64,000 nucleotides of DNA from Arthrobacter stackebrandtii (GTDB lineage: Bacteria > Actinomycetota > Actinomycetes > Actinomycetales > Micrococcaceae): NCBI RefSeq assembly GCF_017876675.1, contig NZ_JAGIOI010000001.1, positions 2,046,001-2,110,000 on the forward strand. Direction: 5' to 3'. The notes under the pieces are model-generated. The model did no database searches. It saw only the letters and a list, made by a program, of their open reading frames with translations, and was not told the DNA's origin. A program made the translations under genes and the position numbers. How positions within the stretch are numbered: the first letter of the stretch is position 1; each line of letters opens with the position of its first letter. This document shows, in pieces, positions 1 through 64,000 of the stretch.

Positions 1-135
1 CTGGTGCTGGTCGGCACCATGTGGGGGCAGCGGCTGGAGCTGGGCAGGGCGCCCAAGGCCCAGGCCGGCGAAGCAACTCCGGGCGAGGCAGGCGCCAGTC
101 GCGAGGGCGGGGAAATCAAGGATCCGGCGTTGTAG
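1..135 (+). CDS. C-terminal end of an unidentified protein (5' truncated by window edge)
   Basis: Frame 1 is open from the first base to a TAG at 133-135, giving 44 residues. They begin with a short hydrophobic run (Leu-Val-Leu-Val-Gly) and continue into a hydrophilic Ala/Gly/Glu-rich tail. This would suit the last membrane segment and cytoplasmic tail of a transporter, but too little is present to name a family. The open frame and the hairpin about 40 bases downstream are the only support. Confidence 0.4.
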   Translation: MVLVGTMWGQRLELGRAPKAQAGEATPGEAGASREGGEIKDPAL

Positions 136-176
136 GTGCCGAGCCTTGTCCATGCGCGGGGTTCCGCACAAGTCAC

Positions 177-209
177 GCGCATGCGGCCCGGTTTACTTTG
201 GGCATGCGC
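177..209 (+). terminator. Candidate hairpin terminator
   Basis: GCGCATGC (177-184) is repeated inverted as GCATGCGC (202-209) around a 17-base loop, in the gap between the truncated plus-strand gene and the convergent permease. No T-run follows, so a terminator role is inferred from position. The rest of the 136-315 gap shows nothing else. Confidence 0.3.
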
Positions 210-315
210 CAGCCAGGCCGCCTGCACGGCGCAGCAGTCGTGGTGGCGCAGTGGAGCACCTCAGGCAGGCGCAGGTCCAAAGTCGGTCGGGCAGGCGCCG
301 GCCCAAGCCGGGCGG

Positions 316-1755
316 CTACGCGCCGGCGGCCGCAACAGGAATCTGCTCAGCCACGGCGGCAGGCGGGGTCTCGTCGATGAGGTCGGGCCGGCGTCGTCCA
401 TCACCGCGTACCCACAGCTTGAACGCAACAGCCAGCAGCACCAGCCAGGCCGTGCCCACGTACAGGGCTGTTCGGGTGTCGGGGTAGACGCCCAGCAGCA
501 CGATGATGCCCAGCATGAACACACCCGTCAGGATCGAGGCCAGCGGCCAGAACGGGACCGGGAACGCGGACGGGGCCAGGCGGTTGCGGGCGATCTCGCG
601 CTTCATGGCCACGTGCGAGGCCAGGATCATGATCCACACCCACACCGTGGCGAACGTGGCGATGGAGGCGATCAGCAGGAACACGTCCTCGGGGATCGTG
701 GCATTCAGGACCACGCCCACCAGCAGCACGCCGGTCATGAGCATCACGGTCAGCCACGGGACGCCGCGCTTGGAGATCCGGCCAAAGGCGGCCGGCGCAT
801 GCCCCTGCTGCGAGAGGCCGAAGAGGACGCGGCCGGCGCCGAAGATGTCGGAGTTGATGGCGGAAAGGGCCGCGGTGATGACCACGGCGTTGAGGATGTG
901 TGCGGCCAGGGGAATGCCCAGGGCGTCGAAAATCTGCACGAACGGGCTGGTTTCGCCGGTGATTTTGTCCCACGGGACCAGGCTCATGAGCACGCCCAGA
1001 GTCAGCACGTAGAACAGCAGGATGCGCAGCGGGACCGTGTTGACCGCTGCCGGGATGGACTTGCCGGGGTTCTGCGCCTCGCCCGCGGTGACCCCGATGG
1101 TTTCTATGCCGCCAAAGGCAAACATCACGACGGCGAACGCGGCCAGGAGCCCGACCCACCCGTTGGGAAGGAACCCGCCGTTGTTGACGAGGTTGCCCAG
1201 GCCCGCGGTGGCTGCGCCGTCGATCTGGAAACCAAGCACGATGATGGCCGCACCGCCGGCGATCATGGCGATGATGGCGGAGACCTTCACCAGGGTGAAC
1301 CAGAACTCCAGCTCGCCAAAGACCTTCACGCTGAGCAGGTTGATGGCCGCCAGGAAGAAGATGATGGCCAGGATCCAGATCCAGCGCGGCACGTCGTGGA
1401 ACCAGAAGCCCATGTAGATGCTGAAGGCCGTTACGTCGGCGATGGCCACGATGGCCATTTCAAAGACATATGTCCAACCGGTTATGAATCCCGCGAGCGG
1501 GCCGAGGTAGCGGCTGGCGTACTGGCCGAAGGAGCCGGAGACGGGGTGGCGCACGGCGAGCTCGCCCAGCGCACGCATGACCATGAACACGGCCGCGCCG
1601 GCAATGATGTAGGCCAGCAGGACCGCCGGTCCGGCCTTCTGGATGGCACTCGAGGAGCCGTAGAACAAGCCGGTGCCGATGGCCGAGCCCAGCGCCATGA
1701 AGCGGATGTGGCGGGCGTTCAACCCGCGGGTGAGGACGGATCCCTTGGTGTTCAT
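316..1755 (-). CDS. Amino acid permease, APC superfamily AAT family (ProY/HutT-like)
   Basis: A 479-residue polytopic membrane protein that should import an amino acid with protons. The family motif Gly-Ser-Ala-Ile-Gly-Thr-Gly-Leu lies near residues 23-30, followed by about twelve hydrophobic segments and a short charged C-terminus. Long stretches (for example [19 protein letters not shown] and [18 protein letters not shown]) recall Escherichia coli ProY and histidine permeases of the HutT type. I chose the ATG at 1755, preceded by a GAAAG-type ribosome site, because residues upstream of it do not look like this family. It is divergent from an IclR regulator. HutH and a HutG-like enzyme lie 9-15 kb away, so histidine is a reasonable guess at the substrate. 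The family is secure and the substrate is inferred. Confidence 0.85.
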
Positions 1756-1903
1756 GCGTGAGCTTTCTAACACAAAGTGCTGGGTGGCCGGCGTCTCAGT
1801 GGGCGCGTGGGGCGTGAGGGGTGTCACGGAATGGGGCGAAAAGGGGCGGAAAATGGCCCGTGTGAGGCCAAAATCTGGGATTTCAGACGCCAGTATTCTA
1901 TAT

Positions 1904-1930
1904 TGGGCAGGAGCCCATGGCGATTTGGGC
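1904..1930. promoter_or_regulatory. Candidate operator between permease and IclR genes
   Basis: TGGGC and GCCCA form a perfect inverted repeat with a 4-base spacer (1904-1917), and a further TGGGC at 1926-1930 pairs with the same GCCCA. The site lies just upstream of the IclR start and within the divergent promoter region, where an autoregulating IclR protein would bind. The arms are only 5 bp, so this is tentative. Confidence 0.22.
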
Positions 1931-1946
1931 CAACGATGGGGGGACC

Positions 1947-2741
1947 ATGACATCCACTGAACGCAAGCCCTCCAAGGTGCCGGCCGCGGAAAACACGCTG
2001 CGCATCCTGAAACTCCTCTCCTCCAAGCGGGGACCGCTCGCAGCCTCCACCATCGCCGCCACGCTGGAGCTGCCCCGCTCCAGCGTCTACCACCTGCTGG
2101 GCGTCATGGAGCAGAGCGGCTTCATCATGCACCTCCACGAGGAGCAGCGCTACGGGCTGGGAGTGGCCGCGTTTGAGCTCAGCAGCGCCTATTCCCGGCA
2201 GGAGCCGCTGTCCCGCCTGGGCCGGCCGCTGCTGGCCGCACTGGTGGACAGGATCGGTGAAAGCGCCCACCTTGCCGTGCTGCACGGGCGCGACGTGCTG
2301 TACATCGTCGAGGAGCGGGCCAAGAACCGCCCGTCCCTGGTGACCGACGTCGGCGTGCGGCTGCCCAGCCACCTCACCGCCAGCGGCCGGGCCATCCTTG
2401 CGGCGATGCCCAAGTCCCAGGTCCGCGCACTGTACCCGAACGCGGAGGCGTTTAGCGCGCTGACCGAGGTGCCCAACCCGATCAGCAAGTACTCCACGCT
2501 CTCGGCGCACCTGGACCAGGTGCGGATCAGGGGCTATTCCACCGAAAGCGGGGAGGTCACCCCGGGATTTTCCTCCGTCGCCGCCGCCGTGACGGACCAC
2601 CGGGGCTGGCCGGTCGCCGCCGTCGCCGTGACGTTCCTGGAGGAGAAGGTGGCCGCCGACCAGTGGGCCGCCCTGGCGGCCCGGGTCACCAAGGTTGCCG
2701 GGGAGCTTTCAACCCGGATCTACGGCCGCCCCGCAAGCTGA
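1947..2741 (+). CDS. IclR-family transcriptional regulator
   Basis: 264 residues from the ATG at 1947, which follows a G-rich ribosome site. An upstream in-frame start at 1917 is less likely because it would add residues foreign to the family. The N-terminal winged helix-turn-helix covers roughly residues 10-70 ([13 protein letters not shown], then [17 protein letters not shown]), followed by the IclR effector-binding domain ([12 protein letters not shown], and [16 protein letters not shown] near the C-terminus). It is transcribed away from the amino acid permease and most likely controls it. In Corynebacterium glutamicum the histidine-utilisation regulator HutR is an IclR protein, which fits the permease and hut genes here. 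The effector is not known from sequence. Confidence 0.88.
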
Positions 2742-2783
2742 TGGTGGGATGCGGGGGCGGTTGGGCCCGACGGCGGCCGGCCG

Positions 2784-3800
2784 TCAGGCGGAATCCCTGA
2801 CAACCAGCTCGGTGGGCAGCGTGACGGCTGAGGGCAGTTCCCCCTTGATGGCACCCAGCAGCAGGCGCACCATTTCAGCACTGATCCGCTCGAACGGCTG
2901 CCGGATGGTGGTCAACGGCGGGTGTGCGCTGGCCGACGGCGCGATGTCGTCAAAGCCGCCGACCGCAACATCCTCCGGCACCCGGATGCCTGCGGCGGCC
3001 AAATGGTCCATGGCACCGAGCGCCATGAGGTCGTTGGCGGCAAAGACTGCGTCGAGGTCCGGGGCCGCGGCCAGGAGCTGCGCCATGGCCGCGGCGCCGC
3101 TCTCCCGGCTGTAGTCGCCGGCTCCCACGAGCTGCTCCTGGAACTGGGCGCCCTGGTCGTCGCGGTAGGCGCTGAGCCTCCGGATGCCGCCCGAGGTGTC
3201 CTGCGGGCCGGTGATGGTTGCGATCTTTGTCCGGCCCAGGCTGCGCAGGTGCTCGAGCATGTCCCTGGCGCCCGTGTAGTCGTCGGCCGCCACGTACCCC
3301 ATTTTGCGTTCGAAGCCGAGTGGCACGCCGCAGGAAATGGCGGGCACCCGCGCGTCGATGATGTTGGAGATGATGTCCGTCCTGTTGGCATGGGCTGAAA
3401 CCAGCAGGACCCCGTCAACATGTCCGGCCGTGATGAAGTCGTTGGCGCGACGCTGTTCGTCCTCCGTGCCGGCCAGGATCAGCACCAGCGGAATGTCATG
3501 CACAGCCAGTGCATCGGCTGCGCCGCGCATCAGGACCGCAAAGTTGGGGTCCTCAAACAGCTTGTCGTGGGATTCCGTGAGCAGGAACGCCACAGAGTTT
3601 GCCCTGTTGGTGGCCAGGCTGCGGGCATGCGGGTTGACCCGGTAGCCGGTTTTCTTGATGGCTGCATTGACTGCTGCCAGTGCCTCGGGGCTGACCCAGT
3701 GCCCGCCGTTGAGCACGCGGGAAACAGTTCCCCGGGACACGCCGGCCGCCGCCGCGACGTCGTCGATTCTGGGGCGGGGGCGTTTGGTGGGCGGCGTCAT
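2784..3800 (-). CDS. LacI-family regulator of the galactan/beta-galactoside locus
   Basis: 338 residues with the usual LacI layout: DNA-binding helix-turn-helix at about residues 10-35 (IDDVAAAAGVSRGTVSRVLN), hinge helix near 50-65, then a periplasmic-binding-like sugar domain ending in LTTIRQPFERI and LPTELVVRDS. The ATG at 3800 has no strong ribosome site. It starts 22 bp downstream of the sugar permease stop, so it is probably the last gene of the binding protein-permease-permease operon. It likely represses that operon and the divergent galactosidase genes, with a galactose-containing oligosaccharide as inducer. A 6-bp-stem hairpin at 2769-2785 overlaps its stop and separates it from the convergent IclR gene. 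Confidence 0.88.
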   Translation of the reverse strand: MTPPTKRPRPRIDDVAAAAGVSRGTVSRVLNGGHWVSPEALAAVNAAIKKTGYRVNPHARSLATNRANSVAFLLTESHDKLFEDPNFAVLMRGAADALAVHDIPLVLILAGTEDEQRRANDFITAGHVDGVLLVSAHANRTDIISNIIDARVPAISCGVPLGFERKMGYVAADDYTGARDMLEHLRSLGRTKIATITGPQDTSGGIRRLSAYRDDQGAQFQEQLVGAGDYSRESGAAAMAQLLAAAPDLDAVFAANDLMALGAMDHLAAAGIRVPEDVAVGGFDDIAPSASAHPPLTTIRQPFERISAEMVRLLLGAIKGELPSAVTLPTELVVRDSA

Positions 3801-3822
3801 GAGAAGAGCATATCTGGCCGGT

Positions 3823-4677
3823 TCATGCCTTGACCGCGCCCGCTGCCAGATCCACGCGCCAGTACCGCTGGAGCAGGAGGAACAGGAGGATCAGCGGAAT
3901 GATGGAAAGCAGCGCCCCGGCCAGCACGAGTGTGTACATGGCAGGGGCCGTGGCGCCCTGGTTCAGCAGGCCGTTGAGGCCCACGGTGATGGGGAACAGC
4001 TGGTCGTTGCCGAGCATGATGTAGGGCAGCATGAAGTTGTTCCACACGGCGACGAACTGGAACAGGAAGATCGTGACCAGGCCGGGGAGCATCATGGGAA
4101 CGGCGATCCGGTTGAAGATGTACAGTTCCTTGGCGCCTTCCGTGCGGGCGGCCTCGATGACGTCGTTGGGTACGGCGGCCGCCGCGTAGATCCGGGCCAG
4201 GTAGATGCCGTAGGGGCTGATGATCTGGGGGAGCAGGACCGACCAGTAGGTGTTGGTCAGCCCCACCTGGGCCAGCATGAGGTACTGCGGGATGGCAAGG
4301 ATGACGCCGGGCACCAGGACGCCCATGAGCAGCACCTTGAAGATGCCGGCCTTTCCGGGGAAATCAAACTTGGCCAGGACATATCCGGACAGCGCGGAAA
4401 CCCAGGTGGAGAGGATGGCGCCCACGCCGGCGTAGATGGCCGTGTTCATCATCCAGCGCCAGAAGAGCCCATCGCGGTACTGCGTCAGGTCCACGATGTT
4501 GTCCCACAGGTGGGTGCTCGGGGCCAGGGTGAACGTGGAGAACAGCTGGGAGCTGTCCTTGGAGGCGGCTGCAACGACCCAGATGATGGGGAACAGGCAG
4601 TACAGGGCGCCGAGGAGGAGGATGCCCGTTGAGATGGCGCTGGGCTTTTCCCTGGTGGCCATGGTGGCAGTGCTCAA
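3823..4677 (-). CDS. Sugar ABC transporter inner-membrane subunit (MalG type)
   Basis: A 284-residue permease of the carbohydrate CUT1 class with about six membrane helices. The cytoplasmic EAA loop is seen as VIEAARTEGAKELYIFNRIAVP, the contact with the ATPase. I prefer the TTG at 4677, two bases after the upstream stop, because AGGAG sits 8 bases before it. The next ATG, at 4662, is poorly spaced from that site. No ATPase gene lies nearby, so a shared MsiK/MalK-type ATPase encoded elsewhere is expected, as is common in actinobacteria. The neighbouring GH42 and GH53 enzymes imply uptake of galacto-oligosaccharides. Confidence 0.87.
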   Translation of the reverse strand: MSTATMATREKPSAISTGILLLGALYCLFPIIWVVAAASKDSSQLFSTFTLAPSTHLWDNIVDLTQYRDGLFWRWMMNTAIYAGVGAILSTWVSALSGYVLAKFDFPGKAGIFKVLLMGVLVPGVILAIPQYLMLAQVGLTNTYWSVLLPQIISPYGIYLARIYAAAAVPNDVIEAARTEGAKELYIFNRIAVPMMLPGLVTIFLFQFVAVWNNFMLPYIMLGNDQLFPITVGLNGLLNQGATAPAMYTLVLAGALLSIIPLILLFLLLQRYWRVDLAAGAVKA

Positions 4678-4679
4678 GG

Positions 4680-5651
4680 CTAGTTCTCCTGTCCGAAGGC
4701 CCGCTTCTGCACGATGCGCAGGAAGAGGAACGAAATAATGAACGTTGCGGCGGCGATGACGATGCTGGTGGCCGACGCCGAGTAAATGTCGTTGCGAGTG
4801 AACGCGTCCCGGTAGACCAGCATGAGTGGGGACCAGCTCGTGGACAGGCTGTTCGCCAACGGCCGCAGCGTGGTGGGCTCGGCAAACACCTGGAGGGTGG
4901 CGATCATGGAGAACAGGCCCGTCATGACCAGGGCCGGGGCAACGATGGGAATCTTGATGCGCAGCGCCGTCTGGACCTCCGAGGCGCCGTCCAGCTTGGC
5001 AGCCTCGTAGATTTCGCTGGGCACCGCCTTGAGGGAGGTGTAGATGACGATCATGTTGAAGCCCACGCCGCCCCACAGGGCAATGTTGGCGATGGCAAAC
5101 GTGACCAGTTCCGGCGACATCAGCGAGGGGACCGCCCAGCCGAGCCGGTCAAAGATGTAGAGGATGGGGCTGACGTCGGGCAGGTAAAGGAAACCCCACA
5201 GCAGGGAGCTGATGACGGCCGGGACGGCATAGGGCAGGAAAATTGCCGTGCGGGAGAAGGCGCCGGCGCGGGTCCTGCGTGAATCCAGGAGGAGCGCAAA
5301 GAGCAGGGCCAGGCCAAGCATCAGCGGGATCAGGATGAGCCCATAGGCCAGCACCCGCAGCACACTGGCGCCGAACTCGGGGTCCGTCAGTGTATTGACG
5401 TAGTTCTCCAGGCCCGCAAAGACCTGGGTCGTGGAACCCTTGCCCAGGCCCAGCCCGCTGACCTTCTTTTTCTGGAAGCTGAGGAAAAAGGTGTAGGCAA
5501 TGGGGGCGGCCATGAACACCACGAACAGGACGATGGCCGGCGCCAGCATGGCGTAGGGCGTGAGAATGCGGGTCTTGGCATTCTTGCCCCGGGGGGAGGT
5601 CTTGGGCGGTGCGCCAGGTTCCTGGCGGATCCGTGTTGCGGTCTGTGCCAC
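4680..5651 (-). CDS. Sugar ABC transporter inner-membrane subunit (MalF type)
   Basis: 323 residues. A charged N-terminal tail is followed by a first helix (residues about 32-55) and a domain with five further helices. The EAA loop reads EIYEAAKLDGASEVQTALRI, typical of MalF-like partners. It pairs with the MalG-type gene two to three bases downstream and follows the binding-protein gene after a 94-bp gap that holds a strong hairpin. Together they form the membrane channel of the proposed galacto-oligosaccharide importer. Confidence 0.88.
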   Translation of the reverse strand: MAQTATRIRQEPGAPPKTSPRGKNAKTRILTPYAMLAPAIVLFVVFMAAPIAYTFFLSFQKKKVSGLGLGKGSTTQVFAGLENYVNTLTDPEFGASVLRVLAYGLILIPLMLGLALLFALLLDSRRTRAGAFSRTAIFLPYAVPAVISSLLWGFLYLPDVSPILYIFDRLGWAVPSLMSPELVTFAIANIALWGGVGFNMIVIYTSLKAVPSEIYEAAKLDGASEVQTALRIKIPIVAPALVMTGLFSMIATLQVFAEPTTLRPLANSLSTSWSPLMLVYRDAFTRNDIYSASATSIVIAAATFIISFLFLRIVQKRAFGQEN

Positions 5652-5692
5652 GGCTGGTCCTTCTTCGTGTCAGTGCTGATGGTGGTGGGGGA

Positions 5693-5726
5693 GCGCTGCG
5701 GGGAGGCTGGAGCCTTCCCGCAGCGC
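5693..5726 (-). terminator. Intercistronic hairpin after the binding-protein gene
   Basis: Two 15-base arms (5693-5707 and 5712-5726) pair at 14 of 15 positions, with a TGGA loop, between the binding-protein stop and the first permease start. There is no T-run, so it more likely protects the upstream mRNA or partly stops transcription, giving more binding protein than permease. This role is known for maltose-type operons and is inferred here. Confidence 0.6.
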
Positions 5727-5745
5727 GGGTCGCCTTGTGGGCGTG

Positions 5746-7065
5746 CTACTTGACGGTGAAGCCGCTGTTCTTCAGGTCGTCGGTGGTGATGGACTGCATG
5801 TTGCTGACGGCCTTGGCAAAGTCGCTTTGCTTCTTGGACTGTGCCGCCTTGGCAAACTCGTCGTTGTAGGCGCTGTACGCGACGTTCACGTTGGGGCCGT
5901 AGGTGAAGTTGCTGACCGTGGCCGCTGCCTCGGCGATGACGTTGTAGAAGTCCGGCTGGTTGGAGAAGAATGCCGGGGGTTCGGTCAGGGCGGACTTGGC
6001 ACCTGCGGTGTCTGCGGGGTAGATGCCGGTTTCGGCGACCAGGGCCTTGATGGCTTCGGGATCGGTGTTCAGCCAGGTGGCGAATTCGGCGGCGGCGTCG
6101 ACGTTCTTCGACTGTGTTGTCACTGCCGTGGAGGAGCCGCCCCAGTTGCCGGTGGCAGGCTTGGCTGCATCCCACTGCGGCATGGGTGCCACCTTCCACT
6201 TGCCCGCCGTCGACTCGGCGTTGCCGGAGAGGACGCCGGGACCCCAAGCCGCGCTGAGCCAGCCGACCTGCTTTCCCGTGTTCAGTCCCGTGTTCCAGGC
6301 CGGGGTGTACATGGGCTGGTTGTCAATGACGCCCGATTCCACGAGCCCGCCCCAGTAGTTGGCCACCTTCTGGGTGGGCTCCTTGTCGATGTTGACGCTC
6401 CAGGCGTCGCCGTCGATGCCCCACCAGGAGGCGCCGGCCTGCTGCGACATGGCCGTGAACCAGCCGGCGTCATTGGAGGAGAAGGTGCCCAGGAACTGGG
6501 TGGGGTCGGCGTCATGGATGGTCTTGGCGGCGGCCGCGTACTCGTCCCAGGTGGTGGGCACGGACAGGCCGAGGCCTTCAAAGATGTCGGCGCGGTAATA
6601 GAACACCACGGGGCCGGTGTCCTGCGGGACGGCGTACAGGGCGTCCCCGCCGAGTGTGACGGAATCCCAGACGCCGGCGGGGAAGCTGTCCTTGGTCGAA
6701 CCGGCGGCGGTGCCGGAGAGATCGGCGAGTGCATCCGCGGACACCAGCGTGGGGATCTTCTGGTATTCAGCCTGGATCAGGTCGGGGGCGCCGCTGCCGG
6801 CCTTGATGGCAGTAAGAAGTTTTGTTACGGCCGGATCGCCGCCGTCCTGCTTGTTGACGGTGACATGGATGTCCGGGTTTTTCTGGTTCCAGATGTCAAT
6901 CACCTTCTCCAGGTTGGGGGCCCAGGCCCAGTAGGTCAGTTCAACCGACTTGCCGCCGCCGGAACCGCCCGCCTCCGGTGAATTCGCGGGTGTGGAACAG
7001 CCTGTTGCCAGCAATGCCGCTGCCGTGATGATGGCTGCAGCGCCTGCACGGAATGAATAACGCAT
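5746..7065 (-). CDS. Extracellular sugar-binding lipoprotein of an ABC importer
   Basis: A 439-residue solute-binding protein of family 1. The ATG at 7065 follows a near-consensus AAGGAGG site. The signal peptide (residues 1-22) ends in a lipobox-like Ala-Thr-Gly-Cys with Cys23 as the lipid anchor, followed by a flexible Gly/Ser linker. The mature part begins VELTYWAWAPNLEKVIDIWN, the usual first strand-helix of oligosaccharide-binding proteins. It heads an operon with two permeases and a LacI regulator and is divergent from GH42 and GH53 genes, so its ligand is probably a galacto-oligosaccharide released from galactan. The family is secure and the ligand is inferred. Confidence 0.88.
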   Translation of the reverse strand: MRYSFRAGAAAIITAAALLATGCSTPANSPEAGGSGGGKSVELTYWAWAPNLEKVIDIWNQKNPDIHVTVNKQDGGDPAVTKLLTAIKAGSGAPDLIQAEYQKIPTLVSADALADLSGTAAGSTKDSFPAGVWDSVTLGGDALYAVPQDTGPVVFYYRADIFEGLGLSVPTTWDEYAAAAKTIHDADPTQFLGTFSSNDAGWFTAMSQQAGASWWGIDGDAWSVNIDKEPTQKVANYWGGLVESGVIDNQPMYTPAWNTGLNTGKQVGWLSAAWGPGVLSGNAESTAGKWKVAPMPQWDAAKPATGNWGGSSTAVTTQSKNVDAAAEFATWLNTDPEAIKALVAETGIYPADTAGAKSALTEPPAFFSNQPDFYNVIAEAAATVSNFTYGPNVNVAYSAYNDEFAKAAQSKKQSDFAKAVSNMQSITTDDLKNSGFTVK

Positions 7066-7255
7066 GTGTCCTCCTTGAGAATGGCTTCGTTTGACTCGCC
7101 CCACCACCATCGATCCAAACCAAGGCCGCATGACTGTGAGCGGTTTCAGTAATTCACACAATGTGACCTGTGTCAACATCACAATTGCTGTGGACATCTG
7201 AGATATTCCTCTGTGATACTACTGGGAGCGCACACAGTTCAAAGGAGCCACTTTC
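7066..7255. promoter_or_regulatory. Divergent promoter region of the galactan locus
   Basis: The 190 bp between the binding-protein and GH42 genes is less GC-rich than its surroundings and must hold both promoters. A clear dyad, TCACA-CAA-TGTGA, lies at 7154-7166, and TGTGA upstream and TGTG downstream add related half-sites. One or more of these probably bind the LacI regulator encoded at 2784-3800. No perfect 14-bp LacI palindrome of the kind seen at 30970 is present, so the exact operator is uncertain. Confidence 0.45.
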
Positions 7256-9304
7256 ATGACAGACGTTCTCAGCCGCCACCTTCAGGAGCCCTCTGCGGCC
7301 CCGGCGGCAGCCCCGGCACCCTGGCCTTCCGGTCCGGGCAAGATCCGCTACGGCGGTGACTACAACCCGGAGCAGTGGAGCAGGGAGACCTGGGTCGAAG
7401 ACATCTCGCTGATGCAGGAGGCCGGGATCAACCTGGTCAGCATTGGCATCTTCTCCTGGGTGCTGCTCGAACCGTCCGAGGACCGCTACGAGTTCGGCTG
7501 GCTCGATGAGCTGATGGACCTGCTGGGCGGCGCGGGCATTGGCGTCGACCTGGGCACGCCCACGGCTGCCCCGCCCGCCTGGTTCTGGAAAAAATACCCC
7601 CAGGCACTTCCCGTGACCCGAGACGGCGTCCGCCTTGGCGGCGGCTCACGGGGAATGGCCAGCCCCAGCTCGCCGGAATACCGGCGGGCGGCCACCGCCA
7701 TTGCTGAGCAGCTCGCCGTCCGGTACGGCAGCCACCCGGCCCTTGTCATGTGGCACGTCCACAACGAATACGGCGCCCCCGTCAGCGAATCCTACGACGA
7801 CGCCTCGGTGGAGGCCTTCCGCATCTGGCTGCAGAAACGCTATGGCACCCTGGATGACCTCAACGAGGCCTGGGGCACCACCTTCTGGGGCCAGCGCTAC
7901 GGGCAGTGGGATGAAATCGACGCCCCGCGGACCTCGGCCAGCGTCACCAACCAAACACAGCGCCTGGACTTCCGGCGCTTCACCTCCGATGCGCTGCTGC
8001 AGTGCTTCATTGCCGAGCGCAATGTGCTGCGGGCCCACACCCCGGACATCCCCATCACCACCAACTTCATGTCCACGAACTGCCTCTCGGCGGACTACTG
8101 GGCGTGGAGCAGGGAGGTGGACATCGTCTCCAACGACCACTACCTTGTGGCGCAGCGGGAGGACAACCACATCCTGCTCTCCATGGACGCCGACCTGACC
8201 CGTTCCTTTGCCGGAAACCGCCCGTGGATACTCATGGAGCATTCCACCAGTGCCGTCAACTGGCAGGGGCGCAACATCGCCAAGCGCGCCGGGGAAATGG
8301 CCCGCAACAGCACCGCACACGTGGCACGCGGCGCGGACGCCATCATGTTCTTCCAGTTCCGGGCCGCACGCTACGGGGCCGAAAAGTTCCACTCCACGAT
8401 GCTGCCCCAGGCCGGCCGGAACTCCCGCATCTGGCGCGAGGTGGTGGCCCTGGGCGAATCCCTCGACACGCTGTCGGTGGTGCGCGGCTCCACCGTCAAG
8501 GCCAGGGTGGCGCTGCTGTGGGACGTCGAGTCCTTCTGGGCGATGGACCTGGAATGGCGGCCCAGCGACGACCTCGACCACCGCGAACGCATCGAGGCCT
8601 TCTATTCGGAATTGTGGAAGCAGGGTGTCACGGTGGACTTTGCCCACCCTGCCCAGGACCTCTCGCAGTACGACCTCGTGATCGCGCCAAGCCTCTACAT
8701 GGTGGGGGCCGCGGCGGAAGCGAACCTGCGCAGCTACGTGGAAGGGGGCGGACACCTCCTGGTCTCCTACTTCTCCGGGATCGTGGACGCCAATGACTCC
8801 GTCCCGTCAGGCGCCTACCCCGGCGCGCTGCGGGACATCCTTGGCCTGGAAATCCACGAGTTCCTGCCGCTGCGCCTGGACCAGCCGGCGGCGCTGGACA
8901 ACGGCACCTCCGGCACCGTCTGGTCGGAGGAAATCCATGCCGGAACGGCGCAGGTGCTTGCCTCGTTTGCCGGCGGTCCCGCCGCCGGCGGCCCGGCACT
9001 GACCCGCAACCGCCTCGGTGCCGGTGCGGTCTGGTATGTGGCCACCAAGCTGGAAGGCGGCGACCTTGCCAAGCTGCTGTCCGACGTCGTGCGCGGCGCA
9101 GGGCTGGAACCGGTGGACGGGCTGCCGGACGGGCTGGAGGTCGTCACCCGCTCCAACGCCGGGGAGAACTTCACCTTCCTCATCAACCACGCCGACGTTG
9201 ACGCGCCGTTCAACGGCCGGGGAACGGATTTGCTGACCGGCGAGGAGATCGCGGCGACCGTTGTGGTCCCGGCCGGCGGCATCAGGGTCCTGCACGAACA
9301 GTAA
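7256..9304 (+). CDS. GH42 beta-galactosidase
   Basis: 682 residues, the usual size for glycoside hydrolase family 42. The N-terminal TIM barrel begins with YGGDYNPEQW. Within it the acid/base Glu171 lies in His-Asn-Glu-Tyr-Gly, and the probable nucleophile Glu328 in Trp-Ile-Leu-Met-Glu-His. A glutamine-amidotransferase-like trimerisation domain (about residues 415-610) and a small C-terminal beta domain follow. The ATG at 7256 has AAAGGAG upstream. There is no signal peptide, so it acts in the cytoplasm on imported beta-1,4-galacto-oligosaccharides. It is followed after 13 bp by a secreted GH53 galactanase, which defines a complete galactan pathway: outside cleavage, ABC uptake, inside hydrolysis. 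Confidence 0.93.
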   Translation: MTDVLSRHLQEPSAAPAAAPAPWPSGPGKIRYGGDYNPEQWSRETWVEDISLMQEAGINLVSIGIFSWVLLEPSEDRYEFGWLDELMDLLGGAGIGVDLGTPTAAPPAWFWKKYPQALPVTRDGVRLGGGSRGMASPSSPEYRRAATAIAEQLAVRYGSHPALVMWHVHNEYGAPVSESYDDASVEAFRIWLQKRYGTLDDLNEAWGTTFWGQRYGQWDEIDAPRTSASVTNQTQRLDFRRFTSDALLQCFIAERNVLRAHTPDIPITTNFMSTNCLSADYWAWSREVDIVSNDHYLVAQREDNHILLSMDADLTRSFAGNRPWILMEHSTSAVNWQGRNIAKRAGEMARNSTAHVARGADAIMFFQFRAARYGAEKFHSTMLPQAGRNSRIWREVVALGESLDTLSVVRGSTVKARVALLWDVESFWAMDLEWRPSDDLDHRERIEAFYSELWKQGVTVDFAHPAQDLSQYDLVIAPSLYMVGAAAEANLRSYVEGGGHLLVSYFSGIVDANDSVPSGAYPGALRDILGLEIHEFLPLRLDQPAALDNGTSGTVWSEEIHAGTAQVLASFAGGPAAGGPALTRNRLGAGAVWYVATKLEGGDLAKLLSDVVRGAGLEPVDGLPDGLEVVTRSNAGENFTFLINHADVDAPFNGRGTDLLTGEEIAATVVVPAGGIRVLHEQ

Positions 9305-9317
9305 GAAAAGGAATCAC

Positions 9318-10496
9318 ATGAACAATGAAGTCTCATTCCTGTCCCGCCGCACTGCGCTGGCCGCGGCCGTCTCGGTTCCCGGCGCCATGCTTTTGGGGGC
9401 CGCAGCAGCAAACGCTGCCCCCGGCGTGAGCGGTCCCGCGGTGCGCGGGGTCGACATGTCGTTCACGCCCCAGCTCGAGGCTGCCGGAGTGACGTGGCGG
9501 CACAAGGGGCGCACGGCACCGGTGGAGAAGATCTTTCACCAGGCCGGCGCCAACTGGATGCGGATCCGCGTGTGGGTCAACCCGCCGGCCGGGTACAGCA
9601 CGCTGGAGACCGCCACGGAGCTGGCGCTGCGGGCCAAGAAGACGGGGATGAAGGTGCTGCTGGACCTGCACTACTCCGACTTCTGGGCCGATCCGGCGCA
9701 CCAGAGCACGCCGGCGGCGTGGGCCGGGCAGGACCTCGCGCAGCTGGCCGGCACGGTTGAGCAGTACACGCGGGATGCCGTGGAGACGCTCTCCAACGCG
9801 GGCGCGCATGTTGACATGGTGCAGGTGGGCAATGAAATCACCTCCGGCATGCTCTGGCCGCTGGGCCGGCTGTACGACGGCTCGGCCGACCAGAACTGGC
9901 CCGGATTCACCACGCTGCTCGGTGCCGGACTGGCGGGCGTCCGCTCGGCCAGGGTTATGGGCCCCAAGCCGCGGACCATGGTGCACATTGACCGCGGCGG
10001 CGACAACGGCGGCTCACGCTGGTTCTTTGACAAGGTACTGGCCGCAGGGTTGGACTTCGACGTGATCGGCCAGTCCTACTACCCGTTCTGGCACGGCACC
10101 CTGGAGGACCTTGAGCACAACCTCACAGACCTGGCCACGCGGTACGGCAAGGACATCATCGTGGTGGAGACGGCCTACCCGTGGACGCTGGAGAACGGCG
10201 ACGGCCTGGAGAACATCCTGGACCTCATCTCCGAGCTGCCGCAGGCCGCCACCTGGCCGCCCACGCCGGCAGGCCAGCTGGCCTACTTCGCGGCCCTGCG
10301 CGAGGTGTTCGCCAAGGTGCCCAACGGCCACGGCCTGGGGTTCATGTGCTGGGAGCCTGAATGGGTGCCCGGTGTTGGCTGGATGCCCGGTGAAGGCAAC
10401 CCGAACGACAACCTGACGTTGTTCGACTTCAACGGGGACTCCCTGCCGGCACTTGCCGCGCTGACACCGGGTGCACTGAAGGCTGTGCAGCGGTAG
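9318..10496 (+). CDS. Secreted GH53 endo-beta-1,4-galactanase
   Basis: 392 residues. The N-terminus carries Ser-Arg-Arg-Thr and a hydrophobic stretch ending Ala-Asn-Ala-Ala, a Tat-like signal peptide. The mature enzyme starts VRGVDMSFTPQLEAAG, typical of arabinogalactan endo-galactosidases. Catalytic residues are visible: Glu173 in Gly-Asn-Glu-Ile as acid/base and Glu284 in Val-Val-Glu-Thr as nucleophile. It cuts the beta-1,4-galactan side chains of pectin outside the cell. The gene follows the GH42 gene by 13 bp and a strong terminator ends the unit. The ATG at 9318 is used because the signal peptide begins there. Confidence 0.93.
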   Translation: MNNEVSFLSRRTALAAAVSVPGAMLLGAAAANAAPGVSGPAVRGVDMSFTPQLEAAGVTWRHKGRTAPVEKIFHQAGANWMRIRVWVNPPAGYSTLETATELALRAKKTGMKVLLDLHYSDFWADPAHQSTPAAWAGQDLAQLAGTVEQYTRDAVETLSNAGAHVDMVQVGNEITSGMLWPLGRLYDGSADQNWPGFTTLLGAGLAGVRSARVMGPKPRTMVHIDRGGDNGGSRWFFDKVLAAGLDFDVIGQSYYPFWHGTLEDLEHNLTDLATRYGKDIIVVETAYPWTLENGDGLENILDLISELPQAATWPPTPAGQLAYFAALREVFAKVPNGHGLGFMCWEPEWVPGVGWMPGEGNPNDNLTLFDFNGDSLPALAALTPGALKAVQR

Positions 10497-10526
10497 TTCG
10501 GCTGCCTGCCCGTCCTGGGAGCATGC

Positions 10527-10564
10527 GACGGCGGCCGGCCCACCAAGGTGGGCCGGCCGCCGTC
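10527..10564 (+). terminator. Strong hairpin terminator after the galactanase gene
   Basis: Arms of 18 bases (10527-10544 and 10547-10564) pair perfectly, with only two unpaired bases between them. The GACGGCGGCCGGCCCACC core recurs, slightly varied, in the tandem repeat at 24.6-25.2 kb. There is no T-run after it. Confidence 0.7.
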
Positions 10565-10673
10565 GTGCCTTGCCGTGTCCGGAATCCCGGACAGGCCCGC
10601 CGGAAAGGCGCAGACTTCCGTGCCCTTTAGCGGAATAGTGGGGTGCAAGGCCACTGCACACAAAGGATCCGCC

Positions 10674-12275
10674 ATGACCGCCGCCGTTTTCTCAGCCACC
10701 CCCACCCGAGAAGTCACGCTCTCCTCTTCCGGCACCACACCCGGGGACGTCATCGCCGTGGCCCGCCACAACGCAAGGGTGGTGGTTGGCGCGGAGGCGC
10801 TCGCCGGCGTCGAACGCGTCAGGGAGCACATTGAAAAGCTGGCACACTCGGACACCCCGGCGTACGGCATCTCCACGGGATTCGGCGCGCTGGCCAACCG
10901 CCACATCCATGAGGACATGCGCACGCAGCTGCAGAAGTCGCTCATCCGCAGCCACTCCGCCGGCATGGGCCCGGCCGTGGAGCGCGAGGTGGTGCGCGCG
11001 CTGATGTTCCTGCGCGCCAAGACCCTCGCCAGCGGGCGGACCGGCGTGCGGCCCGTGGTGCTGCAAACCATGGTGGACGTGCTCAACGCCGGCATCACTC
11101 CCGTGGTCCGCGAATTCGGCTCGCTGGGCTGCTCCGGCGACCTGGCACCGCTCTCGCACTGCGCCCTGGTGCTCATGGGAGAAGGGGAAGCCGTTGGCCC
11201 CGACGGCACGCACTTCGGCGGCAGGGGCGAGCGCCCCGTCGCCGAACTCCTCGCCGAGGCAGGCATCACCCCGGTTGAGCTGGCCGAGAAGGAGGGCCTG
11301 GCGCTCGTCAACGGCACCGACGGCATGCTGGGCATGCTGCTCATGGCGATCGCCGACCTGCGCATGCTGCTGACGACGGCGGACATCACCGCCGCATTGA
11401 GCGTCGAGGGCCTGCTGGGCACCGACCAGGTGTTCCTGCCCGAGCTGCACATGGAGCTGCGTCCGCACCCCGGCCAGGCGCTCAGTGCCGACAACATGCT
11501 GCGCGTGCTCGCCAACTCGCCCATCGTGGCCTCGCACCGCATCGGGGACAACCGAGTTCAGGACGCCTACTCGCTGCGCTGCGCCCCGCAGGTTGCCGGC
11601 GCCGCCCGCGACACCGTGGACCACGCACTCATCGTGGCCACCCGGGAGCTCGCCGCCGCGATCGACAACCCCGTGATCCTGCCCGACGGCCGCGTCTCCT
11701 CCAATGGCAACTTCCACGGCGCCCCGGTGGCCTACGTGCTGGACTTCCTCGCGATCGTTTCCGCGGATGTCGCCTCGATTGCCGAGCGCCGCACCGACAG
11801 GATGCTTGACCCCGCCCGCTCCCACGGCCTGCCCGCCTTCCTAGCCGGCGACCCCGGCGTGGACTCCGGCCTCATGATCGCCCAGTACACGCAGGCCGGC
11901 CTGGTCTCGGACTCCAAGCGCCTGGCCGTCCCCGCCTCCGTCGATTCCATCCCCAGTTCCGCCATGCAGGAGGACCACGTGTCCATGGGCTGGCACGCGG
12001 CCCGCAAGCTGCGCCGCTCCGTGGAAAATCTGCGTCGCGTGCTCGCCATTGAGTTGGTCACGGCCGCCCGCGCCATTGACATGCGCACTTCCATGTCCGA
12101 CGGCGAACTGGTCCCCGGCCCGGCCGGCGCCGCCGTGCTTGAGCTGCTTCGTGAGACGGTGCAGGGGCCCGGCAGCGACCGGTTCCTCTCCCCGGAACTC
12201 GAGGAAGCCGACCGCCTGGTGGGCTCCGGCGCCGTGCGTGCGGCCGCAGAAAAGGCGACCGGCCCGCTGAACTGA
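10674..12275 (+). CDS. hutH: Histidine ammonia-lyase
   Basis: 533 residues, in the HutH size range. It removes ammonia from L-histidine to give urocanate, the first step of histidine breakdown. Family features include YGISTGFGALANR near the N-terminus and the cofactor loop GSLGCSGDLAPLSH. The self-made MIO cofactor would arise from Cys153-Ser154-Gly155; many homologues have Ala-Ser-Gly here. The C-terminal half has QEDHVSMG, another HutH signature. The ATG at 10674 follows AAAGGATCC. The gene stands alone: the next histidine gene seen is hutG at 16.5 kb, with an ABC exporter between, and no urocanase or imidazolonepropionase is present in the window. Confidence 0.95.
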   Translation: MTAAVFSATPTREVTLSSSGTTPGDVIAVARHNARVVVGAEALAGVERVREHIEKLAHSDTPAYGISTGFGALANRHIHEDMRTQLQKSLIRSHSAGMGPAVEREVVRALMFLRAKTLASGRTGVRPVVLQTMVDVLNAGITPVVREFGSLGCSGDLAPLSHCALVLMGEGEAVGPDGTHFGGRGERPVAELLAEAGITPVELAEKEGLALVNGTDGMLGMLLMAIADLRMLLTTADITAALSVEGLLGTDQVFLPELHMELRPHPGQALSADNMLRVLANSPIVASHRIGDNRVQDAYSLRCAPQVAGAARDTVDHALIVATRELAAAIDNPVILPDGRVSSNGNFHGAPVAYVLDFLAIVSADVASIAERRTDRMLDPARSHGLPAFLAGDPGVDSGLMIAQYTQAGLVSDSKRLAVPASVDSIPSSAMQEDHVSMGWHAARKLRRSVENLRRVLAIELVTAARAIDMRTSMSDGELVPGPAGAAVLELLRETVQGPGSDRFLSPELEEADRLVGSGAVRAAAEKATGPLN

Positions 12276-12628
12276 CACCTGCCGGGGCCCGGAGGCCCAT
12301 TGCGGGACCCGGTCACCCCGAAAGGGGCCGTGGATTATCAGGCTGCCACGGCGTTTCAGTGGAAGGCCGCGCGCAATCGTGGTGGCAGGCACCGGGCGCA
12401 TCTGCGAGCCTGAACAGGCGGCGGAGCTGTAGGCCATGGTTTCGTGGATGCCGTAATTGTGGGTGGGCACTGCCGGGCGCAGCCTCGTGGGCAACCAAAT
12501 GCAGCAGCCAGCCTGGGCGTTGGGAGCGGCGTTGGGAAGCAATGGGAATGCGCCGAACTAGGCAGGGGAGGTCCCGTCGCGGAGCCGTAAAAAATCACTT
12601 GTGCATGTCAGTGCCCCGGTGTTTAATG
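12276..12628. other. Gene-free stretch between hutH and the ABC exporter
   Basis: About 350 bp with no convincing reading frame. A weak CCCC-GAAA-GGGG hairpin about 65 bp after the hutH stop may end transcription. Nothing else recognisable was seen before the promoter at 12629. Confidence 0.4.
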
Positions 12629-12656
12629 TTGGTACCCCGAAATTCAAACGTATATT
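12629..12656 (+). promoter_or_regulatory. Predicted promoter of the ABC exporter operon
   Basis: TTGGTA (12629-12634) and TATATT (12651-12656) are separated by 16 bases, close to the housekeeping sigma consensus and unusually AT-rich for this DNA. Transcription would begin near 12663, leaving a leader of about ten bases before the GTG at 12673. Confidence 0.5.
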
Positions 12657-12672
12657 CGAATGGGATCCCTTC

Positions 12673-14403
12673 GTGAAACTCCTCAGCCTGGCCATTCGCC
12701 ACGCCAAACCGTATTGGATGTGGGTCGCCGCAGTGCTCGTGCTGCAGCTGATCTCCACCATCGCCGCACTCTACCTGCCCAGCCTCAACGCCCAGATCAT
12801 CGACCAGGGCATCTCCAAGGGCGACACCGACTTCATCTGGTCAACGGGTGTCACCATGATCATCGTCTGCTTCATACAGGTGGCCGCTGCGATCGGCGGC
12901 ATCTACTTTGGCGCCCGCACGGCCATGGCCATCGGCCGCGACCTGCGCCGCGAGGTGTACTACCGGGTCAACGCGCTCGGCGCCCTGGATGTGAGCCGCT
13001 TCGGCACCGCCACGCTGATCACACGCAACACCAACGACGTCCAGCAGGTGCAGATGCTGGTGCTCATGGCCCTGAACTTCATGGTTTCCACGCCCATCAT
13101 GTGCATTGGCGGCATCGTCATGGCCCTGCGTGAAGACGTGGGCCTGTCATGGCTGGTGTGGGTGTCCGTGCCGCTGCTGTTCATCGTGGTCGGCTTCCTC
13201 GTGGTGAAGCTGCTGCCGCTGTTCCGTGAAATGCAGGACCGGATCGACACCGTCAACGGCGTGCTGCGCGAGCAGATCACCGGCATCCGCGTCATCCGCG
13301 CCTTCGTGCGCGAAAAGTTTGAGGCCGAGCGCTACCGCGACGCCAACCTGAACCTGACCCGCGTCTCCGTGCGTGTGGGCAACCTGTTCGTGCTGATGTT
13401 CCCCATGATCATGATGATCCTGCACCTGGCCACCGCCGCCGTGCTGTGGTTTGGCGGGCAGCGGGTCGACGCCGGCTCCATGCAGGTGGGTTCGCTCACC
13501 GCCTTCCTGCAGTACCTCCTGCAGATCCTGGTTGCGGTCATGATGGGCGTCTTCATGGTCATGATGATCCCCCGAGCCGCCATCTCCGCCGAGCGTCTCG
13601 ACGACGTCCTTTCAGCCGAGCCGAGCCTCGCCGTTCCCGCAGCCCGGGAGCTGCCGGCGGGACACGCCGTCGAATTCTCCTCGGTCTCCTTTGGCTACCC
13701 GGGTGCAGAGCGCCCCGTGCTCAACAACGTCACCTTCACGGCTGAGGCCGGGCGGACGACGGCGATTGTCGGCTCCACCGGGTCCGGCAAGTCCACGCTG
13801 CTGAACCTCATACCCCGGTTGTTTGACCCGCAGGACGGCTCCGTGCGCATTGGCGGCGTGGACGTCAGCGAACTCAGCCGCACCCAGATGGCGGGGCTCG
13901 TGGGCCTCGTGCCGCAGAAGCCGTACCTGTTCTCCGGCACCGTGGCCTCCAACCTGAAGTTCGGCCGTCCCGACGCGGACGACGAAGACCTGTGGGAGGC
14001 GCTGCGCGTGGCCCAGGCCAAGGACTTCGTGGAGGAGAAACCCAAGCAGCTGGCCTCGCCCATCGCACAAGGCGGCACCAACGTCTCCGGCGGGCAGCGG
14101 CAGCGGCTGTGCATCGCCCGGGCGCTCGCAGCCCGTCCCAGGATCTACCTGTTTGACGATTCCTTCTCAGCCCTGGACGTGGCCACCGACCAGAGGCTGC
14201 GCGAGTCCCTCCACGGTGCCACGGAAGGAGCCACGGTCATCATCGTGGCCCAGCGCATCTCCACCATCCGGGAGGCGGACCACATCATCGTGCTGGACGA
14301 CGGCGAGATCGTCGGCACCGGCACCCACGACGAACTGCTCGAGGGCAACGATACGTACCGCGAAATTGTTGAATCACAGCTGAGCATTGAAGGAGCAGCG
14401 TGA
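12673..14403 (+). CDS. ABC exporter half-transporter with degenerate ATP site (heterodimer subunit 1)
   Basis: 576 residues from the GTG at 12673, supported by the promoter just upstream; the frame is open further back to 12601. Six membrane helices fill residues about 10-310, then a nucleotide-binding domain with Walker A GSTGSGKST, signature VSGGQRQR and Walker B YLFDD. The residue after Walker B is Asp instead of catalytic Glu, and the switch position reads Ala-Gln-Arg instead of Ala-His-Arg. These two changes mark the non-hydrolysing half of heterodimeric exporters such as TM287/288 and BmrCD. The partner begins at the stop codon. Substrate unknown: drugs, lipids or peptides are possible. 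Confidence 0.9.
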   Translation: MKLLSLAIRHAKPYWMWVAAVLVLQLISTIAALYLPSLNAQIIDQGISKGDTDFIWSTGVTMIIVCFIQVAAAIGGIYFGARTAMAIGRDLRREVYYRVNALGALDVSRFGTATLITRNTNDVQQVQMLVLMALNFMVSTPIMCIGGIVMALREDVGLSWLVWVSVPLLFIVVGFLVVKLLPLFREMQDRIDTVNGVLREQITGIRVIRAFVREKFEAERYRDANLNLTRVSVRVGNLFVLMFPMIMMILHLATAAVLWFGGQRVDAGSMQVGSLTAFLQYLLQILVAVMMGVFMVMMIPRAAISAERLDDVLSAEPSLAVPAARELPAGHAVEFSSVSFGYPGAERPVLNNVTFTAEAGRTTAIVGSTGSGKSTLLNLIPRLFDPQDGSVRIGGVDVSELSRTQMAGLVGLVPQKPYLFSGTVASNLKFGRPDADDEDLWEALRVAQAKDFVEEKPKQLASPIAQGGTNVSGGQRQRLCIARALAARPRIYLFDDSFSALDVATDQRLRESLHGATEGATVIIVAQRISTIREADHIIVLDDGEIVGTGTHDELLEGNDTYREIVESQLSIEGAA

Positions 14404-16442
14404 TGGCGCGCAAGGACAAGCAGGGGAATTCCCCCAAGACGCAAAACCAGGCGCCGGAGATCGACGCCATGGAAGAGGAACTGGTCCCGGAGTACAAGCC
14501 CAGCGAGGCCGACGGTGACATGTTTGGTGGCACCCCGGCCAAGAAGGCCGAGCACTTCTGGCCGTCGGTGAAGCGGCTCGTGGGGCTGCTGCGCCCCGAA
14601 CGCGTCATGTTCTCCGTGGTGATCGCCCTCGTGGCGGCCTCGGTGGTGCTGACCGTGATCGCCCCGAAGATCCTGGGCAAGGCCATGGACGTCATCTTCA
14701 ACGGCGTGATCGGTGCGCAGCTGCCGGCCGGCGTTCCGCTGGCGACAATCATTGACGGCCTGCGGGCCGACGGAAACAACCAGATGGCGGACATGCTCGC
14801 CAAGACCAACCTGGTGCCCGGTGCCGGGATCGACTTTGTCCAGCTCAGCCGTTACATCATCTTCGTGCTGGCCCTGTACATGGTGGCATCCACCCTGATG
14901 TGGCTGCAGGGCTACCTGCTCAACGCCCTCGTCATGCGCGTGGTGTTCCGCCTGCGCGAAGACGTGCAACGCAAACTCAACCGGCTTCCCCTTGGCTACT
15001 TCGACACCCGCCAGCGCGGCGACTTGATGTCCCGGGTGACGAACGACGTCGACAACATCCAGGCGGCGCTGCAGCAGGCGTTCTCACAGTTGGTGCAGTC
15101 CGCACTGACGGTGATCGGAATCGGCGTCATGATGTTCATCGTCTCCTGGCAGCTGGCGCTCATCGCGCTGATTGCGCTGCCGCTGTCCGCCATCATCGCC
15201 GGCGTGATCGGCACGCGCTCCCAGAAGCTCTTCGCGGCGCAGTGGAAGCACACCGGCACGCTGAACGGCCACATCGAAGAGACCTTCTCCGGCCTCGAAC
15301 TGGTCCGTGCCTACGGCCGCGACGAGGAAATGCTGGCCGAGTTCGACGACCGCAACGAGCAGATGTACAAGGCCTCCTTCGGCGCTCAGTTCGTTTCCGG
15401 CATGATCATGCCGGCCATGCAGTTCGTCTCCTACCTCTCCTACGTGCTGGTCGCCGTCGTCGGTGGGCTGCGCGTGGCCACAGGCGGCATGACGCTGGGC
15501 GATGCCACGGCGTTCATCCAGTACTCGCGCGAGTTCTCCCAGCCCATCGGGGAAATGGCGGGCATTGCCAACATGATCCAGTCCGGCGTGGCCTCGGCCG
15601 AGCGGACCTTTGAGATTCTCGATGCCGACGAACAGCCTGAGGAGGAGGACTCCGAACTGCTGCCCGAGCATACCGACGGCCACGTGCAGTTTGAAAACGT
15701 CTCGTTCAGCTACTCGGAGGACACGCCGCTCATCCGCGATGTCTCCTTCACGGTGCAGCCTGGGGAGACAGTGGCGATTGTTGGGCCCACAGGCGCCGGC
15801 AAGACCACGCTGGTCAACCTCGTCATGCGCTTCTACGAGATCACCGGCGGGCGGATCCTGCTCGACGGTGTCGACACCCGCGAGCTGTCCCGCGAGCAGG
15901 TGCGTGCCCAGGTTGGCATGGTGCTCCAGGATGCATGGCTCTTTGAGGGCACCATCCGGGAGAACATCCGCTACGGCCGCCTCGACGCCACCGACGAGGA
16001 GATCGTCGCCGCAGCAGAGGCCACCATGGTGGACCGTTTCGTGCGCCAGCTGCCCAACGGCTACGACACCGTAATCGACGCCGACGGCGGCACCGTCTCC
16101 GCCGGCGAACGACAGCTGCTCACAATTGCCCGGGCGTTCATCGCCCAGCCGTCGCTGCTGATCCTGGACGAGGCCACCTCCTCCGTGGACACCCGCACCG
16201 AGCTGCTCGTCCAGCACGCCATGGCTGCGCTGCGCACGGACAGGACCTCGTTCGTGATCGCGCACCGGCTCTCCACCATCCGCGATGCACACACCATCCT
16301 CGTCATGGAGGACGGGGACATCGTCGAACACGGCAACCACGAAGAACTCCTGGAACGCCGCGGTGCCTACTACGACCTGTACATGACGCAGTTCCAGGGC
16401 GGGCACGACCTGGACGACGAAGTCGCCGCCGGAGTCCACTGA
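14403..16442 (+). CDS. ABC exporter half-transporter with intact ATP-hydrolysis residues (heterodimer subunit 2)
   Basis: 679 residues. The ATG overlaps the preceding TGA by one base and AAGGAG precedes it. An extended N-terminus of about 55 charged residues leads into six helices, the second with an insertion between helices 1 and 2 (about residues 100-150). The nucleotide-binding domain has Walker A GPTGAGKTT, Walker B LLILDEATSSVD with the catalytic Glu, and an intact switch His in IAHRLST. Its signature motif is altered to VSAGERQ. This is the expected mirror image of subunit 1: one complete ATP site and one degenerate site in the heterodimer. Confidence 0.9.
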   Translation: MARKDKQGNSPKTQNQAPEIDAMEEELVPEYKPSEADGDMFGGTPAKKAEHFWPSVKRLVGLLRPERVMFSVVIALVAASVVLTVIAPKILGKAMDVIFNGVIGAQLPAGVPLATIIDGLRADGNNQMADMLAKTNLVPGAGIDFVQLSRYIIFVLALYMVASTLMWLQGYLLNALVMRVVFRLREDVQRKLNRLPLGYFDTRQRGDLMSRVTNDVDNIQAALQQAFSQLVQSALTVIGIGVMMFIVSWQLALIALIALPLSAIIAGVIGTRSQKLFAAQWKHTGTLNGHIEETFSGLELVRAYGRDEEMLAEFDDRNEQMYKASFGAQFVSGMIMPAMQFVSYLSYVLVAVVGGLRVATGGMTLGDATAFIQYSREFSQPIGEMAGIANMIQSGVASAERTFEILDADEQPEEEDSELLPEHTDGHVQFENVSFSYSEDTPLIRDVSFTVQPGETVAIVGPTGAGKTTLVNLVMRFYEITGGRILLDGVDTRELSREQVRAQVGMVLQDAWLFEGTIRENIRYGRLDATDEEIVAAAEATMVDRFVRQLPNGYDTVIDADGGTVSAGERQLLTIARAFIAQPSLLILDEATSSVDTRTELLVQHAMAALRTDRTSFVIAHRLSTIRDAHTILVMEDGDIVEHGNHEELLERRGAYYDLYMTQFQGGHDLDDEVAAGVH

Positions 16443-16460
16443 CGTAGAGCCGTCCGCAAG

Positions 16461-17420
16461 CTAGCGCAGGAGGGTGTCGACCAGCCGCGCGGCCACCTTG
16501 GCCGTGCGGCTGTCGATGTCAAAGGCCGGGTTCAGTTCGGCCACGTCACAGTGGAAGAGCTTGCCGCTCGCCGCGACCTGGCGGCAGAGCGCGGCGATAA
16601 CCGGCAGCGGCACACCGTAGGCAGCGGGGGCGCTCACGCCAGGGGCTGTCGCGGCAGGCATGACGTCGAGGTCGATCGTCAGGTACACAATGTCCACGGT
16701 CTCCAGGAACGATGCCACGAATCCGTCCGTGCGCCCCGCCGAGCAGTCCTCGTCCAGCAGATACTTCACATCCAGCTCGTGGGCCGTGTCGAAGAGGGCG
16801 CGCGTGTTGTTCGGCTCGCTGATGCCCACGACGGCGTAGTTCAGTTCTCGCCCTGCGGCGGCTTCCGCCCGGGCCATCTGGAGAAACGGCGTGCCCGAGC
16901 TGGGCGACGGGGCCTCGCGCAGGTCAAAATGGGCGTCCAGGTTCAGCACGCCCAGCCGGGCGCCGTTGGCCACGGCCGCCGTGCCCGCCACACCCAGGTA
17001 ACTGGCGTAGGCGGTTTCGTGGCCGCCTCCCAGGACAAACGTGAGGTGTCCGGCGTCGAGCAAGGCGGCAAGGGCGGCCCCGGCGCGGGCCTGGCCGTCT
17101 TCCAGTGCGTCCCCGGCGACCACGATGTCTCCGGCGTCCACCACGGTTCGGGTCCCGTGGAAGGCGAGCGAACCAAGTGCGGCGCGGATGGCGGCCGGTC
17201 CGTCGGCGGCGCCTGTGCGTCCCATGTTGCGGGCCACACCGGCATCGGAGCAGAAGCCGAGCAATGCTGCAGGGCCCGGCAGGGTCGCGTCTGACAAGGC
17301 GGGCGTTGCCACTGAGGCTGACACGGCCTGCCACCAGCGGCGGTGGGCGGGTGAACCGCCGTCGTCCCTCCCGGTCCAGGGTTGCGCGGGGGTGTCAACG
17401 GCGAGGGAAGTGTAGTCCAT
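16461..17420 (-). CDS. hutG: Ureohydrolase, probably formimidoylglutamase
   Basis: 319 residues of the arginase/agmatinase family, which use two Mn ions. Metal-binding motifs are present in order: GGGHE, LNLDAHFDLR and the late DLDVMP. The overall sequence resembles HutG, which splits N-formimino-L-glutamate to glutamate and formamide in the last step of histidine degradation. The ATG at 17420 begins MDYTSL; another in-frame ATG at 17483 has no ribosome site. The gene converges on the ABC exporter with only 18 bp between stops. Presence of hutH 4 kb away supports HutG over agmatinase or arginase, but the reaction is inferred. Confidence 0.78.
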   Translation of the reverse strand: MDYTSLAVDTPAQPWTGRDDGGSPAHRRWWQAVSASVATPALSDATLPGPAALLGFCSDAGVARNMGRTGAADGPAAIRAALGSLAFHGTRTVVDAGDIVVAGDALEDGQARAGAALAALLDAGHLTFVLGGGHETAYASYLGVAGTAAVANGARLGVLNLDAHFDLREAPSPSSGTPFLQMARAEAAAGRELNYAVVGISEPNNTRALFDTAHELDVKYLLDEDCSAGRTDGFVASFLETVDIVYLTIDLDVMPAATAPGVSAPAAYGVPLPVIAALCRQVAASGKLFHCDVAELNPAFDIDSRTAKVAARLVDTLLR

Positions 17421-17504
17421 GGTTCCAGCCAAGCGCACCCGGCGCACGAACTCCAGCGCCCCGCTGGCGCGGCCGTCTCCCATGACAGACACTGCGCGTT
17501 GCGC

Positions 17505-17561
17505 CGAGAGTACAGAAAATGCGCATGTCCATGTTGAACATGCGCATCTTCTGTACTCTCG
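17505..17561. terminator. Long inverted repeat downstream of the purine permease gene
   Basis: Two 24-base arms (17505-17528 and 17538-17561) pair except at one position and enclose a 9-base loop. Each arm contains ATGCGCAT, itself a palindrome. The element lies between the permease stop and the hutG start, both on the minus strand, and has no T-run. It is one of several long hairpins in the window. Confidence 0.65.
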
Positions 17562-17591
17562 ACGCAGCCCCGGGGGCGTGGAGGCGGGAGG

Positions 17592-19046
17592 CTACTGGAT
17601 GCCGAAGAGCGCCTCAACAGTGCCGATGCCGAAGAAGAGCAGGAACGCCGCGGCGACAGCCCACATGAGCGGGTGTACTTCCTTGGCGCGGCCCTGGAAC
17701 AGGCGGATCAGCACGAACGCGATGAAGCCCGCGCCGAGGCCGTTGGCGATCGAGTACGTGAACGGCATGAGCGTGAACGTCAGGAAGGCCGGGATGCCGA
17801 TGCCCCAGTCGGACCAGTCGATCTTTCCCACCTGGGAGACCATCATGAAGCCCACAACCACCAGGGCCGGGGCCACTGCCTCGAAGGGGACCAGCTTGAT
17901 TAGCGGGGTGACGAACATGGCCAGCAGCAGGAGCACACCGGTGACGATCGAGGCCAGGCCCGTGCGGGCGCCCTCGCCGATGCCCGCACCGGACTCAACG
18001 TAGATCTGGTTGGAGGAAGTGGAAGCGCCGCCGCCGGCGATTGCGCCGAACGCGTCAACCAGCAGGACCTTGTCCACGTCGGGGATGGTTCCGTCCTCGC
18101 GCATGGATCCGGCCTCGGAGGCCAGGCCCACCATGGTGCCCATGGCGTCGAAGAAGATGCTCAGCAGGATCACAAACGCCAGCAGGATGGCGGCCAGTGC
18201 GCCCAGCTTGCCGAAGGCGCCAAAGATGCTGACCTGGCCAATGAGGGACAGGTCGGGCATGGACCACTCGGACAGCTGCGGGGAAACCAGCGACCAGCCC
18301 TGCGGGTTGCTGTTCACGCCGTCGAAGGACGGGCCGATGTGCAGCGTCATTTCCAGGATGTTCGCCAGGACGGTGGAGACGATGATGCCGATCAGGATGG
18401 CGCCCTTGACCTTGCGGACCACCAGGCCGATCGTCAGGACCAGGCCCACCACGAACACCAGAGTGGGCCAGCCCATGAGCTTGCCGTCGAAGCCCAGACC
18501 CACGGGAACAGTGGTGCCGGCGACATCGGGGATGCGGCGCACGAAGCCGGCGTTGACCAGGCCGATGAGTGCGATGAACATGCCGATGCCCACCACGATG
18601 GCCGTCTTCAGGCCCTCCGGCACGGCCTTGAACACGGCGGTGCGGAAGCCGGTGAGGACCAGGATGAACATGGTGATGCCGGAAAGGACCACCAGGCCCA
18701 TGACGTCAGGCCAGGTCAGGCCCGGGTTTGTCGCAACGGTGACGGCCACAAACGCGTTGACGCCCAGCCCCGTGGCCATGGCGAAGGGGTGCTTGGCCCA
18801 CGCGCCCATGATGATGGTCAGGATGCCGGCCACGAATGCGGTGACGGCGGCAACGCGCTCCAGCCCCAGCACCTCGCCGGAGGAGTCTGCGCCACCCAGG
18901 ATCAGCGGGTTCAGCACCACGATGTAGCTCATCGCGAAGAACGTGGCGAAACCACCGCGGATCTCCCGCGAATAATTCGAGCCGCGCTCGGTGACCTTGA
19001 AGTATTTGTCGACCGCTGAGAGCCTGACATCCGTTTTGACAGCCAT
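17592..19046 (-). CDS. NCS2/AzgA-type purine (guanine/hypoxanthine/adenine) permease
   Basis: 484 residues with some twelve membrane segments. The N-terminus (DKYFKVTERGSNYSREIRGG, then ATFFAMSYIVVLNPLIL) is diagnostic of the AzgA-like branch, which imports adenine, guanine or hypoxanthine with protons. The central GATSTSSNQIYVES-like region appears here as GGGASTSSNQIYVES. The ATG at 19046 has GGAGGG upstream. It stands alone on the minus strand, divergent from a CopC gene. Which purine it prefers cannot be read from sequence. Confidence 0.9.
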   Translation of the reverse strand: MAVKTDVRLSAVDKYFKVTERGSNYSREIRGGFATFFAMSYIVVLNPLILGGADSSGEVLGLERVAAVTAFVAGILTIIMGAWAKHPFAMATGLGVNAFVAVTVATNPGLTWPDVMGLVVLSGITMFILVLTGFRTAVFKAVPEGLKTAIVVGIGMFIALIGLVNAGFVRRIPDVAGTTVPVGLGFDGKLMGWPTLVFVVGLVLTIGLVVRKVKGAILIGIIVSTVLANILEMTLHIGPSFDGVNSNPQGWSLVSPQLSEWSMPDLSLIGQVSIFGAFGKLGALAAILLAFVILLSIFFDAMGTMVGLASEAGSMREDGTIPDVDKVLLVDAFGAIAGGGASTSSNQIYVESGAGIGEGARTGLASIVTGVLLLLAMFVTPLIKLVPFEAVAPALVVVGFMMVSQVGKIDWSDWGIGIPAFLTFTLMPFTYSIANGLGAGFIAFVLIRLFQGRAKEVHPLMWAVAAAFLLFFGIGTVEALFGIQ

Positions 19047-19282
19047 ATGAGAGCCCTCCGGGCAAAGTGGAATGGAGTTTAAGGTATTCGAGGAAATACT
19101 AGCCGGTAATTTCGCCGCGGAGCATACATGTCCAAGCTGGGTATTGTCCCCTTTGTGAAGAACGACGGCGGCACCCGGCCCGGTGCCGCGGCCCGCCCGG
19201 GTACCCGGTCTGTTCGGGATTCTCCCATTATTCTGGGATAGCGTAAGGTGCCGCCCCTTGACCGAACAAAGGAATTCCAGCC

Positions 19283-19888
19283 GTGATTTCGCCCGAAAAC
19301 TGCCTCCCCCGTGAGACGAACATGACATCAAAATTTCCGGCCGTACGGATCCTGGCCGGGGTATTGGTCCTGCTGCTGATGCTTTTCGGCTCCGTCACGG
19401 CAGCCTCCGCCCACGATGCAGTCACGGGGACGGCGCCGTCGGACGGCGAGACCGTTGACACGGTTCCGGAGCAGGTGACCGTCACGATGTCCAATACCCC
19501 GGCCACCATCGGCTCGGAGATCCAGGTGGTTGACGGCTCAGGCACCAACTGGGCCACGGGCCCGGTGGACGTCCTGGACCAGACCGCCACGCAGGCAATC
19601 AAGCCCGGCGCCCCTGCCGGCGAGTACACGGTGAAGTGGCGGCTGGTCTCCTCCGACTCACACCCGATCGAAGGCGAATTCACGTTCACGGCCACGGCGG
19701 CCGGCACCGGCCAGGTTGTTGGTGCTGGCCCCATGGTCTCGGTGAAGCCGGTGCCGGAGAAGCCGCTGGAGCAGGTCAAGGATGAAAGTTCCGTGCCGTG
19801 GAGCGTCATCGGCTTGTTTGTTGTCCTTGTGGGCGTTGTCATCGCCATGGTCATTGTGGCCCGCCGCCGCCTGGGCAGGGACGAGTAG
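19283..19888 (+). CDS. Copper-resistance CopC-domain exported protein
   Basis: 201 residues from a GTG at 19283 with AAAGGA upstream; an ATG at 19322 would give a shorter signal peptide and is the main alternative. The signal peptide ends Ala-Ser-Ala-His, exposing a His at the mature N-terminus, the usual first Cu(II) ligand of CopC. The single CopC domain follows (TAPSDGE early, SSDSHPIEGEFTF late, with the conserved Asp-Ser-His). A C-terminal transmembrane helix and basic tail (about 170-201) anchor it facing outward. A T-rich terminator follows. Role: periplasm-side copper binding or transfer. No CopD is adjacent. Confidence 0.88.
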   Translation: MISPENCLPRETNMTSKFPAVRILAGVLVLLLMLFGSVTAASAHDAVTGTAPSDGETVDTVPEQVTVTMSNTPATIGSEIQVVDGSGTNWATGPVDVLDQTATQAIKPGAPAGEYTVKWRLVSSDSHPIEGEFTFTATAAGTGQVVGAGPMVSVKPVPEKPLEQVKDESSVPWSVIGLFVVLVGVVIAMVIVARRRLGRDE

Positions 19889-19966
19889 CCGGCCGCTTCC
19901 CCATGCCCCACGGCAGGACGGCGGTCCCGCCCGTGACCCGGCAGAGATGGCCACAAGAGTGACCGG

Positions 19967-20018
19967 CTCCCCGAACGTTGGACCGATGAATTCGGGCCGA
20001 TGCCTTCGGGGAGTTTTT
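19967..20018 (+). terminator. Rho-independent terminator after the CopC gene
   Basis: CTCCCCGAA (19967-19975) pairs with TTCGGGGAG (20005-20013) across a 29-base loop and is followed by TTTTT. It also separates the CopC gene from the convergent flavoprotein gene. Confidence 0.65.
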
Positions 20019-20053
20019 CATGCTTCCACGCCAGTCAACGGCGCGCGGCATGC

Positions 20054-20659
20054 CTAGGCTGCGGCGAACCCCACGTCCCGCGCGGCGACACGGGCGGCGA
20101 TGGACTGGCCGGCACGCTTGGCCTGGTGCAGGATCTCGTGCGTGGTGGGGATCTCAAGATTTCCCACACCCACCAGGTACAGGCCCAAGGCGTGCATGCT
20201 GCTGCGCAGCTCGCCGGTGACCCCAACGCCGTGCAGGACCTTGCGCAGCTGGCTCAGGGCGCCGCGGGTGAAGACGACGCTGTGGGCGTTGAGTGTGCCC
20301 TCCGCGGTGTGGACGCGCCACTGGCGGCTGCTGGAACTGGCAATGCGGGTCAGGTCCAAGGCCTGGGTGTCCGGGCGGATGTCCAGCTCGTGGCGGCGGG
20401 CGTAGTGCTCCAGCAGCCGCACAATCTCGCTGCGCTCGCTCAGCTCTTCAAGGCTGATCCCGCCAGTTGTCGGCTGGATGGGGGAGGGCTGCTTCAAGCT
20501 GCACGCCCCATCCACCACGATGGCCTTGACACCCTGCCTGTTCAACTCCGCCGCAACGGCCAGGGCGGAGAACCCGGAACCGATCACTATGGTGGTGGTC
20601 ATTTCCGCCTCCGGCGGGGCGGCACCCCGGTCAGGCGCGGTGGATGGCACAACACTCAT
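20054..20659 (-). CDS. Short FAD/NAD-binding oxidoreductase-like protein
   Basis: 201 residues from the ATG at 20659, which has GAGGAGG eight bases upstream. A Rossmann nucleotide-binding start is clear: IVIGSGFSALAVAAEL, then a hydrophobic strand ending in Asp. The C-terminus (LGLYLVGVGNLEIPTTHE and a basic helix) resembles the last part of pyridine-nucleotide-disulphide oxidoreductases. The whole is less than half the usual length and no CxxC pair is seen, so the catalytic middle appears shortened. It is last in a three-gene minus-strand set after a sugar-lactone oxidase. A role as reductase partner is possible, but the function is unknown. Confidence 0.65.
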   Translation of the reverse strand: MSVVPSTAPDRGAAPPEAEMTTTIVIGSGFSALAVAAELNRQGVKAIVVDGACSLKQPSPIQPTTGGISLEELSERSEIVRLLEHYARRHELDIRPDTQALDLTRIASSSSRQWRVHTAEGTLNAHSVVFTRGALSQLRKVLHGVGVTGELRSSMHALGLYLVGVGNLEIPTTHEILHQAKRAGQSIAARVAARDVGFAAA

Positions 20660-20754
20660 GGCAAAAGCCTCCTCGAACGGTGGGAGAACTGGTGGTGGTG
20701 GCACAGCCGGGAGCATGGCTTTGCCTTGGGTTGAAACGCCGCAACGGTGCGGGC

Positions 20755-22062
20755 TTAGGGCAGGACCCGCTCCAAATACGTGTTCTTGAACACGCGCTTG
20801 GGATCGAGGCCATCTCGAACCTTACAGAACTTTTCCAGGTCTGGGTAGAGCCCGCGAAAGTCCTTTGATTGGAGGAAATGCCACTTGCCCCAATGCGGCC
20901 TTCCGTCGTAGCTGCGGAAGATCTCCTCCGCCGCACGGAAGTACGCAAAAGGGTCGGTTTTCACGTGCTGGTGGATGGCAATGTAGCCGCTTTCGCGGTT
21001 GTTTGCCGTGGACAGGACAATGTTGTCCGCCGCCGCACTGCGCACCTCAACGGGGAAGGAAATCTGGAATCCGCGGCGCTTGATCATGGTGTCCAGGTCC
21101 CGCAGCGCATTGGGCACCTGGTCCAGCGGGATGGCGTATTCCATCTCGCGGAAGCGCACGGTGCGGGTCGTGGCAAACACATTGTGCGAGGCGTCGCCAA
21201 ACTCCCTGTTGCCGGTCAACCTGGAGGCGAGCCGGTTGACCCGCGGGATCACATCCGGGAACTTCCCCGTGACGTTGCACAGGGCCGAGAACAAGGTGTT
21301 TGACACCAGCACGTCATCCACCAGGTGCGCGCGCCTGGACAGCGGCCGCACCCCCGCAGGCAGACTCCCGGGGGCGTGCCGAGTGTTGGTCTTGGTCAGG
21401 GCGGTCTCGCTGTGCGGGAACCAGTAAAACTCAAAATGGTCCACGGCGGACTGCCGCTCGGCGAAGTTTTCCAGCACGCCGGCCAGCGGTTCCGGGCGTT
21501 CCACGGCGTGCAGCATGAACGCGTCCACGCACTGCAGCGTCACCTCGACAATGATGCCCAGGGCGCCCAGTCCCACACGCGCCACGGCAAAGACCTCGGC
21601 GTTCTCTGTCTCCGAGCAGCGCAGCACCTCGCCCGTGCCGGTCACGAGCGTCAATGCCCGGATCTGCGTGGCGATGCCGCCAAACGCCCTGCCCGTCCCA
21701 TGCGTGCCCGTGGACACGGCGCCGGAAATCGACTGCCGGTCGATGTCGCCCAGGTTTTCCATGGCCAGCCCGTACGGCGCCAGCAGTGCGGGAATCTCAT
21801 GCAGCCGCGTGCCGCCGGCCAAGGTCGCCTGCTTCTTTTCCCGGTCCACGTGGAGCAGCCCGCTGATCCCGTCCAGGCGCAGCTGCACGCCGCTGGTCAG
21901 TGCGATGTCCGTGAAGCTGTGCCCGGCGCCCACCGCCTTGAGTGTGCCGCCGGAGGCTGCCGCCGCGGCGGCCAAGGCGGATATCTCCGCCACCGTGCTT
22001 GGTTGTTCGACGGCGGCCGGCCGGCACCGCTGGTCCCCGGCCCAATTGCGCCACTCACTCAT
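20755..22062 (-). CDS. FAD-linked sugar-lactone oxidase (D-arabinono/L-gulono-1,4-lactone oxidase family)
   Basis: 435 residues. The N-terminal FAD-binding domain shows VGAGHSFTDIA with His48, the usual site of covalent FAD attachment, and SGAVSTGTHGTG. The C-terminal ALO domain ends with the motif HWGKWH and a final CKVRDGLDPKRVF. Enzymes of this family oxidise aldonolactones or polyols. Plain D-arabinono-lactone oxidase, gulono-lactone dehydrogenase and xylitol oxidase cannot be told apart by eye. Its ATG overlaps the stop of the PLP enzyme gene by four bases, so the two are cotranslated. Confidence 0.87.
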   Translation of the reverse strand: MSEWRNWAGDQRCRPAAVEQPSTVAEISALAAAAAASGGTLKAVGAGHSFTDIALTSGVQLRLDGISGLLHVDREKKQATLAGGTRLHEIPALLAPYGLAMENLGDIDRQSISGAVSTGTHGTGRAFGGIATQIRALTLVTGTGEVLRCSETENAEVFAVARVGLGALGIIVEVTLQCVDAFMLHAVERPEPLAGVLENFAERQSAVDHFEFYWFPHSETALTKTNTRHAPGSLPAGVRPLSRRAHLVDDVLVSNTLFSALCNVTGKFPDVIPRVNRLASRLTGNREFGDASHNVFATTRTVRFREMEYAIPLDQVPNALRDLDTMIKRRGFQISFPVEVRSAAADNIVLSTANNRESGYIAIHQHVKTDPFAYFRAAEEIFRSYDGRPHWGKWHFLQSKDFRGLYPDLEKFCKVRDGLDPKRVFKNTYLERVLP

Positions 22063-23357
22063 ATGAACGCTTTCCCTTCGCCTCGGTAGGTGGGTGCCGC
22101 GCCCACCCTTTGGCCGCCGTCGATCATCTCCAGCGCTTCCACGTGTTCACAAATTTCCCCCGACTTGGCATGCCGGAACCACACCTTGTCCCCTATTCGC
22201 AGGGAGGCGGCCGCGGCGCCGCGCAGCGGGGTCTGCACCTCGCCGGCACCCTCCGTGCCGATCAGCGAGAGCCCGGGCGGGTGCACGGGGACGGGGGAGC
22301 GGTCCGCGCCGGACGGGCCCGAAGCGATCCAGCCGGCACCCAGCACGGTCACAATGTCGGGGTCCGGACGGCGGACCACGGGAACGGCGAAGCCAACGGC
22401 GTGGGCCGGGGTGAAGCGCGTATAGCCGTCAAAAAGGGTGGGGCCGAACAGTCCGGAACCGGCGGCGAGCTCCGTCACGGAAGGGTCCGCCGCGGTCAGT
22501 TCCAGGGACCCGGTTCCGCCGCCGTTGACGAATTCAAGGTCCGCCACGTTGCGCACGGCCGCCACCACGTTCGTGCGGCGGCGGGTGATTTCGGCCATCG
22601 AGGTGCGTTGCATCTGTTGGAGGACGGCGCCCTTTGCCAGGTCGGCCACCTTAAGGGAGCCGTGCGGGCTGTCCTGCAGCCCGGCCACCTGGGCCTCGTA
22701 GGCCATCATGCCGACGAGGGTGAAGAGGGCCGTTCCGGACTTCTTGAACCCGGCCATGGCCAGTGCCAGCCCCACGGCGGCGGATCCGTCGCGGATGGGC
22801 GAGCGGTACACGCCGATGTGGCCCAGGGCGCGCCCGCGGACGGCGGGGCGCCACGAGGCATCCAGGTCCACGCACAGGCGGATGGGTGCGGCGGGGGTGG
22901 TGCCGGCGAGGGCCGCGGCCATCCATTCCAGCTGCTCGGCGGAGTCCACCATGAGCGTGATGCGGGCGCATGCGGTCTCGCTTGCGGCCAGCTCGCGCAG
23001 TGCGCCAGCGTCGGCCGTCGGGTACGCCACCACGATGTCGGTGAAGTCGCCGCTGGGGTCGGCCGCCAGCCAGAGCGCCTCGGGGAGGGTGAAGCCGAGG
23101 ATGCCGGCGAAGCCGGGCTGCTTCAGCACGGCGCGGAGCACTTCCCTGCTGCGGATGGACTTGCTGGCCACGCGGATGGGCCTGCCTCCGGCCCGGCGCA
23201 GCAGCGAGCCGGCGTTGAAGGAAAGCGCCTTGAGGTCCAGGACGGCCACGGGGCCGGGCAGGTCCGCGCAGGCAGCGTCCGCCGCAGGCCAGACGTCCGC
23301 GGGCGCGCGCCCGTTGTTCATCCCTGCAGCCAGTTCCGGTCCAAGCAACGTCATCAT
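22059..23357 (-). CDS. PLP-dependent alanine-racemase-fold enzyme (D-threonine aldolase / D-serine dehydratase type)
   Basis: 432 residues from ATG 23357; a second ATG three bases on (23354) is better spaced from AAGGTGGG and is equally possible. The fold-III PLP lysine is Lys66 in Arg-Val-Ala-Ser-Lys. A barrel with NGGGTGS-type phosphate-binding sequence follows, and the C-terminal domain holds His and Cys residues (GDKVWFRHAKSGEICEH) that fit the metal site of D-serine dehydratases. The substrate could be a D-hydroxy amino acid. Overlap with the lactone oxidase gene suggests a joint pathway that I cannot name. Confidence 0.8.
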   Translation of the reverse strand: MMTLLGPELAAGMNNGRAPADVWPAADAACADLPGPVAVLDLKALSFNAGSLLRRAGGRPIRVASKSIRSREVLRAVLKQPGFAGILGFTLPEALWLAADPSGDFTDIVVAYPTADAGALRELAASETACARITLMVDSAEQLEWMAAALAGTTPAAPIRLCVDLDASWRPAVRGRALGHIGVYRSPIRDGSAAVGLALAMAGFKKSGTALFTLVGMMAYEAQVAGLQDSPHGSLKVADLAKGAVLQQMQRTSMAEITRRRTNVVAAVRNVADLEFVNGGGTGSLELTAADPSVTELAAGSGLFGPTLFDGYTRFTPAHAVGFAVPVVRRPDPDIVTVLGAGWIASGPSGADRSPVPVHPPGLSLIGTEGAGEVQTPLRGAAAASLRIGDKVWFRHAKSGEICEHVEALEMIDGGQRVGAAPTYRGEGKAFI

Positions 23358-23373
23358 TGCGCCCACCTTCAAG

Positions 23374-23387
23374 TTACTGTCCAGTAA
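23374..23387. promoter_or_regulatory. Palindromic candidate operator before the PLP-enzyme operon
   Basis: TTACTG-TC-CAGTAA is a perfect 6-bp-arm palindrome 16 bases upstream of the operon start. Size and form suit a TetR- or GntR-type repressor. No such regulator gene lies beside it, so the protein would act from elsewhere. Confidence 0.4.
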
Positions 23388-23577
23388 GTAGTTCCTAACC
23401 CAAGAATGGCACATCCCCGGAGTCAAGTGTGAAAAGTTAGGTTACGTGACTTTTCCGCTGCAGCGCGGGGCAACTTGACGCCACCTGCTGAAGCGGCAAT
23501 AGTCACAAGTACAGGCCGCGAAGGGGAGGCGCCACGGCGTTTGGCCCATCCGGCAAACCAGAGCCAGGAGGCGCAGC

Positions 23578-24582
23578 ATGAGCAGCCAAGACGACACTAC
23601 GTCGGCACCCACGCCCGAATTCTCCCCCAACCCAACAGGCATTGTGGTCGGCATCGACGGCTCCGAGCAAAGCCACTGCGCCCTGATCTGGGCCGCCCGC
23701 GAGGCCAAGAAGCGCAACGTGCCCCTGCACCTGGTCACCGCCTACACGGTGCCCATATTTGCCGCGTCCGGGCTCGACGGCGGTTACGCCACCGTGGACG
23801 ACGACGTCATTCGCCAGGGCGCCGAGGCGGTGCTCCGCGAGTCGGCCGCCAAGGTGGCGCACCTGAACGTCCAAATGGACGCCCGCGTTGAAAACGGCGA
23901 TGCCGCCGGGGTGCTGCTGGACCTCAGCGAGAGCGCCGAACTGCTGGTGTTTGGTTCGCGCGGCCGGGGCGGCTTCATGGGCCGGCTGCTGGGCAGCGTC
24001 AGCACGGCGCTGCCGGCCCACGCAAAATGCCCCACCGTCACCGTCCCGCTCAGCTGCGCGCCGCGGTTTGGCGAGGAACTGGAGGCCGGGGACGCCAGGC
24101 CCGTCATTGAAAAGGTCGTCACGGTCGGCGTGGACGGTTCGGACCAGGCCCGGTATGCGGTGCTGCTAGCCGCAGAACAGGCCCAACGCAACGGCAGCAC
24201 GCTACGCATCATCTGCGCGGTCCAGCCGTACACAGGTTCACTTGCCTGGATGCCCGCGCCCGTGGACCGGGAGGCATTGTTTGAAGAGATCCAGGTCCAG
24301 CTCGACGCCGGCAAGAAGTGGCTGCAGCACCACTTCCCCAATCTGCCGATCGTCCTGGACCTGCAGGAAGGCTCCGCCGTGGATGCACTGGTCAAGGCCA
24401 GTGAAACGTCCGAGCTGCTGGTCATGGGCACCCGCGGCCGCGGCGGCTTCGCCGGCATGCTGCTCGGTTCCACCACCGACGGCGTCCGGCACCACGCCAA
24501 GGGCCCCATCTTGGTGGTCCGAGACAAGGAAGACCCCCGCCAGGGCGACCGTTCCGCATTTGGCCCGCTGCTGAAGGCCTGA
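23578..24582 (+). CDS. Tandem-domain universal stress protein
   Basis: 334 residues made of two Usp domains (about 20-160 and 178-325). Each begins with a VVGIDGS/VGVDGS strand and ends with an ATP-binding loop, GSRGRGGFMGRLLGSVS and GTRGRGGFAGMLLGSTT, of the G-2x-G-9x-G-S/T form. Such proteins are cytosolic ATP-binding stress factors in actinobacteria, often induced by hypoxia or stationary phase. The ATG at 23578 follows AGGAGG. The gene is single and is followed by a 600-bp repeat region. Confidence 0.9.
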   Translation: MSSQDDTTSAPTPEFSPNPTGIVVGIDGSEQSHCALIWAAREAKKRNVPLHLVTAYTVPIFAASGLDGGYATVDDDVIRQGAEAVLRESAAKVAHLNVQMDARVENGDAAGVLLDLSESAELLVFGSRGRGGFMGRLLGSVSTALPAHAKCPTVTVPLSCAPRFGEELEAGDARPVIEKVVTVGVDGSDQARYAVLLAAEQAQRNGSTLRIICAVQPYTGSLAWMPAPVDREALFEEIQVQLDAGKKWLQHHFPNLPIVLDLQEGSAVDALVKASETSELLVMGTRGRGGFAGMLLGSTTDGVRHHAKGPILVVRDKEDPRQGDRSAFGPLLKA

Positions 24583-24624
24583 CGCCTGGAGGCCCCCCAC
24601 TTGCGGAGGCCGAACCGCTGCTTG

Positions 24625-25163
24625 GCTCGACGGCGCCCGGCCCACCCAGGGCGGGCTGGCCGCTGCAGGCCATGGCAGCCCGGCACAGAGTGCACTGTTC
24701 TGCGCAGCGTTCCGCGTTGACCTGACGCACAACACTGTTCTGCGTCATGCCGGCACCAAACTATGCGCAGAACGGCACGCTTATGCCACAAGAACCAGCC
24801 AGGCAGCCCAACTCGGCTTGCGATTTTTCATTGCGCGCCGTTCCCGGTTAACCGTGCGCAGGCGTGGTGGAGCTCGACGGCGGCCGGCCCACCCAGGGCG
24901 GGTCGGCCGCCGTCGGGCTGGCAGCCCGGCACAGAGTGCACTGTTCTGCGCAGCGTTCCGCGTTGACCTGACGCACAACACTGTTCTGCGTCATGCCGGC
25001 ACCAAACTATGCGCAGAACGGCACGCTTATGCCACAAGAACCAGCCAGGCAGCCCAACCCGGCTTGCGAGTCTTCATTGCGCGCCGCTCCCGGTTAACCG
25101 TGCGCAGGCGTGGTGGAGCTCGACGGCGCCCTGCCCACCCAAGGCGGGTCGGCCGCCGACGGG
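24625..25163. repeat. Tandem duplication, ~246-bp unit (two copies plus a partial third)
   Basis: A unit starting at GCTCGACGGC begins at 24625, 24872 and 25118. The first two copies are nearly identical along their lengths; the third stops after about 45 bases. Each unit holds a GC-rich hairpin at its start (for example 24875-24915) and GTTCTGCGCA pairing with TGCGCAGAAC further in. The array fills the gap between the convergent Usp and NlpC/P60 genes. No coding potential is evident. Confidence 0.85.
24875..24915. terminator. Terminator-like hairpin inside the tandem repeat
   Basis: 16-base arms (24875-24890 and 24900-24915) pair at 15 positions around a 9-base loop. The core matches the hairpin after the galactanase gene. 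Variants begin the first and third repeat units, so transcripts from both flanking genes would meet such hairpins. Confidence 0.55.
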
Positions 25164-25178
25164 CATGGAATTTTGGGC

Positions 25179-26705
25179 CTAGTACCTGGCCGCGTACGGA
25201 TACAGGCTCATGCCCGTCATCCACTGCAGGTCCGTAACGCCCAGCGGCTGGGTCGGGTTCAGAGCCTGGACCACCTGGTTGTTGCCGATGTAGATCGCGA
25301 TGTGGCTGAATGCTCCGCCGGACTCGTTGAACACCAGCAGGTCCCCGTACTGCATCTGGGAGATCGGGACCCGCACCGGCGCCGCCCAGAACTGATCTGT
25401 TCCAGTGCGGGGCACCCAGCGTCCGGCTGCTGCGAACGCCTGCTGGACAAGCCCGGAGCAGTCAAACGCCGTGGGGCCGGTGCCGCCCAGCAGGTATGGG
25501 CTGCCCACCTTGGACATCGCGTAGTTCACCATGACGTTGATGGAATTGTCCGAGGGCGGCGCAACTGGCGGCGCCGGAGGCTCCACCGGTGGTGTCGGCT
25601 TGGGTGCGGGAGGGGGCGGGGTGGGCTTGGGTGCCGGAGCGGGTGCCGGCGGCGTGGTTGGCGCTGGCGCGGGAGCTGGTGCTGGTACAGGTGCAGGTGC
25701 CGGTGCCGGTGCTGGGACCGGGGCCGGCTTGGGTGCAGGGGCGGGAATCGCCGGGGCCGGTTTCGCGGGCTGGGGCTTGGGCAGCTTCGCGGGTTCCGGA
25801 TTGGCAGCGGCAGGGGTTTGGGCCAGTGGGCTCACGTCCGTGCCGAGCGGCCTGACAGGTTCGGGGGCCTGCGCGGATTCTGCAATCTGCCGGGCCAATG
25901 CCTCCGCCTGGGCCTTGCGTTCCAGTTCGTCCACGCGGGCGCCTTCCAATTCCACAGTGGTGTCGTGGAGGGTGGCCAGGCGCTCGAGCGTGAGTTGGCG
26001 CTGTGCAGAAGCGTCGGCAACCACGGCGGCCTGCGCCCGGGCTGCCTGCTCGGCCGTCGTGAGGGACGCCTGTGCGGCGGCAATGGCGGCGTCCGCAGCC
26101 TTGCGTGCCTCGGCAGCCTGGTCTGCCAGTGCCGTTGACGTTGCGGCAGCGGCTTCCGCCGTGTTGAAGGTTTGGGCCCGGTTGGTGCCCAGGACCATGA
26201 GGGTGGAGGCCTGGTAGATGGCGTCGTCGGCGTCGTCGCTGGCCAGGAAGGTCTGGACGCTGAGGTCCAGCCCGCCGTTCTTGTACAGGCTGCCCGCAAG
26301 CTGGCCCAGCTGGGTCTTGGCCTTGCCGTACGCCGCTGTTGCCTCATCCGCGCGTGCCTGTGAGGCATCCGCCTCGGCCACGCGCCTGTCCCTCAGCACC
26401 ATGGCGTTCGTGTAGGCATCGTTGGCGCCCATGGAGGCGACGACGGAGGCGTCCATGCGCTGCTTCGCGTCGCTGATGGCCTGGTCCAGCTGGGCCGAAA
26501 CGGCCGCGGTGGCGGACTCGGATTCCTTGGCCCGGGCAATGTCATCCTGGGTGGGCACCTTGGGACTAAACGGGCGCAACGAAAACTGTTGGGCCGCCGT
26601 CGTGCTTAGGGGCGGGGAGGCAAGTGCGGGGGAGAGGAGGGAGCCGGCGGCGAAGGTGGCACAGGCCAGTGCGGTGGTGCCGCGAAGCAAGAAGCGCCTT
26701 GTCAT
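25179..26705 (-). CDS. Secreted NlpC/P60 peptidoglycan endopeptidase with coiled-coil and Pro/Ala linker
   Basis: 508 residues. A signal peptide (1-29) is followed by an Ala-rich coiled coil (about 45-270), a Pro/Ala/Lys low-complexity spacer (about 300-385) and the C-terminal NlpC/P60 domain. Catalytic Cys416 lies in Asp-Cys-Ser-Gly and His468 in Phe-Ser-His. At the third catalytic position, 12 residues after the His, is Gln480 where many family members have His. This layout resembles RipA-type hydrolases that cut peptide cross-links during cell separation, kept in check by the coiled coil. Monocistronic; the tandem repeat lies downstream. Confidence 0.9.
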   Translation of the reverse strand: MTRRFLLRGTTALACATFAAGSLLSPALASPPLSTTAAQQFSLRPFSPKVPTQDDIARAKESESATAAVSAQLDQAISDAKQRMDASVVASMGANDAYTNAMVLRDRRVAEADASQARADEATAAYGKAKTQLGQLAGSLYKNGGLDLSVQTFLASDDADDAIYQASTLMVLGTNRAQTFNTAEAAAATSTALADQAAEARKAADAAIAAAQASLTTAEQAARAQAAVVADASAQRQLTLERLATLHDTTVELEGARVDELERKAQAEALARQIAESAQAPEPVRPLGTDVSPLAQTPAAANPEPAKLPKPQPAKPAPAIPAPAPKPAPVPAPAPAPAPVPAPAPAPAPTTPPAPAPAPKPTPPPPAPKPTPPVEPPAPPVAPPSDNSINVMVNYAMSKVGSPYLLGGTGPTAFDCSGLVQQAFAAAGRWVPRTGTDQFWAAPVRVPISQMQYGDLLVFNESGGAFSHIAIYIGNNQVVQALNPTQPLGVTDLQWMTGMSLYPYAARY

Positions 26706-26839
26706 CCTGTGCCTATCTGGAAATGTGGGTGCGGAACTGAAACAGTGTGTGAATCGGTGCAGCTGAAGCCGACATTACGGCCCACCCGCACCTTTGGCAA
26801 CATCCGCAACACAGGCCACATGAATCACATTCGTGTCAT

Positions 26840-27247
26840 TTATCCCCAGCCAAGTTCGTGCAGCCGGTCGTCGCCGATGCCGAAATGGTGGGCGATTTCA
26901 TGCACCACCGTCACCGTGATTTCCCGAATGACCTCCTCGCGGCTGTGGCAGATCTCCAGAATCGGCTCGCGGAAGATGGTGATGCGGTCGGGCAGGGAGC
27001 CTGAGGCCCACCAGGAGTCGCGTTCGGTCAGCGGGGTGCCCTCGTAGAGGCCCAGGAGCACGGTGTCGGGGTCCTCGCCGGGGCCGGGGACGTAGTCGTC
27101 CGCTGTGAAGATCGCCACATTGTCCATTTCGGCGCGCAGATCCGCAGGGATGGCAGCGATGGCGGCCTGGACGGCGTCGTCAAATTCCGCCTCGGTCATG
27201 CGGAACGGGCCAAACGACGGGATGGATGCCAACGGATTCACTTGCAT
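26840..27247 (-). CDS. Small zincin-like metallopeptidase family protein
   Basis: 135 residues. The C-terminal zinc motif is complete: His116-Glu117-x-x-His120, then Gly and Asp126/Asp127 ahead of a Leu-Gly ending. This is the pattern of the minimal zincin family PF06262. The substrate is unknown and the protein has no signal peptide. The ATG at 27247 has TAGGCT six bases upstream, which would make the mRNA leaderless; GGAGG lies too close to the ATG but is well placed for a GTG two codons on. Confidence 0.82.
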   Translation of the reverse strand: MQVNPLASIPSFGPFRMTEAEFDDAVQAAIAAIPADLRAEMDNVAIFTADDYVPGPGEDPDTVLLGLYEGTPLTERDSWWASGSLPDRITIFREPILEICHSREEVIREITVTVVHEIAHHFGIGDDRLHELGWG

Positions 27248-27363
27248 GCCTCCAGCCTAGTGAGATGCGGCAAAAATGGCGTGTCCATGCGGGATTTTGG
27301 CCCGAAATCAGGGTTCATGGGCGGTTTCAGCGGCTGGCCCACTGGCAGGGACGGCGGCCCGTT

Positions 27364-27392
27364 TTGTGTTCTGGGCAAATAGGCCCTATAGT
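27364..27392 (+). promoter_or_regulatory. Predicted promoter of the tRNA cluster
   Basis: TTGTGT (27364-27369) and TATAGT (27387-27392) are 17 bases apart, about 60 bp before tRNA-Glu. The region is AT-richer than the DNA around it. Confidence 0.5.
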
Positions 27393-27453
27393 TTTTGAAG
27401 TCCGCTTCGAACCAAGGCGCTGGAAACTGCACCGAGGATTGAAGGCGACTTAG

Positions 27454-27526
27454 GCCCCCATCGTCTAGCGGCCTAGGACACCGCCCTTTCACGGCGGCGG
27501 CACGGGTTCGAATCCCGTTGGGGGTA
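27454..27526 (+). tRNA. tRNA-Glu (anticodon TTC)
   Basis: Cloverleaf folds by eye: acceptor GCCCCCA with TGGGGGT, anticodon stem CCGCC/GGCGG with loop CTTTCAC giving anticodon TTC, and T-arm GGTTCGAATCC. CCA is not encoded. It is first in a row of three tRNAs. Confidence 0.96.
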
Positions 27527-27625
27527 CTTCTCGAGAGAGTGGTAAACCGGCAAGAAAAATGCTGGTACGCTATAACTCGTGAAAATCACCCGGGAGGGTG
27601 AAAGCAACAAATGCAGTAAACGTAT

Positions 27626-27699
27626 GGCCCTGTAGCGCAGTTGGTTAGCGCGCCGCCCTGTCACGGCGGAGGTCGCGGGTTCGAGTCCCGTCAGGGTCG
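27626..27699 (+). tRNA. tRNA-Asp (anticodon GTC)
   Basis: Acceptor GGCCCTG pairs with CAGGGTC, and the anticodon loop CTGTCAC gives GTC. The T-arm GGTTCGAGTCC is standard. CCA is not encoded. It lies 100 bp after tRNA-Glu. Confidence 0.96.
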
Positions 27700-27753
27700 C
27701 TTGGTTTTCCTAAACGTTAGGAAAGTCTGGTGACGAGATTTTCAGATCACCAA

Positions 27754-27829
27754 GGCTCTGTAGCTCAGTTGGTAGAGCGTTCGACTGAAAATCGAAAGGT
27801 CACCGGATCGACGCCGGTCGGAGCCACCA
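27754..27829 (+). tRNA. tRNA-Phe (anticodon GAA), CCA encoded
   Basis: Acceptor GGCTCTG pairs with CGGAGCC, and the anticodon loop CTGAAAA gives GAA. The T-loop reads GGATCGACGCC, a slight departure from GTTCGA. Unlike the two tRNAs before it, the 3' CCA is encoded. Confidence 0.95.
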
Positions 27830-27831
27830 GC

Positions 27832-27864
27832 AAGACCCCTTAGAAATAAGGGGTCTTTCTTTTT
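27832..27864 (+). terminator. Rho-independent terminator of the tRNA cluster
   Basis: AAGACCCCTTA pairs perfectly with TAAGGGGTCTT across a GAAA loop and is followed by a T-rich tail (TTCTTTTT). It begins three bases after tRNA-Phe. Confidence 0.9.
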
Positions 27865-28066
27865 GCCCGGAAACAACGCCGAGGCAGGGTTAGCGGCCAG
27901 AATGTGTGTAGGGCCCGGGCGTGTCATCGGAGGCACCCTCTGCAGGCGGCCCCGAGGCCAGCCCACGTCATGCAAGGCTGGGCAACGCGCCAAAACTCAA
28001 ACCGGCGTTGCCGCTCAACTACGCTGTACATAGGCTTACCGTAGGAGCAACAGAAAGGGTGCGTCC

Positions 28067-28651
28067 ATGGACTCGCACAATCTTGCATCAGCCGTTCCGC
28101 CGCCCGGCGGCGCGGACGACACCCAAGGCCGCACGGTCATTGCCGAGACGGCCGTGGCCAAGGTGGTCGGCATGGCAGTGCGTGGCGTGGACGGGGTCCA
28201 TGCGCTGGGGTCGGGTGCCTCGCGGTCCATCGGCGCCATTCGGGAAGTGGTGGGTGCCACCGACCTCACCCAGGGCGTGCGGGTGGAAGTGGGCGAGTCG
28301 CAGGTTGCCGTGGACATTGTCCTGACCGCCGAATACGGCTACCCGCTGCAGACGCTGGCCAACATCGTCCGGGCAGCCATCTACTCGGCAGTGGAAAACC
28401 TGGTGGGCCGGGACGTCATCGAAGTGAACATTGAGATCACAGACGTGTTCATCCCCGCCCCCGACACCGAAAAGCCGACCTCCCGCGCGCGGCTCGCCGA
28501 CCGGTTCAGCACCGCGGCCAAGCCAGCGGGCGGCCAGCAGGGCGCGGTGGAACCGGACGCGGCAGCCGCCGAAGCACTGCCGTTCCAGAAAGTCCCGGCA
28601 CCGCCCGCAACCGGCCCGACCGGCCCGACACAAACAGGGGAGACCCCATGA
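28067..28651 (+). CDS. Asp23/Gls24 family envelope stress protein (first copy)
   Basis: 194 residues. The Asp23 domain (about 20-130) begins GRTVIAETAVAKVVGMAVRG and has VEVGESQVAVDIVLTAEYG. The C-terminal 60 residues are Pro/Ala-rich and probably disordered. Asp23 proteins gather at the membrane through AmaP and respond to alkaline or cell-wall stress in Firmicutes; a similar role is inferred here. It opens a run of five genes, each overlapping the next by four bases. A possible promoter (TTGCCG, 17 bases, TAGGCT) lies just upstream. Confidence 0.87.
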   Translation: MDSHNLASAVPPPGGADDTQGRTVIAETAVAKVVGMAVRGVDGVHALGSGASRSIGAIREVVGATDLTQGVRVEVGESQVAVDIVLTAEYGYPLQTLANIVRAAIYSAVENLVGRDVIEVNIEITDVFIPAPDTEKPTSRARLADRFSTAAKPAGGQQGAVEPDAAAAEALPFQKVPAPPATGPTGPTQTGETP

Positions 28652-28839
28652 ATCTCAGCGTAGTGTGCGCAGCCTTTGGAGCCTTTCTGGCATTCATGGG
28701 GTTTGCCTTTGGATTTTGGGGCTTCCTGGTCTCGGCCATTTTCATTGCGGTCGGCGCCTTTGTCGGCCGTGCCGCGAGCGGTCGCCTTGACTGGCGGGGC
28801 GTGCTTGACGCCCTGACCGGACGGCGCTCTTCGTCGTGA
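28648..28839 (+). CDS. DUF2273 small membrane protein
   Basis: 63 residues with two hydrophobic segments (about 4-20 and 22-40) and a basic tail GRLDWRGVLDALTGRRSS. This matches DUF2273, found next to Asp23 and AmaP genes. It overlaps both neighbours by four bases (ATGA and GTGA). Probably a membrane component of the Asp23 complex; its biochemical role is unknown. Confidence 0.82.
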   Translation: MNLSVVCAAFGAFLAFMGFAFGFWGFLVSAIFIAVGAFVGRAASGRLDWRGVLDALTGRRSSS

Positions 28840-29249
28840 CGGAGGATCCGGTGGATCAGGCTCCCGCAACCGGGCTCCAGGGCACCAGTGCGGGTTCGGC
28901 CGGGCTGGCCGGGCACAACCGCATCAGCACCCAGGCCTTGACCTCGGTGGCGAAGGTTGCGGCCGCCGACGTCTTGGCGGTCGAACCGGGCCAGGTGCGT
29001 GTGAGCTGGTCGGATGAGGCCGGCGAACTGGCCCTGGCCATCACCTCAGCCATTGGCGCCCCCTCGCTCCAGGCGGTCCGCCGGAACCCCGGCCGCGTCG
29101 CCATCAGCGGGGGAAGCATCATGGCCCGGGCCACGGCCGCCAAGGCGCAGATACTGGAACAGGTCGAGTATCTGACGGGCTCGGTGCTCAGCCGTGTGGA
29201 CATCAGGATTTCCGGTGTGATTCCACGCGACGACGGGCGGGTGCTATGA
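28836..29249 (+). CDS. Asp23/Gls24-like protein (second copy)
   Basis: 137 residues from a GTG that overlaps the previous stop. The sequence (ISTQALTSVAKVAAADVLAV, then VRVSWSDEAGELALAI and VEYLTGSVLSRVDIRISGV) follows the Asp23 pattern, although it is shorter and more diverged than the first copy. Two Asp23-like subunits in one cluster would allow mixed assemblies at the membrane. Confidence 0.72.
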   Translation: MTEDPVDQAPATGLQGTSAGSAGLAGHNRISTQALTSVAKVAAADVLAVEPGQVRVSWSDEAGELALAITSAIGAPSLQAVRRNPGRVAISGGSIMARATAAKAQILEQVEYLTGSVLSRVDIRISGVIPRDDGRVL

Positions 29250-29821
29250 CAGTCTTCATGCAGAAGGTGCTGCGCCGGGAAACCCGCTCGGCCCGGTCTC
29301 TGCTCGCCGTTGCCACAGCCATCGTGGCCGCCCTGATCGCCATTTACTGCGTGCTGGAACTGCTCCTGGCAGGCTTGGGCGAGCCCACCTGGCTGGTGGA
29401 CCCCCTCACCTTCGCCCGCTGGGTGGCGGAGCTGCCCGGCGGCGTCCAGCCCGTGCTGCTCGTCGCGGCCGGGGTGCTGCTGGCACTGGTTGGTGCGGTC
29501 TTCCTTGGTAGCGGCCTGCTTCCGGGCCGCCGCGCCCGCCACGTCATCGACGACCCCCGGGTCGCCATTGTTGTCGAGGACGAGGTCATCGCCTCCGGCC
29601 TGGCCCGCATCGCCCGGATGGCTGCCGGGGTCACCCGCGAACAGGTCATGGTGACTGTGTCTGCCCGCGCCGTGCAGGTCAGCATCCGCCCCACCTCAGG
29701 CATCCGGCTCTCCGAGGAGGGCATCAAGGACGCCGTAGAGGCGGAATTGGCCTCGATGTTGCTAGATCCGGCGCCAACCGTCACGGTGAAGCTTGCCGAC
29801 AGCGGGGTGATTGGCGTATGA
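29246..29821 (+). CDS. DUF6286-like membrane protein of the Asp23 cluster
   Basis: 191 residues. Two membrane helices (about 20-42 and 68-92) are followed by a soluble alpha/beta domain (VEDEVIASGLARIARMAAGV, later VQVSIRPTSG) that looks like the C-terminal part of actinobacterial DUF6286/AmaP-like proteins. It overlaps the genes on both sides. Likely an inner-membrane anchor or partner of the Asp23 proteins; function inferred from context. Confidence 0.72.
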   Translation: MTVFMQKVLRRETRSARSLLAVATAIVAALIAIYCVLELLLAGLGEPTWLVDPLTFARWVAELPGGVQPVLLVAAGVLLALVGAVFLGSGLLPGRRARHVIDDPRVAIVVEDEVIASGLARIARMAAGVTREQVMVTVSARAVQVSIRPTSGIRLSEEGIKDAVEAELASMLLDPAPTVTVKLADSGVIGV

Positions 29822-30438
29822 ACGGCACACCCCGAGTCCTTAACAGGACGCTTCTGGCCCTTGCTGGCCTTCTGATGCTCGCTGTCGGTGTCGGACTGGT
29901 GCTGATCGCCACGGTCCCGGCCATCGCACACTGGTGGCAGGACTACGCCGGCGCGCAGGTGGACTGGCTCGTGGACTATGAACAGCGCTCCCGGCTGATT
30001 GTCACCGGGCAGAGCTGGATTTGGCTCGCAGCTGCCGCCTACTTCGTCCTGGTTGTGGTCCTTATGGTCACCTGGATTGCCAACCAAGGCAAGGGCCGCG
30101 CCAACACGCTGGTTGCCCGGGCGGGAACTGCTGACGACGACGGTGCCGCCGGAGTGGTCAAGCTCAGTTCCGCCGTGGCCGAGCAGGCATTGAAAAGCGC
30201 CCTTCTGGAGCGGAAGGACCTGCTGGGGGTTTCCGTGACGAGTTATGACTTCAACAATGAGACCGCGCTCAAGGTCAGGGTGCTGCCGCGCCAGGGCGTG
30301 GCACCGCACGCTGTCGCGGAGGACGTGGGGGAACTCGTTGCCGCACTGGATGAGCTGCTGGGGGTGGAAGTCCCTGTGCTCCTGAGCATCGGCGCGGCGG
30401 CACGCTCACGCTTCACCAAAGCCGAAAGAGTCCGCTAG
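29818..30438 (+). CDS. Alkaline-shock membrane anchor protein, AmaP-like
   Basis: 206 residues with two transmembrane helices (about 10-32 and 68-86) flanking an external loop, then a cytoplasmic domain ending in a basic tail. The helix-loop-helix plus C-terminal domain is the layout of AmaP, which holds Asp23 at the membrane. It is last of the overlapping set and is followed after 64 bp by the LEA-like gene. Confidence 0.75.
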   Translation: MNGTPRVLNRTLLALAGLLMLAVGVGLVLIATVPAIAHWWQDYAGAQVDWLVDYEQRSRLIVTGQSWIWLAAAAYFVLVVVLMVTWIANQGKGRANTLVARAGTADDDGAAGVVKLSSAVAEQALKSALLERKDLLGVSVTSYDFNNETALKVRVLPRQGVAPHAVAEDVGELVAALDELLGVEVPVLLSIGAAARSRFTKAERVR

Positions 30439-30502
30439 TCTCGTTTCACCACCGCCCTTTGGTGCTTTTGCCGGGGGCCAACAATGCAACAAGGAAGGCA
30501 AC

Positions 30503-30874
30503 ATGACTGAGAACAATGCCGACAACCTGGCCGACAACGCCGCAGAAGCAGCCGACAAGGCCAAGCATGTCGCTGCCGATGCGGTGGACAACGTCAAGGA
30601 CTTTGCCGCCGATGCGGTGGACAACGTGAAGGACTTCGCAGCCGATGCAGGCGAAAAGGCCAAGGCCGTTGCCGGCGACGCCGCTGACAACGTCAAGGAT
30701 TTTGCCGGTGACACCGTCGAAAATCTGAAGGAATTTGCCGGCGATGCCACAGAGAACCTGAAGGATTTTGCCGGGGACGCCACTGAGAACCTGAAAGACT
30801 TCGCCGGCGATGCCGCGGAGCACGCCAAGGGTCTTGGTGCCAAAATCTCCGGTTTCTTCAAGGGCGGCAAGTAG
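30503..30874 (+). CDS. LEA-like amphipathic 11-residue repeat protein
   Basis: 123 residues. From residue 24 to 111 the protein consists of eight 11-residue repeats of the form Ala-Ala/Gly-Asp-Ala-x-Asp/Glu-Asn-Val/Leu-Lys-Asp-Phe, followed by a basic tail ending Phe-Phe-Lys-Gly-Gly-Lys. It contains no Cys and no Trp. The pattern is that of group 3 LEA proteins and other amphipathic 11-mer helices that are disordered in solution and fold on membranes or on drying. AGGAAGG precedes the ATG and a strong terminator follows. Position after the Asp23/AmaP genes suggests a role in envelope or desiccation stress. Function inferred. Confidence 0.8.
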   Translation: MTENNADNLADNAAEAADKAKHVAADAVDNVKDFAADAVDNVKDFAADAGEKAKAVAGDAADNVKDFAGDTVENLKEFAGDATENLKDFAGDATENLKDFAGDAAEHAKGLGAKISGFFKGGK

Positions 30875-30897
30875 CAAAGGGCCTTCGGGCACAACAA

Positions 30898-30941
30898 CCA
30901 AGGGGCGGTGGCTGCCAAAAAAGGCGGCCGCCGCCCCTTGG
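30898..30941 (+). terminator. Terminator after the LEA-like gene
   Basis: Arms of 19 bases (30898-30916 and 30923-30941) pair almost completely around an AAAAAA loop. It separates the stress cluster from the next sugar operon. Confidence 0.75.
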
Positions 30942-30969
30942 CGTTCCTAAACAATTGGTAACGAATGTA

Positions 30970-31007
30970 TGCAAGCGCTTGCACACCCACCTCCGTGCCG
31001 ATAGTGT
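30970..31007 (+). promoter_or_regulatory. LacI-type operator overlapping the promoter of the second sugar operon
   Basis: TGCAAGCGCTTGCA (30970-30983) is a perfect 14-bp palindrome with the central CG typical of LacI/GalR operators. Its right end is shared with a -35 box TTGCAC (30979-30984); TAGTGT (31002-31007) follows after 17 bases as the -10 box. A bound repressor would cover the -35 region. The LacI gene at 34687-35709 is the obvious candidate. Confidence 0.75.
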
Positions 31008-31083
31008 GATTTTCACCACTCAAAAGCACCTCTTGCAAAAGAGCGTGCCGCGACCAGAAATCATTGAATTTAGGAGCATGGGC

Positions 31084-32367
31084 ATGGGAATGAAGACGAA
31101 TAGAATGCTGTTGCCGCTGGCGACCGGAGCGGTGCTGGCCATGGTGCTGTCGGCCTGCAGTGGCGGAACGGGCGGTGGCGGCGGCGGAGGCGACGCGTCG
31201 GCAAACCTTGACGGCCGGGGGCCCATCACCTACGTCCAGGGCAAGGACAACTCCAACGTCGTGCGTCCGCTCGTGGACAAGTGGAATGCCGCCCACCCTG
31301 ATGAAAAGGTCACGTTCAAGGAGCAGTCCGACAACGCCGACCAGCAGCACGACGACCTTGTGAAGAACTTCCAGGCCAAAAACGTCGACTACGACGTGGC
31401 CAGCGTGGACGTGATCTGGACGGCGGAGTTTGCCGCCAAGGGATGGCTGCAGCCACTCAAGGACACCATGGCGGTATCCACCGACGGCATGCTGCCGGCC
31501 ACAGTCCAGACCGGAACCTACAAGGACGTGCTCTACACGCTTCCGCAGACCTCCGACGGCGGCATGCTGTACTACCGCAAGGATCTGGTGCCCACGCCGC
31601 CGAAGACGTGGGACGAGATGATGGGGATGTGCTCCATCGCGAAGGAGAAGGGCATTGACTGCTACGCAGGCCAGTTCGCCCAGTACGAGGGCCTGACGGT
31701 CAACGTGTCCGAGGCCATCAACAGCCAGGGTGGGTCAATCGTCGACAAGGACGGCAAGGCCACGGTGAATTCACCGGAGGCCAAGGCCGGACTGCAAAAC
31801 CTCGTTGACGCCTACAAGGACGGCAACATCCCCAAGCAGGCACTGACCTACCAGGAAGAGCAGGGACGCCAGTCCTTTGAAGCCGGCAAGCTGATGTTCC
31901 TGCGCAACTGGCCGTATGTGTACAACCTGGCCAAGACGGACGGATCATCCACGGTCAAGGACACCTTCGGCATAGCCCCGCTGCCCGGCAAGGACGGCCC
32001 TGGTGCTTCGACCCTTGGCGGACACAACCTCGGCATCAGCGTGTACTCCAAGAACAAGGCCACGGCCAAGGACTTCCTGGCCTTCATGACCACGGAGGAA
32101 ACGCAGAAGTTCTACGCCACCCAGGGCTCCCTCGCACCAGTGCTTGAATCCCTGTATGACGACGCCGACCTGGTCGCCAAGCTGCCGTACCTGCCGGTCC
32201 TGAAGACCTCGATCCTGAACGCCGTCCCGCGCCCCGTGACGCCGTTCTACCCGGCAGTCACGCAGGCCATCCAGCAGAACAGCTTCGCTGCTCTGCAGGG
32301 CACCAAGACCGTGGACCAGGCCCTGACCGACATGGAAGCGGCCATCAACACCACAGTGTCCAAGTAA
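31084..32367 (+). CDS. Sugar-binding lipoprotein of the second ABC importer (trehalose/maltose-like)
   Basis: 427 residues from the second of three close ATGs (31078, 31084, 31090). AGGAG is seven bases from 31084, the best spacing. The signal peptide ends in lipobox Leu-Ser-Ala-Cys with Cys25, then a Gly-rich linker. The mature protein (ITYVQGKDNSNVVRPLVDKW, later GQFAQYEGLTVNV and ENWPYVY-like RNWPYVYNLAK) belongs to family 1 and recalls trehalose/maltose-binding ThuE/LpqY proteins. No glycosidase gene is present in the operon to confirm the sugar. Confidence 0.87.
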   Translation: MGMKTNRMLLPLATGAVLAMVLSACSGGTGGGGGGGDASANLDGRGPITYVQGKDNSNVVRPLVDKWNAAHPDEKVTFKEQSDNADQQHDDLVKNFQAKNVDYDVASVDVIWTAEFAAKGWLQPLKDTMAVSTDGMLPATVQTGTYKDVLYTLPQTSDGGMLYYRKDLVPTPPKTWDEMMGMCSIAKEKGIDCYAGQFAQYEGLTVNVSEAINSQGGSIVDKDGKATVNSPEAKAGLQNLVDAYKDGNIPKQALTYQEEQGRQSFEAGKLMFLRNWPYVYNLAKTDGSSTVKDTFGIAPLPGKDGPGASTLGGHNLGISVYSKNKATAKDFLAFMTTEETQKFYATQGSLAPVLESLYDDADLVAKLPYLPVLKTSILNAVPRPVTPFYPAVTQAIQQNSFAALQGTKTVDQALTDMEAAINTTVSK

Positions 32368-32378
32368 CGGTTGTATCC

Positions 32379-32409
32379 GGTGCCGGCATCCGATGAGGAT
32401 GCCGGCACC
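32379..32409 (+). terminator. Intercistronic hairpin after the second binding-protein gene
   Basis: GGTGCCGGCATC (32379-32390) pairs perfectly with GATGCCGGCACC (32398-32409) over a 7-base loop, 12 bp after the stop. It occupies the same operon position as the hairpin at 5693-5726 in the galactan operon and probably stabilises the binding-protein mRNA. Confidence 0.6.
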
Positions 32410-32454
32410 GGGCATGGACCGTTTCGACAAGCTTGAACGATGAAAGGGGCGGGC

Positions 32455-33497
32455 ATGTCCGCAAACGTGGACCCGCAGGCCAAACCAGAAACCGCGGTGC
32501 CCAGGCCCGGCGGTGGCAGGGGCGGCAGCAAGGAAGTGGGCATGGATCGGAAGGAAAAGACCCAGGGCAGGCTGGCGGCACTGCTGATCGTGCCAACGCT
32601 GGTGGTCCTGGCCGTCGTGATTCTCTACCCGGTAGTCAACGCCATCATTATGTCCCTGGAACACGACGAGGGCCTGGATCCGGTAACGGGAACCTTCGTC
32701 GCCGGGGGGTTCGCCGGACTGGCCAACTACACGCACTGGCTGTTCCAACAGTGCACGGGGCCCGGCGGGGAAACCGTCAGCTGCCCGCCCGGAACCCTCG
32801 GTGCACAGTTTTGGTCCTCCACCGGAGTGACCTTCTTCTTCACCGTGGTGACTGTCTTCTTTGAGACCATCCTCGGCTTTTGGATGGCCGTCATCATGGC
32901 CCGGGCCTTCAAGGGGCGCAGCGTCCTGCGGGCCGCCGTCCTCGTCCCCTGGGCCATCCCGACAGCTGTGACAGCCAAATTGTGGTTCTTCATCTTTGCC
33001 TTCGACGGCATCGCCAACACACTGTTCAACACCTCCATCCTTTGGACGGGCAGCGAGGGTCGGCGCGCACCGCCATCATCATTGCCGATGTATGGAAAAC
33101 CACGCCGTTCATGGCCCTGTTGATCCTCGCCGGGCTGCAAATGATCCCGGCCGACATCTACGAGGCGGCCAAGGTGGACGGGGCCACGGCCTGGCAGCGG
33201 TTCAGGCTGATCACCCTGCCGCTGGTGAAACCGGCGCTCATGGTGGCCATCCTCTTCCGCACGCTGGACGCGCTGCGCATGTACGACCTGCCCGCCATCA
33301 TGACTGGCGGCGCCAACGGCACCACAACGCTGTCCATCCTGGTGGTGAACCAGATCCGCATCGGCTTCAACTCGGCGGCCGCCCTGTCCACCATCACCTT
33401 CATCATCATCTTCATCGTGGCGTTCATCTTCGTCCGGTTCCTCGGGGCCAACGCCGTTGAAACCGCCAGTGGCGGGGCAAAGGGGAAACTTAAATGA
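32455..33497 (+). pseudogene. Sugar ABC permease (MalF type) broken by a one-base frameshift
   Basis: Reading from the ATG at 32455 gives a normal MalF-like N-terminus (helices from about residue 45, then SVLRAAVLVPWAIPTAVTAK), but the frame leaves the family at about 33058 and stops at 33123. The expected remainder (ADVWKTTPFMALLILAGLQM and the EAA loop DIYEAAKVDGATAWQRF) continues in the frame one base back, to 33497. The break lies in GAGGGTCGG (33055-33063): family members usually have Trp-Ser/Pro-Ala-Arg here, so one T of a TGG codon appears lost. Either the gene is inactive or the sequence has an error. Its end overlaps the next permease by four bases. Confidence 0.85.
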
Positions 33498-34384
33498 GCA
33501 CCATGACGCAAACGGCCGCGGCGCATGCGGCCGCCGCCAAGGGCGTGGCCCGGCGCCGAGAACGGTGGGCCAGCGGGCGCACCTACATCAGCGCCGCCAT
33601 CATTGTCATCTGGTGCCTGCTGCCGTTCTACTGGATGGTGGTCACGGCGTTCCGGGACGTTGGCTACACCTTTGACCCCACCCCGTTCTTCACGCACGTC
33701 ACCTGGGACAACTTCGCCACGGCGTTTTCGTCCGAGATGGGCAACCATCTGGACAGGGCGCTGCTGAACTCGCTGTTCATCTCCGGGGTCACCACCGTTG
33801 TGGCACTCTTGTTTGGCGTGTTCGCCGCCTACGCCCTGGCCCGGCTCAATTTCCGCGGCAAGTTTCTGGTGCTGGGCGTGGTCCTGGGCGCCTCGATGTT
33901 CCCGGGCGTGGCCATCGTGACACCGCTGTTCCAGCTGTTCACCAACATCAACTGGACGGGCACCTACCAGGCGCTGATCATCCCGAACATTTCCTTCGTG
34001 CTGCCGCTGACCGTCTACACCTTGACGTCGTTCTTCAGGGAAATGCCCTGGGAACTGGAAGAAGCAGCCCGCATTGACGGCTGCACTGCAGGGCAGGCGT
34101 TCCGCAAGGTCATCCTTCCCCTGGCCGCCCCTGCGGTGTTCACCACGGCCATCCTCGCGTTCATTGCGGCGTGGAACGAGTACCTGATTGCCAGCATCCT
34201 CTCCAGCGACGCCACCCAAACCGTGACCGTTGCCATTGCCAGCTTCGCCGGTTCCCAGCCTCACCAGGAGCCGTACACGGCCGTCATGGCCGCCGGCACG
34301 GTGGTCACGATCCCGCTGGTTGTGCTGGTTCTCATCTTCCAGCGCAAGATCGTCGCAGGCCTGACGGCGGGAGCGGTCAAGTGA
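33494..34384 (+). CDS. Sugar ABC permease (MalG/SugB type)
   Basis: 296 residues with a charged N-terminus and six helices. The EAA loop is WELEEAARIDGCTAGQAFRK. It starts inside the last codon of the frameshifted permease (ATGA overlap) and ends overlapping the next small gene (GTGA). It would pair with the MalF-type subunit, so the importer is probably not functional if the frameshift is real. No ATPase is encoded nearby. Confidence 0.88.
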   Translation: MSTMTQTAAAHAAAAKGVARRRERWASGRTYISAAIIVIWCLLPFYWMVVTAFRDVGYTFDPTPFFTHVTWDNFATAFSSEMGNHLDRALLNSLFISGVTTVVALLFGVFAAYALARLNFRGKFLVLGVVLGASMFPGVAIVTPLFQLFTNINWTGTYQALIIPNISFVLPLTVYTLTSFFREMPWELEEAARIDGCTAGQAFRKVILPLAAPAVFTTAILAFIAAWNEYLIASILSSDATQTVTVAIASFAGSQPHQEPYTAVMAAGTVVTIPLVVLVLIFQRKIVAGLTAGAVK

Positions 34385-34656
34385 CGCCGGAACGTGCCAC
34401 CCCGAAGCAGCCCGAGGGCCCCAACGGCCTGCACATCCCCACCTCGCGCCAAAAGAGCGGGGAGGACTTTGACATCATCATCGGCTTCCTTGGCTTCTGG
34501 GCGGCGCTGCTGTTCGGGGTCACCGTGTGGATGGAGCTGACCGGGCAGCCGGCGCTGGTCTGGGCACTAGGATTGTTGCTGGTCTGCCTGGGCCTGTGGT
34601 TCATGATCCGCCTTCGCCGGAAACTTCCGGAACGACGCAGCAGGCGCCGGCAGTAG
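34381..34656 (+). CDS. Small two-helix membrane protein in the sugar ABC operon
   Basis: 91 residues from a GTG overlapping the permease stop. Two hydrophobic helices (about 32-50 and 57-76) lie between a hydrophilic N-terminus and a very basic tail (RLRRKLPERRSRRRQ). Similar short proteins follow sugar permeases in some Arthrobacter-type operons, but I know of no assigned function. Translational coupling suggests that it is made together with the importer. Confidence 0.65.
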   Translation: MTPERATPKQPEGPNGLHIPTSRQKSGEDFDIIIGFLGFWAALLFGVTVWMELTGQPALVWALGLLLVCLGLWFMIRLRRKLPERRSRRRQ

Positions 34657-34686
34657 TTCCAGGCGGACAGAGGGGGAATCGCACAC

Positions 34687-35709
34687 ATGGGAGCAGGCAT
34701 TGACGATGTTGCCCTTCGGGCAGGTGTGTCCACGGCAACAGTTTCACGCGCCCTGCGCGGCCTGCCCCGGGTGAGTCCCGAGACCCGGGCCCGCGTCCTT
34801 GCTGCCGCAAGGGACCTCGGCTATGTGGCCTCGCCCTCGGCAAGCGGGCTTGCCACGGGCCGCACCCGCACCGTGGGCGTCATGGTTCCCTATGTCGACC
34901 GCTGGTATTTCGGCCACGCCATCGAAGGCATCGACCAGGTGCTGCGGGAAAACGGCTACAACCTGCTGCTTTTCAGCCTGGGCGGCTACAGCCCGGGACG
35001 CCGGCGCAGCTTCACCGAGAGCATGGTCCGCAAGCAGATTGACGCGCTCCTGGTGCTGACCCTGTGGCTTTCCGACGAAGAACTGCTCCAGCTGCAGCGC
35101 ACGGACATTCCGCTCATGGCCGTCGGCGGTCCCGTGGACGGCTGCGCGGGGGTTCACATCGACGACACCGCCGCAGCAGCAGCAGCCGTCGAGCACCTGA
35201 TCGGGCTTGGCCACCGGCACATCGGCTACCTGCATGGCGCGGCGCAGGACGAACACAATTTCAAGGTTCCGGGGCTCCGCAGCGTGGCCTTCAGGAACAC
35301 CATGGTGCGGGCCGGGCTGGAGCTGCGACCCGAATGGCTGGTACCGGGGGACTTCACCATTGCCGACGGCGCGCGGGCGGCGGCCAGGATTTTTGACCTG
35401 CCCGGCGACAAGCCAACTGCACTGTTTTGCGGATCGGACGAAATGGCCTTGGGCGCCATGTTTGAGGCCCAGCGGCGCGGCATCAGGATCCCGCAAGAGC
35501 TGTCCGTGGTGGGCATCGACGACCACGAGTTTTCCGAGCCCGCAGGCCTGACCACCGTGGCACAAAAGCCGGTGGAGCAGGGCAGGGCGGCGGCGGCCAT
35601 GGTGCTGGCTGAACTCAACGGATCCCCGGCAGCCGTGCAGGAGACCATCATGCCCTTCGAGCTGGTGGTCCGCAGCACCACTGCGCCCCCGCCAAAGCGT
35701 CCGGCCTGA
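34687..35709 (+). CDS. LacI-family regulator of the second sugar operon
   Basis: 340 residues. The helix-turn-helix is at about residues 4-24 (IDDVALRAGVSTATVSRALR), then the hinge and a sugar-binding domain (RTRTVGVMVPYVDRWYFGHA; late VVGIDDHEFSEPAGLTTVAQ). AGGGGG lies upstream of the ATG at 34687. As last gene of the operon it probably represses its own transcription through the palindrome at 30970-30983. The inducer would be the sugar taken up or a derivative. Confidence 0.9.
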   Translation: MGAGIDDVALRAGVSTATVSRALRGLPRVSPETRARVLAAARDLGYVASPSASGLATGRTRTVGVMVPYVDRWYFGHAIEGIDQVLRENGYNLLLFSLGGYSPGRRRSFTESMVRKQIDALLVLTLWLSDEELLQLQRTDIPLMAVGGPVDGCAGVHIDDTAAAAAAVEHLIGLGHRHIGYLHGAAQDEHNFKVPGLRSVAFRNTMVRAGLELRPEWLVPGDFTIADGARAAARIFDLPGDKPTALFCGSDEMALGAMFEAQRRGIRIPQELSVVGIDDHEFSEPAGLTTVAQKPVEQGRAAAAMVLAELNGSPAAVQETIMPFELVVRSTTAPPPKRPA

Positions 35710-35730
35710 ACCTTGTGCGGGTGGGCCCGC

Positions 35731-35893
35731 GCGTCCGAGGGTTCCCTCGTGAGCTTGCGAGCGGAGGGAGGATGTGGATGGGGCCACGCGTCCGAGGGTT
35801 CCCTCGTGAGCTTGCGAGCGGAGGGAGGACGTGGATGGGGCCACGCGTCCGAGGGTTCCCTCGTGAGCTTGCGAGCGGAGGGAGGACGTGGGG
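35731..35893. repeat. 57-bp tandem repeat, three copies
   Basis: Copies begin at 35731, 35788 and 35845 with GCGTCCGAGGGTTCCCTCGT; the third is cut short by about eight bases next to the stop of the following minus-strand gene. Copies differ at very few positions. The unit contains CCCTC...GAGGG, so each copy can form a hairpin. A related, inverted single copy lies at 45214-45262. No Shine-Dalgarno or gene context supports translation, although 57 bases equal 19 codons. Confidence 0.88.
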
Positions 35894-35894
35894 A

Positions 35895-36737
35895 CTAGTT
35901 GGCGCGGGCCAGTTGGCGGATGGGCATCCACCGGTTTGCCAGGCGGCGGTATGCCGCGGCCGCACCGGTAAAGTCGCCGTCCGCCAGGCACTGCAGGCCC
36001 ATGTGGACGTCGGCGGGGGAGTCGTCGGGGTGGACCCGGTTGGCGACGGGTCCGTAGTCAAGTTCCACCACGCCGTCCTCGCCAAACGCGGCCAGCCAGC
36101 GGCCCAGGTCCTCCAACTCCTCAAAGAGGTCAAGGTCCGGCGCCATCGCGGCCAGCATGCGCAGCATCCGTTCGGCGCGGCCAACCGCGGTGGACAGCGG
36201 CACCTGGATGCGCACCGTCAGGATCCTGCCGTTCGCCTCCACCACTTCCATGCGGTCATTCGCATACACCAGCGTGAACCAGCTGAAGGGTATGCCCCAC
36301 GTGGACGAGCGGGTCTGCAGCGGCATGTCCAGTGCCGGCGTGGCCGTGGCCTGTTCGAGCTGCGCAGCCCACTGCTCCTGGCTCAGCACCATGGTTGCGA
36401 GCTGCTCCATGTTGCCGGCGAGAAGCTCCGCTGCACCGGCAATTGACCGGGCCACCGCCTGGTTCGGGGCATACAGCTCACCCTCGCCCCCATCGAGGGT
36501 GAGGGTGCGCACCTTGTCCGCGTCCGGCGTCGGCAGCGGGCGTGCGGCGGTGAGGCTGACGCGTTCCAGGGACTCGGCCAGCTCGCTGGCGTCAACACTG
36601 ACGGGGTCCTGGCCGGGATCGATCAGGCTTTCGATGTGGGCGAACTCGGCCTTGGTATATGCCGTGCGGGGCAAGTACACGCGCAGGCTGGACACGAAAG
36701 GGAGTTGCACGCCGCCCAGATACAACCCGGATGCCAT
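35895..36737 (-). CDS. Conserved actinobacterial hypothetical protein (DUF8083-like)
   Basis: 280 residues, no signal peptide or membrane helix. The N-terminus VSSLRVYLPRTAYTKAEF recalls a family of actinobacterial proteins of unknown function annotated as DUF8083; the middle is alpha-helical and acidic. It follows the exonuclease III gene by three bases and is probably cotranscribed. The stop lies one to two bases from the 57-bp repeat array. I cannot propose a function. Confidence 0.65.
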   Translation of the reverse strand: MASGLYLGGVQLPFVSSLRVYLPRTAYTKAEFAHIESLIDPGQDPVSVDASELAESLERVSLTAARPLPTPDADKVRTLTLDGGEGELYAPNQAVARSIAGAAELLAGNMEQLATMVLSQEQWAAQLEQATATPALDMPLQTRSSTWGIPFSWFTLVYANDRMEVVEANGRILTVRIQVPLSTAVGRAERMLRMLAAMAPDLDLFEELEDLGRWLAAFGEDGVVELDYGPVANRVHPDDSPADVHMGLQCLADGDFTGAAAAYRRLANRWMPIRQLARAN

Positions 36738-36740
36738 GGA

Positions 36741-37544
36741 TCAGCCCAATTCCACAATGACCGGGGCGTGGTCAGACGCGCCCTTGCCCTTGCGTTCCTC
36801 ACGGTCGATTTCGGTCGCGTCCACGCGGGCCGCGAGTGCGGGGGAGGCCAGCACGAAGTCGATGCGCATGCCCTCCTTCTTGGGGAAGCGCAGCTGCGTG
36901 TAGTCCCAGTAGGTGTAGACGCCCGGGCCGGGGTGCTGGGGGCGGACGACGTCGGAGAAGCCCGCCGCCTCAAACGCCGAGAACGCTGCCCGCTCGGGTT
37001 CGCTGACGTGGGTCAGGCCCTGGGTGCGGAAGTAGTCGATGTCCCAGACATCGTCGTCCTGCGGGGCGATGTTGAAGTCGCCCATGAGGGCGATCTGGGC
37101 GTTGGGGTCTTCCGCCAGCCAGCCCGCGGCCTGGTTCTTGAGCTCGTCGAGCCACTGCAGCTTGTAGGGCATGTGTTCGTCGTCCAGGGCGCGGCCGTTG
37201 GGCACGTAGAGGCTCCAAATGCGCACGCCGTTGCAGGTGGCTGCGATGGCGCGTGCCTCCTGGACGGGGTCCTTGCCGCCCTTGCCAAATGCGGGCTGGT
37301 TGACGAATGTGCGTTCCACATCCTCCAGCCCCACACGGGAGGCGATGGCCACGCCGTTCCACTGGCTGAAGCCAAAGTGGGCCACCTCGTAGCCGTTGTT
37401 TTCAAAGAGCTCCCAGGGGAAGTTCTCGTCCTTGCACTTGGTTTCTTGGATGGCCAGGACATCGGCATCGGTCCGGCGCAGCCAGTCCTCCACACGGTCG
37501 GCACGGGCACGCAGCGAGTTCACATTCCAGGTAGCAATCTTCAC
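36741..37544 (-). CDS. xthA: Exodeoxyribonuclease III
   Basis: 267 residues, standard length for ExoIII of the EEP nuclease family. Motifs in order: WNVNSLRAR at the N-terminus, IQETKCKDE with the metal-binding Glu, LMGDFNIAP with catalytic Asp/Asn, and the final SDHAPV. It cuts DNA at abasic sites and removes nucleotides from 3' ends in base excision repair. The start is the GTG at 37544. A TAGCTT box six bases upstream and the lack of a ribosome site suggest a leaderless message. Confidence 0.94.
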   Translation of the reverse strand: MKIATWNVNSLRARADRVEDWLRRTDADVLAIQETKCKDENFPWELFENNGYEVAHFGFSQWNGVAIASRVGLEDVERTFVNQPAFGKGGKDPVQEARAIAATCNGVRIWSLYVPNGRALDDEHMPYKLQWLDELKNQAAGWLAEDPNAQIALMGDFNIAPQDDDVWDIDYFRTQGLTHVSEPERAAFSAFEAAGFSDVVRPQHPGPGVYTYWDYTQLRFPKKEGMRIDFVLASPALAARVDATEIDREERKGKGASDHAPVIVELG

Positions 37545-38097
37545 GTACCCAAGCTATCAAGTTAACCCGCCGAGGCAACGGCGGCGCCCGCCGCAACAGG
37601 TGTCCATGTGTGGGCAGAGACACCAGCACGGCTGCCCTGGCTGCCAAATGACGTTGCCCAGGGTTACAAAAGGGTAACGCCTGCCCTTCCCAGTGCCCGC
37701 GGCGCCAGATCGTAAATGCACCCGCCGCCGCAGGGTGCCGAATGGCTAAGATTGCGCTCTCCGCGAAATTGGCTCTGTTAGCGTGGGGCGTGAACCAGTA
37801 GACCGACAAGCCTGCGGGCAACTGTCCCATTGTGTGGGGATTACGACGAATCGTAGTTCGTACATGCGGGACAGCCAGACACAGGCCGTCGAACTGGCGG
37901 TAGGGATAGCTTCCCGATTTTTGCCTGGACAGGCAAAACCGTCTTTCCTTGCTGCCCCGGCCGGGGCGTGCGGGGGAGCGAAGAGTTTGACGCGTAACAA
38001 CGCCTGCAGCACGAGCACACCAATCGCGAACGTTGGGCCAACCCGCCACATCTGGGCGCCCGGCCGCCGCGTAGATGGGTACTACGTGTACGAATCC
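37545..38097. other. Long non-coding region upstream of the betaine transporter operon
   Basis: About 550 bp divergent between xthA and proV. It contains several short dyads: GTTAC-GTAAC near 37668, TACGA-CGAA-TCGTA near 37844, and TTTTGCC-TGGACA-GGCAAAA near 37917. A reading frame joined to proV runs open back to 37783, but its composition does not look like the transporter. The region may hold an osmotic or cation-responsive leader; I could not match it to a known riboswitch. Confidence 0.4.
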
Positions 38098-39471
38098 ATG
38101 AACAACTCCGCGCCTAAAAGTGGCGCGCTGCCGGTCCTTGACCACAAGGATGCGGCAAACCGACCCGGGGCACAGCAATCCGGGACAACCCCGGCCGGCG
38201 ACATTGCCCTGAGCGTCAGCCACCTCTACAAGGTCTTTGGCAAGCGCCCCGCCGAAGTCATCAAGCGCCTGAAGGGCGGCAAGAAGCGCAGCGAACTTTC
38301 CGCACTCGGAACCGCCGCTGTCATCGATGCCTCCTTTGAGGTCAAGAAGGGCGAGATCTTTGTGGTCATGGGCCTCTCCGGCTCCGGCAAGTCCACCCTG
38401 ATCCGCACACTCAACGGCCTGTGGGCACCCACCGAGGGTTCCGTGGTGGTGGGCGGCACTGATATTTCCAAGATCAGCGACAAGGAACTGCGGCGCGTCC
38501 GCCAGGAGAAAATCTCCATGGTGTTCCAGCACTTTGCCTTGATGCCACACCGCACCGTCGTGGAAAACGCCGCCTACGCCCTGCAGGTCCAGGGTGTTGC
38601 GAAGGCCGAACGACTGGCCCGGGCCGAGAAGATCCTCAGCCTCGTGGGCCTGGAAGGCTGGGGCGCAAAGTTCCCCGGCGAGCTCTCCGGCGGCATGCAG
38701 CAGCGTGTGGGCCTTGCCCGCGCCCTCTGCGCCGAAACCGACATCCTGCTCATGGATGAGGCCTTTTCCGCACTGGATCCGCTGATCCGCCGCGAAATGC
38801 AGGAACAGCTGGTGCTGCTGCAGTCCGAGCTGGAAAAAACCATCATTTTCATCACCCACGACCTCAACGAGGCCATGTTCCTGGGCGACCGCATCGCCGT
38901 CATGCGCGACGGTGAAATTGTCCAGATCGGCACCCCGGATGAGATCCTCACCAGCCCGGCCAACGACTACGTGGCCCAGTTTGTGCAGGACGTGGACAGG
39001 ACCCGGGTGCTCACCGCCGGCGGCGTCATGGAACCGCCGCTCGCCGTCGTCAACCTCTCCGGAGGCCCTCGCAACGCCCTGCGCACCATGCGCGACCTGC
39101 AGGTGTCGGCCGCGTTCGTCGTCGACCGCCGCCGCAATTACCTGGGCACCGTCCGCGACCGCGACGTCATGAAGCAGGTCGAGGCGCACAGCTCCGACCT
39201 CAACGCGGTCATCCGCAAGAGCATCGACCCGGTCAGTCCGGACACGGCCCTGAACGACCTCTTTGGCCGTGCCGTGGAGAGCCCCATCCCGCTGCCTGTG
39301 GTGGACGACGCCGGACGGCTGGTGGGTGCCTTGCCGAGAGTCACGCTGCTGGCCGCCTTGGGCAACGTCCCGTCAACGACGGGTGAATTCCCCGTGGTTG
39401 ATGCGGCCGTGGCACCCATCCCCGAACAAGTTGTCACCGCCGCGCTGGCGAAGACCGAAGGAGACGCATAG
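38098..39471 (+). CDS. proV: Glycine betaine/proline ABC transporter ATP-binding protein
   Basis: 457 residues, typical for OpuAA/ProV. Walker A GLSGSGKST at 92-100, signature LSGGMQQR, Walker B ILLMDEAF and switch His in FITHD are all intact. Two CBS domains occupy the last 140 residues or so; in OpuA they sense ionic strength or c-di-AMP. The N-terminal segment KVFGKRPAEVIKRLKGGKKR is typical of the betaine branch. The ATG at 38098 has no clear ribosome site; an earlier in-frame start cannot be excluded. The operon continues with proW and proX. Confidence 0.92.
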   Translation: MNNSAPKSGALPVLDHKDAANRPGAQQSGTTPAGDIALSVSHLYKVFGKRPAEVIKRLKGGKKRSELSALGTAAVIDASFEVKKGEIFVVMGLSGSGKSTLIRTLNGLWAPTEGSVVVGGTDISKISDKELRRVRQEKISMVFQHFALMPHRTVVENAAYALQVQGVAKAERLARAEKILSLVGLEGWGAKFPGELSGGMQQRVGLARALCAETDILLMDEAFSALDPLIRREMQEQLVLLQSELEKTIIFITHDLNEAMFLGDRIAVMRDGEIVQIGTPDEILTSPANDYVAQFVQDVDRTRVLTAGGVMEPPLAVVNLSGGPRNALRTMRDLQVSAAFVVDRRRNYLGTVRDRDVMKQVEAHSSDLNAVIRKSIDPVSPDTALNDLFGRAVESPIPLPVVDDAGRLVGALPRVTLLAALGNVPSTTGEFPVVDAAVAPIPEQVVTAALAKTEGDA

Positions 39472-40325
39472 TGGAACCGCTTTTTAGGATCCCGCTTGGC
39501 GACTGGGTGGAAGTGGGCCTTGACTGGCTCACGTCCACCTTCGACGCGGTCTTCCTCTACATCCGCAATGTGCTGGTGGGCGCCTATGACGGGCTCGACT
39601 GGCTGCTGACCACCCCGCCATACTGGGCCGTGATCGTGGTGTTCGCCGCCATCGCCTGGTGGGCGAGCGGCTGGAAGCTGGGTGTCGGCACTTTGCTGGG
39701 CTTCGCCGTCGTGGTGGGCGTGAACCAGTGGGACAACGCCATGCACTCCCTGGCGCTGGTCACCATCGGCACCGTCGTGGCCGTCGCCATCAGCCTGCCG
39801 CTGGGCATCTGGGCGGCGAGCTCGGACCGCGCGTCGTCGATCATCCGGCCCATCCTGGACTTCATGCAGACGATGCCGGCCATGGTGTACCTGATCCCGG
39901 CCCTCGTCATGTTCCGCGTGGGAGTGGTGCCGGGCATCATCGCCACGATCATCTTCGCCATGGCGCCCGGCGTGCGCTTCACCGAGCTGGGCATCCGCGG
40001 CGTGGACAAGGAAGTGGTGGAGGCCGGGCACGCCTTCGGCTCCAGCCCCTCACGCATCCTGTTCCAGATCCAGCTGCCGCTGGCCCGGCCCACCATCATG
40101 GCCGGCATCAACCAGGTCATCATGCTGGCCCTGTCCATGGTGGTCATCGCCGGCATGGTGGGCGCACCCGGTCTGGGCGCCGAGATCGTCAAGGCGCTCA
40201 ACCGCATTGACGCCGGGATGGGATTCGAGGCGGGCATCGCCGTCGTCATCCTGGCAATTTTCCTTGACCGGGTGACGGCCAGCTTTGGCGTCAACTCGAA
40301 GAGCAAGGTCCTCCAGGACGCCTAA
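39471..40325 (+). CDS. proW: Glycine betaine/proline ABC transporter permease
   Basis: 284 residues. The GTG overlaps the last base of the proV stop (TAGTG). An N-terminal helix and amphipathic segment precede five or six membrane helices, with the EAA-like motif EVVEAGHAFGSSPSRILFQI. It forms the channel for osmoprotectant uptake. Confidence 0.93.
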   Translation: MEPLFRIPLGDWVEVGLDWLTSTFDAVFLYIRNVLVGAYDGLDWLLTTPPYWAVIVVFAAIAWWASGWKLGVGTLLGFAVVVGVNQWDNAMHSLALVTIGTVVAVAISLPLGIWAASSDRASSIIRPILDFMQTMPAMVYLIPALVMFRVGVVPGIIATIIFAMAPGVRFTELGIRGVDKEVVEAGHAFGSSPSRILFQIQLPLARPTIMAGINQVIMLALSMVVIAGMVGAPGLGAEIVKALNRIDAGMGFEAGIAVVILAIFLDRVTASFGVNSKSKVLQDA

Positions 40326-40398
40326 TCCGCGTCCGCACAGTTTTACAAACCAATCCCGGCAGCCGTGAACGCAGGGCAGCCAATGAAAGGAATGCATC

Positions 40399-41292
40399 AT
40401 GAAGAAGAAGTTTTTTGGGGCAGTGGCCATGGCCGCAACGCTGGCACTGGGCCTGACCGCCTGCGGTTCCGGCTCCGACGCCGCAGCCACCGTGGAGAAC
40501 GGTGACAAGAAGGACCTCAAGGTTGTTGTCTTCAACGGCTGGGACGAAGGCGTGGCGGCTTCCGAACTGTGGAAGGCGATCCTCACCGAGGAGGGCTACA
40601 ACGTCAAGCTCGAGTACGCGGACGCTGCACCGGTTTACTCGGGCCTGTCCTCCGGCGACTACGACGTGGTGCTGGACACCTGGCTGCCCATCACGCACAA
40701 GTCCTACATCGAGGAATACGGCGACAAGATGGTCGACCTGGGCGCCTGGAACAGCGACGCCAAGCTGACCATCGCCGTCAACGCCGACGCCCCCATCGAC
40801 TCGCTCGAGGACCTGGCTGCCAACGCAGACAAGTTTGGCAACAAGATCATCGGCATTGAGCCTGGGGCCGGCCTGACCGAAGTCACCACCGACGACGTCA
40901 TCCCCGGCTACGGCCTGGACAAGATGGAATACATCACCTCCTCCACCCCGGCCATGCTCTCCGAGCTGAAGACGGCCACCAGCAAGGGCGAGAACATCGT
41001 GGTCACGCTGTGGCGCCCGCACTGGGCCTACGACGCGTTCCCCGTGAAGGACCTGAAGGACCCCAAGGGCCTGCTCGGCGAGGCCGAGGGCATCCACAGC
41101 TTCTCCCGCCTGGACTTCGACAAGGACTTCCCGACGCTCGACGGCTGGCTGAAGAACTTCAAGATGGACTCCGACACGCTCCACTCGCTGGAGAACGTCA
41201 TGTTCAACGGTGAAAAGACCGACGACTACACGGAGGTCGTCAAGAACTGGATCGCCGAAAACCAGGACTACGTGGACTCCCTGACCGCGTAA
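40399..41292 (+). CDS. proX: Glycine betaine-binding lipoprotein
   Basis: 297 residues of the OpuAC/ProX family. Signal peptide with lipobox Leu-Thr-Ala-Cys, Cys22 being the lipidated residue. The domain begins VVVFNGWDEGVAASEL and includes VVLDTWLPITHKSY and VTLWRPHWAYD, where aromatic residues form the quaternary-amine box in this family. AAAGGA precedes the ATG. A 73-bp spacer separates it from proW. A very long inverted repeat lies just downstream. Confidence 0.93.
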   Translation: MKKKFFGAVAMAATLALGLTACGSGSDAAATVENGDKKDLKVVVFNGWDEGVAASELWKAILTEEGYNVKLEYADAAPVYSGLSSGDYDVVLDTWLPITHKSYIEEYGDKMVDLGAWNSDAKLTIAVNADAPIDSLEDLAANADKFGNKIIGIEPGAGLTEVTTDDVIPGYGLDKMEYITSSTPAMLSELKTATSKGENIVVTLWRPHWAYDAFPVKDLKDPKGLLGEAEGIHSFSRLDFDKDFPTLDGWLKNFKMDSDTLHSLENVMFNGEKTDDYTEVVKNWIAENQDYVDSLTA

Positions 41293-41335
41293 CCCTCCTG
41301 AAACGCGGCATCACTTTTCGCCCGTTCCACATCCA

Positions 41336-41427
41336 ACGCTGTCGCAGCAATGGCCAGAATTTCGTCGAACGCTATCGCATACTGTGCGATAGCGTTCGAC
41401 GAAAAGCAGCCATTGCCGCGACAGCGT
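41336..41427. terminator. Very long inverted repeat between proX and the acyl-CoA synthetase gene
   Basis: Outer arms of 19 bases (41336-41354, 41409-41427; one mismatch) and inner arms of 20 bases (41360-41379, 41385-41404; perfect) are separated by a small 5/4-base internal loop and close on a 5-base loop, TACTG. Both flanking genes end here. The position suits a two-way terminator, but there is no T-run and the stem is far longer than needed. Confidence 0.75.
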
Positions 41428-41452
41428 CCTGGGTTAACGAGAGTGTCCCTGG

Positions 41453-43210
41453 TCAAGGGGTGGGGGTGGTGGGGAAGTCGGAGTCCTTGTATTCCTTGCC
41501 CGCGGGTGCTTCCGCACCGGTGCCGCCATGGCGTGCCTTTTCGTTGGCGCGCAGCTCCACGCGGCGGATCTTGCCGGAGATGGTCTTGGGCAGCTCCGCG
41601 AACTCCAGCCGGCGGATGCGCTTGTAGGCGGGCAGGTGTTCGCGGCAATACGCAAAGATCTCCCCGGCCAGCTTGTCGCTGGGTTCGTAGGCGGCGGCCA
41701 GCACGATGTATGCCTTGGGTACGCTGAGCCGCAGCGCATCCGGCGACGGAACCACGGCTGCCTCCGCCACGGCCGGGTGCTCGATCAGCACGCTCTCCAG
41801 CTCGAAGGGGGAGAGCCGGTAGTCGGAGGACTTGAAGACATCGTCGCTGCGGCCCACGTAGGTCAGGATGCCGTTCTCGTCCCGGCTGGCCACGTCACCC
41901 GTGTGGTAGTAGCCGCCGCGGAAGGCCTCGGCAGTCTTTCCAGGATCCCCGTAGTAGCCCTTGGTAAGCCCCACGGGGGCGGGGTCCAAGCGCAGGCAAA
42001 GCTCGCCGTCGTCCTTCTCCTCACCGGTGACCAAATCCAAAAGGACGACGTCGTAACCCGGGAGCGGGCGGCCCATGGAACCGATCTTGATGGGCTGGCC
42101 GGGCGTGTTGGCAACCTGGACCGTGGTCTCCGTCTGGCCGAAGCCGTCGCGGATCAGCTGGCCCCAGGCACGCTCCACCTGGCCGATGACCTCGGCGTTG
42201 AGCGGCTCGCCGGCGGAAACGACCTTCGTGGGCGGGGTCTTCAGGAGCGTGAGGTCGGCCTGGATGAGCATGCGCCAGACGGTGGGCGGTGCGCAGAAGC
42301 TTGTCACGTGCTCGGCGTCCATCTGGGCCATGAGGGCGGCGGCGTCGAAGCGCGTGTAGTTGTAGATGAACACGCAGGCCTCGGCGATCCAGGGAGTGAA
42401 CACGTTGGACCAGGCATGCTTGGCCCAGCCGGGGGAGGCGACGTTGAGGTGGACGTCGCCCGGTTCCAGACCGATCCAGAACATGGTGGAGAGGTGGCCC
42501 ACAGGGTATGACGTGTGCGTGTGCTCCACGAGCTTGGCCTTGGACGTGGTGCCGGAGGTGAAATAGAGCAGCATGGTTTCATCCGCGCGGGTGGGCGCGT
42601 CCGGGGTGAAATGTTCCGGGGCGGTGTCGGAGGCGGCATAGTTCAGGACGGACCGGGTGGCGGCGACAGTGGCGTGGGCGCCGGTGTTGGCGGCCCCGCC
42701 CTGCAGCCCGATGCCCACCAGCTGGTAGTTCCCGGGGACGCTGGCGAACTTGGCCATATCCTCTTCCCGGGCGGCGACCCAGCGGGCCTGCCCGCGCTCC
42801 ACACGGTCGCGGAGGTCTGCCGGGCCCATCATGGTGGTGGTGGGGATCATGACGACTCCGAGCTTCATGCAGGCCAGCATCAGCTCCCACAGCTCGACCT
42901 GGTTGCCGAGCATGATGATGATGTGGTCGCCGCGCCGGATGCCCTCGCCACGGAGCCAGTTGGCGACCTGGTTGGAGCGGCGGGAGAGATCCAGGAACGT
43001 GCGCCGGGTGGCCGTGCCGTCCTGCTCCACGATCACCAGGGCGGGGGTGCCGCCTTTGTCGGGGTCCTCGGCGATCGCATCGATCCAGTCCAAGGCAAAG
43101 TTGAACTCGGTGAAGCGGGGCCAAACAAATTCATGCTGGGCCCGGGCGTTGTCCAGGCGCATCTCCAGCAGCTGGTTGCGGGCGTTGCGGAATTGTTCGG
43201 TGACATTCAT
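41453..43210 (-). CDS. AMP-forming acyl-CoA synthetase
   Basis: 585 residues of the adenylate-forming family. The ATP-binding loop reads YFTSGTTSKAKLVEHTH, later motifs GFGQTETT and YYHTGDVASRDENG, and the C-terminal catalytic Lys lies in PKTISGKIRR. It activates a carboxylic acid to acyl-AMP and then acyl-CoA. Overall resemblance is to medium-chain or aromatic acyl-CoA synthetases; the acid cannot be specified. The ATG at 43210 (MNVTEQF) has AAAGGTGGAG upstream. It stands alone, next to the long inverted repeat. Confidence 0.88.
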   Translation of the reverse strand: MNVTEQFRNARNQLLEMRLDNARAQHEFVWPRFTEFNFALDWIDAIAEDPDKGGTPALVIVEQDGTATRRTFLDLSRRSNQVANWLRGEGIRRGDHIIIMLGNQVELWELMLACMKLGVVMIPTTTMMGPADLRDRVERGQARWVAAREEDMAKFASVPGNYQLVGIGLQGGAANTGAHATVAATRSVLNYAASDTAPEHFTPDAPTRADETMLLYFTSGTTSKAKLVEHTHTSYPVGHLSTMFWIGLEPGDVHLNVASPGWAKHAWSNVFTPWIAEACVFIYNYTRFDAAALMAQMDAEHVTSFCAPPTVWRMLIQADLTLLKTPPTKVVSAGEPLNAEVIGQVERAWGQLIRDGFGQTETTVQVANTPGQPIKIGSMGRPLPGYDVVLLDLVTGEEKDDGELCLRLDPAPVGLTKGYYGDPGKTAEAFRGGYYHTGDVASRDENGILTYVGRSDDVFKSSDYRLSPFELESVLIEHPAVAEAAVVPSPDALRLSVPKAYIVLAAAYEPSDKLAGEIFAYCREHLPAYKRIRRLEFAELPKTISGKIRRVELRANEKARHGGTGAEAPAGKEYKDSDFPTTPTP

Positions 43211-43332
43211 GGTCTCCACCTTTGTCGCGTCGTTGCGGTGCTGGGTCTACCTTGAATATACGCCGGGGCCTGGGAAATGGGCCGTGCGCCGGCACAGGGG
43301 CCGCCTCCGGCGGTGAGCAGTGCAGGCCGAGG

Positions 43333-44154
43333 TCAGCGCCACCAGTTGTCGAGGAGCGAGACGGGCGTGGTGCGCTTGTGCCGGCTGCGCAGGAAACGGT
43401 GCTCAATGCCCTCAGCCGCTGCGTCGCTGACATCGCGGCCCTCGAGGTAGTCGTCGATCTCGTCGTAGGTGATGCCGAGCTCGTCCTCGTCGGTGCGCCC
43501 GGGCACGCCGTCAAGCAGGTCGGCCGTGGGGACTTTCGCCCACAACTGCTCGGTGGCGCCAAGTTCCTTGAGCAAGGCCCGGTTCTGACGTTTGTTGAGG
43601 GTAAACAGCGGCAGGATGTCGGCCCCGCCGTCGCCAAATTTCGTGAAGAAGCCGGTGACGGATTCCGCGGCGTGGTCTGTGCCAATCACCAGCAGGTTCT
43701 CCTGCCCGGCCAGGGCGTACTGGGCGATCATGCGGGAGCGGGCCTTGATGTTGCCCTTGTTGAAATCAGTGACATCTTTCGTGGCCGTCTTGGCGAACTC
43801 CGACTCAAAGCCGTCCACCGCCGGTGCGATGTTGAACGTCCACTCCGTCTTGGCGTTGATGAACTTCATTGCAGCCTGGGCATCGTCCTCGTCATGCTGT
43901 ACCCCGTACGGCAGGCGCACGGCAATGAAGTTCGCCTCGATGCCCTCCTCGGCCAGTTCCTCCACGGCAAGCTGCGCCAGCCGCCCGGCCAGCGTGGAAT
44001 CGAGCCCGCCGCTGATGCCCAGCACAAAGCCGCCCGTCCCCGTGGCCTTGAGGTAGTCCTTCAGGAATTGCACCCGCCGCGTGATTTCCGCCGCCGGGTC
44101 AATCGTGGGCTTTACGCCAAGCTCTGCAATGATCTGTCCCTGTAATTCGCGCAT
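43333..44154 (-). CDS. nadE: Ammonia-dependent NAD+ synthetase
   Basis: 273 residues, matching the short NH3-dependent NadE of Escherichia coli (no glutaminase domain). PP-loop [23 protein letters not shown], and GTDHAAES with the NAD-binding region are all visible. It amidates nicotinic acid adenine dinucleotide with ATP and ammonia. TACCCT six bases upstream of the ATG and no ribosome site suggest a leaderless message. The gene follows the DUF1801 gene by 45 bp. Confidence 0.94.
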
Positions 44155-44199
44155 GGGACTAGGGTAGCCGGTGCAGGTGTCCGGCATGTTTCGGACCGG

Positions 44200-44556
44200 C
44201 TACCGGGTTTTCGCGTCGTTCTCCTCACGCCGGGCCTCGATGATGCGCCGCAGTGCGGCATCCGGCAGCTGGTGGTCCGCCGAGTAGTGGATGCTGCCGG
44301 TGGTTGTTTCAAAACCGTCCAGCACGTCGAGATTGTTGGCGACCACCACGCCGCTAAAGGGGTAGACCGACAGGAAGTTCCGGCCCCGCACCGTTGCGAT
44401 GAGGCCCTTGCCGCGGTAGACCAGCGCGGCCATGCCGTAGCTGGTGCCTTCCACCGCCTCTGGCGCGAGCTCCCGGCCAACCGCATACACGTGTTCCATC
44501 GCGGCGCGCTCGCCGCCGTCGAATTGGTTCAAGTAGTCGCTGACTTCAGTTCCCAT
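44200..44556 (-). CDS. DUF1801/YdhG-family small protein
   Basis: 118 residues. The sequence (YLNQFDGGERAAMEHVYAVGRELAPEA, then EGTSYGMAALVYRGKGLIATV, and FSGVVV) follows the DUF1801 pattern, which includes the Bacillus frataxin-like Fra/YdhG iron chaperones. Function here is not established. TACCAT lies six bases before the ATG, so the message may be leaderless; the promoter would oppose that of pyrE. Confidence 0.78.
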   Translation of the reverse strand: MGTEVSDYLNQFDGGERAAMEHVYAVGRELAPEAVEGTSYGMAALVYRGKGLIATVRGRNFLSVYPFSGVVVANNLDVLDGFETTTGSIHYSADHQLPDAALRRIIEARREENDAKTR

Positions 44557-44624
44557 GGTGTGATGGTACGCCCGTCGCCGTGCTGCGGTCCCGTGTTTCG
44601 CGCCGCACGGTGGCGGGCCGCCGT

Positions 44625-44630
44625 TAGAAT
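44625..44630 (+). promoter_or_regulatory. -10 element for leaderless pyrE transcription
   Basis: TAGAAT ends seven bases before the pyrE ATG and no ribosome site is present. In actinobacteria this spacing places the first transcribed base at the A of ATG. Confidence 0.5.
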
Positions 44631-44637
44631 GGAACCC

Positions 44638-45204
44638 ATGACTTCGACTCTCGCTGCCGACCGTGCCCGCCTCCTTGAACTGGTAAAGGAACTCGCCGTT
44701 GTCCGCGGCAAGGTGATCCTCTCCTCCGGCAAGGAGGCCGACTACTACATCGACTTGCGCCGCATCACGCTCCACCACGAGGCCTCGCGCCTCGCCGGCC
44801 GGGTCATGCTGGCCATGCTGGACGACGCCGGCATTGACTTTGAGACTGCCGGCGGCTTGACCATGGGTGCAGACCCGGTCGGCACGGCGCTGATGCATGC
44901 TGCAGGGGATGCCGGCCGCGCCATTGACGCGTTTGTCGTGCGCAAGGCGCAGAAGTCCTACGGCATGGGCCGCCAGGTCGAGGGCCCCGGCGTTGACGGT
45001 CGCAAGGTTGTTGTCCTGGAGGACACCTCCACCACCGGCGGCTCCGCGCTGACCGCCGTCGAGGGCGTGCGCAAGGCAGGCGGCAACATTCAGGCCGTGG
45101 CCGTCATCGTGGACCGCGACACCGGCGCCAAGGAGCGCATCGAAGCCGAAGCCAACGTGCCCTACCTGTTCATCTTCGGCAAGGACGAGCTCGGCCTTTC
45201 ATAG
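44638..45204 (+). CDS. pyrE: Orotate phosphoribosyltransferase
   Basis: 188 residues. The PRPP loop is VVVLEDTSTTGGSALTAV; YYIDLRRITLH and the catalytic Lys-rich loop VVRKAQKSYGMGRQVEGP are typical. It joins orotate with PRPP to give OMP in pyrimidine synthesis. The gene stands apart from other pyr genes and is followed by a dispersed repeat. Confidence 0.94.
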   Translation: MTSTLAADRARLLELVKELAVVRGKVILSSGKEADYYIDLRRITLHHEASRLAGRVMLAMLDDAGIDFETAGGLTMGADPVGTALMHAAGDAGRAIDAFVVRKAQKSYGMGRQVEGPGVDGRKVVVLEDTSTTGGSALTAVEGVRKAGGNIQAVAVIVDRDTGAKERIEAEANVPYLFIFGKDELGLS

Positions 45205-45213
45205 CCTCCACGC

Positions 45214-45262
45214 CTTCCCTCCGCTCGCAAACTCGCGGCGGGGCCCTCGGGCGTGTGGGCCC
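45214..45262. repeat. Single inverted copy of the repeat found at 35731-35893
   Basis: Read on the minus strand, this stretch matches the 57-bp unit: GTGTGGGCCC-type start (GGGCCCACACGCCCGAGGGC), then GAG...GCGAGCGGAGGGAAG. It lies just after the pyrE stop. The hairpin-forming ends are the best conserved. The two locations indicate a dispersed intergenic repeat family. Confidence 0.6.
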
Positions 45263-45360
45263 ACCGCGCTGCATTGATCCTCGCAAGCTCGGGCTGAAAC
45301 CCGGCGCGTGACTGCGCAGGAGGACTCCGCCGGGCCCAGCCACCATTTGAAAGGCCTGTT

Positions 45361-45987
45361 TTGTCGAAGCTGTATTTTCGCCACGGCGCCATGAATTCCG
45401 GCAAGTCAACGGGCCTGCTGCAGGCCGCGTTCAACTATGAGGAACGCGGCCAGCGGGTGCTGCTGGCCAAGCCCGGCGTGGACACGAAGGGCGAGACGTC
45501 CATCGTGTCCCGGCTGGGCGTGAGCCGCGAGGTGGACTTCCTGATCCCGCCTGGCGCCAACGCGCGGGACCTGTTCGCCGCCCAGGTGCGCGGCGACGAC
45601 CCCGACGCGCTGCTCAAGCACATGGACATGGCGCCGGTGGCGTGCCTGCTCGTGGACGAAGCCCAATTCCTGGACCCGGCCCAGGTCGACGACTTGTTCC
45701 GCATCGCAGTGCTCGACGGCGTCCCCGTCCTGGCCTACGGGCTGCGCACCGACTTCCGCACCCGCGCCTTCCCCGGCGCCGCCCGCCTGCTGGAAATCGC
45801 CCACTCGCTGGAGGAGCTCAAGACCATTTGCCGCTGCGGGCGCAAGGCCATGTTCAACACCCGCCGGGTGGGCAGCGAGATTGTTTTCGACGGCGACCAG
45901 GTCGCCATCGAGGGGGCCGAAGTCTGGTACGAATCGCTGTGCGGCAGCTGCTACCTCGAGGCATCCGGCGGAAAACTCGGTTCCTGA
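45361..45987 (+). CDS. tdk: Thymidine kinase
   Basis: 208 residues of the type II TK family. P-loop GAMNSGKST at the N-terminus, Walker B-like LLVDEAQFLD, and a zinc site made of Cys-Arg-Cys (about 159-161) and a later Cys-Gly-Ser-Cys. It phosphorylates thymidine for salvage. The start is a TTG at 45361 with AAAGG seven bases upstream; no ATG in the right place exists. Confidence 0.93.
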   Translation: MSKLYFRHGAMNSGKSTGLLQAAFNYEERGQRVLLAKPGVDTKGETSIVSRLGVSREVDFLIPPGANARDLFAAQVRGDDPDALLKHMDMAPVACLLVDEAQFLDPAQVDDLFRIAVLDGVPVLAYGLRTDFRTRAFPGAARLLEIAHSLEELKTICRCGRKAMFNTRRVGSEIVFDGDQVAIEGAEVWYESLCGSCYLEASGGKLGS

Positions 45988-46146
45988 CCGTTCCTTTTGG
46001 GGGTGTGGATAACCATCGGCCGGGCCCGGATTTACGCGGCAGAACGGCCATATCGGGGCAGGTTCTCCGCCAACGCGGTCTGCGCCGAACACTAGCCTGA
46101 CATTGTGGCGGGCGATTTGGACCCGCCTTGATGGAGGGGAACCGCC

Positions 46147-46929
46147 ATGTCACTACAACCGCCACCGCAGGGCCAGCCTGAATCCAAGGGGCCCCGCGGG
46201 CCGGCCCGCATGAAGAAGGGCGCACTGCCCTGGCTGCTGGCGGGCACCGGCCTGCTGGTGTTTGCGCTCATCGCAGGCGTCGCGCTGGGTGTCGCCGGCT
46301 CGTCCAGCGGAGTCAACTCCCGCCCGGTGGCCGGCTCCGACGCCAAGGCCGCCACCAGCGCCGGCACCTTCGGATTCGGCAGCCGTGGAAGGGTGCCCAT
46401 GGTCGACTCCGCTACCGCCATGGCGTCTTTTCAATACCCCGAGGGGTGGGTGCAGGGAGGCGAGGAATTCACCACCGTCAACAGTGACGGCACAGTTCCT
46501 GCGGAGGAATTCGTGGCATTGAACCGTTTCCTGGATGGCACCGCGCTGCTGTCTTACACGGCCGAAAAGCCGCTGGTGCAGCAGCCCACGCAGCAGCAGA
46601 TCCACGAGATCCTAGACCTGGGGCTCCGCAGCCAGCTGCAACTGCCGCAAGACCGCCTGGTCGAGCAGCGCAGCACCAGCGGGTTCGGGTGTGTGCAGGA
46701 CTTTGCCTACACCGAACGGCCGTCCATCCTCGAGCGGGACCACATGTACGGCTTCCGCTACGGCTACGGGTGCATGACCATCTCCGGGCCTATCCAGGGG
46801 GAGTACCTGGTGGCCATCGACGACACCGGGGTTCTCCACACGTTCATCGTCGAGGCGCTGCAGTTCGAGTGGGACGCCAGCCGGGAGTCCATGACGGCCA
46901 TCATCGATTCCTTCAAGCCAAGGCTGTGA
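46147..46929 (+). CDS. Membrane-anchored hypothetical secreted protein
   Basis: 260 residues. A Pro/Lys-rich cytoplasmic N-terminus (1-24) is followed by one transmembrane helix (about 26-50) and an external domain. The domain begins with a region (FQYPEGWVQGGEEF) like the lipoprotein LpqN/PsbP-type beta fold and has two Cys (in GFGCVQD and GYGCMTI) that could form a disulphide. AGGGGAACC lies before the ATG. No family could be assigned with confidence. Confidence 0.6.
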   Translation: MSLQPPPQGQPESKGPRGPARMKKGALPWLLAGTGLLVFALIAGVALGVAGSSSGVNSRPVAGSDAKAATSAGTFGFGSRGRVPMVDSATAMASFQYPEGWVQGGEEFTTVNSDGTVPAEEFVALNRFLDGTALLSYTAEKPLVQQPTQQQIHEILDLGLRSQLQLPQDRLVEQRSTSGFGCVQDFAYTERPSILERDHMYGFRYGYGCMTISGPIQGEYLVAIDDTGVLHTFIVEALQFEWDASRESMTAIIDSFKPRL

Positions 46930-47026
46930 CGGCCGCCATTTTCAAGCTCGACGCCGGACTCCGGCTCCCAGCGCCGGCGGGAGGTGTGCAGCCCGCGAGC
47001 CCGGGACGGGGCCGTTGCCGTGGACC

Positions 47027-47545
47027 TCAGGGCTCCAGGAGCCGCTGGAACATGAGGTGGTCCTGCCACTGGCCGGCGATCTTGAGATACTTTGGCGCCA
47101 GCCCGTACCTGCTGAAACCGTTCTTCGCCAGGACACGCTGCGAGGCGGAGTTGTGCAGCAGGGTTTCGGCCTGGAGCCGGTGCAGCCCAAGGCCGCCGGC
47201 GGCCAGCTCAACCGCCTCGGCAACGGCGGCAGTGGCCAGTCCGGAGCCGTTGAACGCCTCACCGACCCAGTAGCCCATCGCGGCAGACTGGAGCACGCCG
47301 CGGACAACCCCGTTGAGGTTCAGCCGCCCGGCCAAACCACCCTCCCGGGTGAGGATGACCAGCGGAACTGCCGTGCCGGCGTCGTGCGCATCCAAAAGGG
47401 TGCGGGCAATTCCAAGCTGCGCGGGCTCGGTGAAGAACTCGTCGGTTCGGACCGGGTCCCACGGCCGCAGGAACTCACGGTTCCGGCGCAGCAGTTCCGT
47501 AAGTTCGGCGACGTCGGCCAGTTCCAGCAGCCGGGTGGTGGCCAC
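47027..47545 (-). CDS. GNAT acetyltransferase (RimJ/RimL-like)
   Basis: 172 residues, starting with a GTG three bases after the HAD phosphatase stop. Family features: AELTELLRRNREFLRPWDP at the N-terminus, MGYWVGEAFNGSGLATAAV with the acetyl-CoA loop, and RVLAKNGFSRYGLAPKYLK near the end. Such enzymes acetylate N-terminal amines of ribosomal proteins or small molecules; the target is unknown. Confidence 0.87.
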   Translation of the reverse strand: MATTRLLELADVAELTELLRRNREFLRPWDPVRTDEFFTEPAQLGIARTLLDAHDAGTAVPLVILTREGGLAGRLNLNGVVRGVLQSAAMGYWVGEAFNGSGLATAAVAEAVELAAGGLGLHRLQAETLLHNSASQRVLAKNGFSRYGLAPKYLKIAGQWQDHLMFQRLLEP

Positions 47546-47548
47546 GGT

Positions 47549-48343
47549 CTACAAGTGGTCGAGCAGGTCGGCGACCGAGTTCAGCGCCTGGTTGGGGCGG
47601 AACGGGTAGGCGTCGACGTCGGCCGGCTGGGTGATGCCCGTGTAGACGAGGACTGTGTGCAGCCCGGCTTCCATGCCCGCGATGATGTCGGTGTCCATGC
47701 GGTCCCCGATCATGGCGGTGGTTTCCGAATGGGCCTGGATGCGGTTCATGGCGGAACGGAACATCATGGGGTTCGGCTTGCCCACGATGTACGGCTCGCG
47801 GCCCGTGGCCTTGGTGATGAGCGCGGCGACGGCGCCGGTGGCCGGCAGCGGGCCCTCGCGGGACGGGCCTGTGGCGTCGGGGTTGGTGCAGATAAAGCGT
47901 GCGCCGTCGCCAATGAGGCGGATGGCCTGGGTGATGGCCTCGAATGAGTAGGTGCGGGTCTCGCCGAGCACCACGTAGTCGGGCTTCTGGTCGGTCAGGA
48001 TGAAGCCGGCCTCGTGCAGCGCCGTCGTCAATCCGGCCTCGCCGATGACAAAGGCGCGCCCGCCGGGCAGCTGCGACTTCAGGAACTGGGCAGTGGCCAG
48101 GGCCGACGTCCACAGGTTTTCCTCGGGGACTTCCAACCCGGAGGCCTTCAGGCGGGCGGCGAGGTCGCGCGGGGTGAAGATGGAGTTGTTGGTCAGCACC
48201 AGGAAGCGCTTGGAGGTGTCAACCCAGCGCTGGATCAATTCGGCCGCACCGGGGACGGCCTTGTTTTCGTGGACCAGGACGCCGTCCATGTCGGTGAGCC
48301 AGCATTCAATGTCAGCGGGCTGGCGGTCAATCTGGGTGCTCAT
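47549..48343 (-). CDS. HAD-IIA family phosphatase (NagD-like)
   Basis: 264 residues. Motif I is WLTDMDGVLVHE with the nucleophile Asp, motif II VLTNNS, motif III Lys in GKPNPMMF, and motif IV GDRMDTDI. The cap between motifs II and III is of the C2 type. It probably dephosphorylates a small sugar or nucleotide phosphate. AGGAGA lies before the ATG. A GNAT gene follows in the same operon. Confidence 0.9.
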   Translation of the reverse strand: MSTQIDRQPADIECWLTDMDGVLVHENKAVPGAAELIQRWVDTSKRFLVLTNNSIFTPRDLAARLKASGLEVPEENLWTSALATAQFLKSQLPGGRAFVIGEAGLTTALHEAGFILTDQKPDYVVLGETRTYSFEAITQAIRLIGDGARFICTNPDATGPSREGPLPATGAVAALITKATGREPYIVGKPNPMMFRSAMNRIQAHSETTAMIGDRMDTDIIAGMEAGLHTVLVYTGITQPADVDAYPFRPNQALNSVADLLDHL

Positions 48344-48427
48344 GGGTCTCCTCGTGATGGTTCAGGGTTCCAGTCTTGCAGAAAACCGCGTCCGCCCAGA
48401 AGTGTGTTCAGAAGTGCGTAAAGTTGA

Positions 48428-49108
48428 ATGGTGACTACAACCGGTGAAACCCCTGCCCCTGACGCACCAGACACCCCGGAATTCCCGGAATTGCACCACG
48501 AGGTGGGCGTCGGCCCATGGGAGGGCGAACTGCCTGAGGGGGATCACTGGGACCCCGAACTACTGGCCAACGGCGACCGCCGCAACGTCCTGGACGAGTA
48601 CCGGTACTGGACCATGGAGGCGATTGTCGCCGAGCTGGACACGCGCCGCCACGACTTCCATGTCGCCATTGAAAACTGGCAGCATGACATGAACATCGGC
48701 ACCGTGGTGCGCACCGCCAACGCGTTCCTCGCCAAGGAGGTCCACATCATTGGCCGGCGGCGGTGGAACAAGCGCGGCGCCATGGTCACCGACCGCTACC
48801 AGCACGTCCGCCACCACCCCACGGTTGAGGACTTTGTCACCTGGGCGAAGGGCGAGGGCTTGGCGATCATCGGCATCGACATCTTCCCGGACTCGGAGCA
48901 GCTGGAGACCTACGAGCTGCCCCGCAACTGCGTCTTCGTGTTCGGTCAGGAAGGGCCGGGGCTCAGCGACGAGGTCCACGCTGCGGCGGAAACCACGCTC
49001 TCCATTGAACAGTTCGGCTCCACCCGCTCCATCAACGCCGCATCCGCCGCGGGAATTGCCATGCACGCCTGGATCCGCCGGCACGTGTTCAACCAGCGAG
49101 TGGGTTAG
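48428..49108 (+). CDS. SpoU-family RNA 2'-O-methyltransferase
   Basis: 226 residues. SPOUT knot motifs are present: NIGTVVRTANAF, FVFGQEGPGLSDE and GSTRSINAASAAGIAMHAW. It methylates a ribose in tRNA or rRNA with S-adenosylmethionine; the site is unknown. Two starts compete: ATG at 48428, or GTG at 48431, which lies six bases after TAAAGT and would make a leaderless message. Confidence 0.9.
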   Translation: MVTTTGETPAPDAPDTPEFPELHHEVGVGPWEGELPEGDHWDPELLANGDRRNVLDEYRYWTMEAIVAELDTRRHDFHVAIENWQHDMNIGTVVRTANAFLAKEVHIIGRRRWNKRGAMVTDRYQHVRHHPTVEDFVTWAKGEGLAIIGIDIFPDSEQLETYELPRNCVFVFGQEGPGLSDEVHAAAETTLSIEQFGSTRSINAASAAGIAMHAWIRRHVFNQRVG

Positions 49109-49155
49109 CCGGGAATATCACGGCCAGTGTCCGCTGGCACTGACACTGCACCGCT

Positions 49156-49228
49156 CGTCTATGACGCAGTAGTTGCCGTGGAATGCGCTTTCTACCGCGG
49201 ATTTGATGCAACAACTGCGTCATAGACG
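49156..49228. terminator. Long inverted repeat between the SpoU and fba genes
   Basis: Arms of 21 bases (49156-49176 and 49208-49228) pair except at one position over a 31-base loop. The arm carries GCAGTAGTTGC / GCAACAACTGC, a core closely shared with the hairpin at 56461-56518. It follows the SpoU gene in the same direction and has no T-run. The remaining 200 bp to fba contain its promoter. Confidence 0.7.
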
Positions 49229-49337
49229 GGAGGCGGAAGGTGCCCGGGGCGGGTCGGACGCGCAAGGTGACGTGTCCGGCGTCGTGCCTGGAAGGGCAGG
49301 GAAGAAAGTCCAAAGGCTGGGCGGTAACTTCATGTTC

Positions 49338-49366
49338 TTCGAGACTTTGGGCGCACTCGCTAGAAT
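49338..49366 (+). promoter_or_regulatory. Predicted fba promoter
   Basis: TTCGAG (49338-49343), a 17-base spacer and TAGAAT (49361-49366). Transcription would start near 49373 and leave a leader of about 60 bases before fba, with TAGGAG as ribosome site. Confidence 0.5.
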
Positions 49367-49434
49367 GGGAGAAGTCATGCGGGAGCTGGCCTGTTGCCAG
49401 ACTCTTTGTATCATTCAGCCCATAGGAGCTTTTA

Positions 49435-50457
<1,023 letters not shown>

Positions 50458-50883
50458 ATGTCTGACGATTTCCGCAAGAACCTCCTCGGCCCGGAGCCCA
50501 CGCTGCTCCCGGCCGAGGAGGAGGTCCAGGCCCGCCTGGACGCCGGGGACGAGGCCGTTGATTTGGCCGCCGCGAACCCGACGTCCTCGCTGTTGTGGGC
50601 CATCCTGGCCGACGAGGCGTTCGCCGAAGGTCGCACCATCGAGTCCTACGCCTATGCCCGCACCGGCTACCACCGCGGCCTGGACTCGCTCCGCCGCAAC
50701 GGCTGGCGCGGCGTGGGCGAGGTCCCGTACTCGCATGAGGGCAACCGCGGATTCCTGCGTGCGCTCTATGCGCTGGGCCGTGCCGCGGGTGCCATCGGCG
50801 AAGCTGATGAGGCTGAGCGGATCGCCACGTTCCTGAACGACTCCGATCCGGCCGCCACGGCCGCGATTGAGGCCGCTCTGTAG
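50458..50883 (+). CDS. DUF3151 family protein
   Basis: 141 residues, acidic, helical, without signal peptide. The sequence NLLGPEPTLLPAEEE and SYAYARTGYHRGLDSLRRNGWRG is characteristic of DUF3151, a family often found directly after fba in actinobacteria. Its ATG follows the fba stop with no gap, so it is translationally coupled. Function unknown; a link to aldolase or central carbon flow is suggested only by position. Confidence 0.85.
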   Translation: MSDDFRKNLLGPEPTLLPAEEEVQARLDAGDEAVDLAAANPTSSLLWAILADEAFAEGRTIESYAYARTGYHRGLDSLRRNGWRGVGEVPYSHEGNRGFLRALYALGRAAGAIGEADEAERIATFLNDSDPAATAAIEAAL

Positions 50884-50903
50884 CGTTCCGCTGTTTCAAC
50901 GGG

Positions 50904-50971
50904 AAATGACACCGATCCCGCTTTCTGACACCGAGATATCGGCCTCAGAAAGCGGGATCGGTGTCATTTTT
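50904..50971. terminator. Two-way terminator with a 25-bp perfect stem
   Basis: Arms of 25 bases (50904-50928 and 50945-50969) pair perfectly, with AAA at one end and TTTTT at the other. The 16-base loop holds a further CCGA-GATA-TCGG dyad. It lies between the convergent DUF3151 and DUF2249 genes and has the T-run expected on the plus strand. Confidence 0.85.
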
Positions 50972-51003
50972 GCATGGGTAGGTGCGTGCGTGGTCGGTGG
51001 GAG

Positions 51004-51777
51004 CTAGTTGCGGACCATGCTCAGCTTCCACAGCTCCGGGCCGTCCTCCACGTAGGAGACCTCGAACTTGCCGGGCGAGCGCTGCTCCAGCTGGGCCAGC
51101 AGGGGCAGCGGGTTGTGGTTGGCCACCAGCAGGATGCCCTTGCCTGTGTTCAGGCCCTCCAGTGCGCCGAAAATGGTGGCGTGGCGGATCGCGTGCGGGA
51201 TGACGCGGGTGTCGAGTTCGGCCAGGCCGGGCTCGTCGTGCCCGCCACAGGCGCAGCCGCCCGACGCCGGAGTTTGGGTTTCTCCCGGTGCACCGGCTTC
51301 TGCGGGGGCCGGCTTGGGCAGCAGGTCTGCGAGGGACACAGCGGTGTTTTGTGCCAGTGCCGGCAGGATCAGCTCCGTGGCCTCGGCGATGAAGGCCGTG
51401 GCCGCTTCCAGCAGGCGGCCGCCCGCGTTGACCATCTTGACCGGGGCTTCCTGGACTTCCAGGGCCTTGGCTGCGGACACGATCCGCTCATTGTGGCCCG
51501 TGGCGACCTTCGCCAGGACCCGAGACTCGGTGCTGGCGCCATGTTCCGGGAAGGCACCTGCCAAGGCGCCGGAGAGGGGAATGAGTTCCTTCTCGACAAA
51601 ATCTACGAGTGCGCCCTGGTCGGACTGGGCCAGTTCGGCGGCTGACGCGTTGCCGGCTGCTGCCACAAGATTGCCGTTCAGAGTGCCCAGCGTTCCGGCG
51701 ACTTCCGCCAGCCGGGTGCGGGCAGCTTCCAGTGAAGCGGCCTCGGCGGATGAGGAGGCAAGAACAAGATTATTCAC
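51004..51777 (-). CDS. DUF2249-domain protein of the nitrite reductase locus
   Basis: 257 residues from a GTG with AAAGG upstream. The last 75 residues form a DUF2249 domain (ELDTRVIPHAIRHATIFGAL, ANHNPLPLLAQLEQR, WKLSMVR). The N-terminal 150 residues are helical and could be a hemerythrin-like bundle, though the His pattern is weak. Between them lies Gly-Gly-Cys-Ala-Cys-Gly-Gly-His, a possible metal site. DUF2249 proteins often accompany NO and nitrite metabolism genes. It is divergent from the regulator with overlapping promoters. Confidence 0.78.
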   Translation of the reverse strand: MNNLVLASSSAEAASLEAARTRLAEVAGTLGTLNGNLVAAAGNASAAELAQSDQGALVDFVEKELIPLSGALAGAFPEHGASTESRVLAKVATGHNERIVSAAKALEVQEAPVKMVNAGGRLLEAATAFIAEATELILPALAQNTAVSLADLLPKPAPAEAGAPGETQTPASGGCACGGHDEPGLAELDTRVIPHAIRHATIFGALEGLNTGKGILLVANHNPLPLLAQLEQRSPGKFEVSYVEDGPELWKLSMVRN

Positions 51778-51814
51778 GGGAAAACCTTTCGTAGCGCCAC
51801 GATCTCGGTGTGAA

Positions 51815-51856
51815 TGGAGATTCTGCGATTATATTACTACACTTAATTCCGTGGAA
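51815..51856. promoter_or_regulatory. Overlapping divergent promoters of the nitrite reductase locus
   Basis: On the minus strand, TTCCAC (51856-51851), 17 bases, and a perfect TATAAT (51833-51828) face the DUF2249 gene. On the plus strand, TGGAGA (51815-51820), 17 bases, and TACACT (51838-51843) face the regulator, whose GTG follows after seven bases. The two -10 boxes are four bases apart, so both promoters cannot be occupied at once, and one bound protein could control both. The region is strikingly AT-rich. Confidence 0.6.
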
Positions 51857-52666
51857 AATAAAAGCGTCACATCGCTGCCCCAGGGACCCAAGCCCAGCCG
51901 CGTCGAGCCGGTTGCGCCCATTTCCAAGGCCCGTGCGGCCATCCTGGCCTATCTCCGTGAAATTCCGGACACGCTCAGCGTCGAGCAGCTGGCGGCCCGC
52001 ACCGGCCAGCATGCCAACACGGTGCGGGAACACTTGGAGGCGCTCGTCTCTGACGGCCATGCCACCAAGACAGCTGCGCCCCGCGAGGGGCGGGGCAGGC
52101 CTGCATGGTTGTACGAGGCCGCCACTGTTCCCTCCGGCCCCGTGGGCTATGCCGCCCTGGCTGTGGCCCTGGCCCAGCACATTGCCGCCACCAGTTCCAA
52201 CCCCGCAGCCGAAGGTGAGGATGCCGGCCGCACCTGGGCCCGGGCCCTCCCCAAGAGTGGAAAGGCATCGGGGGGTGCGCGAGCCGGCACGAAGGTGCCA
52301 GGGCGCTCCGGTGTGGCGGCGTCCGGGGCCGCGCCCGCAGAAGCATCCCCAGCAGTACCCGCCACTGTCGCCCCGGCGGCGGCCAAGGCGGCCCGCGGCC
52401 GCGTCGTCTCGGCGCTTGGCCAGGCCGGGTTTGGCGTGCAGGGCAACCGGGACGCCACGGAGCTGACGCTGACCACGTGCCCCATCGTGGAGGCCGCGCG
52501 CGAGAACCCCGAGGTGGTGTGCGCCGTGCACCTGGGCCTGGCGAAGGAGCTGCTGGCCGACACCGGCCTGCCGGAGGACGGCGTGAGGCTGCTCCCGTTT
52601 GCCGGCCCCGGATTCTGCACGCTGCACCTCCCGGCCGCCGGCCCCGCCGCAAGCGGCACGGAGTGA
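51851..52666 (+). CDS. Winged-helix regulator with three conserved-type cysteines (SufR-like)
   Basis: 271 residues. An N-terminal winged helix (about 26-90; TLSVEQLAARTGQHANTVRE and the wing RGRPAWLY) is followed by an Ala/Pro linker and a C-terminal region with Cys210 (TTCPIVEAA), Cys224 (VVCAVHLGL) and Cys256 (GFCTLHL). That order and spacing recall SufR-type regulators, where the cysteines hold an Fe-S cluster. An Fe-S switch for O2 or NO would suit the nitrite reductase genes downstream. The GTG at 51851 is set by the leaderless promoter; the frame is open far upstream, which is misleading. The stop overlaps the next gene. Confidence 0.8.
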   Translation: MENKSVTSLPQGPKPSRVEPVAPISKARAAILAYLREIPDTLSVEQLAARTGQHANTVREHLEALVSDGHATKTAAPREGRGRPAWLYEAATVPSGPVGYAALAVALAQHIAATSSNPAAEGEDAGRTWARALPKSGKASGGARAGTKVPGRSGVAASGAAPAEASPAVPATVAPAAAKAARGRVVSALGQAGFGVQGNRDATELTLTTCPIVEAARENPEVVCAVHLGLAKELLADTGLPEDGVRLLPFAGPGFCTLHLPAAGPAASGTE

Positions 52667-53790
52667 CCGCCACCGGGCAGCGGCAGAAGCCCCGGCGGAA
52701 GGTCCCGTTTCTGCGCCGGCCGGGCTTCCGCCTGCTCTTCCTGCTGCCTGCCGGCGCCGCACTTTTGGTGGGGCTGAATGCCGGGTTGCAGCTGCTCGGT
52801 GCCGACGCACCGCTGAAAGTCGACCGCTTCCCCCAGGTTCACGGGATGCTTCTGGTCCTGAGTTTTGTGGGCACCGTGATCGCACTGGAACGGTCCGTGG
52901 CGCTGAACAGGGCCTGGGGCTACGCATCGCCGGCACTTCTGGGGATCGCCGGACTCCTGCTCGTCTCGCCCCTTGACTTGTGGATCGGCAAGACCGTCCT
53001 GCTGGCCGGAACCATCGCCATGGCCCTGGTCTACATCCCTCTGTGGCGCCGCCAGTACGACAACGTCGTCCTGATCCAAATCCTCGGCGCGGTCAGCGCG
53101 GTCGCGGCCGCGGCACTGTGGCTCCGCATCCCCGGAATCCCGGTCCTGCTGCCGTTCCTGGCAGCCTTCGTCGTTCTGACCATCGCGGGCGAACGCCTGG
53201 AACTGGCGCGCATCGGCATCGGCAGCCCCAAGGCGGAGCCGCTGCTGCTCACCGCCAGCTTCGGACTTCTTGCCGCCGCCCTCGCCGCCCTCCTCTGGCC
53301 AGCTGCCGGCTACCCCCTGTTCGGCCTGGCGCTCCTGGCCCTCGTCGCCTGGCTGGTGGTCTACGACGCCGCCCGCAAAACCATCCGTTCCGAAGGCCTC
53401 CCGCGCTACATTGCCGCGTGCCTGCTGGCTGGCTATGGCTGGTTGGCGATCGCCGGCGTCGTGCTGGCCGTGCACCAGGGCCCGCTGACCGGCAGCGCCT
53501 ACGATGTGGCCGTGCACTCCGTGTTCCTCGGCTTCACGATTTCCATGATCATGGCGCATGCGCCCGTGATCCTGCCCGCAGTATTGCGCAAGCCCCTGCC
53601 CTACACGCCAGGATTCTGGGTTCCTGCCACGCTGCTGCACGCATCGCTCGCGGTCCGGCTTGGGCTCGGCGACGCCGCCGGCATCCACGGCGCCTGGGTT
53701 TCCGGCGGCGTGCTCAACGTTGTTTCCATCCTGTTGTTCGCCGTCATGGCGGTCTGGCAGGCCACCCGTGCCCAGAAAGTTCCAGCATGA
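52663..53790 (+). CDS. Polytopic membrane protein of the nitrite reductase locus (NnrS-like)
   Basis: 375 residues from a GTG overlapping the regulator stop. Ten or more hydrophobic segments fill the protein after a basic N-terminus, with His residues in helices (FPQVHGMLL, AVHSVFLGF, MAHAPVILP) that could bind haem or copper. The pattern resembles NnrS and related haem-copper-type membrane proteins of denitrifiers. It overlaps the regulator and the NirK fusion gene by four bases each. Role probably in NO or copper handling; inferred. Confidence 0.7.
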   Translation: MTATGQRQKPRRKVPFLRRPGFRLLFLLPAGAALLVGLNAGLQLLGADAPLKVDRFPQVHGMLLVLSFVGTVIALERSVALNRAWGYASPALLGIAGLLLVSPLDLWIGKTVLLAGTIAMALVYIPLWRRQYDNVVLIQILGAVSAVAAAALWLRIPGIPVLLPFLAAFVVLTIAGERLELARIGIGSPKAEPLLLTASFGLLAAALAALLWPAAGYPLFGLALLALVAWLVVYDAARKTIRSEGLPRYIAACLLAGYGWLAIAGVVLAVHQGPLTGSAYDVAVHSVFLGFTISMIMAHAPVILPAVLRKPLPYTPGFWVPATLLHASLAVRLGLGDAAGIHGAWVSGGVLNVVSILLFAVMAVWQATRAQKVPA

Positions 53791-56444
53791 AGATCGGCTC
53801 AGCACCCCAGCCCGCCCCTGCCGGAAAGTCACCCATGAACCGCGCCGGATGGCACCTGCGCGCCAACGCCGCCGCCGTCGGGTGGCTCGTGGCGCTGGTC
53901 GTTGTGGTGCTTTTTCACCGGAACATCCCCGTGTCCGGCTGGCTCATGGTGCATTTGCTGCTGCTCGGCGCGGTGGCCAACTCAATCCTCGTGTGGAGCT
54001 GGCATTTTGCGCAGGCGCTGCTGAGAGGCCCGACGCCGGACAACCGGCTCATGGTTGCCCGGCTGGTCCTGCTCAACCTGGCTGTTGTGACGGTTGTGGC
54101 CGGCATGGTTTCCGGTGTTTGGGTGCTGACGCTGGTGGGCAGCATCGGGGTGGGCCTGGCCGTTGCCTGGCATGCCGTGGTGCTGGGCCTGCGCGCCGTC
54201 AAGGCCCTGCCTTCACGCTTCGGGCCGACTGTTTGGTACTACGTGGCAGCCTGCCTGCTGCTGCCGGTCGGTGCCGGGGTGGGCGCTGCGCTGGCGGCAG
54301 GCCCGGGCGGCGAACTGCACGCCCGGCTCCTGCTGGTCCACATGAGCGTGAACGTGCTGGGGTTTGTGGGCCTGAGCGTGCTGGGCACGTTGATGACGCT
54401 GCTGCCCACCATGCTGCGCACCCGGGTGGCCGACGGTGCTGAAAGCGTTGCGCGCCACGGCGCCGTCCCACTTTTGGTGGGCGTGCTGGCCATTGCCGGC
54501 GGCGCGGCCTCCGGGGCCATGGCGCTGAGCGTTATGGGCCTGGCGGTGTATATGGCCGGTGTTGTATATATCTGCCTTCCGCTGGCCAGGGTGGTGCGCA
54601 CCAAGGCGCCGGTGTCCTTTGCGCCGCTCTCCGCAGTCGCGGCCTTGGTGTGGCTGCTTGTGGCGCTGGTGTGGCTGCTGGTGCTGGTCCTGACCGCCGG
54701 GAGCTGGCAGGGGTTGCACCGGGGAATCGAAGTGGTGGCACCCGTGCTGGCTGTCGGTTTTGCGGCCCAGGTTCTGGGCGGCGCGCTCACCTACCTGGTG
54801 CCGGTGGTGCTGGGCGGCGGACCCGCGCTGGTGAAGCGCAGGACAGCCATCCTGGACAAGGCTGCGGTGTTACGGGTGGTTCTGGTCAATGCCGGGCTGG
54901 TGGTTTCGCTGCTGCCGGTGCCGAGCATCGTGCGGGTGGGGACCACGTTCCTGGTGCTGATCGGCCTGGCGTGGTTCCTGCCGCTGCTTGGTGTGGCACT
55001 GTTCGCCAAGGTGCCGGCTGCGGGAGTTCCCGCCGTCGGCGGCGGCACGGCAGCCGCGCATGATCCGGCCCCGCGCAAACGGTGGGGCATGGCAGCTGCC
55101 GGGCTCACCGCCGTCGTGCTGGTGGTGGTGGCTGGCGTCCTGGTGGACCCAACCGCGCTGAAGGGCGTGAACCAGGCGGCCGCGGACACCGGCGTGGCGG
55201 CCACTGGCCAGACCACCACCGTGGAGATGAGCATGAAAAACATGCGCTTCCACCCGGACAAGGTGGAGGTGCCTGCCGGGAACAAGCTGGTCATCAACGT
55301 GGTCAATGAGGATGACATGGTGCACGACCTCGTAACCGAGTTTGGCGCGGATTCCGGGCGGCTGTACCCGGGCCAGAAGGCCACTGTGGACGTGGGCGTG
55401 ATCGGTGCTGATGTGTCCGGGTGGTGTTCCCTGGTGGGGCACCGGCAGCAGGGAATGGTGTTCAGCATCGTGGCCGTGGGTGCGCCGGACACCGGCATCC
55501 CCGGTGCTGGCTCGTCCGCTGACTCCGGCATGCCCGGCATGGACCACGGAGCCGGGGACGGGCCCGCGGCGGATTTCGACTTCATGAAGGAGCCTGGTGC
55601 GGGCTTCACCCCGCACAGTGCGGTGCTGCCGTCGGCGCCTGAAGGAACAATGCATGAGCTGACCATGAAGGTCACGGAGGCGGAGCGAGAGGTGGCTCCG
55701 GGGGTCACGCAGAAGCTGTGGCTGTTCAACGGCATGGCGCCCGGGCCCACACTGCGCGGCAAGGTGGGCGACAAGTTCAAGATCACGCTGGTCAACGACG
55801 GCTCGCTGGGGCACTCGATCGACTTCCACGCGGGGGCCCTGGCGCCCGACCAGCCCATGCGCACCATCAATCCGGGGGAGTCGCTTTCGTACTCGTTTAC
55901 GGCAACGCGCGCCGGAATCTGGATGTACCACTGCTCCACCATGCCCATGAGTCAACATATCGCCAACGGCATGTTTGGTGCCGTGGTCATTGACCCGCCG
56001 AATCTGGCGCCGGTGGACAAGGAATATTTGCTGGTGCAGTCGGAGATTTATGCCGGGCCACAAGGCGGGGTGGCTGACTTGGCCAAGATTCAGGCCGAGA
56101 AGCCGGATGCTGTGGTGTTCAACGGCTACGCCAACCAGTACAAGTACGCACCGCTGCCGGCCAGGGCCGGGGAGCGGGTGCGGATCTGGGTGCTCGACGC
56201 CGGACCGAACCGGGCATCGTCATTCCATGTGATCGGCGGCCAGTTCGACACCACCTGGAGCGAGGGGCGGTTCTTGCTGGACGGCTCCGATGCCTCGGCC
56301 GGGGCGCAGGTGCTGCCGCTGGCCCCGGCGCAGGGCGGCTTCGTGGAGCTGTCCTTTCCGGAGGCGGGCAACTACCCGTTCGTCTCGCACAGCATGGTCG
56401 ACGCCGAACGGGGCGCGGCAGGCGTGTTCAGCGTTTCGAAGTAG
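53787..56444 (+). CDS. Membrane-cupredoxin-NirK fusion: copper nitrite reductase
   Basis: 885 residues, more than twice a normal NirK. Residues about 20-460 form a membrane domain of roughly twelve helices. A cupredoxin follows with type 1 copper ligands His513, Cys547, His552, Met557. After a Gly/Asp/Met-rich linker comes a two-domain NirK: type 1 ligands His676, Cys716, His724, Met729; type 2 ligands His681, His715, His868; catalytic Asp679 and His814. All copper ligands are present, so reduction of nitrite to NO outside the membrane is likely, with the extra cupredoxin as built-in electron carrier. The ATG overlaps the previous stop; the frame is open further upstream, but that part is a shadow of the preceding gene. 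Confidence 0.88.
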   Translation: MKIGSAPQPAPAGKSPMNRAGWHLRANAAAVGWLVALVVVVLFHRNIPVSGWLMVHLLLLGAVANSILVWSWHFAQALLRGPTPDNRLMVARLVLLNLAVVTVVAGMVSGVWVLTLVGSIGVGLAVAWHAVVLGLRAVKALPSRFGPTVWYYVAACLLLPVGAGVGAALAAGPGGELHARLLLVHMSVNVLGFVGLSVLGTLMTLLPTMLRTRVADGAESVARHGAVPLLVGVLAIAGGAASGAMALSVMGLAVYMAGVVYICLPLARVVRTKAPVSFAPLSAVAALVWLLVALVWLLVLVLTAGSWQGLHRGIEVVAPVLAVGFAAQVLGGALTYLVPVVLGGGPALVKRRTAILDKAAVLRVVLVNAGLVVSLLPVPSIVRVGTTFLVLIGLAWFLPLLGVALFAKVPAAGVPAVGGGTAAAHDPAPRKRWGMAAAGLTAVVLVVVAGVLVDPTALKGVNQAAADTGVAATGQTTTVEMSMKNMRFHPDKVEVPAGNKLVINVVNEDDMVHDLVTEFGADSGRLYPGQKATVDVGVIGADVSGWCSLVGHRQQGMVFSIVAVGAPDTGIPGAGSSADSGMPGMDHGAGDGPAADFDFMKEPGAGFTPHSAVLPSAPEGTMHELTMKVTEAEREVAPGVTQKLWLFNGMAPGPTLRGKVGDKFKITLVNDGSLGHSIDFHAGALAPDQPMRTINPGESLSYSFTATRAGIWMYHCSTMPMSQHIANGMFGAVVIDPPNLAPVDKEYLLVQSEIYAGPQGGVADLAKIQAEKPDAVVFNGYANQYKYAPLPARAGERVRIWVLDAGPNRASSFHVIGGQFDTTWSEGRFLLDGSDASAGAQVLPLAPAQGGFVELSFPEAGNYPFVSHSMVDAERGAAGVFSVSK

Positions 56445-56460
56445 CGCTGCCGCAAAAATT

Positions 56461-56518
56461 GATAGCGCAGTTGTTGGACCGATTCGCCCCCCATTTTTCG
56501 TCCAACAACTGCGTTGTC
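56461..56518. terminator. Long inverted repeat after the NirK fusion gene
   Basis: Arms of 19 bases (56461-56479 and 56500-56518) pair at 17 positions over a 20-base loop. The arm contains GCGCAGTTGTTG, close to the arm of the hairpin at 49156-49228. It begins 17 bp after the stop, has no T-run following, and probably ends the operon. Confidence 0.68.
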
Positions 56519-56598
56519 GATGGGAAAGCAGGGGACGTGCGGCGCGGGAGCCCATGCCGCCATCGACTCAGGGCCATGTTTCCGGGGATGATGTGCAC

Positions 56599-56934
56599 AT
56601 GGAAAAACTTGTGCCGTCGCCGGCCGCCGCCGAAGCCTTCGATTCCCTCGCCGCCGACGTTGCCGGAGCCGGAGTTGCGGTCGGCAAGATGTTTGGTGCC
56701 ACGTCGCTGATGGTGGGCACCAAGGCCGTCGGCTGCCTCCATGGGGACGCGGTGGCGTTCAAGCTGGGCCGCGATTCCGCAGCCCACGCCGAAGCACTGG
56801 CGCTGCCGGGGGCCGCACTTTTTGACCCGTCAGGCATGGGCCGGCCGTTCAAGGACTGGGTGGTGGTGCCGCTGGCGTCCGCGGCGCAGTGGCCCGGACT
56901 GGCCGATTCAGCCCTGGCCGCCCTGCAGCCCTGA
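56599..56934 (+). CDS. TfoX N-terminal domain protein
   Basis: 111 residues. The sequence VGKMFGATSLMVGTKAVGCLHGDAV and FDPSGMGRPFKDWVVVP is typical of the TfoX N-terminal domain. Full TfoX regulates competence in proteobacteria, but stand-alone domains like this are common in actinobacteria and have no known role. No ribosome site is strong. Monocistronic, convergent with the efflux pump. Confidence 0.82.
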   Translation: MEKLVPSPAAAEAFDSLAADVAGAGVAVGKMFGATSLMVGTKAVGCLHGDAVAFKLGRDSAAHAEALALPGAALFDPSGMGRPFKDWVVVPLASAAQWPGLADSALAALQP

Positions 56935-56960
56935 CCACCTGGTGTCAGCCGGTGCGCGGC

Positions 56961-58631
56961 CTAATTGGTGGTGGCCGCGGCATCGGCCGCTTCGGCCGCG
57001 TGGACCTTCCCTGACGCCGCCGCCACGAAGAACGAGCCCACCAGCCCGATGAACAGGAAGATGGCCGCCGCGAGCACGGATGCGCTCACTGCCTGGGCGA
57101 ACGCGTCGGACATGGCACCCGCCGCAGCCGGACCGGCGTCGCCCATGGGGCCGTGGGTTCCGGACTGGACCAGCTGCGGCACAATGCCGCCGGCGGAATC
57201 ACGCAGCTGGCCGGCCAGGGTGTCCGCCTTGTCGGCGGGGAGGCCGGACGCCGCACCCAGCAGTTCAGTGCCCTTGGAATATGCGTAGTGGGCCAGCACG
57301 CTGCCCATGATGGCCGAGCCGAGCGCTGCGCCCAGCTGCCGGACAGTGCTTTGGGTGGCGGAGCCCTGGCCGGAAACGGCGGTGGGGATGTCGGCGAGGA
57401 CAGTGCCCGTCAGCTGTGCAGAGGCCAGGCCAAGGCCCAGCCCGTACACCACCAGAAGGGCCGCGATCAGCCAGATGGATGTGCTGGAGGTGATAAACAG
57501 GCCCAGGGCCAGCAGGCCGGCCGTTTCCAGTCCCAGGCCGATGATGACGACGTTGGGCGGCCCCATCCTGGCGGCGAGGTGCCGGGCGGAGGCGCCGGAA
57601 AAGAAGGCCCCCAGCGCCATGGCCGCCAGCACGAAACCGGCGTTGAGCGTGCCGAGCCCCAGAATGTTGATCAGGTACAGCGGAAGGACCAGCAGCAGCC
57701 CGAACTCGCCGATGGCCACTGTGGCAGCCACCGCATTGCCCCAGGAAAAGGTGGGGACGGTGAACAGGGACAGGTCCAGGATGGCGGAGCGTCCAATGCG
57801 TGCCCGGCGCTTTTCCCACAAAACAAAGCCCAGCAGCAGCACGATGCCCGCGGCGAGGGTGACCGGCACGGCAGAGATGGCGGCATCGGCCGGCCAGCTG
57901 ACCGGGCCCAGGTCGAGGGCGCCCTTCGCGCTCCACCAGCCAAGCGTGGGCCCCTCGATCAGGGCGAACACGAACAAGCCAAAACCGGACGCGCTGAGCA
58001 GCAGGCCCAGGATGTCCACCCCGGCCCTGTCATCGGGCGAGCTCGTCTCCGGAACCCACAAAACGGTGCCGACCAGGACGGCCAGGCCCAGCGGGATGTT
58101 GACAATGAAGATCCACTGCCAGGCGAAGGAGGAGGTCAGCCACCCGCCCAGCAGCGGGCCAATTGCCGCCATTCCGGAGATGACAGCGCCCCAGATGGCG
58201 AACGCCGTCGTCCTGTCTTTGCCAAAAAAGGTGGAGTTGACGCTGGACAGGGTGGCCGGCAGCACCGCGGCGCCGCCCACGCCCTGCAGCACGCGGCTCA
58301 GGATGAGTCCGGTTGCGTCCTGGGACAGGGCGGCGAAGATGCTGCCGGCCATGAACAGCACGACGCCGGCCATGAACAGTTTGCGCCGCCCGAGCCGGTC
58401 GCCCAGGCGCCCGCTGGTCAGCAGCAGCGCGGCCAGCACCACCGAGTACAGGCTGTTGACCCACTGGGCCTCGTTCAGGTCCAGGTGGAGGTCGTCGATG
58501 ATGGTGGGCAGGGAGACGCCCACGATGGTGCCGTCGATGACGATCATGGACAGCCCGGCCGCGAGGACGCCGAGCCCGGCCCACTTGTTGCGGGAGGTGC
58601 CTGCTTGTGCGTTTTTCGTTAGCCGCTGCAT
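56961..58631 (-). CDS. MFS drug efflux pump, DHA2 (EmrB/QacA) family
   Basis: 556 residues with about fourteen helices. Motif A is GRLGDRLGRRKLF, the DHA2-type motif C region is GPLLGGWLTSSFAWQWIF, and the first helix has the Asp of VIDGTIVGVSLP. It should export hydrophobic or cationic compounds with protons. TAGTTT six bases before the ATG suggests a leaderless message, and that box is part of a palindrome. No regulator gene adjoins it; a MarR gene lies about 1 kb upstream. Confidence 0.9.
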   Translation of the reverse strand: MQRLTKNAQAGTSRNKWAGLGVLAAGLSMIVIDGTIVGVSLPTIIDDLHLDLNEAQWVNSLYSVVLAALLLTSGRLGDRLGRRKLFMAGVVLFMAGSIFAALSQDATGLILSRVLQGVGGAAVLPATLSSVNSTFFGKDRTTAFAIWGAVISGMAAIGPLLGGWLTSSFAWQWIFIVNIPLGLAVLVGTVLWVPETSSPDDRAGVDILGLLLSASGFGLFVFALIEGPTLGWWSAKGALDLGPVSWPADAAISAVPVTLAAGIVLLLGFVLWEKRRARIGRSAILDLSLFTVPTFSWGNAVAATVAIGEFGLLLVLPLYLINILGLGTLNAGFVLAAMALGAFFSGASARHLAARMGPPNVVIIGLGLETAGLLALGLFITSSTSIWLIAALLVVYGLGLGLASAQLTGTVLADIPTAVSGQGSATQSTVRQLGAALGSAIMGSVLAHYAYSKGTELLGAASGLPADKADTLAGQLRDSAGGIVPQLVQSGTHGPMGDAGPAAAGAMSDAFAQAVSASVLAAAIFLFIGLVGSFFVAAASGKVHAAEAADAAATTN

Positions 58632-58681
58632 AGTTCCAAACTATGCCTGCTACAAAGGCAATCAATCAACCATTCGGTTGA
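58631..58681. promoter_or_regulatory. Two palindromes at the efflux pump promoter
   Basis: TAGTT-CCA-AACTA (58631-58643) is a perfect dyad covering the presumed -10 box and the start codon. TCAACC-ATTC-GGTTGA (58666-58681) is a second perfect dyad where the -35 region should be. Both sizes suit a TetR-type repressor. A repressor bound at either would block the pump gene. Confidence 0.5.
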
Positions 58682-58704
58682 GCCGCGCCAACAAAATCGA
58701 GTAA

Positions 58705-58738
58705 GCACGTGCTGGACCTAAATCGGCCCAACACGTGC
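58705..58738 (-). terminator. Hairpin downstream of the SDR-MarR-SDR operon
   Basis: GCACGTGCTGG (58705-58715) pairs at 10 of 11 positions with CCAACACGTGC (58728-58738). It begins 15 bp after the stop of the last SDR gene. A loose T-rich stretch follows on the minus strand. Confidence 0.5.
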
Positions 58739-58753
58739 ACACCCGACGGGCGG

Positions 58754-59554
58754 TCAGCTCCAGATGTCGTCCCCGCGCAGTGACGCGTCGGCGCCGCCGT
58801 CGGTGTAAATGGTCTGGCCGGTGGTGTGCGTGTTTTCCTCACTCGTCAGCCACGCGAGCAGCCGCGCAATGACCACGGCGTCCGAGTGCCCGTTGAGCGG
58901 CATCGGCACGGAAGAGTCCACCATTTCCCGGCCCTCCGGGGTGGCCAGCAGGCCGGCGGTCATGGCCGTTACCACGGTGCCCGGGGCCACGGCGTTCAAC
59001 GGAATTCCGGCACCGGCGTACTGCGGGGTGATCGACGCGCGGCGCACCCAGCGGCTCAGTGCACGCTTGCTGGAGGGGTAGTTCAGGTATCCCACTTCGG
59101 GACCCTGGGCGGCCAAGGCCGCGCCGATTTCCACGGCCCTGGCCTCGTCTCCGGCCAGCATGGCATCGACCTGCTCGGGGGAGTTGGGCTGCAGGCTCGC
59201 CATGGAACTGACGACGGCGGCACGCGGACTTGCGCTGTTGGCCAGCGCGGGTGCCAGCCGGTCCAGGAACTCGGTGACGCCAAAGAAGTTCACACTGGCC
59301 GTCAATGGGATCGGCGCCGAGATGCCGGCGCAGGCAATCGCCGCGTCCACGGAACCGCCGGCTGCCGCGAGGGCGGCATCGGCCGCGGCAATGCGGCCCT
59401 CACGGGTGCTGAGGTCGCCCTGGACATCGGCGCCCTTGAGATCCACGCCGATGACTGTTGCGCCGCGTTCGCGCAGCAGTTCGGCTGTGGCCTGGCCAAT
59501 GCCGGAGCCGGCCCCGGTGATGATGTAGGTACGGTTGGATGCGGTGGCAGTCAT
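58754..59554 (-). CDS. Short-chain dehydrogenase, 3-alpha-hydroxysteroid dehydrogenase-like
   Basis: 266 residues. Nucleotide-binding Gly-Ala-Gly-Ser-Gly-Ile-Gly at 14-20, catalytic Ser at 116/117, and Tyr159-x-x-x-Lys163. Ser and Tyr are about 42 residues apart, against the usual 12 or so: an insertion of some 28 residues lies between them, as in the 3-alpha-hydroxysteroid dehydrogenase/carbonyl reductase of Comamonas. The C-terminus (IYTDGGADASLRG) is also similar. Steroid or carbonyl reduction is therefore possible but not proven. Its ATG overlaps the MarR stop. Confidence 0.85.
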   Translation of the reverse strand: MTATASNRTYIITGAGSGIGQATAELLRERGATVIGVDLKGADVQGDLSTREGRIAAADAALAAAGGSVDAAIACAGISAPIPLTASVNFFGVTEFLDRLAPALANSASPRAAVVSSMASLQPNSPEQVDAMLAGDEARAVEIGAALAAQGPEVGYLNYPSSKRALSRWVRRASITPQYAGAGIPLNAVAPGTVVTAMTAGLLATPEGREMVDSSVPMPLNGHSDAVVIARLLAWLTSEENTHTTGQTIYTDGGADASLRGDDIWS

Positions 59555-60039
59555 TGCTTTGCTCCTTCTGTAGCTCCCGGCACTGTTTGCTCGGGACGTG
59601 TGTGGTTCGCCCGCAGTTGGGCTGAAAAGGCAATCGTGGATTGCTCCAGCTGTTGCAGCAGCCGGGCCAATTCGGTCCGGTCGCCCGGGGACCATCCGCG
59701 CAGCAGGTCCTCCACGAGTCCGTCGCCCGCGCGGACAAAGGTGCCGGCAACCTGGTGGCCGGCGGGCGTCAGGCCCAGCAGGCTGGCGCGGGCATCGGCC
59801 GGGTCGGGGACCCTGTTGACCATTCCTGCGGCGGTCAGCCGGGCAGCGACCTTGCTGACGTTTGACGCGCCCGTCACCATCTTCCTTGCCATTTCCGAGG
59901 GGCGCATGGGGCCGTCGGTGGACAGGAAGGTGACCATGGTGATCGCGGCCGGGTCCAGGTCCACGCCCTCCCGGGCCACCACGGCGGACAGGAAGTCCGG
60001 TGCCGTCCACTCGCCGATGATCCGCGTCAGGGAAGCCAT
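59551..60039 (-). CDS. MarR-family regulator
   Basis: 162 residues from the ATG at 60039 with AGGAGGAG upstream. The winged helix covers roughly 25-110 (MRPSEMARKMVTGASNVSKV, then VNRVPDPADARASLLGLTPAG). It lies between two SDR genes and overlaps the second by four bases. It probably represses the operon through the paired palindromes at 60843-60891 and is released by the substrate of the dehydrogenases. Confidence 0.88.
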   Translation of the reverse strand: MASLTRIIGEWTAPDFLSAVVAREGVDLDPAAITMVTFLSTDGPMRPSEMARKMVTGASNVSKVAARLTAAGMVNRVPDPADARASLLGLTPAGHQVAGTFVRAGDGLVEDLLRGWSPGDRTELARLLQQLEQSTIAFSAQLRANHTRPEQTVPGATEGAKQ

Positions 60040-60064
60040 GAACTCCTCCTGGTATCCGGCAGCC

Positions 60065-60808
60065 CTAGGCATTGGTTCCCCCGTCCACGGGCAGCACCAC
60101 ACCGGTGACGAACGACGCCTCATCCGAGAGCAGCCATGCCACGGCGTTGGCAATCTCTTCCGGCTGCCCCAGCCGTTTCATGGGGATCTCTGCCGCGTAC
60201 CCCGCCTTGGCATCGTCCGGGAGCGAGGCCAGGGCGGCCGTTTCAATGGCGCCCGGAGCCACGGCGTTGACGCGGATTCCGAGTGCCGCATTCTCCAGCG
60301 CAACACTGCGCGTCAGGCTGACCACCCCGTGCTTGGCTGCGCCATAGGGGGTGAGCGACGGAGTGGCCGAGATGCCGGCCGTCGAGGCAATGTTCACTAC
60401 CGCGCCGCCGCCCTGGGACCGGAAGTGGGCTATCTGCGACTTGAGCGCCAGGAAAGTCCCGCGCAGGGTGACGCTGACAACGCGGTCCCATTCGTCGTCG
60501 GAAACGTCCTCAACAGGCTTTGGCATGGCCCCGATGCCCGCATTGTTCACGGCGAGATCAAGGCCCCCGAAGGTTTTCAGGGTGAACGCCATCAGGGCCG
60601 CCACGGCGCCCGCGTCACTGATGTCAGCGTGCTTGAAAGCGGCCGTGCCGCCGGCTGCCTTGATCAGCCCAACAGTCTCGGCCCCGGCCGCGTCATTGAT
60701 GTCGGACACCACGACGGCGGCCCCCTCGGCTGCCAGGCGCAGCGCGATGGCGCGGCCAATGCCGGCACCGGATGCGGTGACAAGTGCGGTCTTATTCTGG
60801 AACGTCAT
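60065..60808 (-). CDS. Classical short-chain dehydrogenase/reductase (FabG-like)
   Basis: 247 residues. NAD(P)-binding TASGAGIG at 11-18, Asn-Asn-Ala-Gly at 88-91, catalytic Ser142, Tyr155 and Lys159 are all in standard places. Asp36 after the second strand favours NAD over NADP. It opens the SDR-MarR-SDR operon. The substrate is unknown; pairing with a hydroxysteroid dehydrogenase-like enzyme hints at alcohol or steroid oxidation. Confidence 0.9.
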   Translation of the reverse strand: MTFQNKTALVTASGAGIGRAIALRLAAEGAAVVVSDINDAAGAETVGLIKAAGGTAAFKHADISDAGAVAALMAFTLKTFGGLDLAVNNAGIGAMPKPVEDVSDDEWDRVVSVTLRGTFLALKSQIAHFRSQGGGAVVNIASTAGISATPSLTPYGAAKHGVVSLTRSVALENAALGIRVNAVAPGAIETAALASLPDDAKAGYAAEIPMKRLGQPEEIANAVAWLLSDEASFVTGVVLPVDGGTNA

Positions 60809-60842
60809 GGTTTCTCCCTGGCGGTGGGGCAGCGGAAATTAT

Positions 60843-60891
60843 TTAGTGTCCTAAGGACAGTATATAGCATTTGCTGTCCTTAGGACACTAA
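60843..60891. promoter_or_regulatory. Paired palindromic operator of the SDR-MarR-SDR operon
   Basis: Two palindromes, TGTCCTAAGGACA (60847-60859) and TGTCCTTAGGACA (60875-60887), have centres 28 bp apart. Together they are the ends of one perfect inverted repeat with 18-bp arms (60843-60860, 60874-60891). A minus-strand -10 box, TATACT, lies between and against them. This is the strongest operator candidate in the window. MarR dimers bound at both would close the promoter. Confidence 0.8.
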
Positions 60892-60991
60892 GTGTTGCCT
60901 GGACCAGATTGTGCCCGGCGGCTTCCGCGGGCAGGCGCCGCCGGACCGGCAGCGGCGGGCTGGCTGGGTGGTGCGATGGCGTTGGCCCAAA

Positions 60992-61056
60992 GCGGCGCTT
61001 ATCTGATGCGGGGTCCGGGGAAAAGGGCGTTTATCTGATGCGGCGTCGGGGAAAGG
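60992..61056. repeat. Two ~32-bp direct repeats upstream of purA
   Basis: TTATCTGATGCGG begins at 60999 and again at 61031, in units of the form GGCG-Y-TTATCTGATGCGG-S-GTC-GGGGAAA. The copies differ at a few positions. They lie about 220-280 bp before purA in a 380-bp gap without genes. Further down, GGGGG-TAATA-CCCCC (61120-61134) forms a small hairpin. Confidence 0.6.
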
Positions 61057-61275
61057 GGGCGGGCGGGAGACCGCTGGGCGCGGCCAATGTGCACCCGCAG
61101 TGGCATTCCGGTAAACTCGGGGGGTAATACCCCCTTGATCGCTGGCCGGCCCGAATTTTTGCAGGTGAACGGCGGCGGTTCCCAAGGGGCATTTTCGTGC
61201 CCGGACGCTGTACGGCGGAACCTCTGCCGAACTCCGCAGCGCCCGGCTCAACTTATGAGCAAGGGGGAGGGTCCC

Positions 61276-62571
61276 ATGCCAGCAATCGTAATCGTCGGCG
61301 CCCAGTGGGGTGACGAGGGAAAAGGCAAGGCCACAGATCTTTTGGGTGGTTTGGTCGACTATGTTGTGAAGCCCAACGGCGGCAACAACGCAGGCCACAC
61401 GGTGGTCGTAGGCGGCGAGAAGTATGAGCTCAAGCTCCTTCCCGCCGGTATTTTGAGCCCCAACGCAACACCCATCATCGGCAATGGCTGCGTGGTGAAC
61501 CTCGAGGCATTGTTCGAGGAAATCGAGGGCCTGCAGGCCCGCGGCGCGGACACGTCCAAGCTGCGCATTTCCGCCAACGCCCACCTGGTGGCCCCGTACC
61601 ACCAGGTGCTGGACAAGGTCACCGAGCGCTTCCTGGGCAGCCGCGCAATCGGCACCACCGGCCGCGGCATCGGCCCGGCCTACATGGACAAGGTGGCCCG
61701 CCTGGGCATCCGCGTCCAGGACCTCTTCGACGAGTCCATCCTGCGCCAGAAGGTGGAGGGTTCGCTGAAGCAGAAGAACCAGCTGCTGGTGAAGGTGTAC
61801 AACCGCCGCGACGTTGAGGTGGAAGAGGTCGTGGAGTACTTCCTGTCCTTCGCCGAGCGCGTCCGCCCCATGGTCATCGACGCAACCTATGTGTTGAACG
61901 AGGCCCTGGACCGCGGCGAAGTGGTGCTCATGGAAGGCGGCCAGGCCACATTCCTGGACGTTGACCACGGCACCTACCCCTTCGTCACCTCCTCGAACCC
62001 GACAGCCGGCGGCGCGTCTGTGGGATCCGGCATCGGCCCCACCCGCATCACCCGCTCCGTGGGCATCATCAAGGCGTACACCACGCGTGTCGGCGCCGGC
62101 CCGTTCCCCACGGAACTGTTCGACGAGATGGGCATCTACCTGCAGAAGACCGGCGGCGAATTCGGTGTCAACACCGGCCGCCCGCGCCGCTGCGGCTGGT
62201 ACGACGCCCTCCTGGCCCGCCACGCCTCCCGCGTGAACGGCTTCACGGACTACTTCGTCACGAAGCTGGACGTGCTCACGGGCATCGAGTCCATCCCGGT
62301 CTGCGTCGCCTACGACGTTGACGGCGTGCGCCATGACGAAATGCCCATGACGCAGACCGAATTCCACCACGCCAAGCCCATTTTCGAGTACTTCCCGGGC
62401 TGGACCGAGGACATCACCACGGCCCGCACCATGGAGGACCTGCCCGAGAACGCGCGCAACTACATCCTTGCGCTCGAGGCCATGTCAGGCACCCGGATCT
62501 CCGCCATCGGCGTTGGCCCGGACCGCGACCAGACGATCGTGCGCCACGATTTGATCAGCGACACGAAGTAG
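61276..62571 (+). CDS. purA: Adenylosuccinate synthetase
   Basis: 431 residues, normal length. Motifs: [11 protein letters not shown] at the N-terminus, [21 protein letters not shown], and GNTGR-like [11 protein letters not shown]. It joins IMP and aspartate with GTP in AMP synthesis. The ATG at 61276 has GGGGGAGG upstream. A strong terminator ends the transcript. Confidence 0.97.
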
Positions 62572-62589
62572 CCAACCCGGCCACAGATC

Positions 62590-62641
62590 AAGGGAAGGAC
62601 GACGGCGGAACGCAAGTTCCGCCGTCGTCCTTCCCTTTTTT
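62590..62641 (+). terminator. Rho-independent terminator of purA
   Basis: Arms of 22 bases (62590-62611 and 62616-62637) pair perfectly over a GCAA tetraloop and run into TTTTTT. It begins 18 bp after the stop. Confidence 0.95.
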
Positions 62642-62720
62642 GCGCTGCTTGGGTGATTCCCGCGGCGGCGGGACGGGCTAGGCTGGTTTGTACTGGAACC
62701 GAGCGGAAGGACCCACAGCC

Positions 62721-63527
62721 ATGAAGGTCAGTGTTGGACAATTCAACCCAGGTGCGGATGTCGTGGAGAACCTGGCCACGATGCGCAGGCTGGCCGTGGC
62801 CGCGGCACAGGACGGCGGGAAGCTGGTCCTGTTCCCGGAGGAGGCCATGTTCTCAGTGGGCCGGGTCAAGGGCAGTTTCGCCGCCGCCGTGGATGCGCAC
62901 TGGACCACCTTTGTGCAGGGGCTGTCCATGATCGCCTCCGACGTGGGCATCGCCGTGATTGCCGGCGGCTACGAGTCCAGCGGCGAGGAACGCCCGTACA
63001 ACACGGTGGTGGCCGTGGATGAAGGCGGTGCCATCCTGGGCACCTACCGCAAGCTGCACCTCTACGACGCCTTCTCCTACCAGGAGTCCACCCGCATCAA
63101 GCCCGGCGACCGCGGCATCACGCTCGTGGAGGTTGGCGGCTTCAAGGTGGGCATCATGACCTGCTACGACATCCGCTTCCCCGAGCTGGCCCGTGCACTG
63201 GCCGTCTCCGGTGCGGACCTGATCTGTGTCTCCGCCGCCTGGTTTAAGGGCGAGCACAAGGTTGAGCACTGGGAGACGCTGCTGAAGGCACGCGCCATTG
63301 AAAACACCTGCTGGGTGGCAGCTGCCGGCACCTCCAGCGACCATTGCATCGGCCACTCTGCCATCCTGGACCCCATGGGCATCGCCATCGACTTCCTCAA
63401 CGACGACGCCGAGGGCGTTGCCACGGCCGACGTCACCCACCGGCGCATCGAGGAGGTGCGCGAGTTCCTCCCGGTGCTGCGCAACCGCCGCTTCGAGGGC
63501 AGCACCGAGGTGGTCCCGGCGGGCTGA
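62721..63527 (+). CDS. Carbon-nitrogen hydrolase (nitrilase superfamily)
   Basis: 268 residues from the ATG at 62721 with AAGGA upstream. The catalytic triad is Glu40 (FPEE), Lys111 (YRKLHLYD) and Cys148 (MTCYDIRFPE). The sequence resembles omega-amidase/Nit-type hydrolases, which release ammonia from small amides. Exact substrate unknown. It stands between the purA terminator and a new gene on the same strand. Confidence 0.9.
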   Translation: MKVSVGQFNPGADVVENLATMRRLAVAAAQDGGKLVLFPEEAMFSVGRVKGSFAAAVDAHWTTFVQGLSMIASDVGIAVIAGGYESSGEERPYNTVVAVDEGGAILGTYRKLHLYDAFSYQESTRIKPGDRGITLVEVGGFKVGIMTCYDIRFPELARALAVSGADLICVSAAWFKGEHKVEHWETLLKARAIENTCWVAAAGTSSDHCIGHSAILDPMGIAIDFLNDDAEGVATADVTHRRIEEVREFLPVLRNRRFEGSTEVVPAG

Positions 63528-63590
63528 GTTGTGGCCGTTGACGCGGCCACCGCCGGTGGTTAGGGTCAAGGTTAAGGGCAGGAGGAAACC

Positions 63591-64000
63591 ATGAACGACT
63601 CCCAGATCTGGGCGGTGCTGGAACCGATGTTTCCGGTCGCGCTGGATGATGTGCCGCTGGACGGGCAATGGCTCAAGCCGCCGTTTGCCGATGACGAGCG
63701 CGGGCGGGCCATCGTGTGCAACGACGGTGATTTCCAGTTTGTGGTGGTGGACCGGAACAGCGGAGCCGTGTTGTACGTCTGCGAAGACGACGAGTCCCTG
63801 ATCGCCTCCACGCTTGAAACGCTGGCGCCCATTGTTGCCGCATGGGGGTCCATTGACAGGGACACGGCCGGCCCCGAGGACGACGAGGACTTCTCCGCGG
63901 TGAAGAAGTCCTTCCAGGAACAGCTGCAGGCGCTGGACCCGGCCGCGGCCGCCGTCAACGAATTCTGGTCCCTGTACACGGACGAGCTCACCAATGAGGA
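63591..64000 (+). CDS. Hypothetical protein, 3' end beyond the window
   Basis: 136 codons are present, open to the last base. The ATG has GGAGGAAACC upstream. The protein is acidic, with no signal peptide or membrane helix: an opening NDSQIWAVLEPMFPVAL is followed by beta strands (FQFVVVDRNSGAVLYVC) and an acidic stretch near residue 100. It loosely recalls SMI1/KNR4 (SUKH) domains, but I would not assign it. Confidence 0.6.
   Translation, partial: MNDSQIWAVLEPMFPVALDDVPLDGQWLKPPFADDERGRAIVCNDGDFQFVVVDRNSGAVLYVCEDDESLIASTLETLAPIVAAWGSIDRDTAGPEDDEDFSAVKKSFQEQLQALDPAAAAVNEFWSLYTDELTNE

Follow-up and report, generated by a model that had tools for sequence, protein, structure and literature searches.

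Introduction

Nitrite reductases of the plan described here have been reported before. The ~900-aa NirK of Propionibacterium acnes is the same fusion as that encoded in the window (the whole 64,000-nt stretch of DNA analysed in this study), a ~400-aa transmembrane domain followed by an extra cupredoxin and NirK with no architectural difference, and its transmembrane domain was described as being "of unknown function" (Helen 2016, PMC4770552, citing earlier genomic work). The enzyme of Hyphomicrobium denitrificans (PDB 2dv6) likewise has an N-terminal cupredoxin fused to a two-domain NirK and aligns with the window protein over both parts. In that enzyme the extra cupredoxin lies >15 Å from the core type 1 (T1) copper (PMC9358711), and a mutant of the extra cupredoxin has an activity above that of the wild type (PMC4770552). 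Actinobacterial NirK (clade 3 of PMC10999283) was prevalent in nearly all biomes sampled in that study, and genomes carrying it often lack Nor (PMC10999283). In Intrasporangium calvum, nirK transcripts increase as nitrite forms and nitrite is converted to N2O (PMC6349771). No account of the electron supply to actinobacterial NirK was found in the literature searched. In this study, we compared the membrane part of the fusion and the neighbouring genes with known folds and families, and suggest that the membrane domain resembles a stripped-down respiratory oxidase that probably feeds NirK with electrons straight from the membrane.

Results

A sequence-only reading of this DNA had described one 885-residue frame that joins membrane helices, a cupredoxin and a two-domain NirK. 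Translation of the window bears this out, as the 885-aa frame at 53787-56444 (+) runs without a stop. Its parts are as follows:

53787-56444 (+): fusion gene, 885 aa, membrane domain (MD), cupredoxin and two-domain NirK; open frame, same three-part fusion in 73/80 named loci
53787-55016 (+): MD, residues 1-410, 12 helices, predicted fold of haem-copper oxidase (HCO) subunit I; AF2 model and Foldseek PDB matches
53952-53954 (+): codon of His56, candidate haem b ligand, helix 2, outer leaflet; invariant in 114/114, rotated profile alignment
54339-54341 (+): codon of His185, candidate second haem b ligand, helix 6, outer leaflet; invariant in 114/114, profile alignment
55071-55145 (+): 13th helix, residues 429-453, predicted to take the chain to the outer face; AF2 helix list and topology
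55194-55511 (+): single cupredoxin, about residues 470-575, type 1 site H513/C547/H552/M557; PF13473, E 3.2e-10, ligands invariant
55584-56441 (+): two-domain NirK, residues 600-885, T1 site H676/C716/H724/M729, type 2 (T2) site H681/H715/H868, catalytic D679/H814; PF07732, E 3.7e-18, matches to copper nitrite reductases

The copper ligands named in the sequence-only reading were found at those residues, and an alignment of 81 sequences shows very little variation in them: H513/C547/H552/M557, H676, C716, H868 and the catalytic H814 do not vary wherever they are covered, H681, H715 and H724 are kept in all sequences except one, and M729 is present in 67 of 75, with Leu in 7. All parts of a NirK active site (T1 His2CysMet, T2 His3, catalytic Asp and His) are in place, and solved copper nitrite reductases were matched by the NirK part in PDB sequence comparisons with E down to 1.9e-46 and the ligands in register. 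The best PDB matches of this NirK part were copper nitrite reductases, including AniA and the Hyphomicrobium enzyme. TIGR02376, the NCBIfam equivalog for NirK, was the best model but its cut-off was not reached (163 vs 296 bits), a score that marks divergence rather than a missing site. The order of a ~400-aa transmembrane domain, a cupredoxin with CX4HX4M and NirK agrees with the actinobacterial membrane NirK of Helen 2016, and within its own genome the fusion was the sole match at E <= 1e-10. Terminator-like inverted repeats were seen by eye 3' of a neighbouring gene (50908-50970) and 3' of the fusion gene (56463-56512); a simple consensus scan listed neither.

The fusion was matched in 22 of 38 relatives, and a scan of named genomes yielded 80 loci in many actinobacterial genera, including Arthrobacter, Sinomonas, Rothia, Sanguibacter, Oerskovia, Rhodococcus, Mycobacterium, Nocardioides and Brevibacterium. 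MD, cupredoxin and NirK lie in a single frame in 73 of these loci; the other 7 stop at contig edges or are without one detectable part. These counts rule out an assembly error or a chance fusion, an outcome that would have made the fusion unreal. The possibility that homologues are split at this point was borne out in part: in the window's class the fused form is the rule, whereas the phylum's other classes encode MD separately, as a protein of about 400-440 aa. In 6 of 24 loci (L051, L054, L059, L063, L064, L088) the separate MD gene adjoins, or is one gene away from, a gene for cupredoxin-NirK or a NirK-like protein. Such separate MD genes strengthen the functional link with NirK rather than removing it. 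MD-cupredoxin proteins without NirK (L133, L140) indicate that MD and the cupredoxin belong together as a unit, and a relative has a cupredoxin-NirK copy without MD (L084). Judging from these sequences, the exchange and rejoining of the three pieces fits a relay from MD through the cupredoxin to NirK. A search for spread of MD by plasmids gave no match.

Several single loci depart from the common pattern. The MD-free cupredoxin-NirK of L084 (8054-9379) is a second copy, as genome G018 carries the fusion too, and it is accompanied by a regulator and two DUF2249 genes. In G016 (L016/L082) the fusion gene is broken after the cupredoxin and query residues 594-709 are matched in two frames, which reflects either an assembly error or a gene that is broken and partly duplicated. 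In G026, a domain like the product of the gene upstream of the fusion (UP, below) is joined directly to cupredoxin-NirK without MD (L085:7341-10036); the frame is broken inside UP, the NirK C-terminus is replaced and an integrase-like gene adjoins. In L110 and L140, hydrogenase-like electron-transfer genes lie a few genes from an MD or MD-cupredoxin gene that lacks the NirK part. A record titled Sporosarcina beigongshangi (L092, NZ_JADHDY010000021.1) contains this actinobacterial locus, with 87-90% identity to the window, and is likely mislabelled or contaminated.

The sequence-only reading had called for structure prediction and a domain search of the membrane part, and had counted about twelve helices. 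The AF2 model (77 homologues; pLDDT 92.2, pTM 0.91) has 13, of which twelve form MD and the 13th (residues 429-453) was additional to that count. Foldseek placed its best 28 PDB matches all in subunit I of the HCO superfamily (cbb3, NorB, ba3, aa3), with E 9e-4 for cbb3 CcoN, TM 0.59/0.60 for NorB and best TM-scores of about 0.5-0.6 to the 12-helix subunit I fold. By prediction and fold comparison, MD is thus an oxidase-fold protein. Pfam, including PF00115, gave no match to the window copy, and no direct sequence match of MD to a solved structure was found; two stand-alone copies matched PF00115 at E 4.5e-6 and 2e-5, both under the gathering cut-off. In profile comparisons the second four-helix arc of MD matched HCO arc I at E 1.1e-8 (3.7e-7 with a wider HCO set) and reversed controls gave nothing; outside arc II the similarity is weak, and MD arc III is ambiguous. 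NnrS was dropped as the identity of MD since PF05940 gave no match at the gathering score; its threshold was reached in none of 150 sampled actinobacterial genomes. Another degenerate group of oxidase relatives was seen among actinobacterial PF00115 matches (L209-L214, L217, L218), which are without HxH and nearly all without the HH ligand motifs.

The search for haem-site residues that had been proposed led to two histidines. H56 and H185 are the only His invariant in all 114 MD sequences, fused and stand-alone, whose identity to the copy in the window is 21-90%, and in a 37-sequence set the invariant columns were only the start Met, these two His and four Gly. H44 and H129 are kept in fused copies only. 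Profile alignment pairs H185 with the His that binds the low-spin haem in HCO helix 2, and rotated alignment pairs H56 with the HxH motif of helix 10, at its second His; these pairings require that MD arcs I-II be read as HCO arcs III-I. In HCOs, the second His of this HxH motif binds the low-spin haem. The high-spin-haem and CuB ligands are absent from the profile alignment of MD, the His of HCO helices 6 and 7 being missing, and in place of the six His of an HCO enzyme (low-spin haem, high-spin haem and CuB) only two are invariant. From its sequence, MD is neither an oxidase nor an NO reductase. MD has no conserved Cys. A PxP motif common to MD and HCO helices 7-8 was dropped as evidence, as it is kept in fused and not in stand-alone copies. 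In 12 arc comparisons, HCO arc III was the best match of MD arc I 11 times and HCO arc I that of MD arc II 9 times; the in-register pairing came out best once for MD arc I and never for MD arc II. A circular permutation of MD relative to HCOs is a possible source of this rotated order, but the HCO arcs resemble one another, MD arc III is ambiguous and the rotated full profile had no clear gain over the native one.

The fusion protein has 22 K/R on the inside vs 3 on the outside, a strong positive-inside bias that, with the 13 helices, agrees with the earlier view of an enzyme fixed to the membrane and places the cupredoxin and NirK on the outer face in the predicted topology. His56 and His185 would lie 6 and 10 residues, respectively, into their helices from the outer face, on the same side as the cupredoxin.

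The fusion is the last gene of a putative three-gene operon with 4-nt overlaps, consisting of a winged-helix regulator, UP and the fusion, next to a divergent DUF2249 gene:

51004-51777 (-): DUF2249 protein, divergent, conserved neighbour; PF10006, E 1.8e-21
51851-52666 (+): winged-helix regulator, first gene of the putative operon, conserved C210, C224, H227 and C256; PF12840, E 8.7e-08
52663-53790 (+): UP, 375-aa membrane protein, 4-nt overlap with the fusion gene, invariant H60, H285 and H299; AF2 and Foldseek

UP lies upstream of the fusion in 67 of the 80 loci, with the 4-nt overlap in 48, and it matches no Pfam family. Its model (AF2, pLDDT 92.5) has HCOs as best Foldseek matches (TM 0.63 for the aa3 subunit, 0.63/0.54 for NorB), with H60 in helix 2 and H285 and H299 in helix 10, and on this modelling it is a second HCO-fold membrane protein with its own His pair. 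Homology between MD and UP by profile (E 0.0009) is suggestive only. A few UP members match NnrS weakly (E 0.049), far under the curated cut-off. Of 11 whole genomes in which the fusion has no UP alongside, 9 lack UP altogether, which rules it out as an essential partner and makes it accessory. The regulator and the DUF2249 gene are near the fusion in 64 and 63 of the 80 loci, respectively. The Cys/His set of the regulator is possibly that of an Fe-S or metal sensor; its relatives are also found near stand-alone MD genes (L061, L065, L068, L070).

A NarGHJI-type operon in the same genome, named from gene lengths and sequence, could make nitrite. The genome has a single PF00115 protein, adjoining oxidase-subunit and bc genes, and therefore no haem-copper NO reductase; since no globin was found in it either, NO is the likely product.

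Discussion

We give a probability of about 0.55, slightly better than even, to the reading that the fusion is a membrane-bound nitrite reductase with a built-in electron donor, in which electrons pass from quinol to haem b, to the cupredoxin copper and to NirK. The fusion, the ligands and the topology are established from the sequence, and the HCO fold by prediction and fold comparison; we infer a haem b at H56 and H185, quinol as the donor and a path through the cupredoxin. According to this proposal, the two His would hold one low-spin haem b, which would take electrons from menaquinol, with or without the adjacent HCO-fold protein UP as an intermediary, and pass them to the cupredoxin copper, the NirK T1 and then the T2 site, where nitrite would be reduced to NO. 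MD would thereby be an oxidase scaffold converted from a catalyst to an electron inlet. Direct feeding by quinol through the membrane domain and the cupredoxin had been raised in the sequence-only reading; it is still hypothetical, but now has a concrete candidate in the oxidase-fold MD with an invariant His pair at low-spin-haem positions. UP cannot be essential in this path, given its absence from 9 of 11 whole genomes, and the cupredoxin step is not guaranteed because of the distance and the more active mutant reported for the Hyphomicrobium enzyme. More tentatively, MD may be a circularly permuted, catalytically dead HCO that keeps only the low-spin haem b and serves as a menaquinol inlet wired through the cupredoxin to NirK. 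The fusion would then be a quinol:nitrite reductase in a single chain, and UP a further relative of the oxidases, with one haem and no permutation.

Alternatively, MD might be a mere anchor of oxidase ancestry, with the bcc complex feeding NirK through cytochromes or other carriers. In favour of this, MD has lost the catalytic ligands, a relative has a cupredoxin-NirK without MD (L084), and cupredoxin-NirK enzymes function elsewhere without such a domain (2dv6). We nevertheless consider this unlikely, as an anchor would not be expected to conserve two His throughout 114 sequences whose identity to the copy in the window ranges over 21-90%, and the MD kept as a separate gene in other classes is unable to anchor NirK there.

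It is rather doubtful that MD and UP act on the NO from NirK as NnrS-like haem proteins, whether by binding, sensing or channelling it: NO is the product of NirK, the genome is without a haem-copper NO reductase or a globin and a few UP members faintly resemble NnrS, but those matches are far under the curated cut-off and MD has no NO-reductase metal site, lacking the His that HCOs have in helices 6 and 7. Copper instead of haem at the His pair, with MD assisting copper delivery to the sites of the cupredoxin and NirK, seems improbable; every other cofactor in the chain is copper, and NnrS has been listed as a cuproprotein (PMC6769254), yet the pair occupies the position of the haem ligands of HCOs and MD is without a conserved Cys.

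If the quinol-fed reading is correct, one protein would make NO from quinol without bc1-type complexes or soluble carriers, an oxidase scaffold would have been reused as a plain electron wire and the unannotated UP family would gain a role. A domain "of unknown function" would also acquire a directly testable prediction, namely one haem b at H56 and H185.

The fusion architecture is already published; what appears to be new, in the literature searched, is what MD and UP resemble. Unlike the fusion, the Hyphomicrobium enzyme is a dimer of trimers with no membrane domain. The cytochrome-fused nitrite reductases of Chloroflexi (PMC8756737) likewise have a donor domain fused to a nitrite reductase, but the modules are cytochromes c and are mostly joined to NirS. 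NnrS (PF05940) is similarly a polytopic membrane protein tied to nitrogen-oxide genes and is faintly matched by UP, although neither MD nor UP reaches the family threshold. With HCO subunit I (cbb3 CcoN, NorB), MD has in common the predicted fold and the positions of the low-spin-haem His pair; it differs in having no high-spin-haem or CuB/FeB ligands, in an arc order apparently rotated by one and in being fused to a copper reductase.
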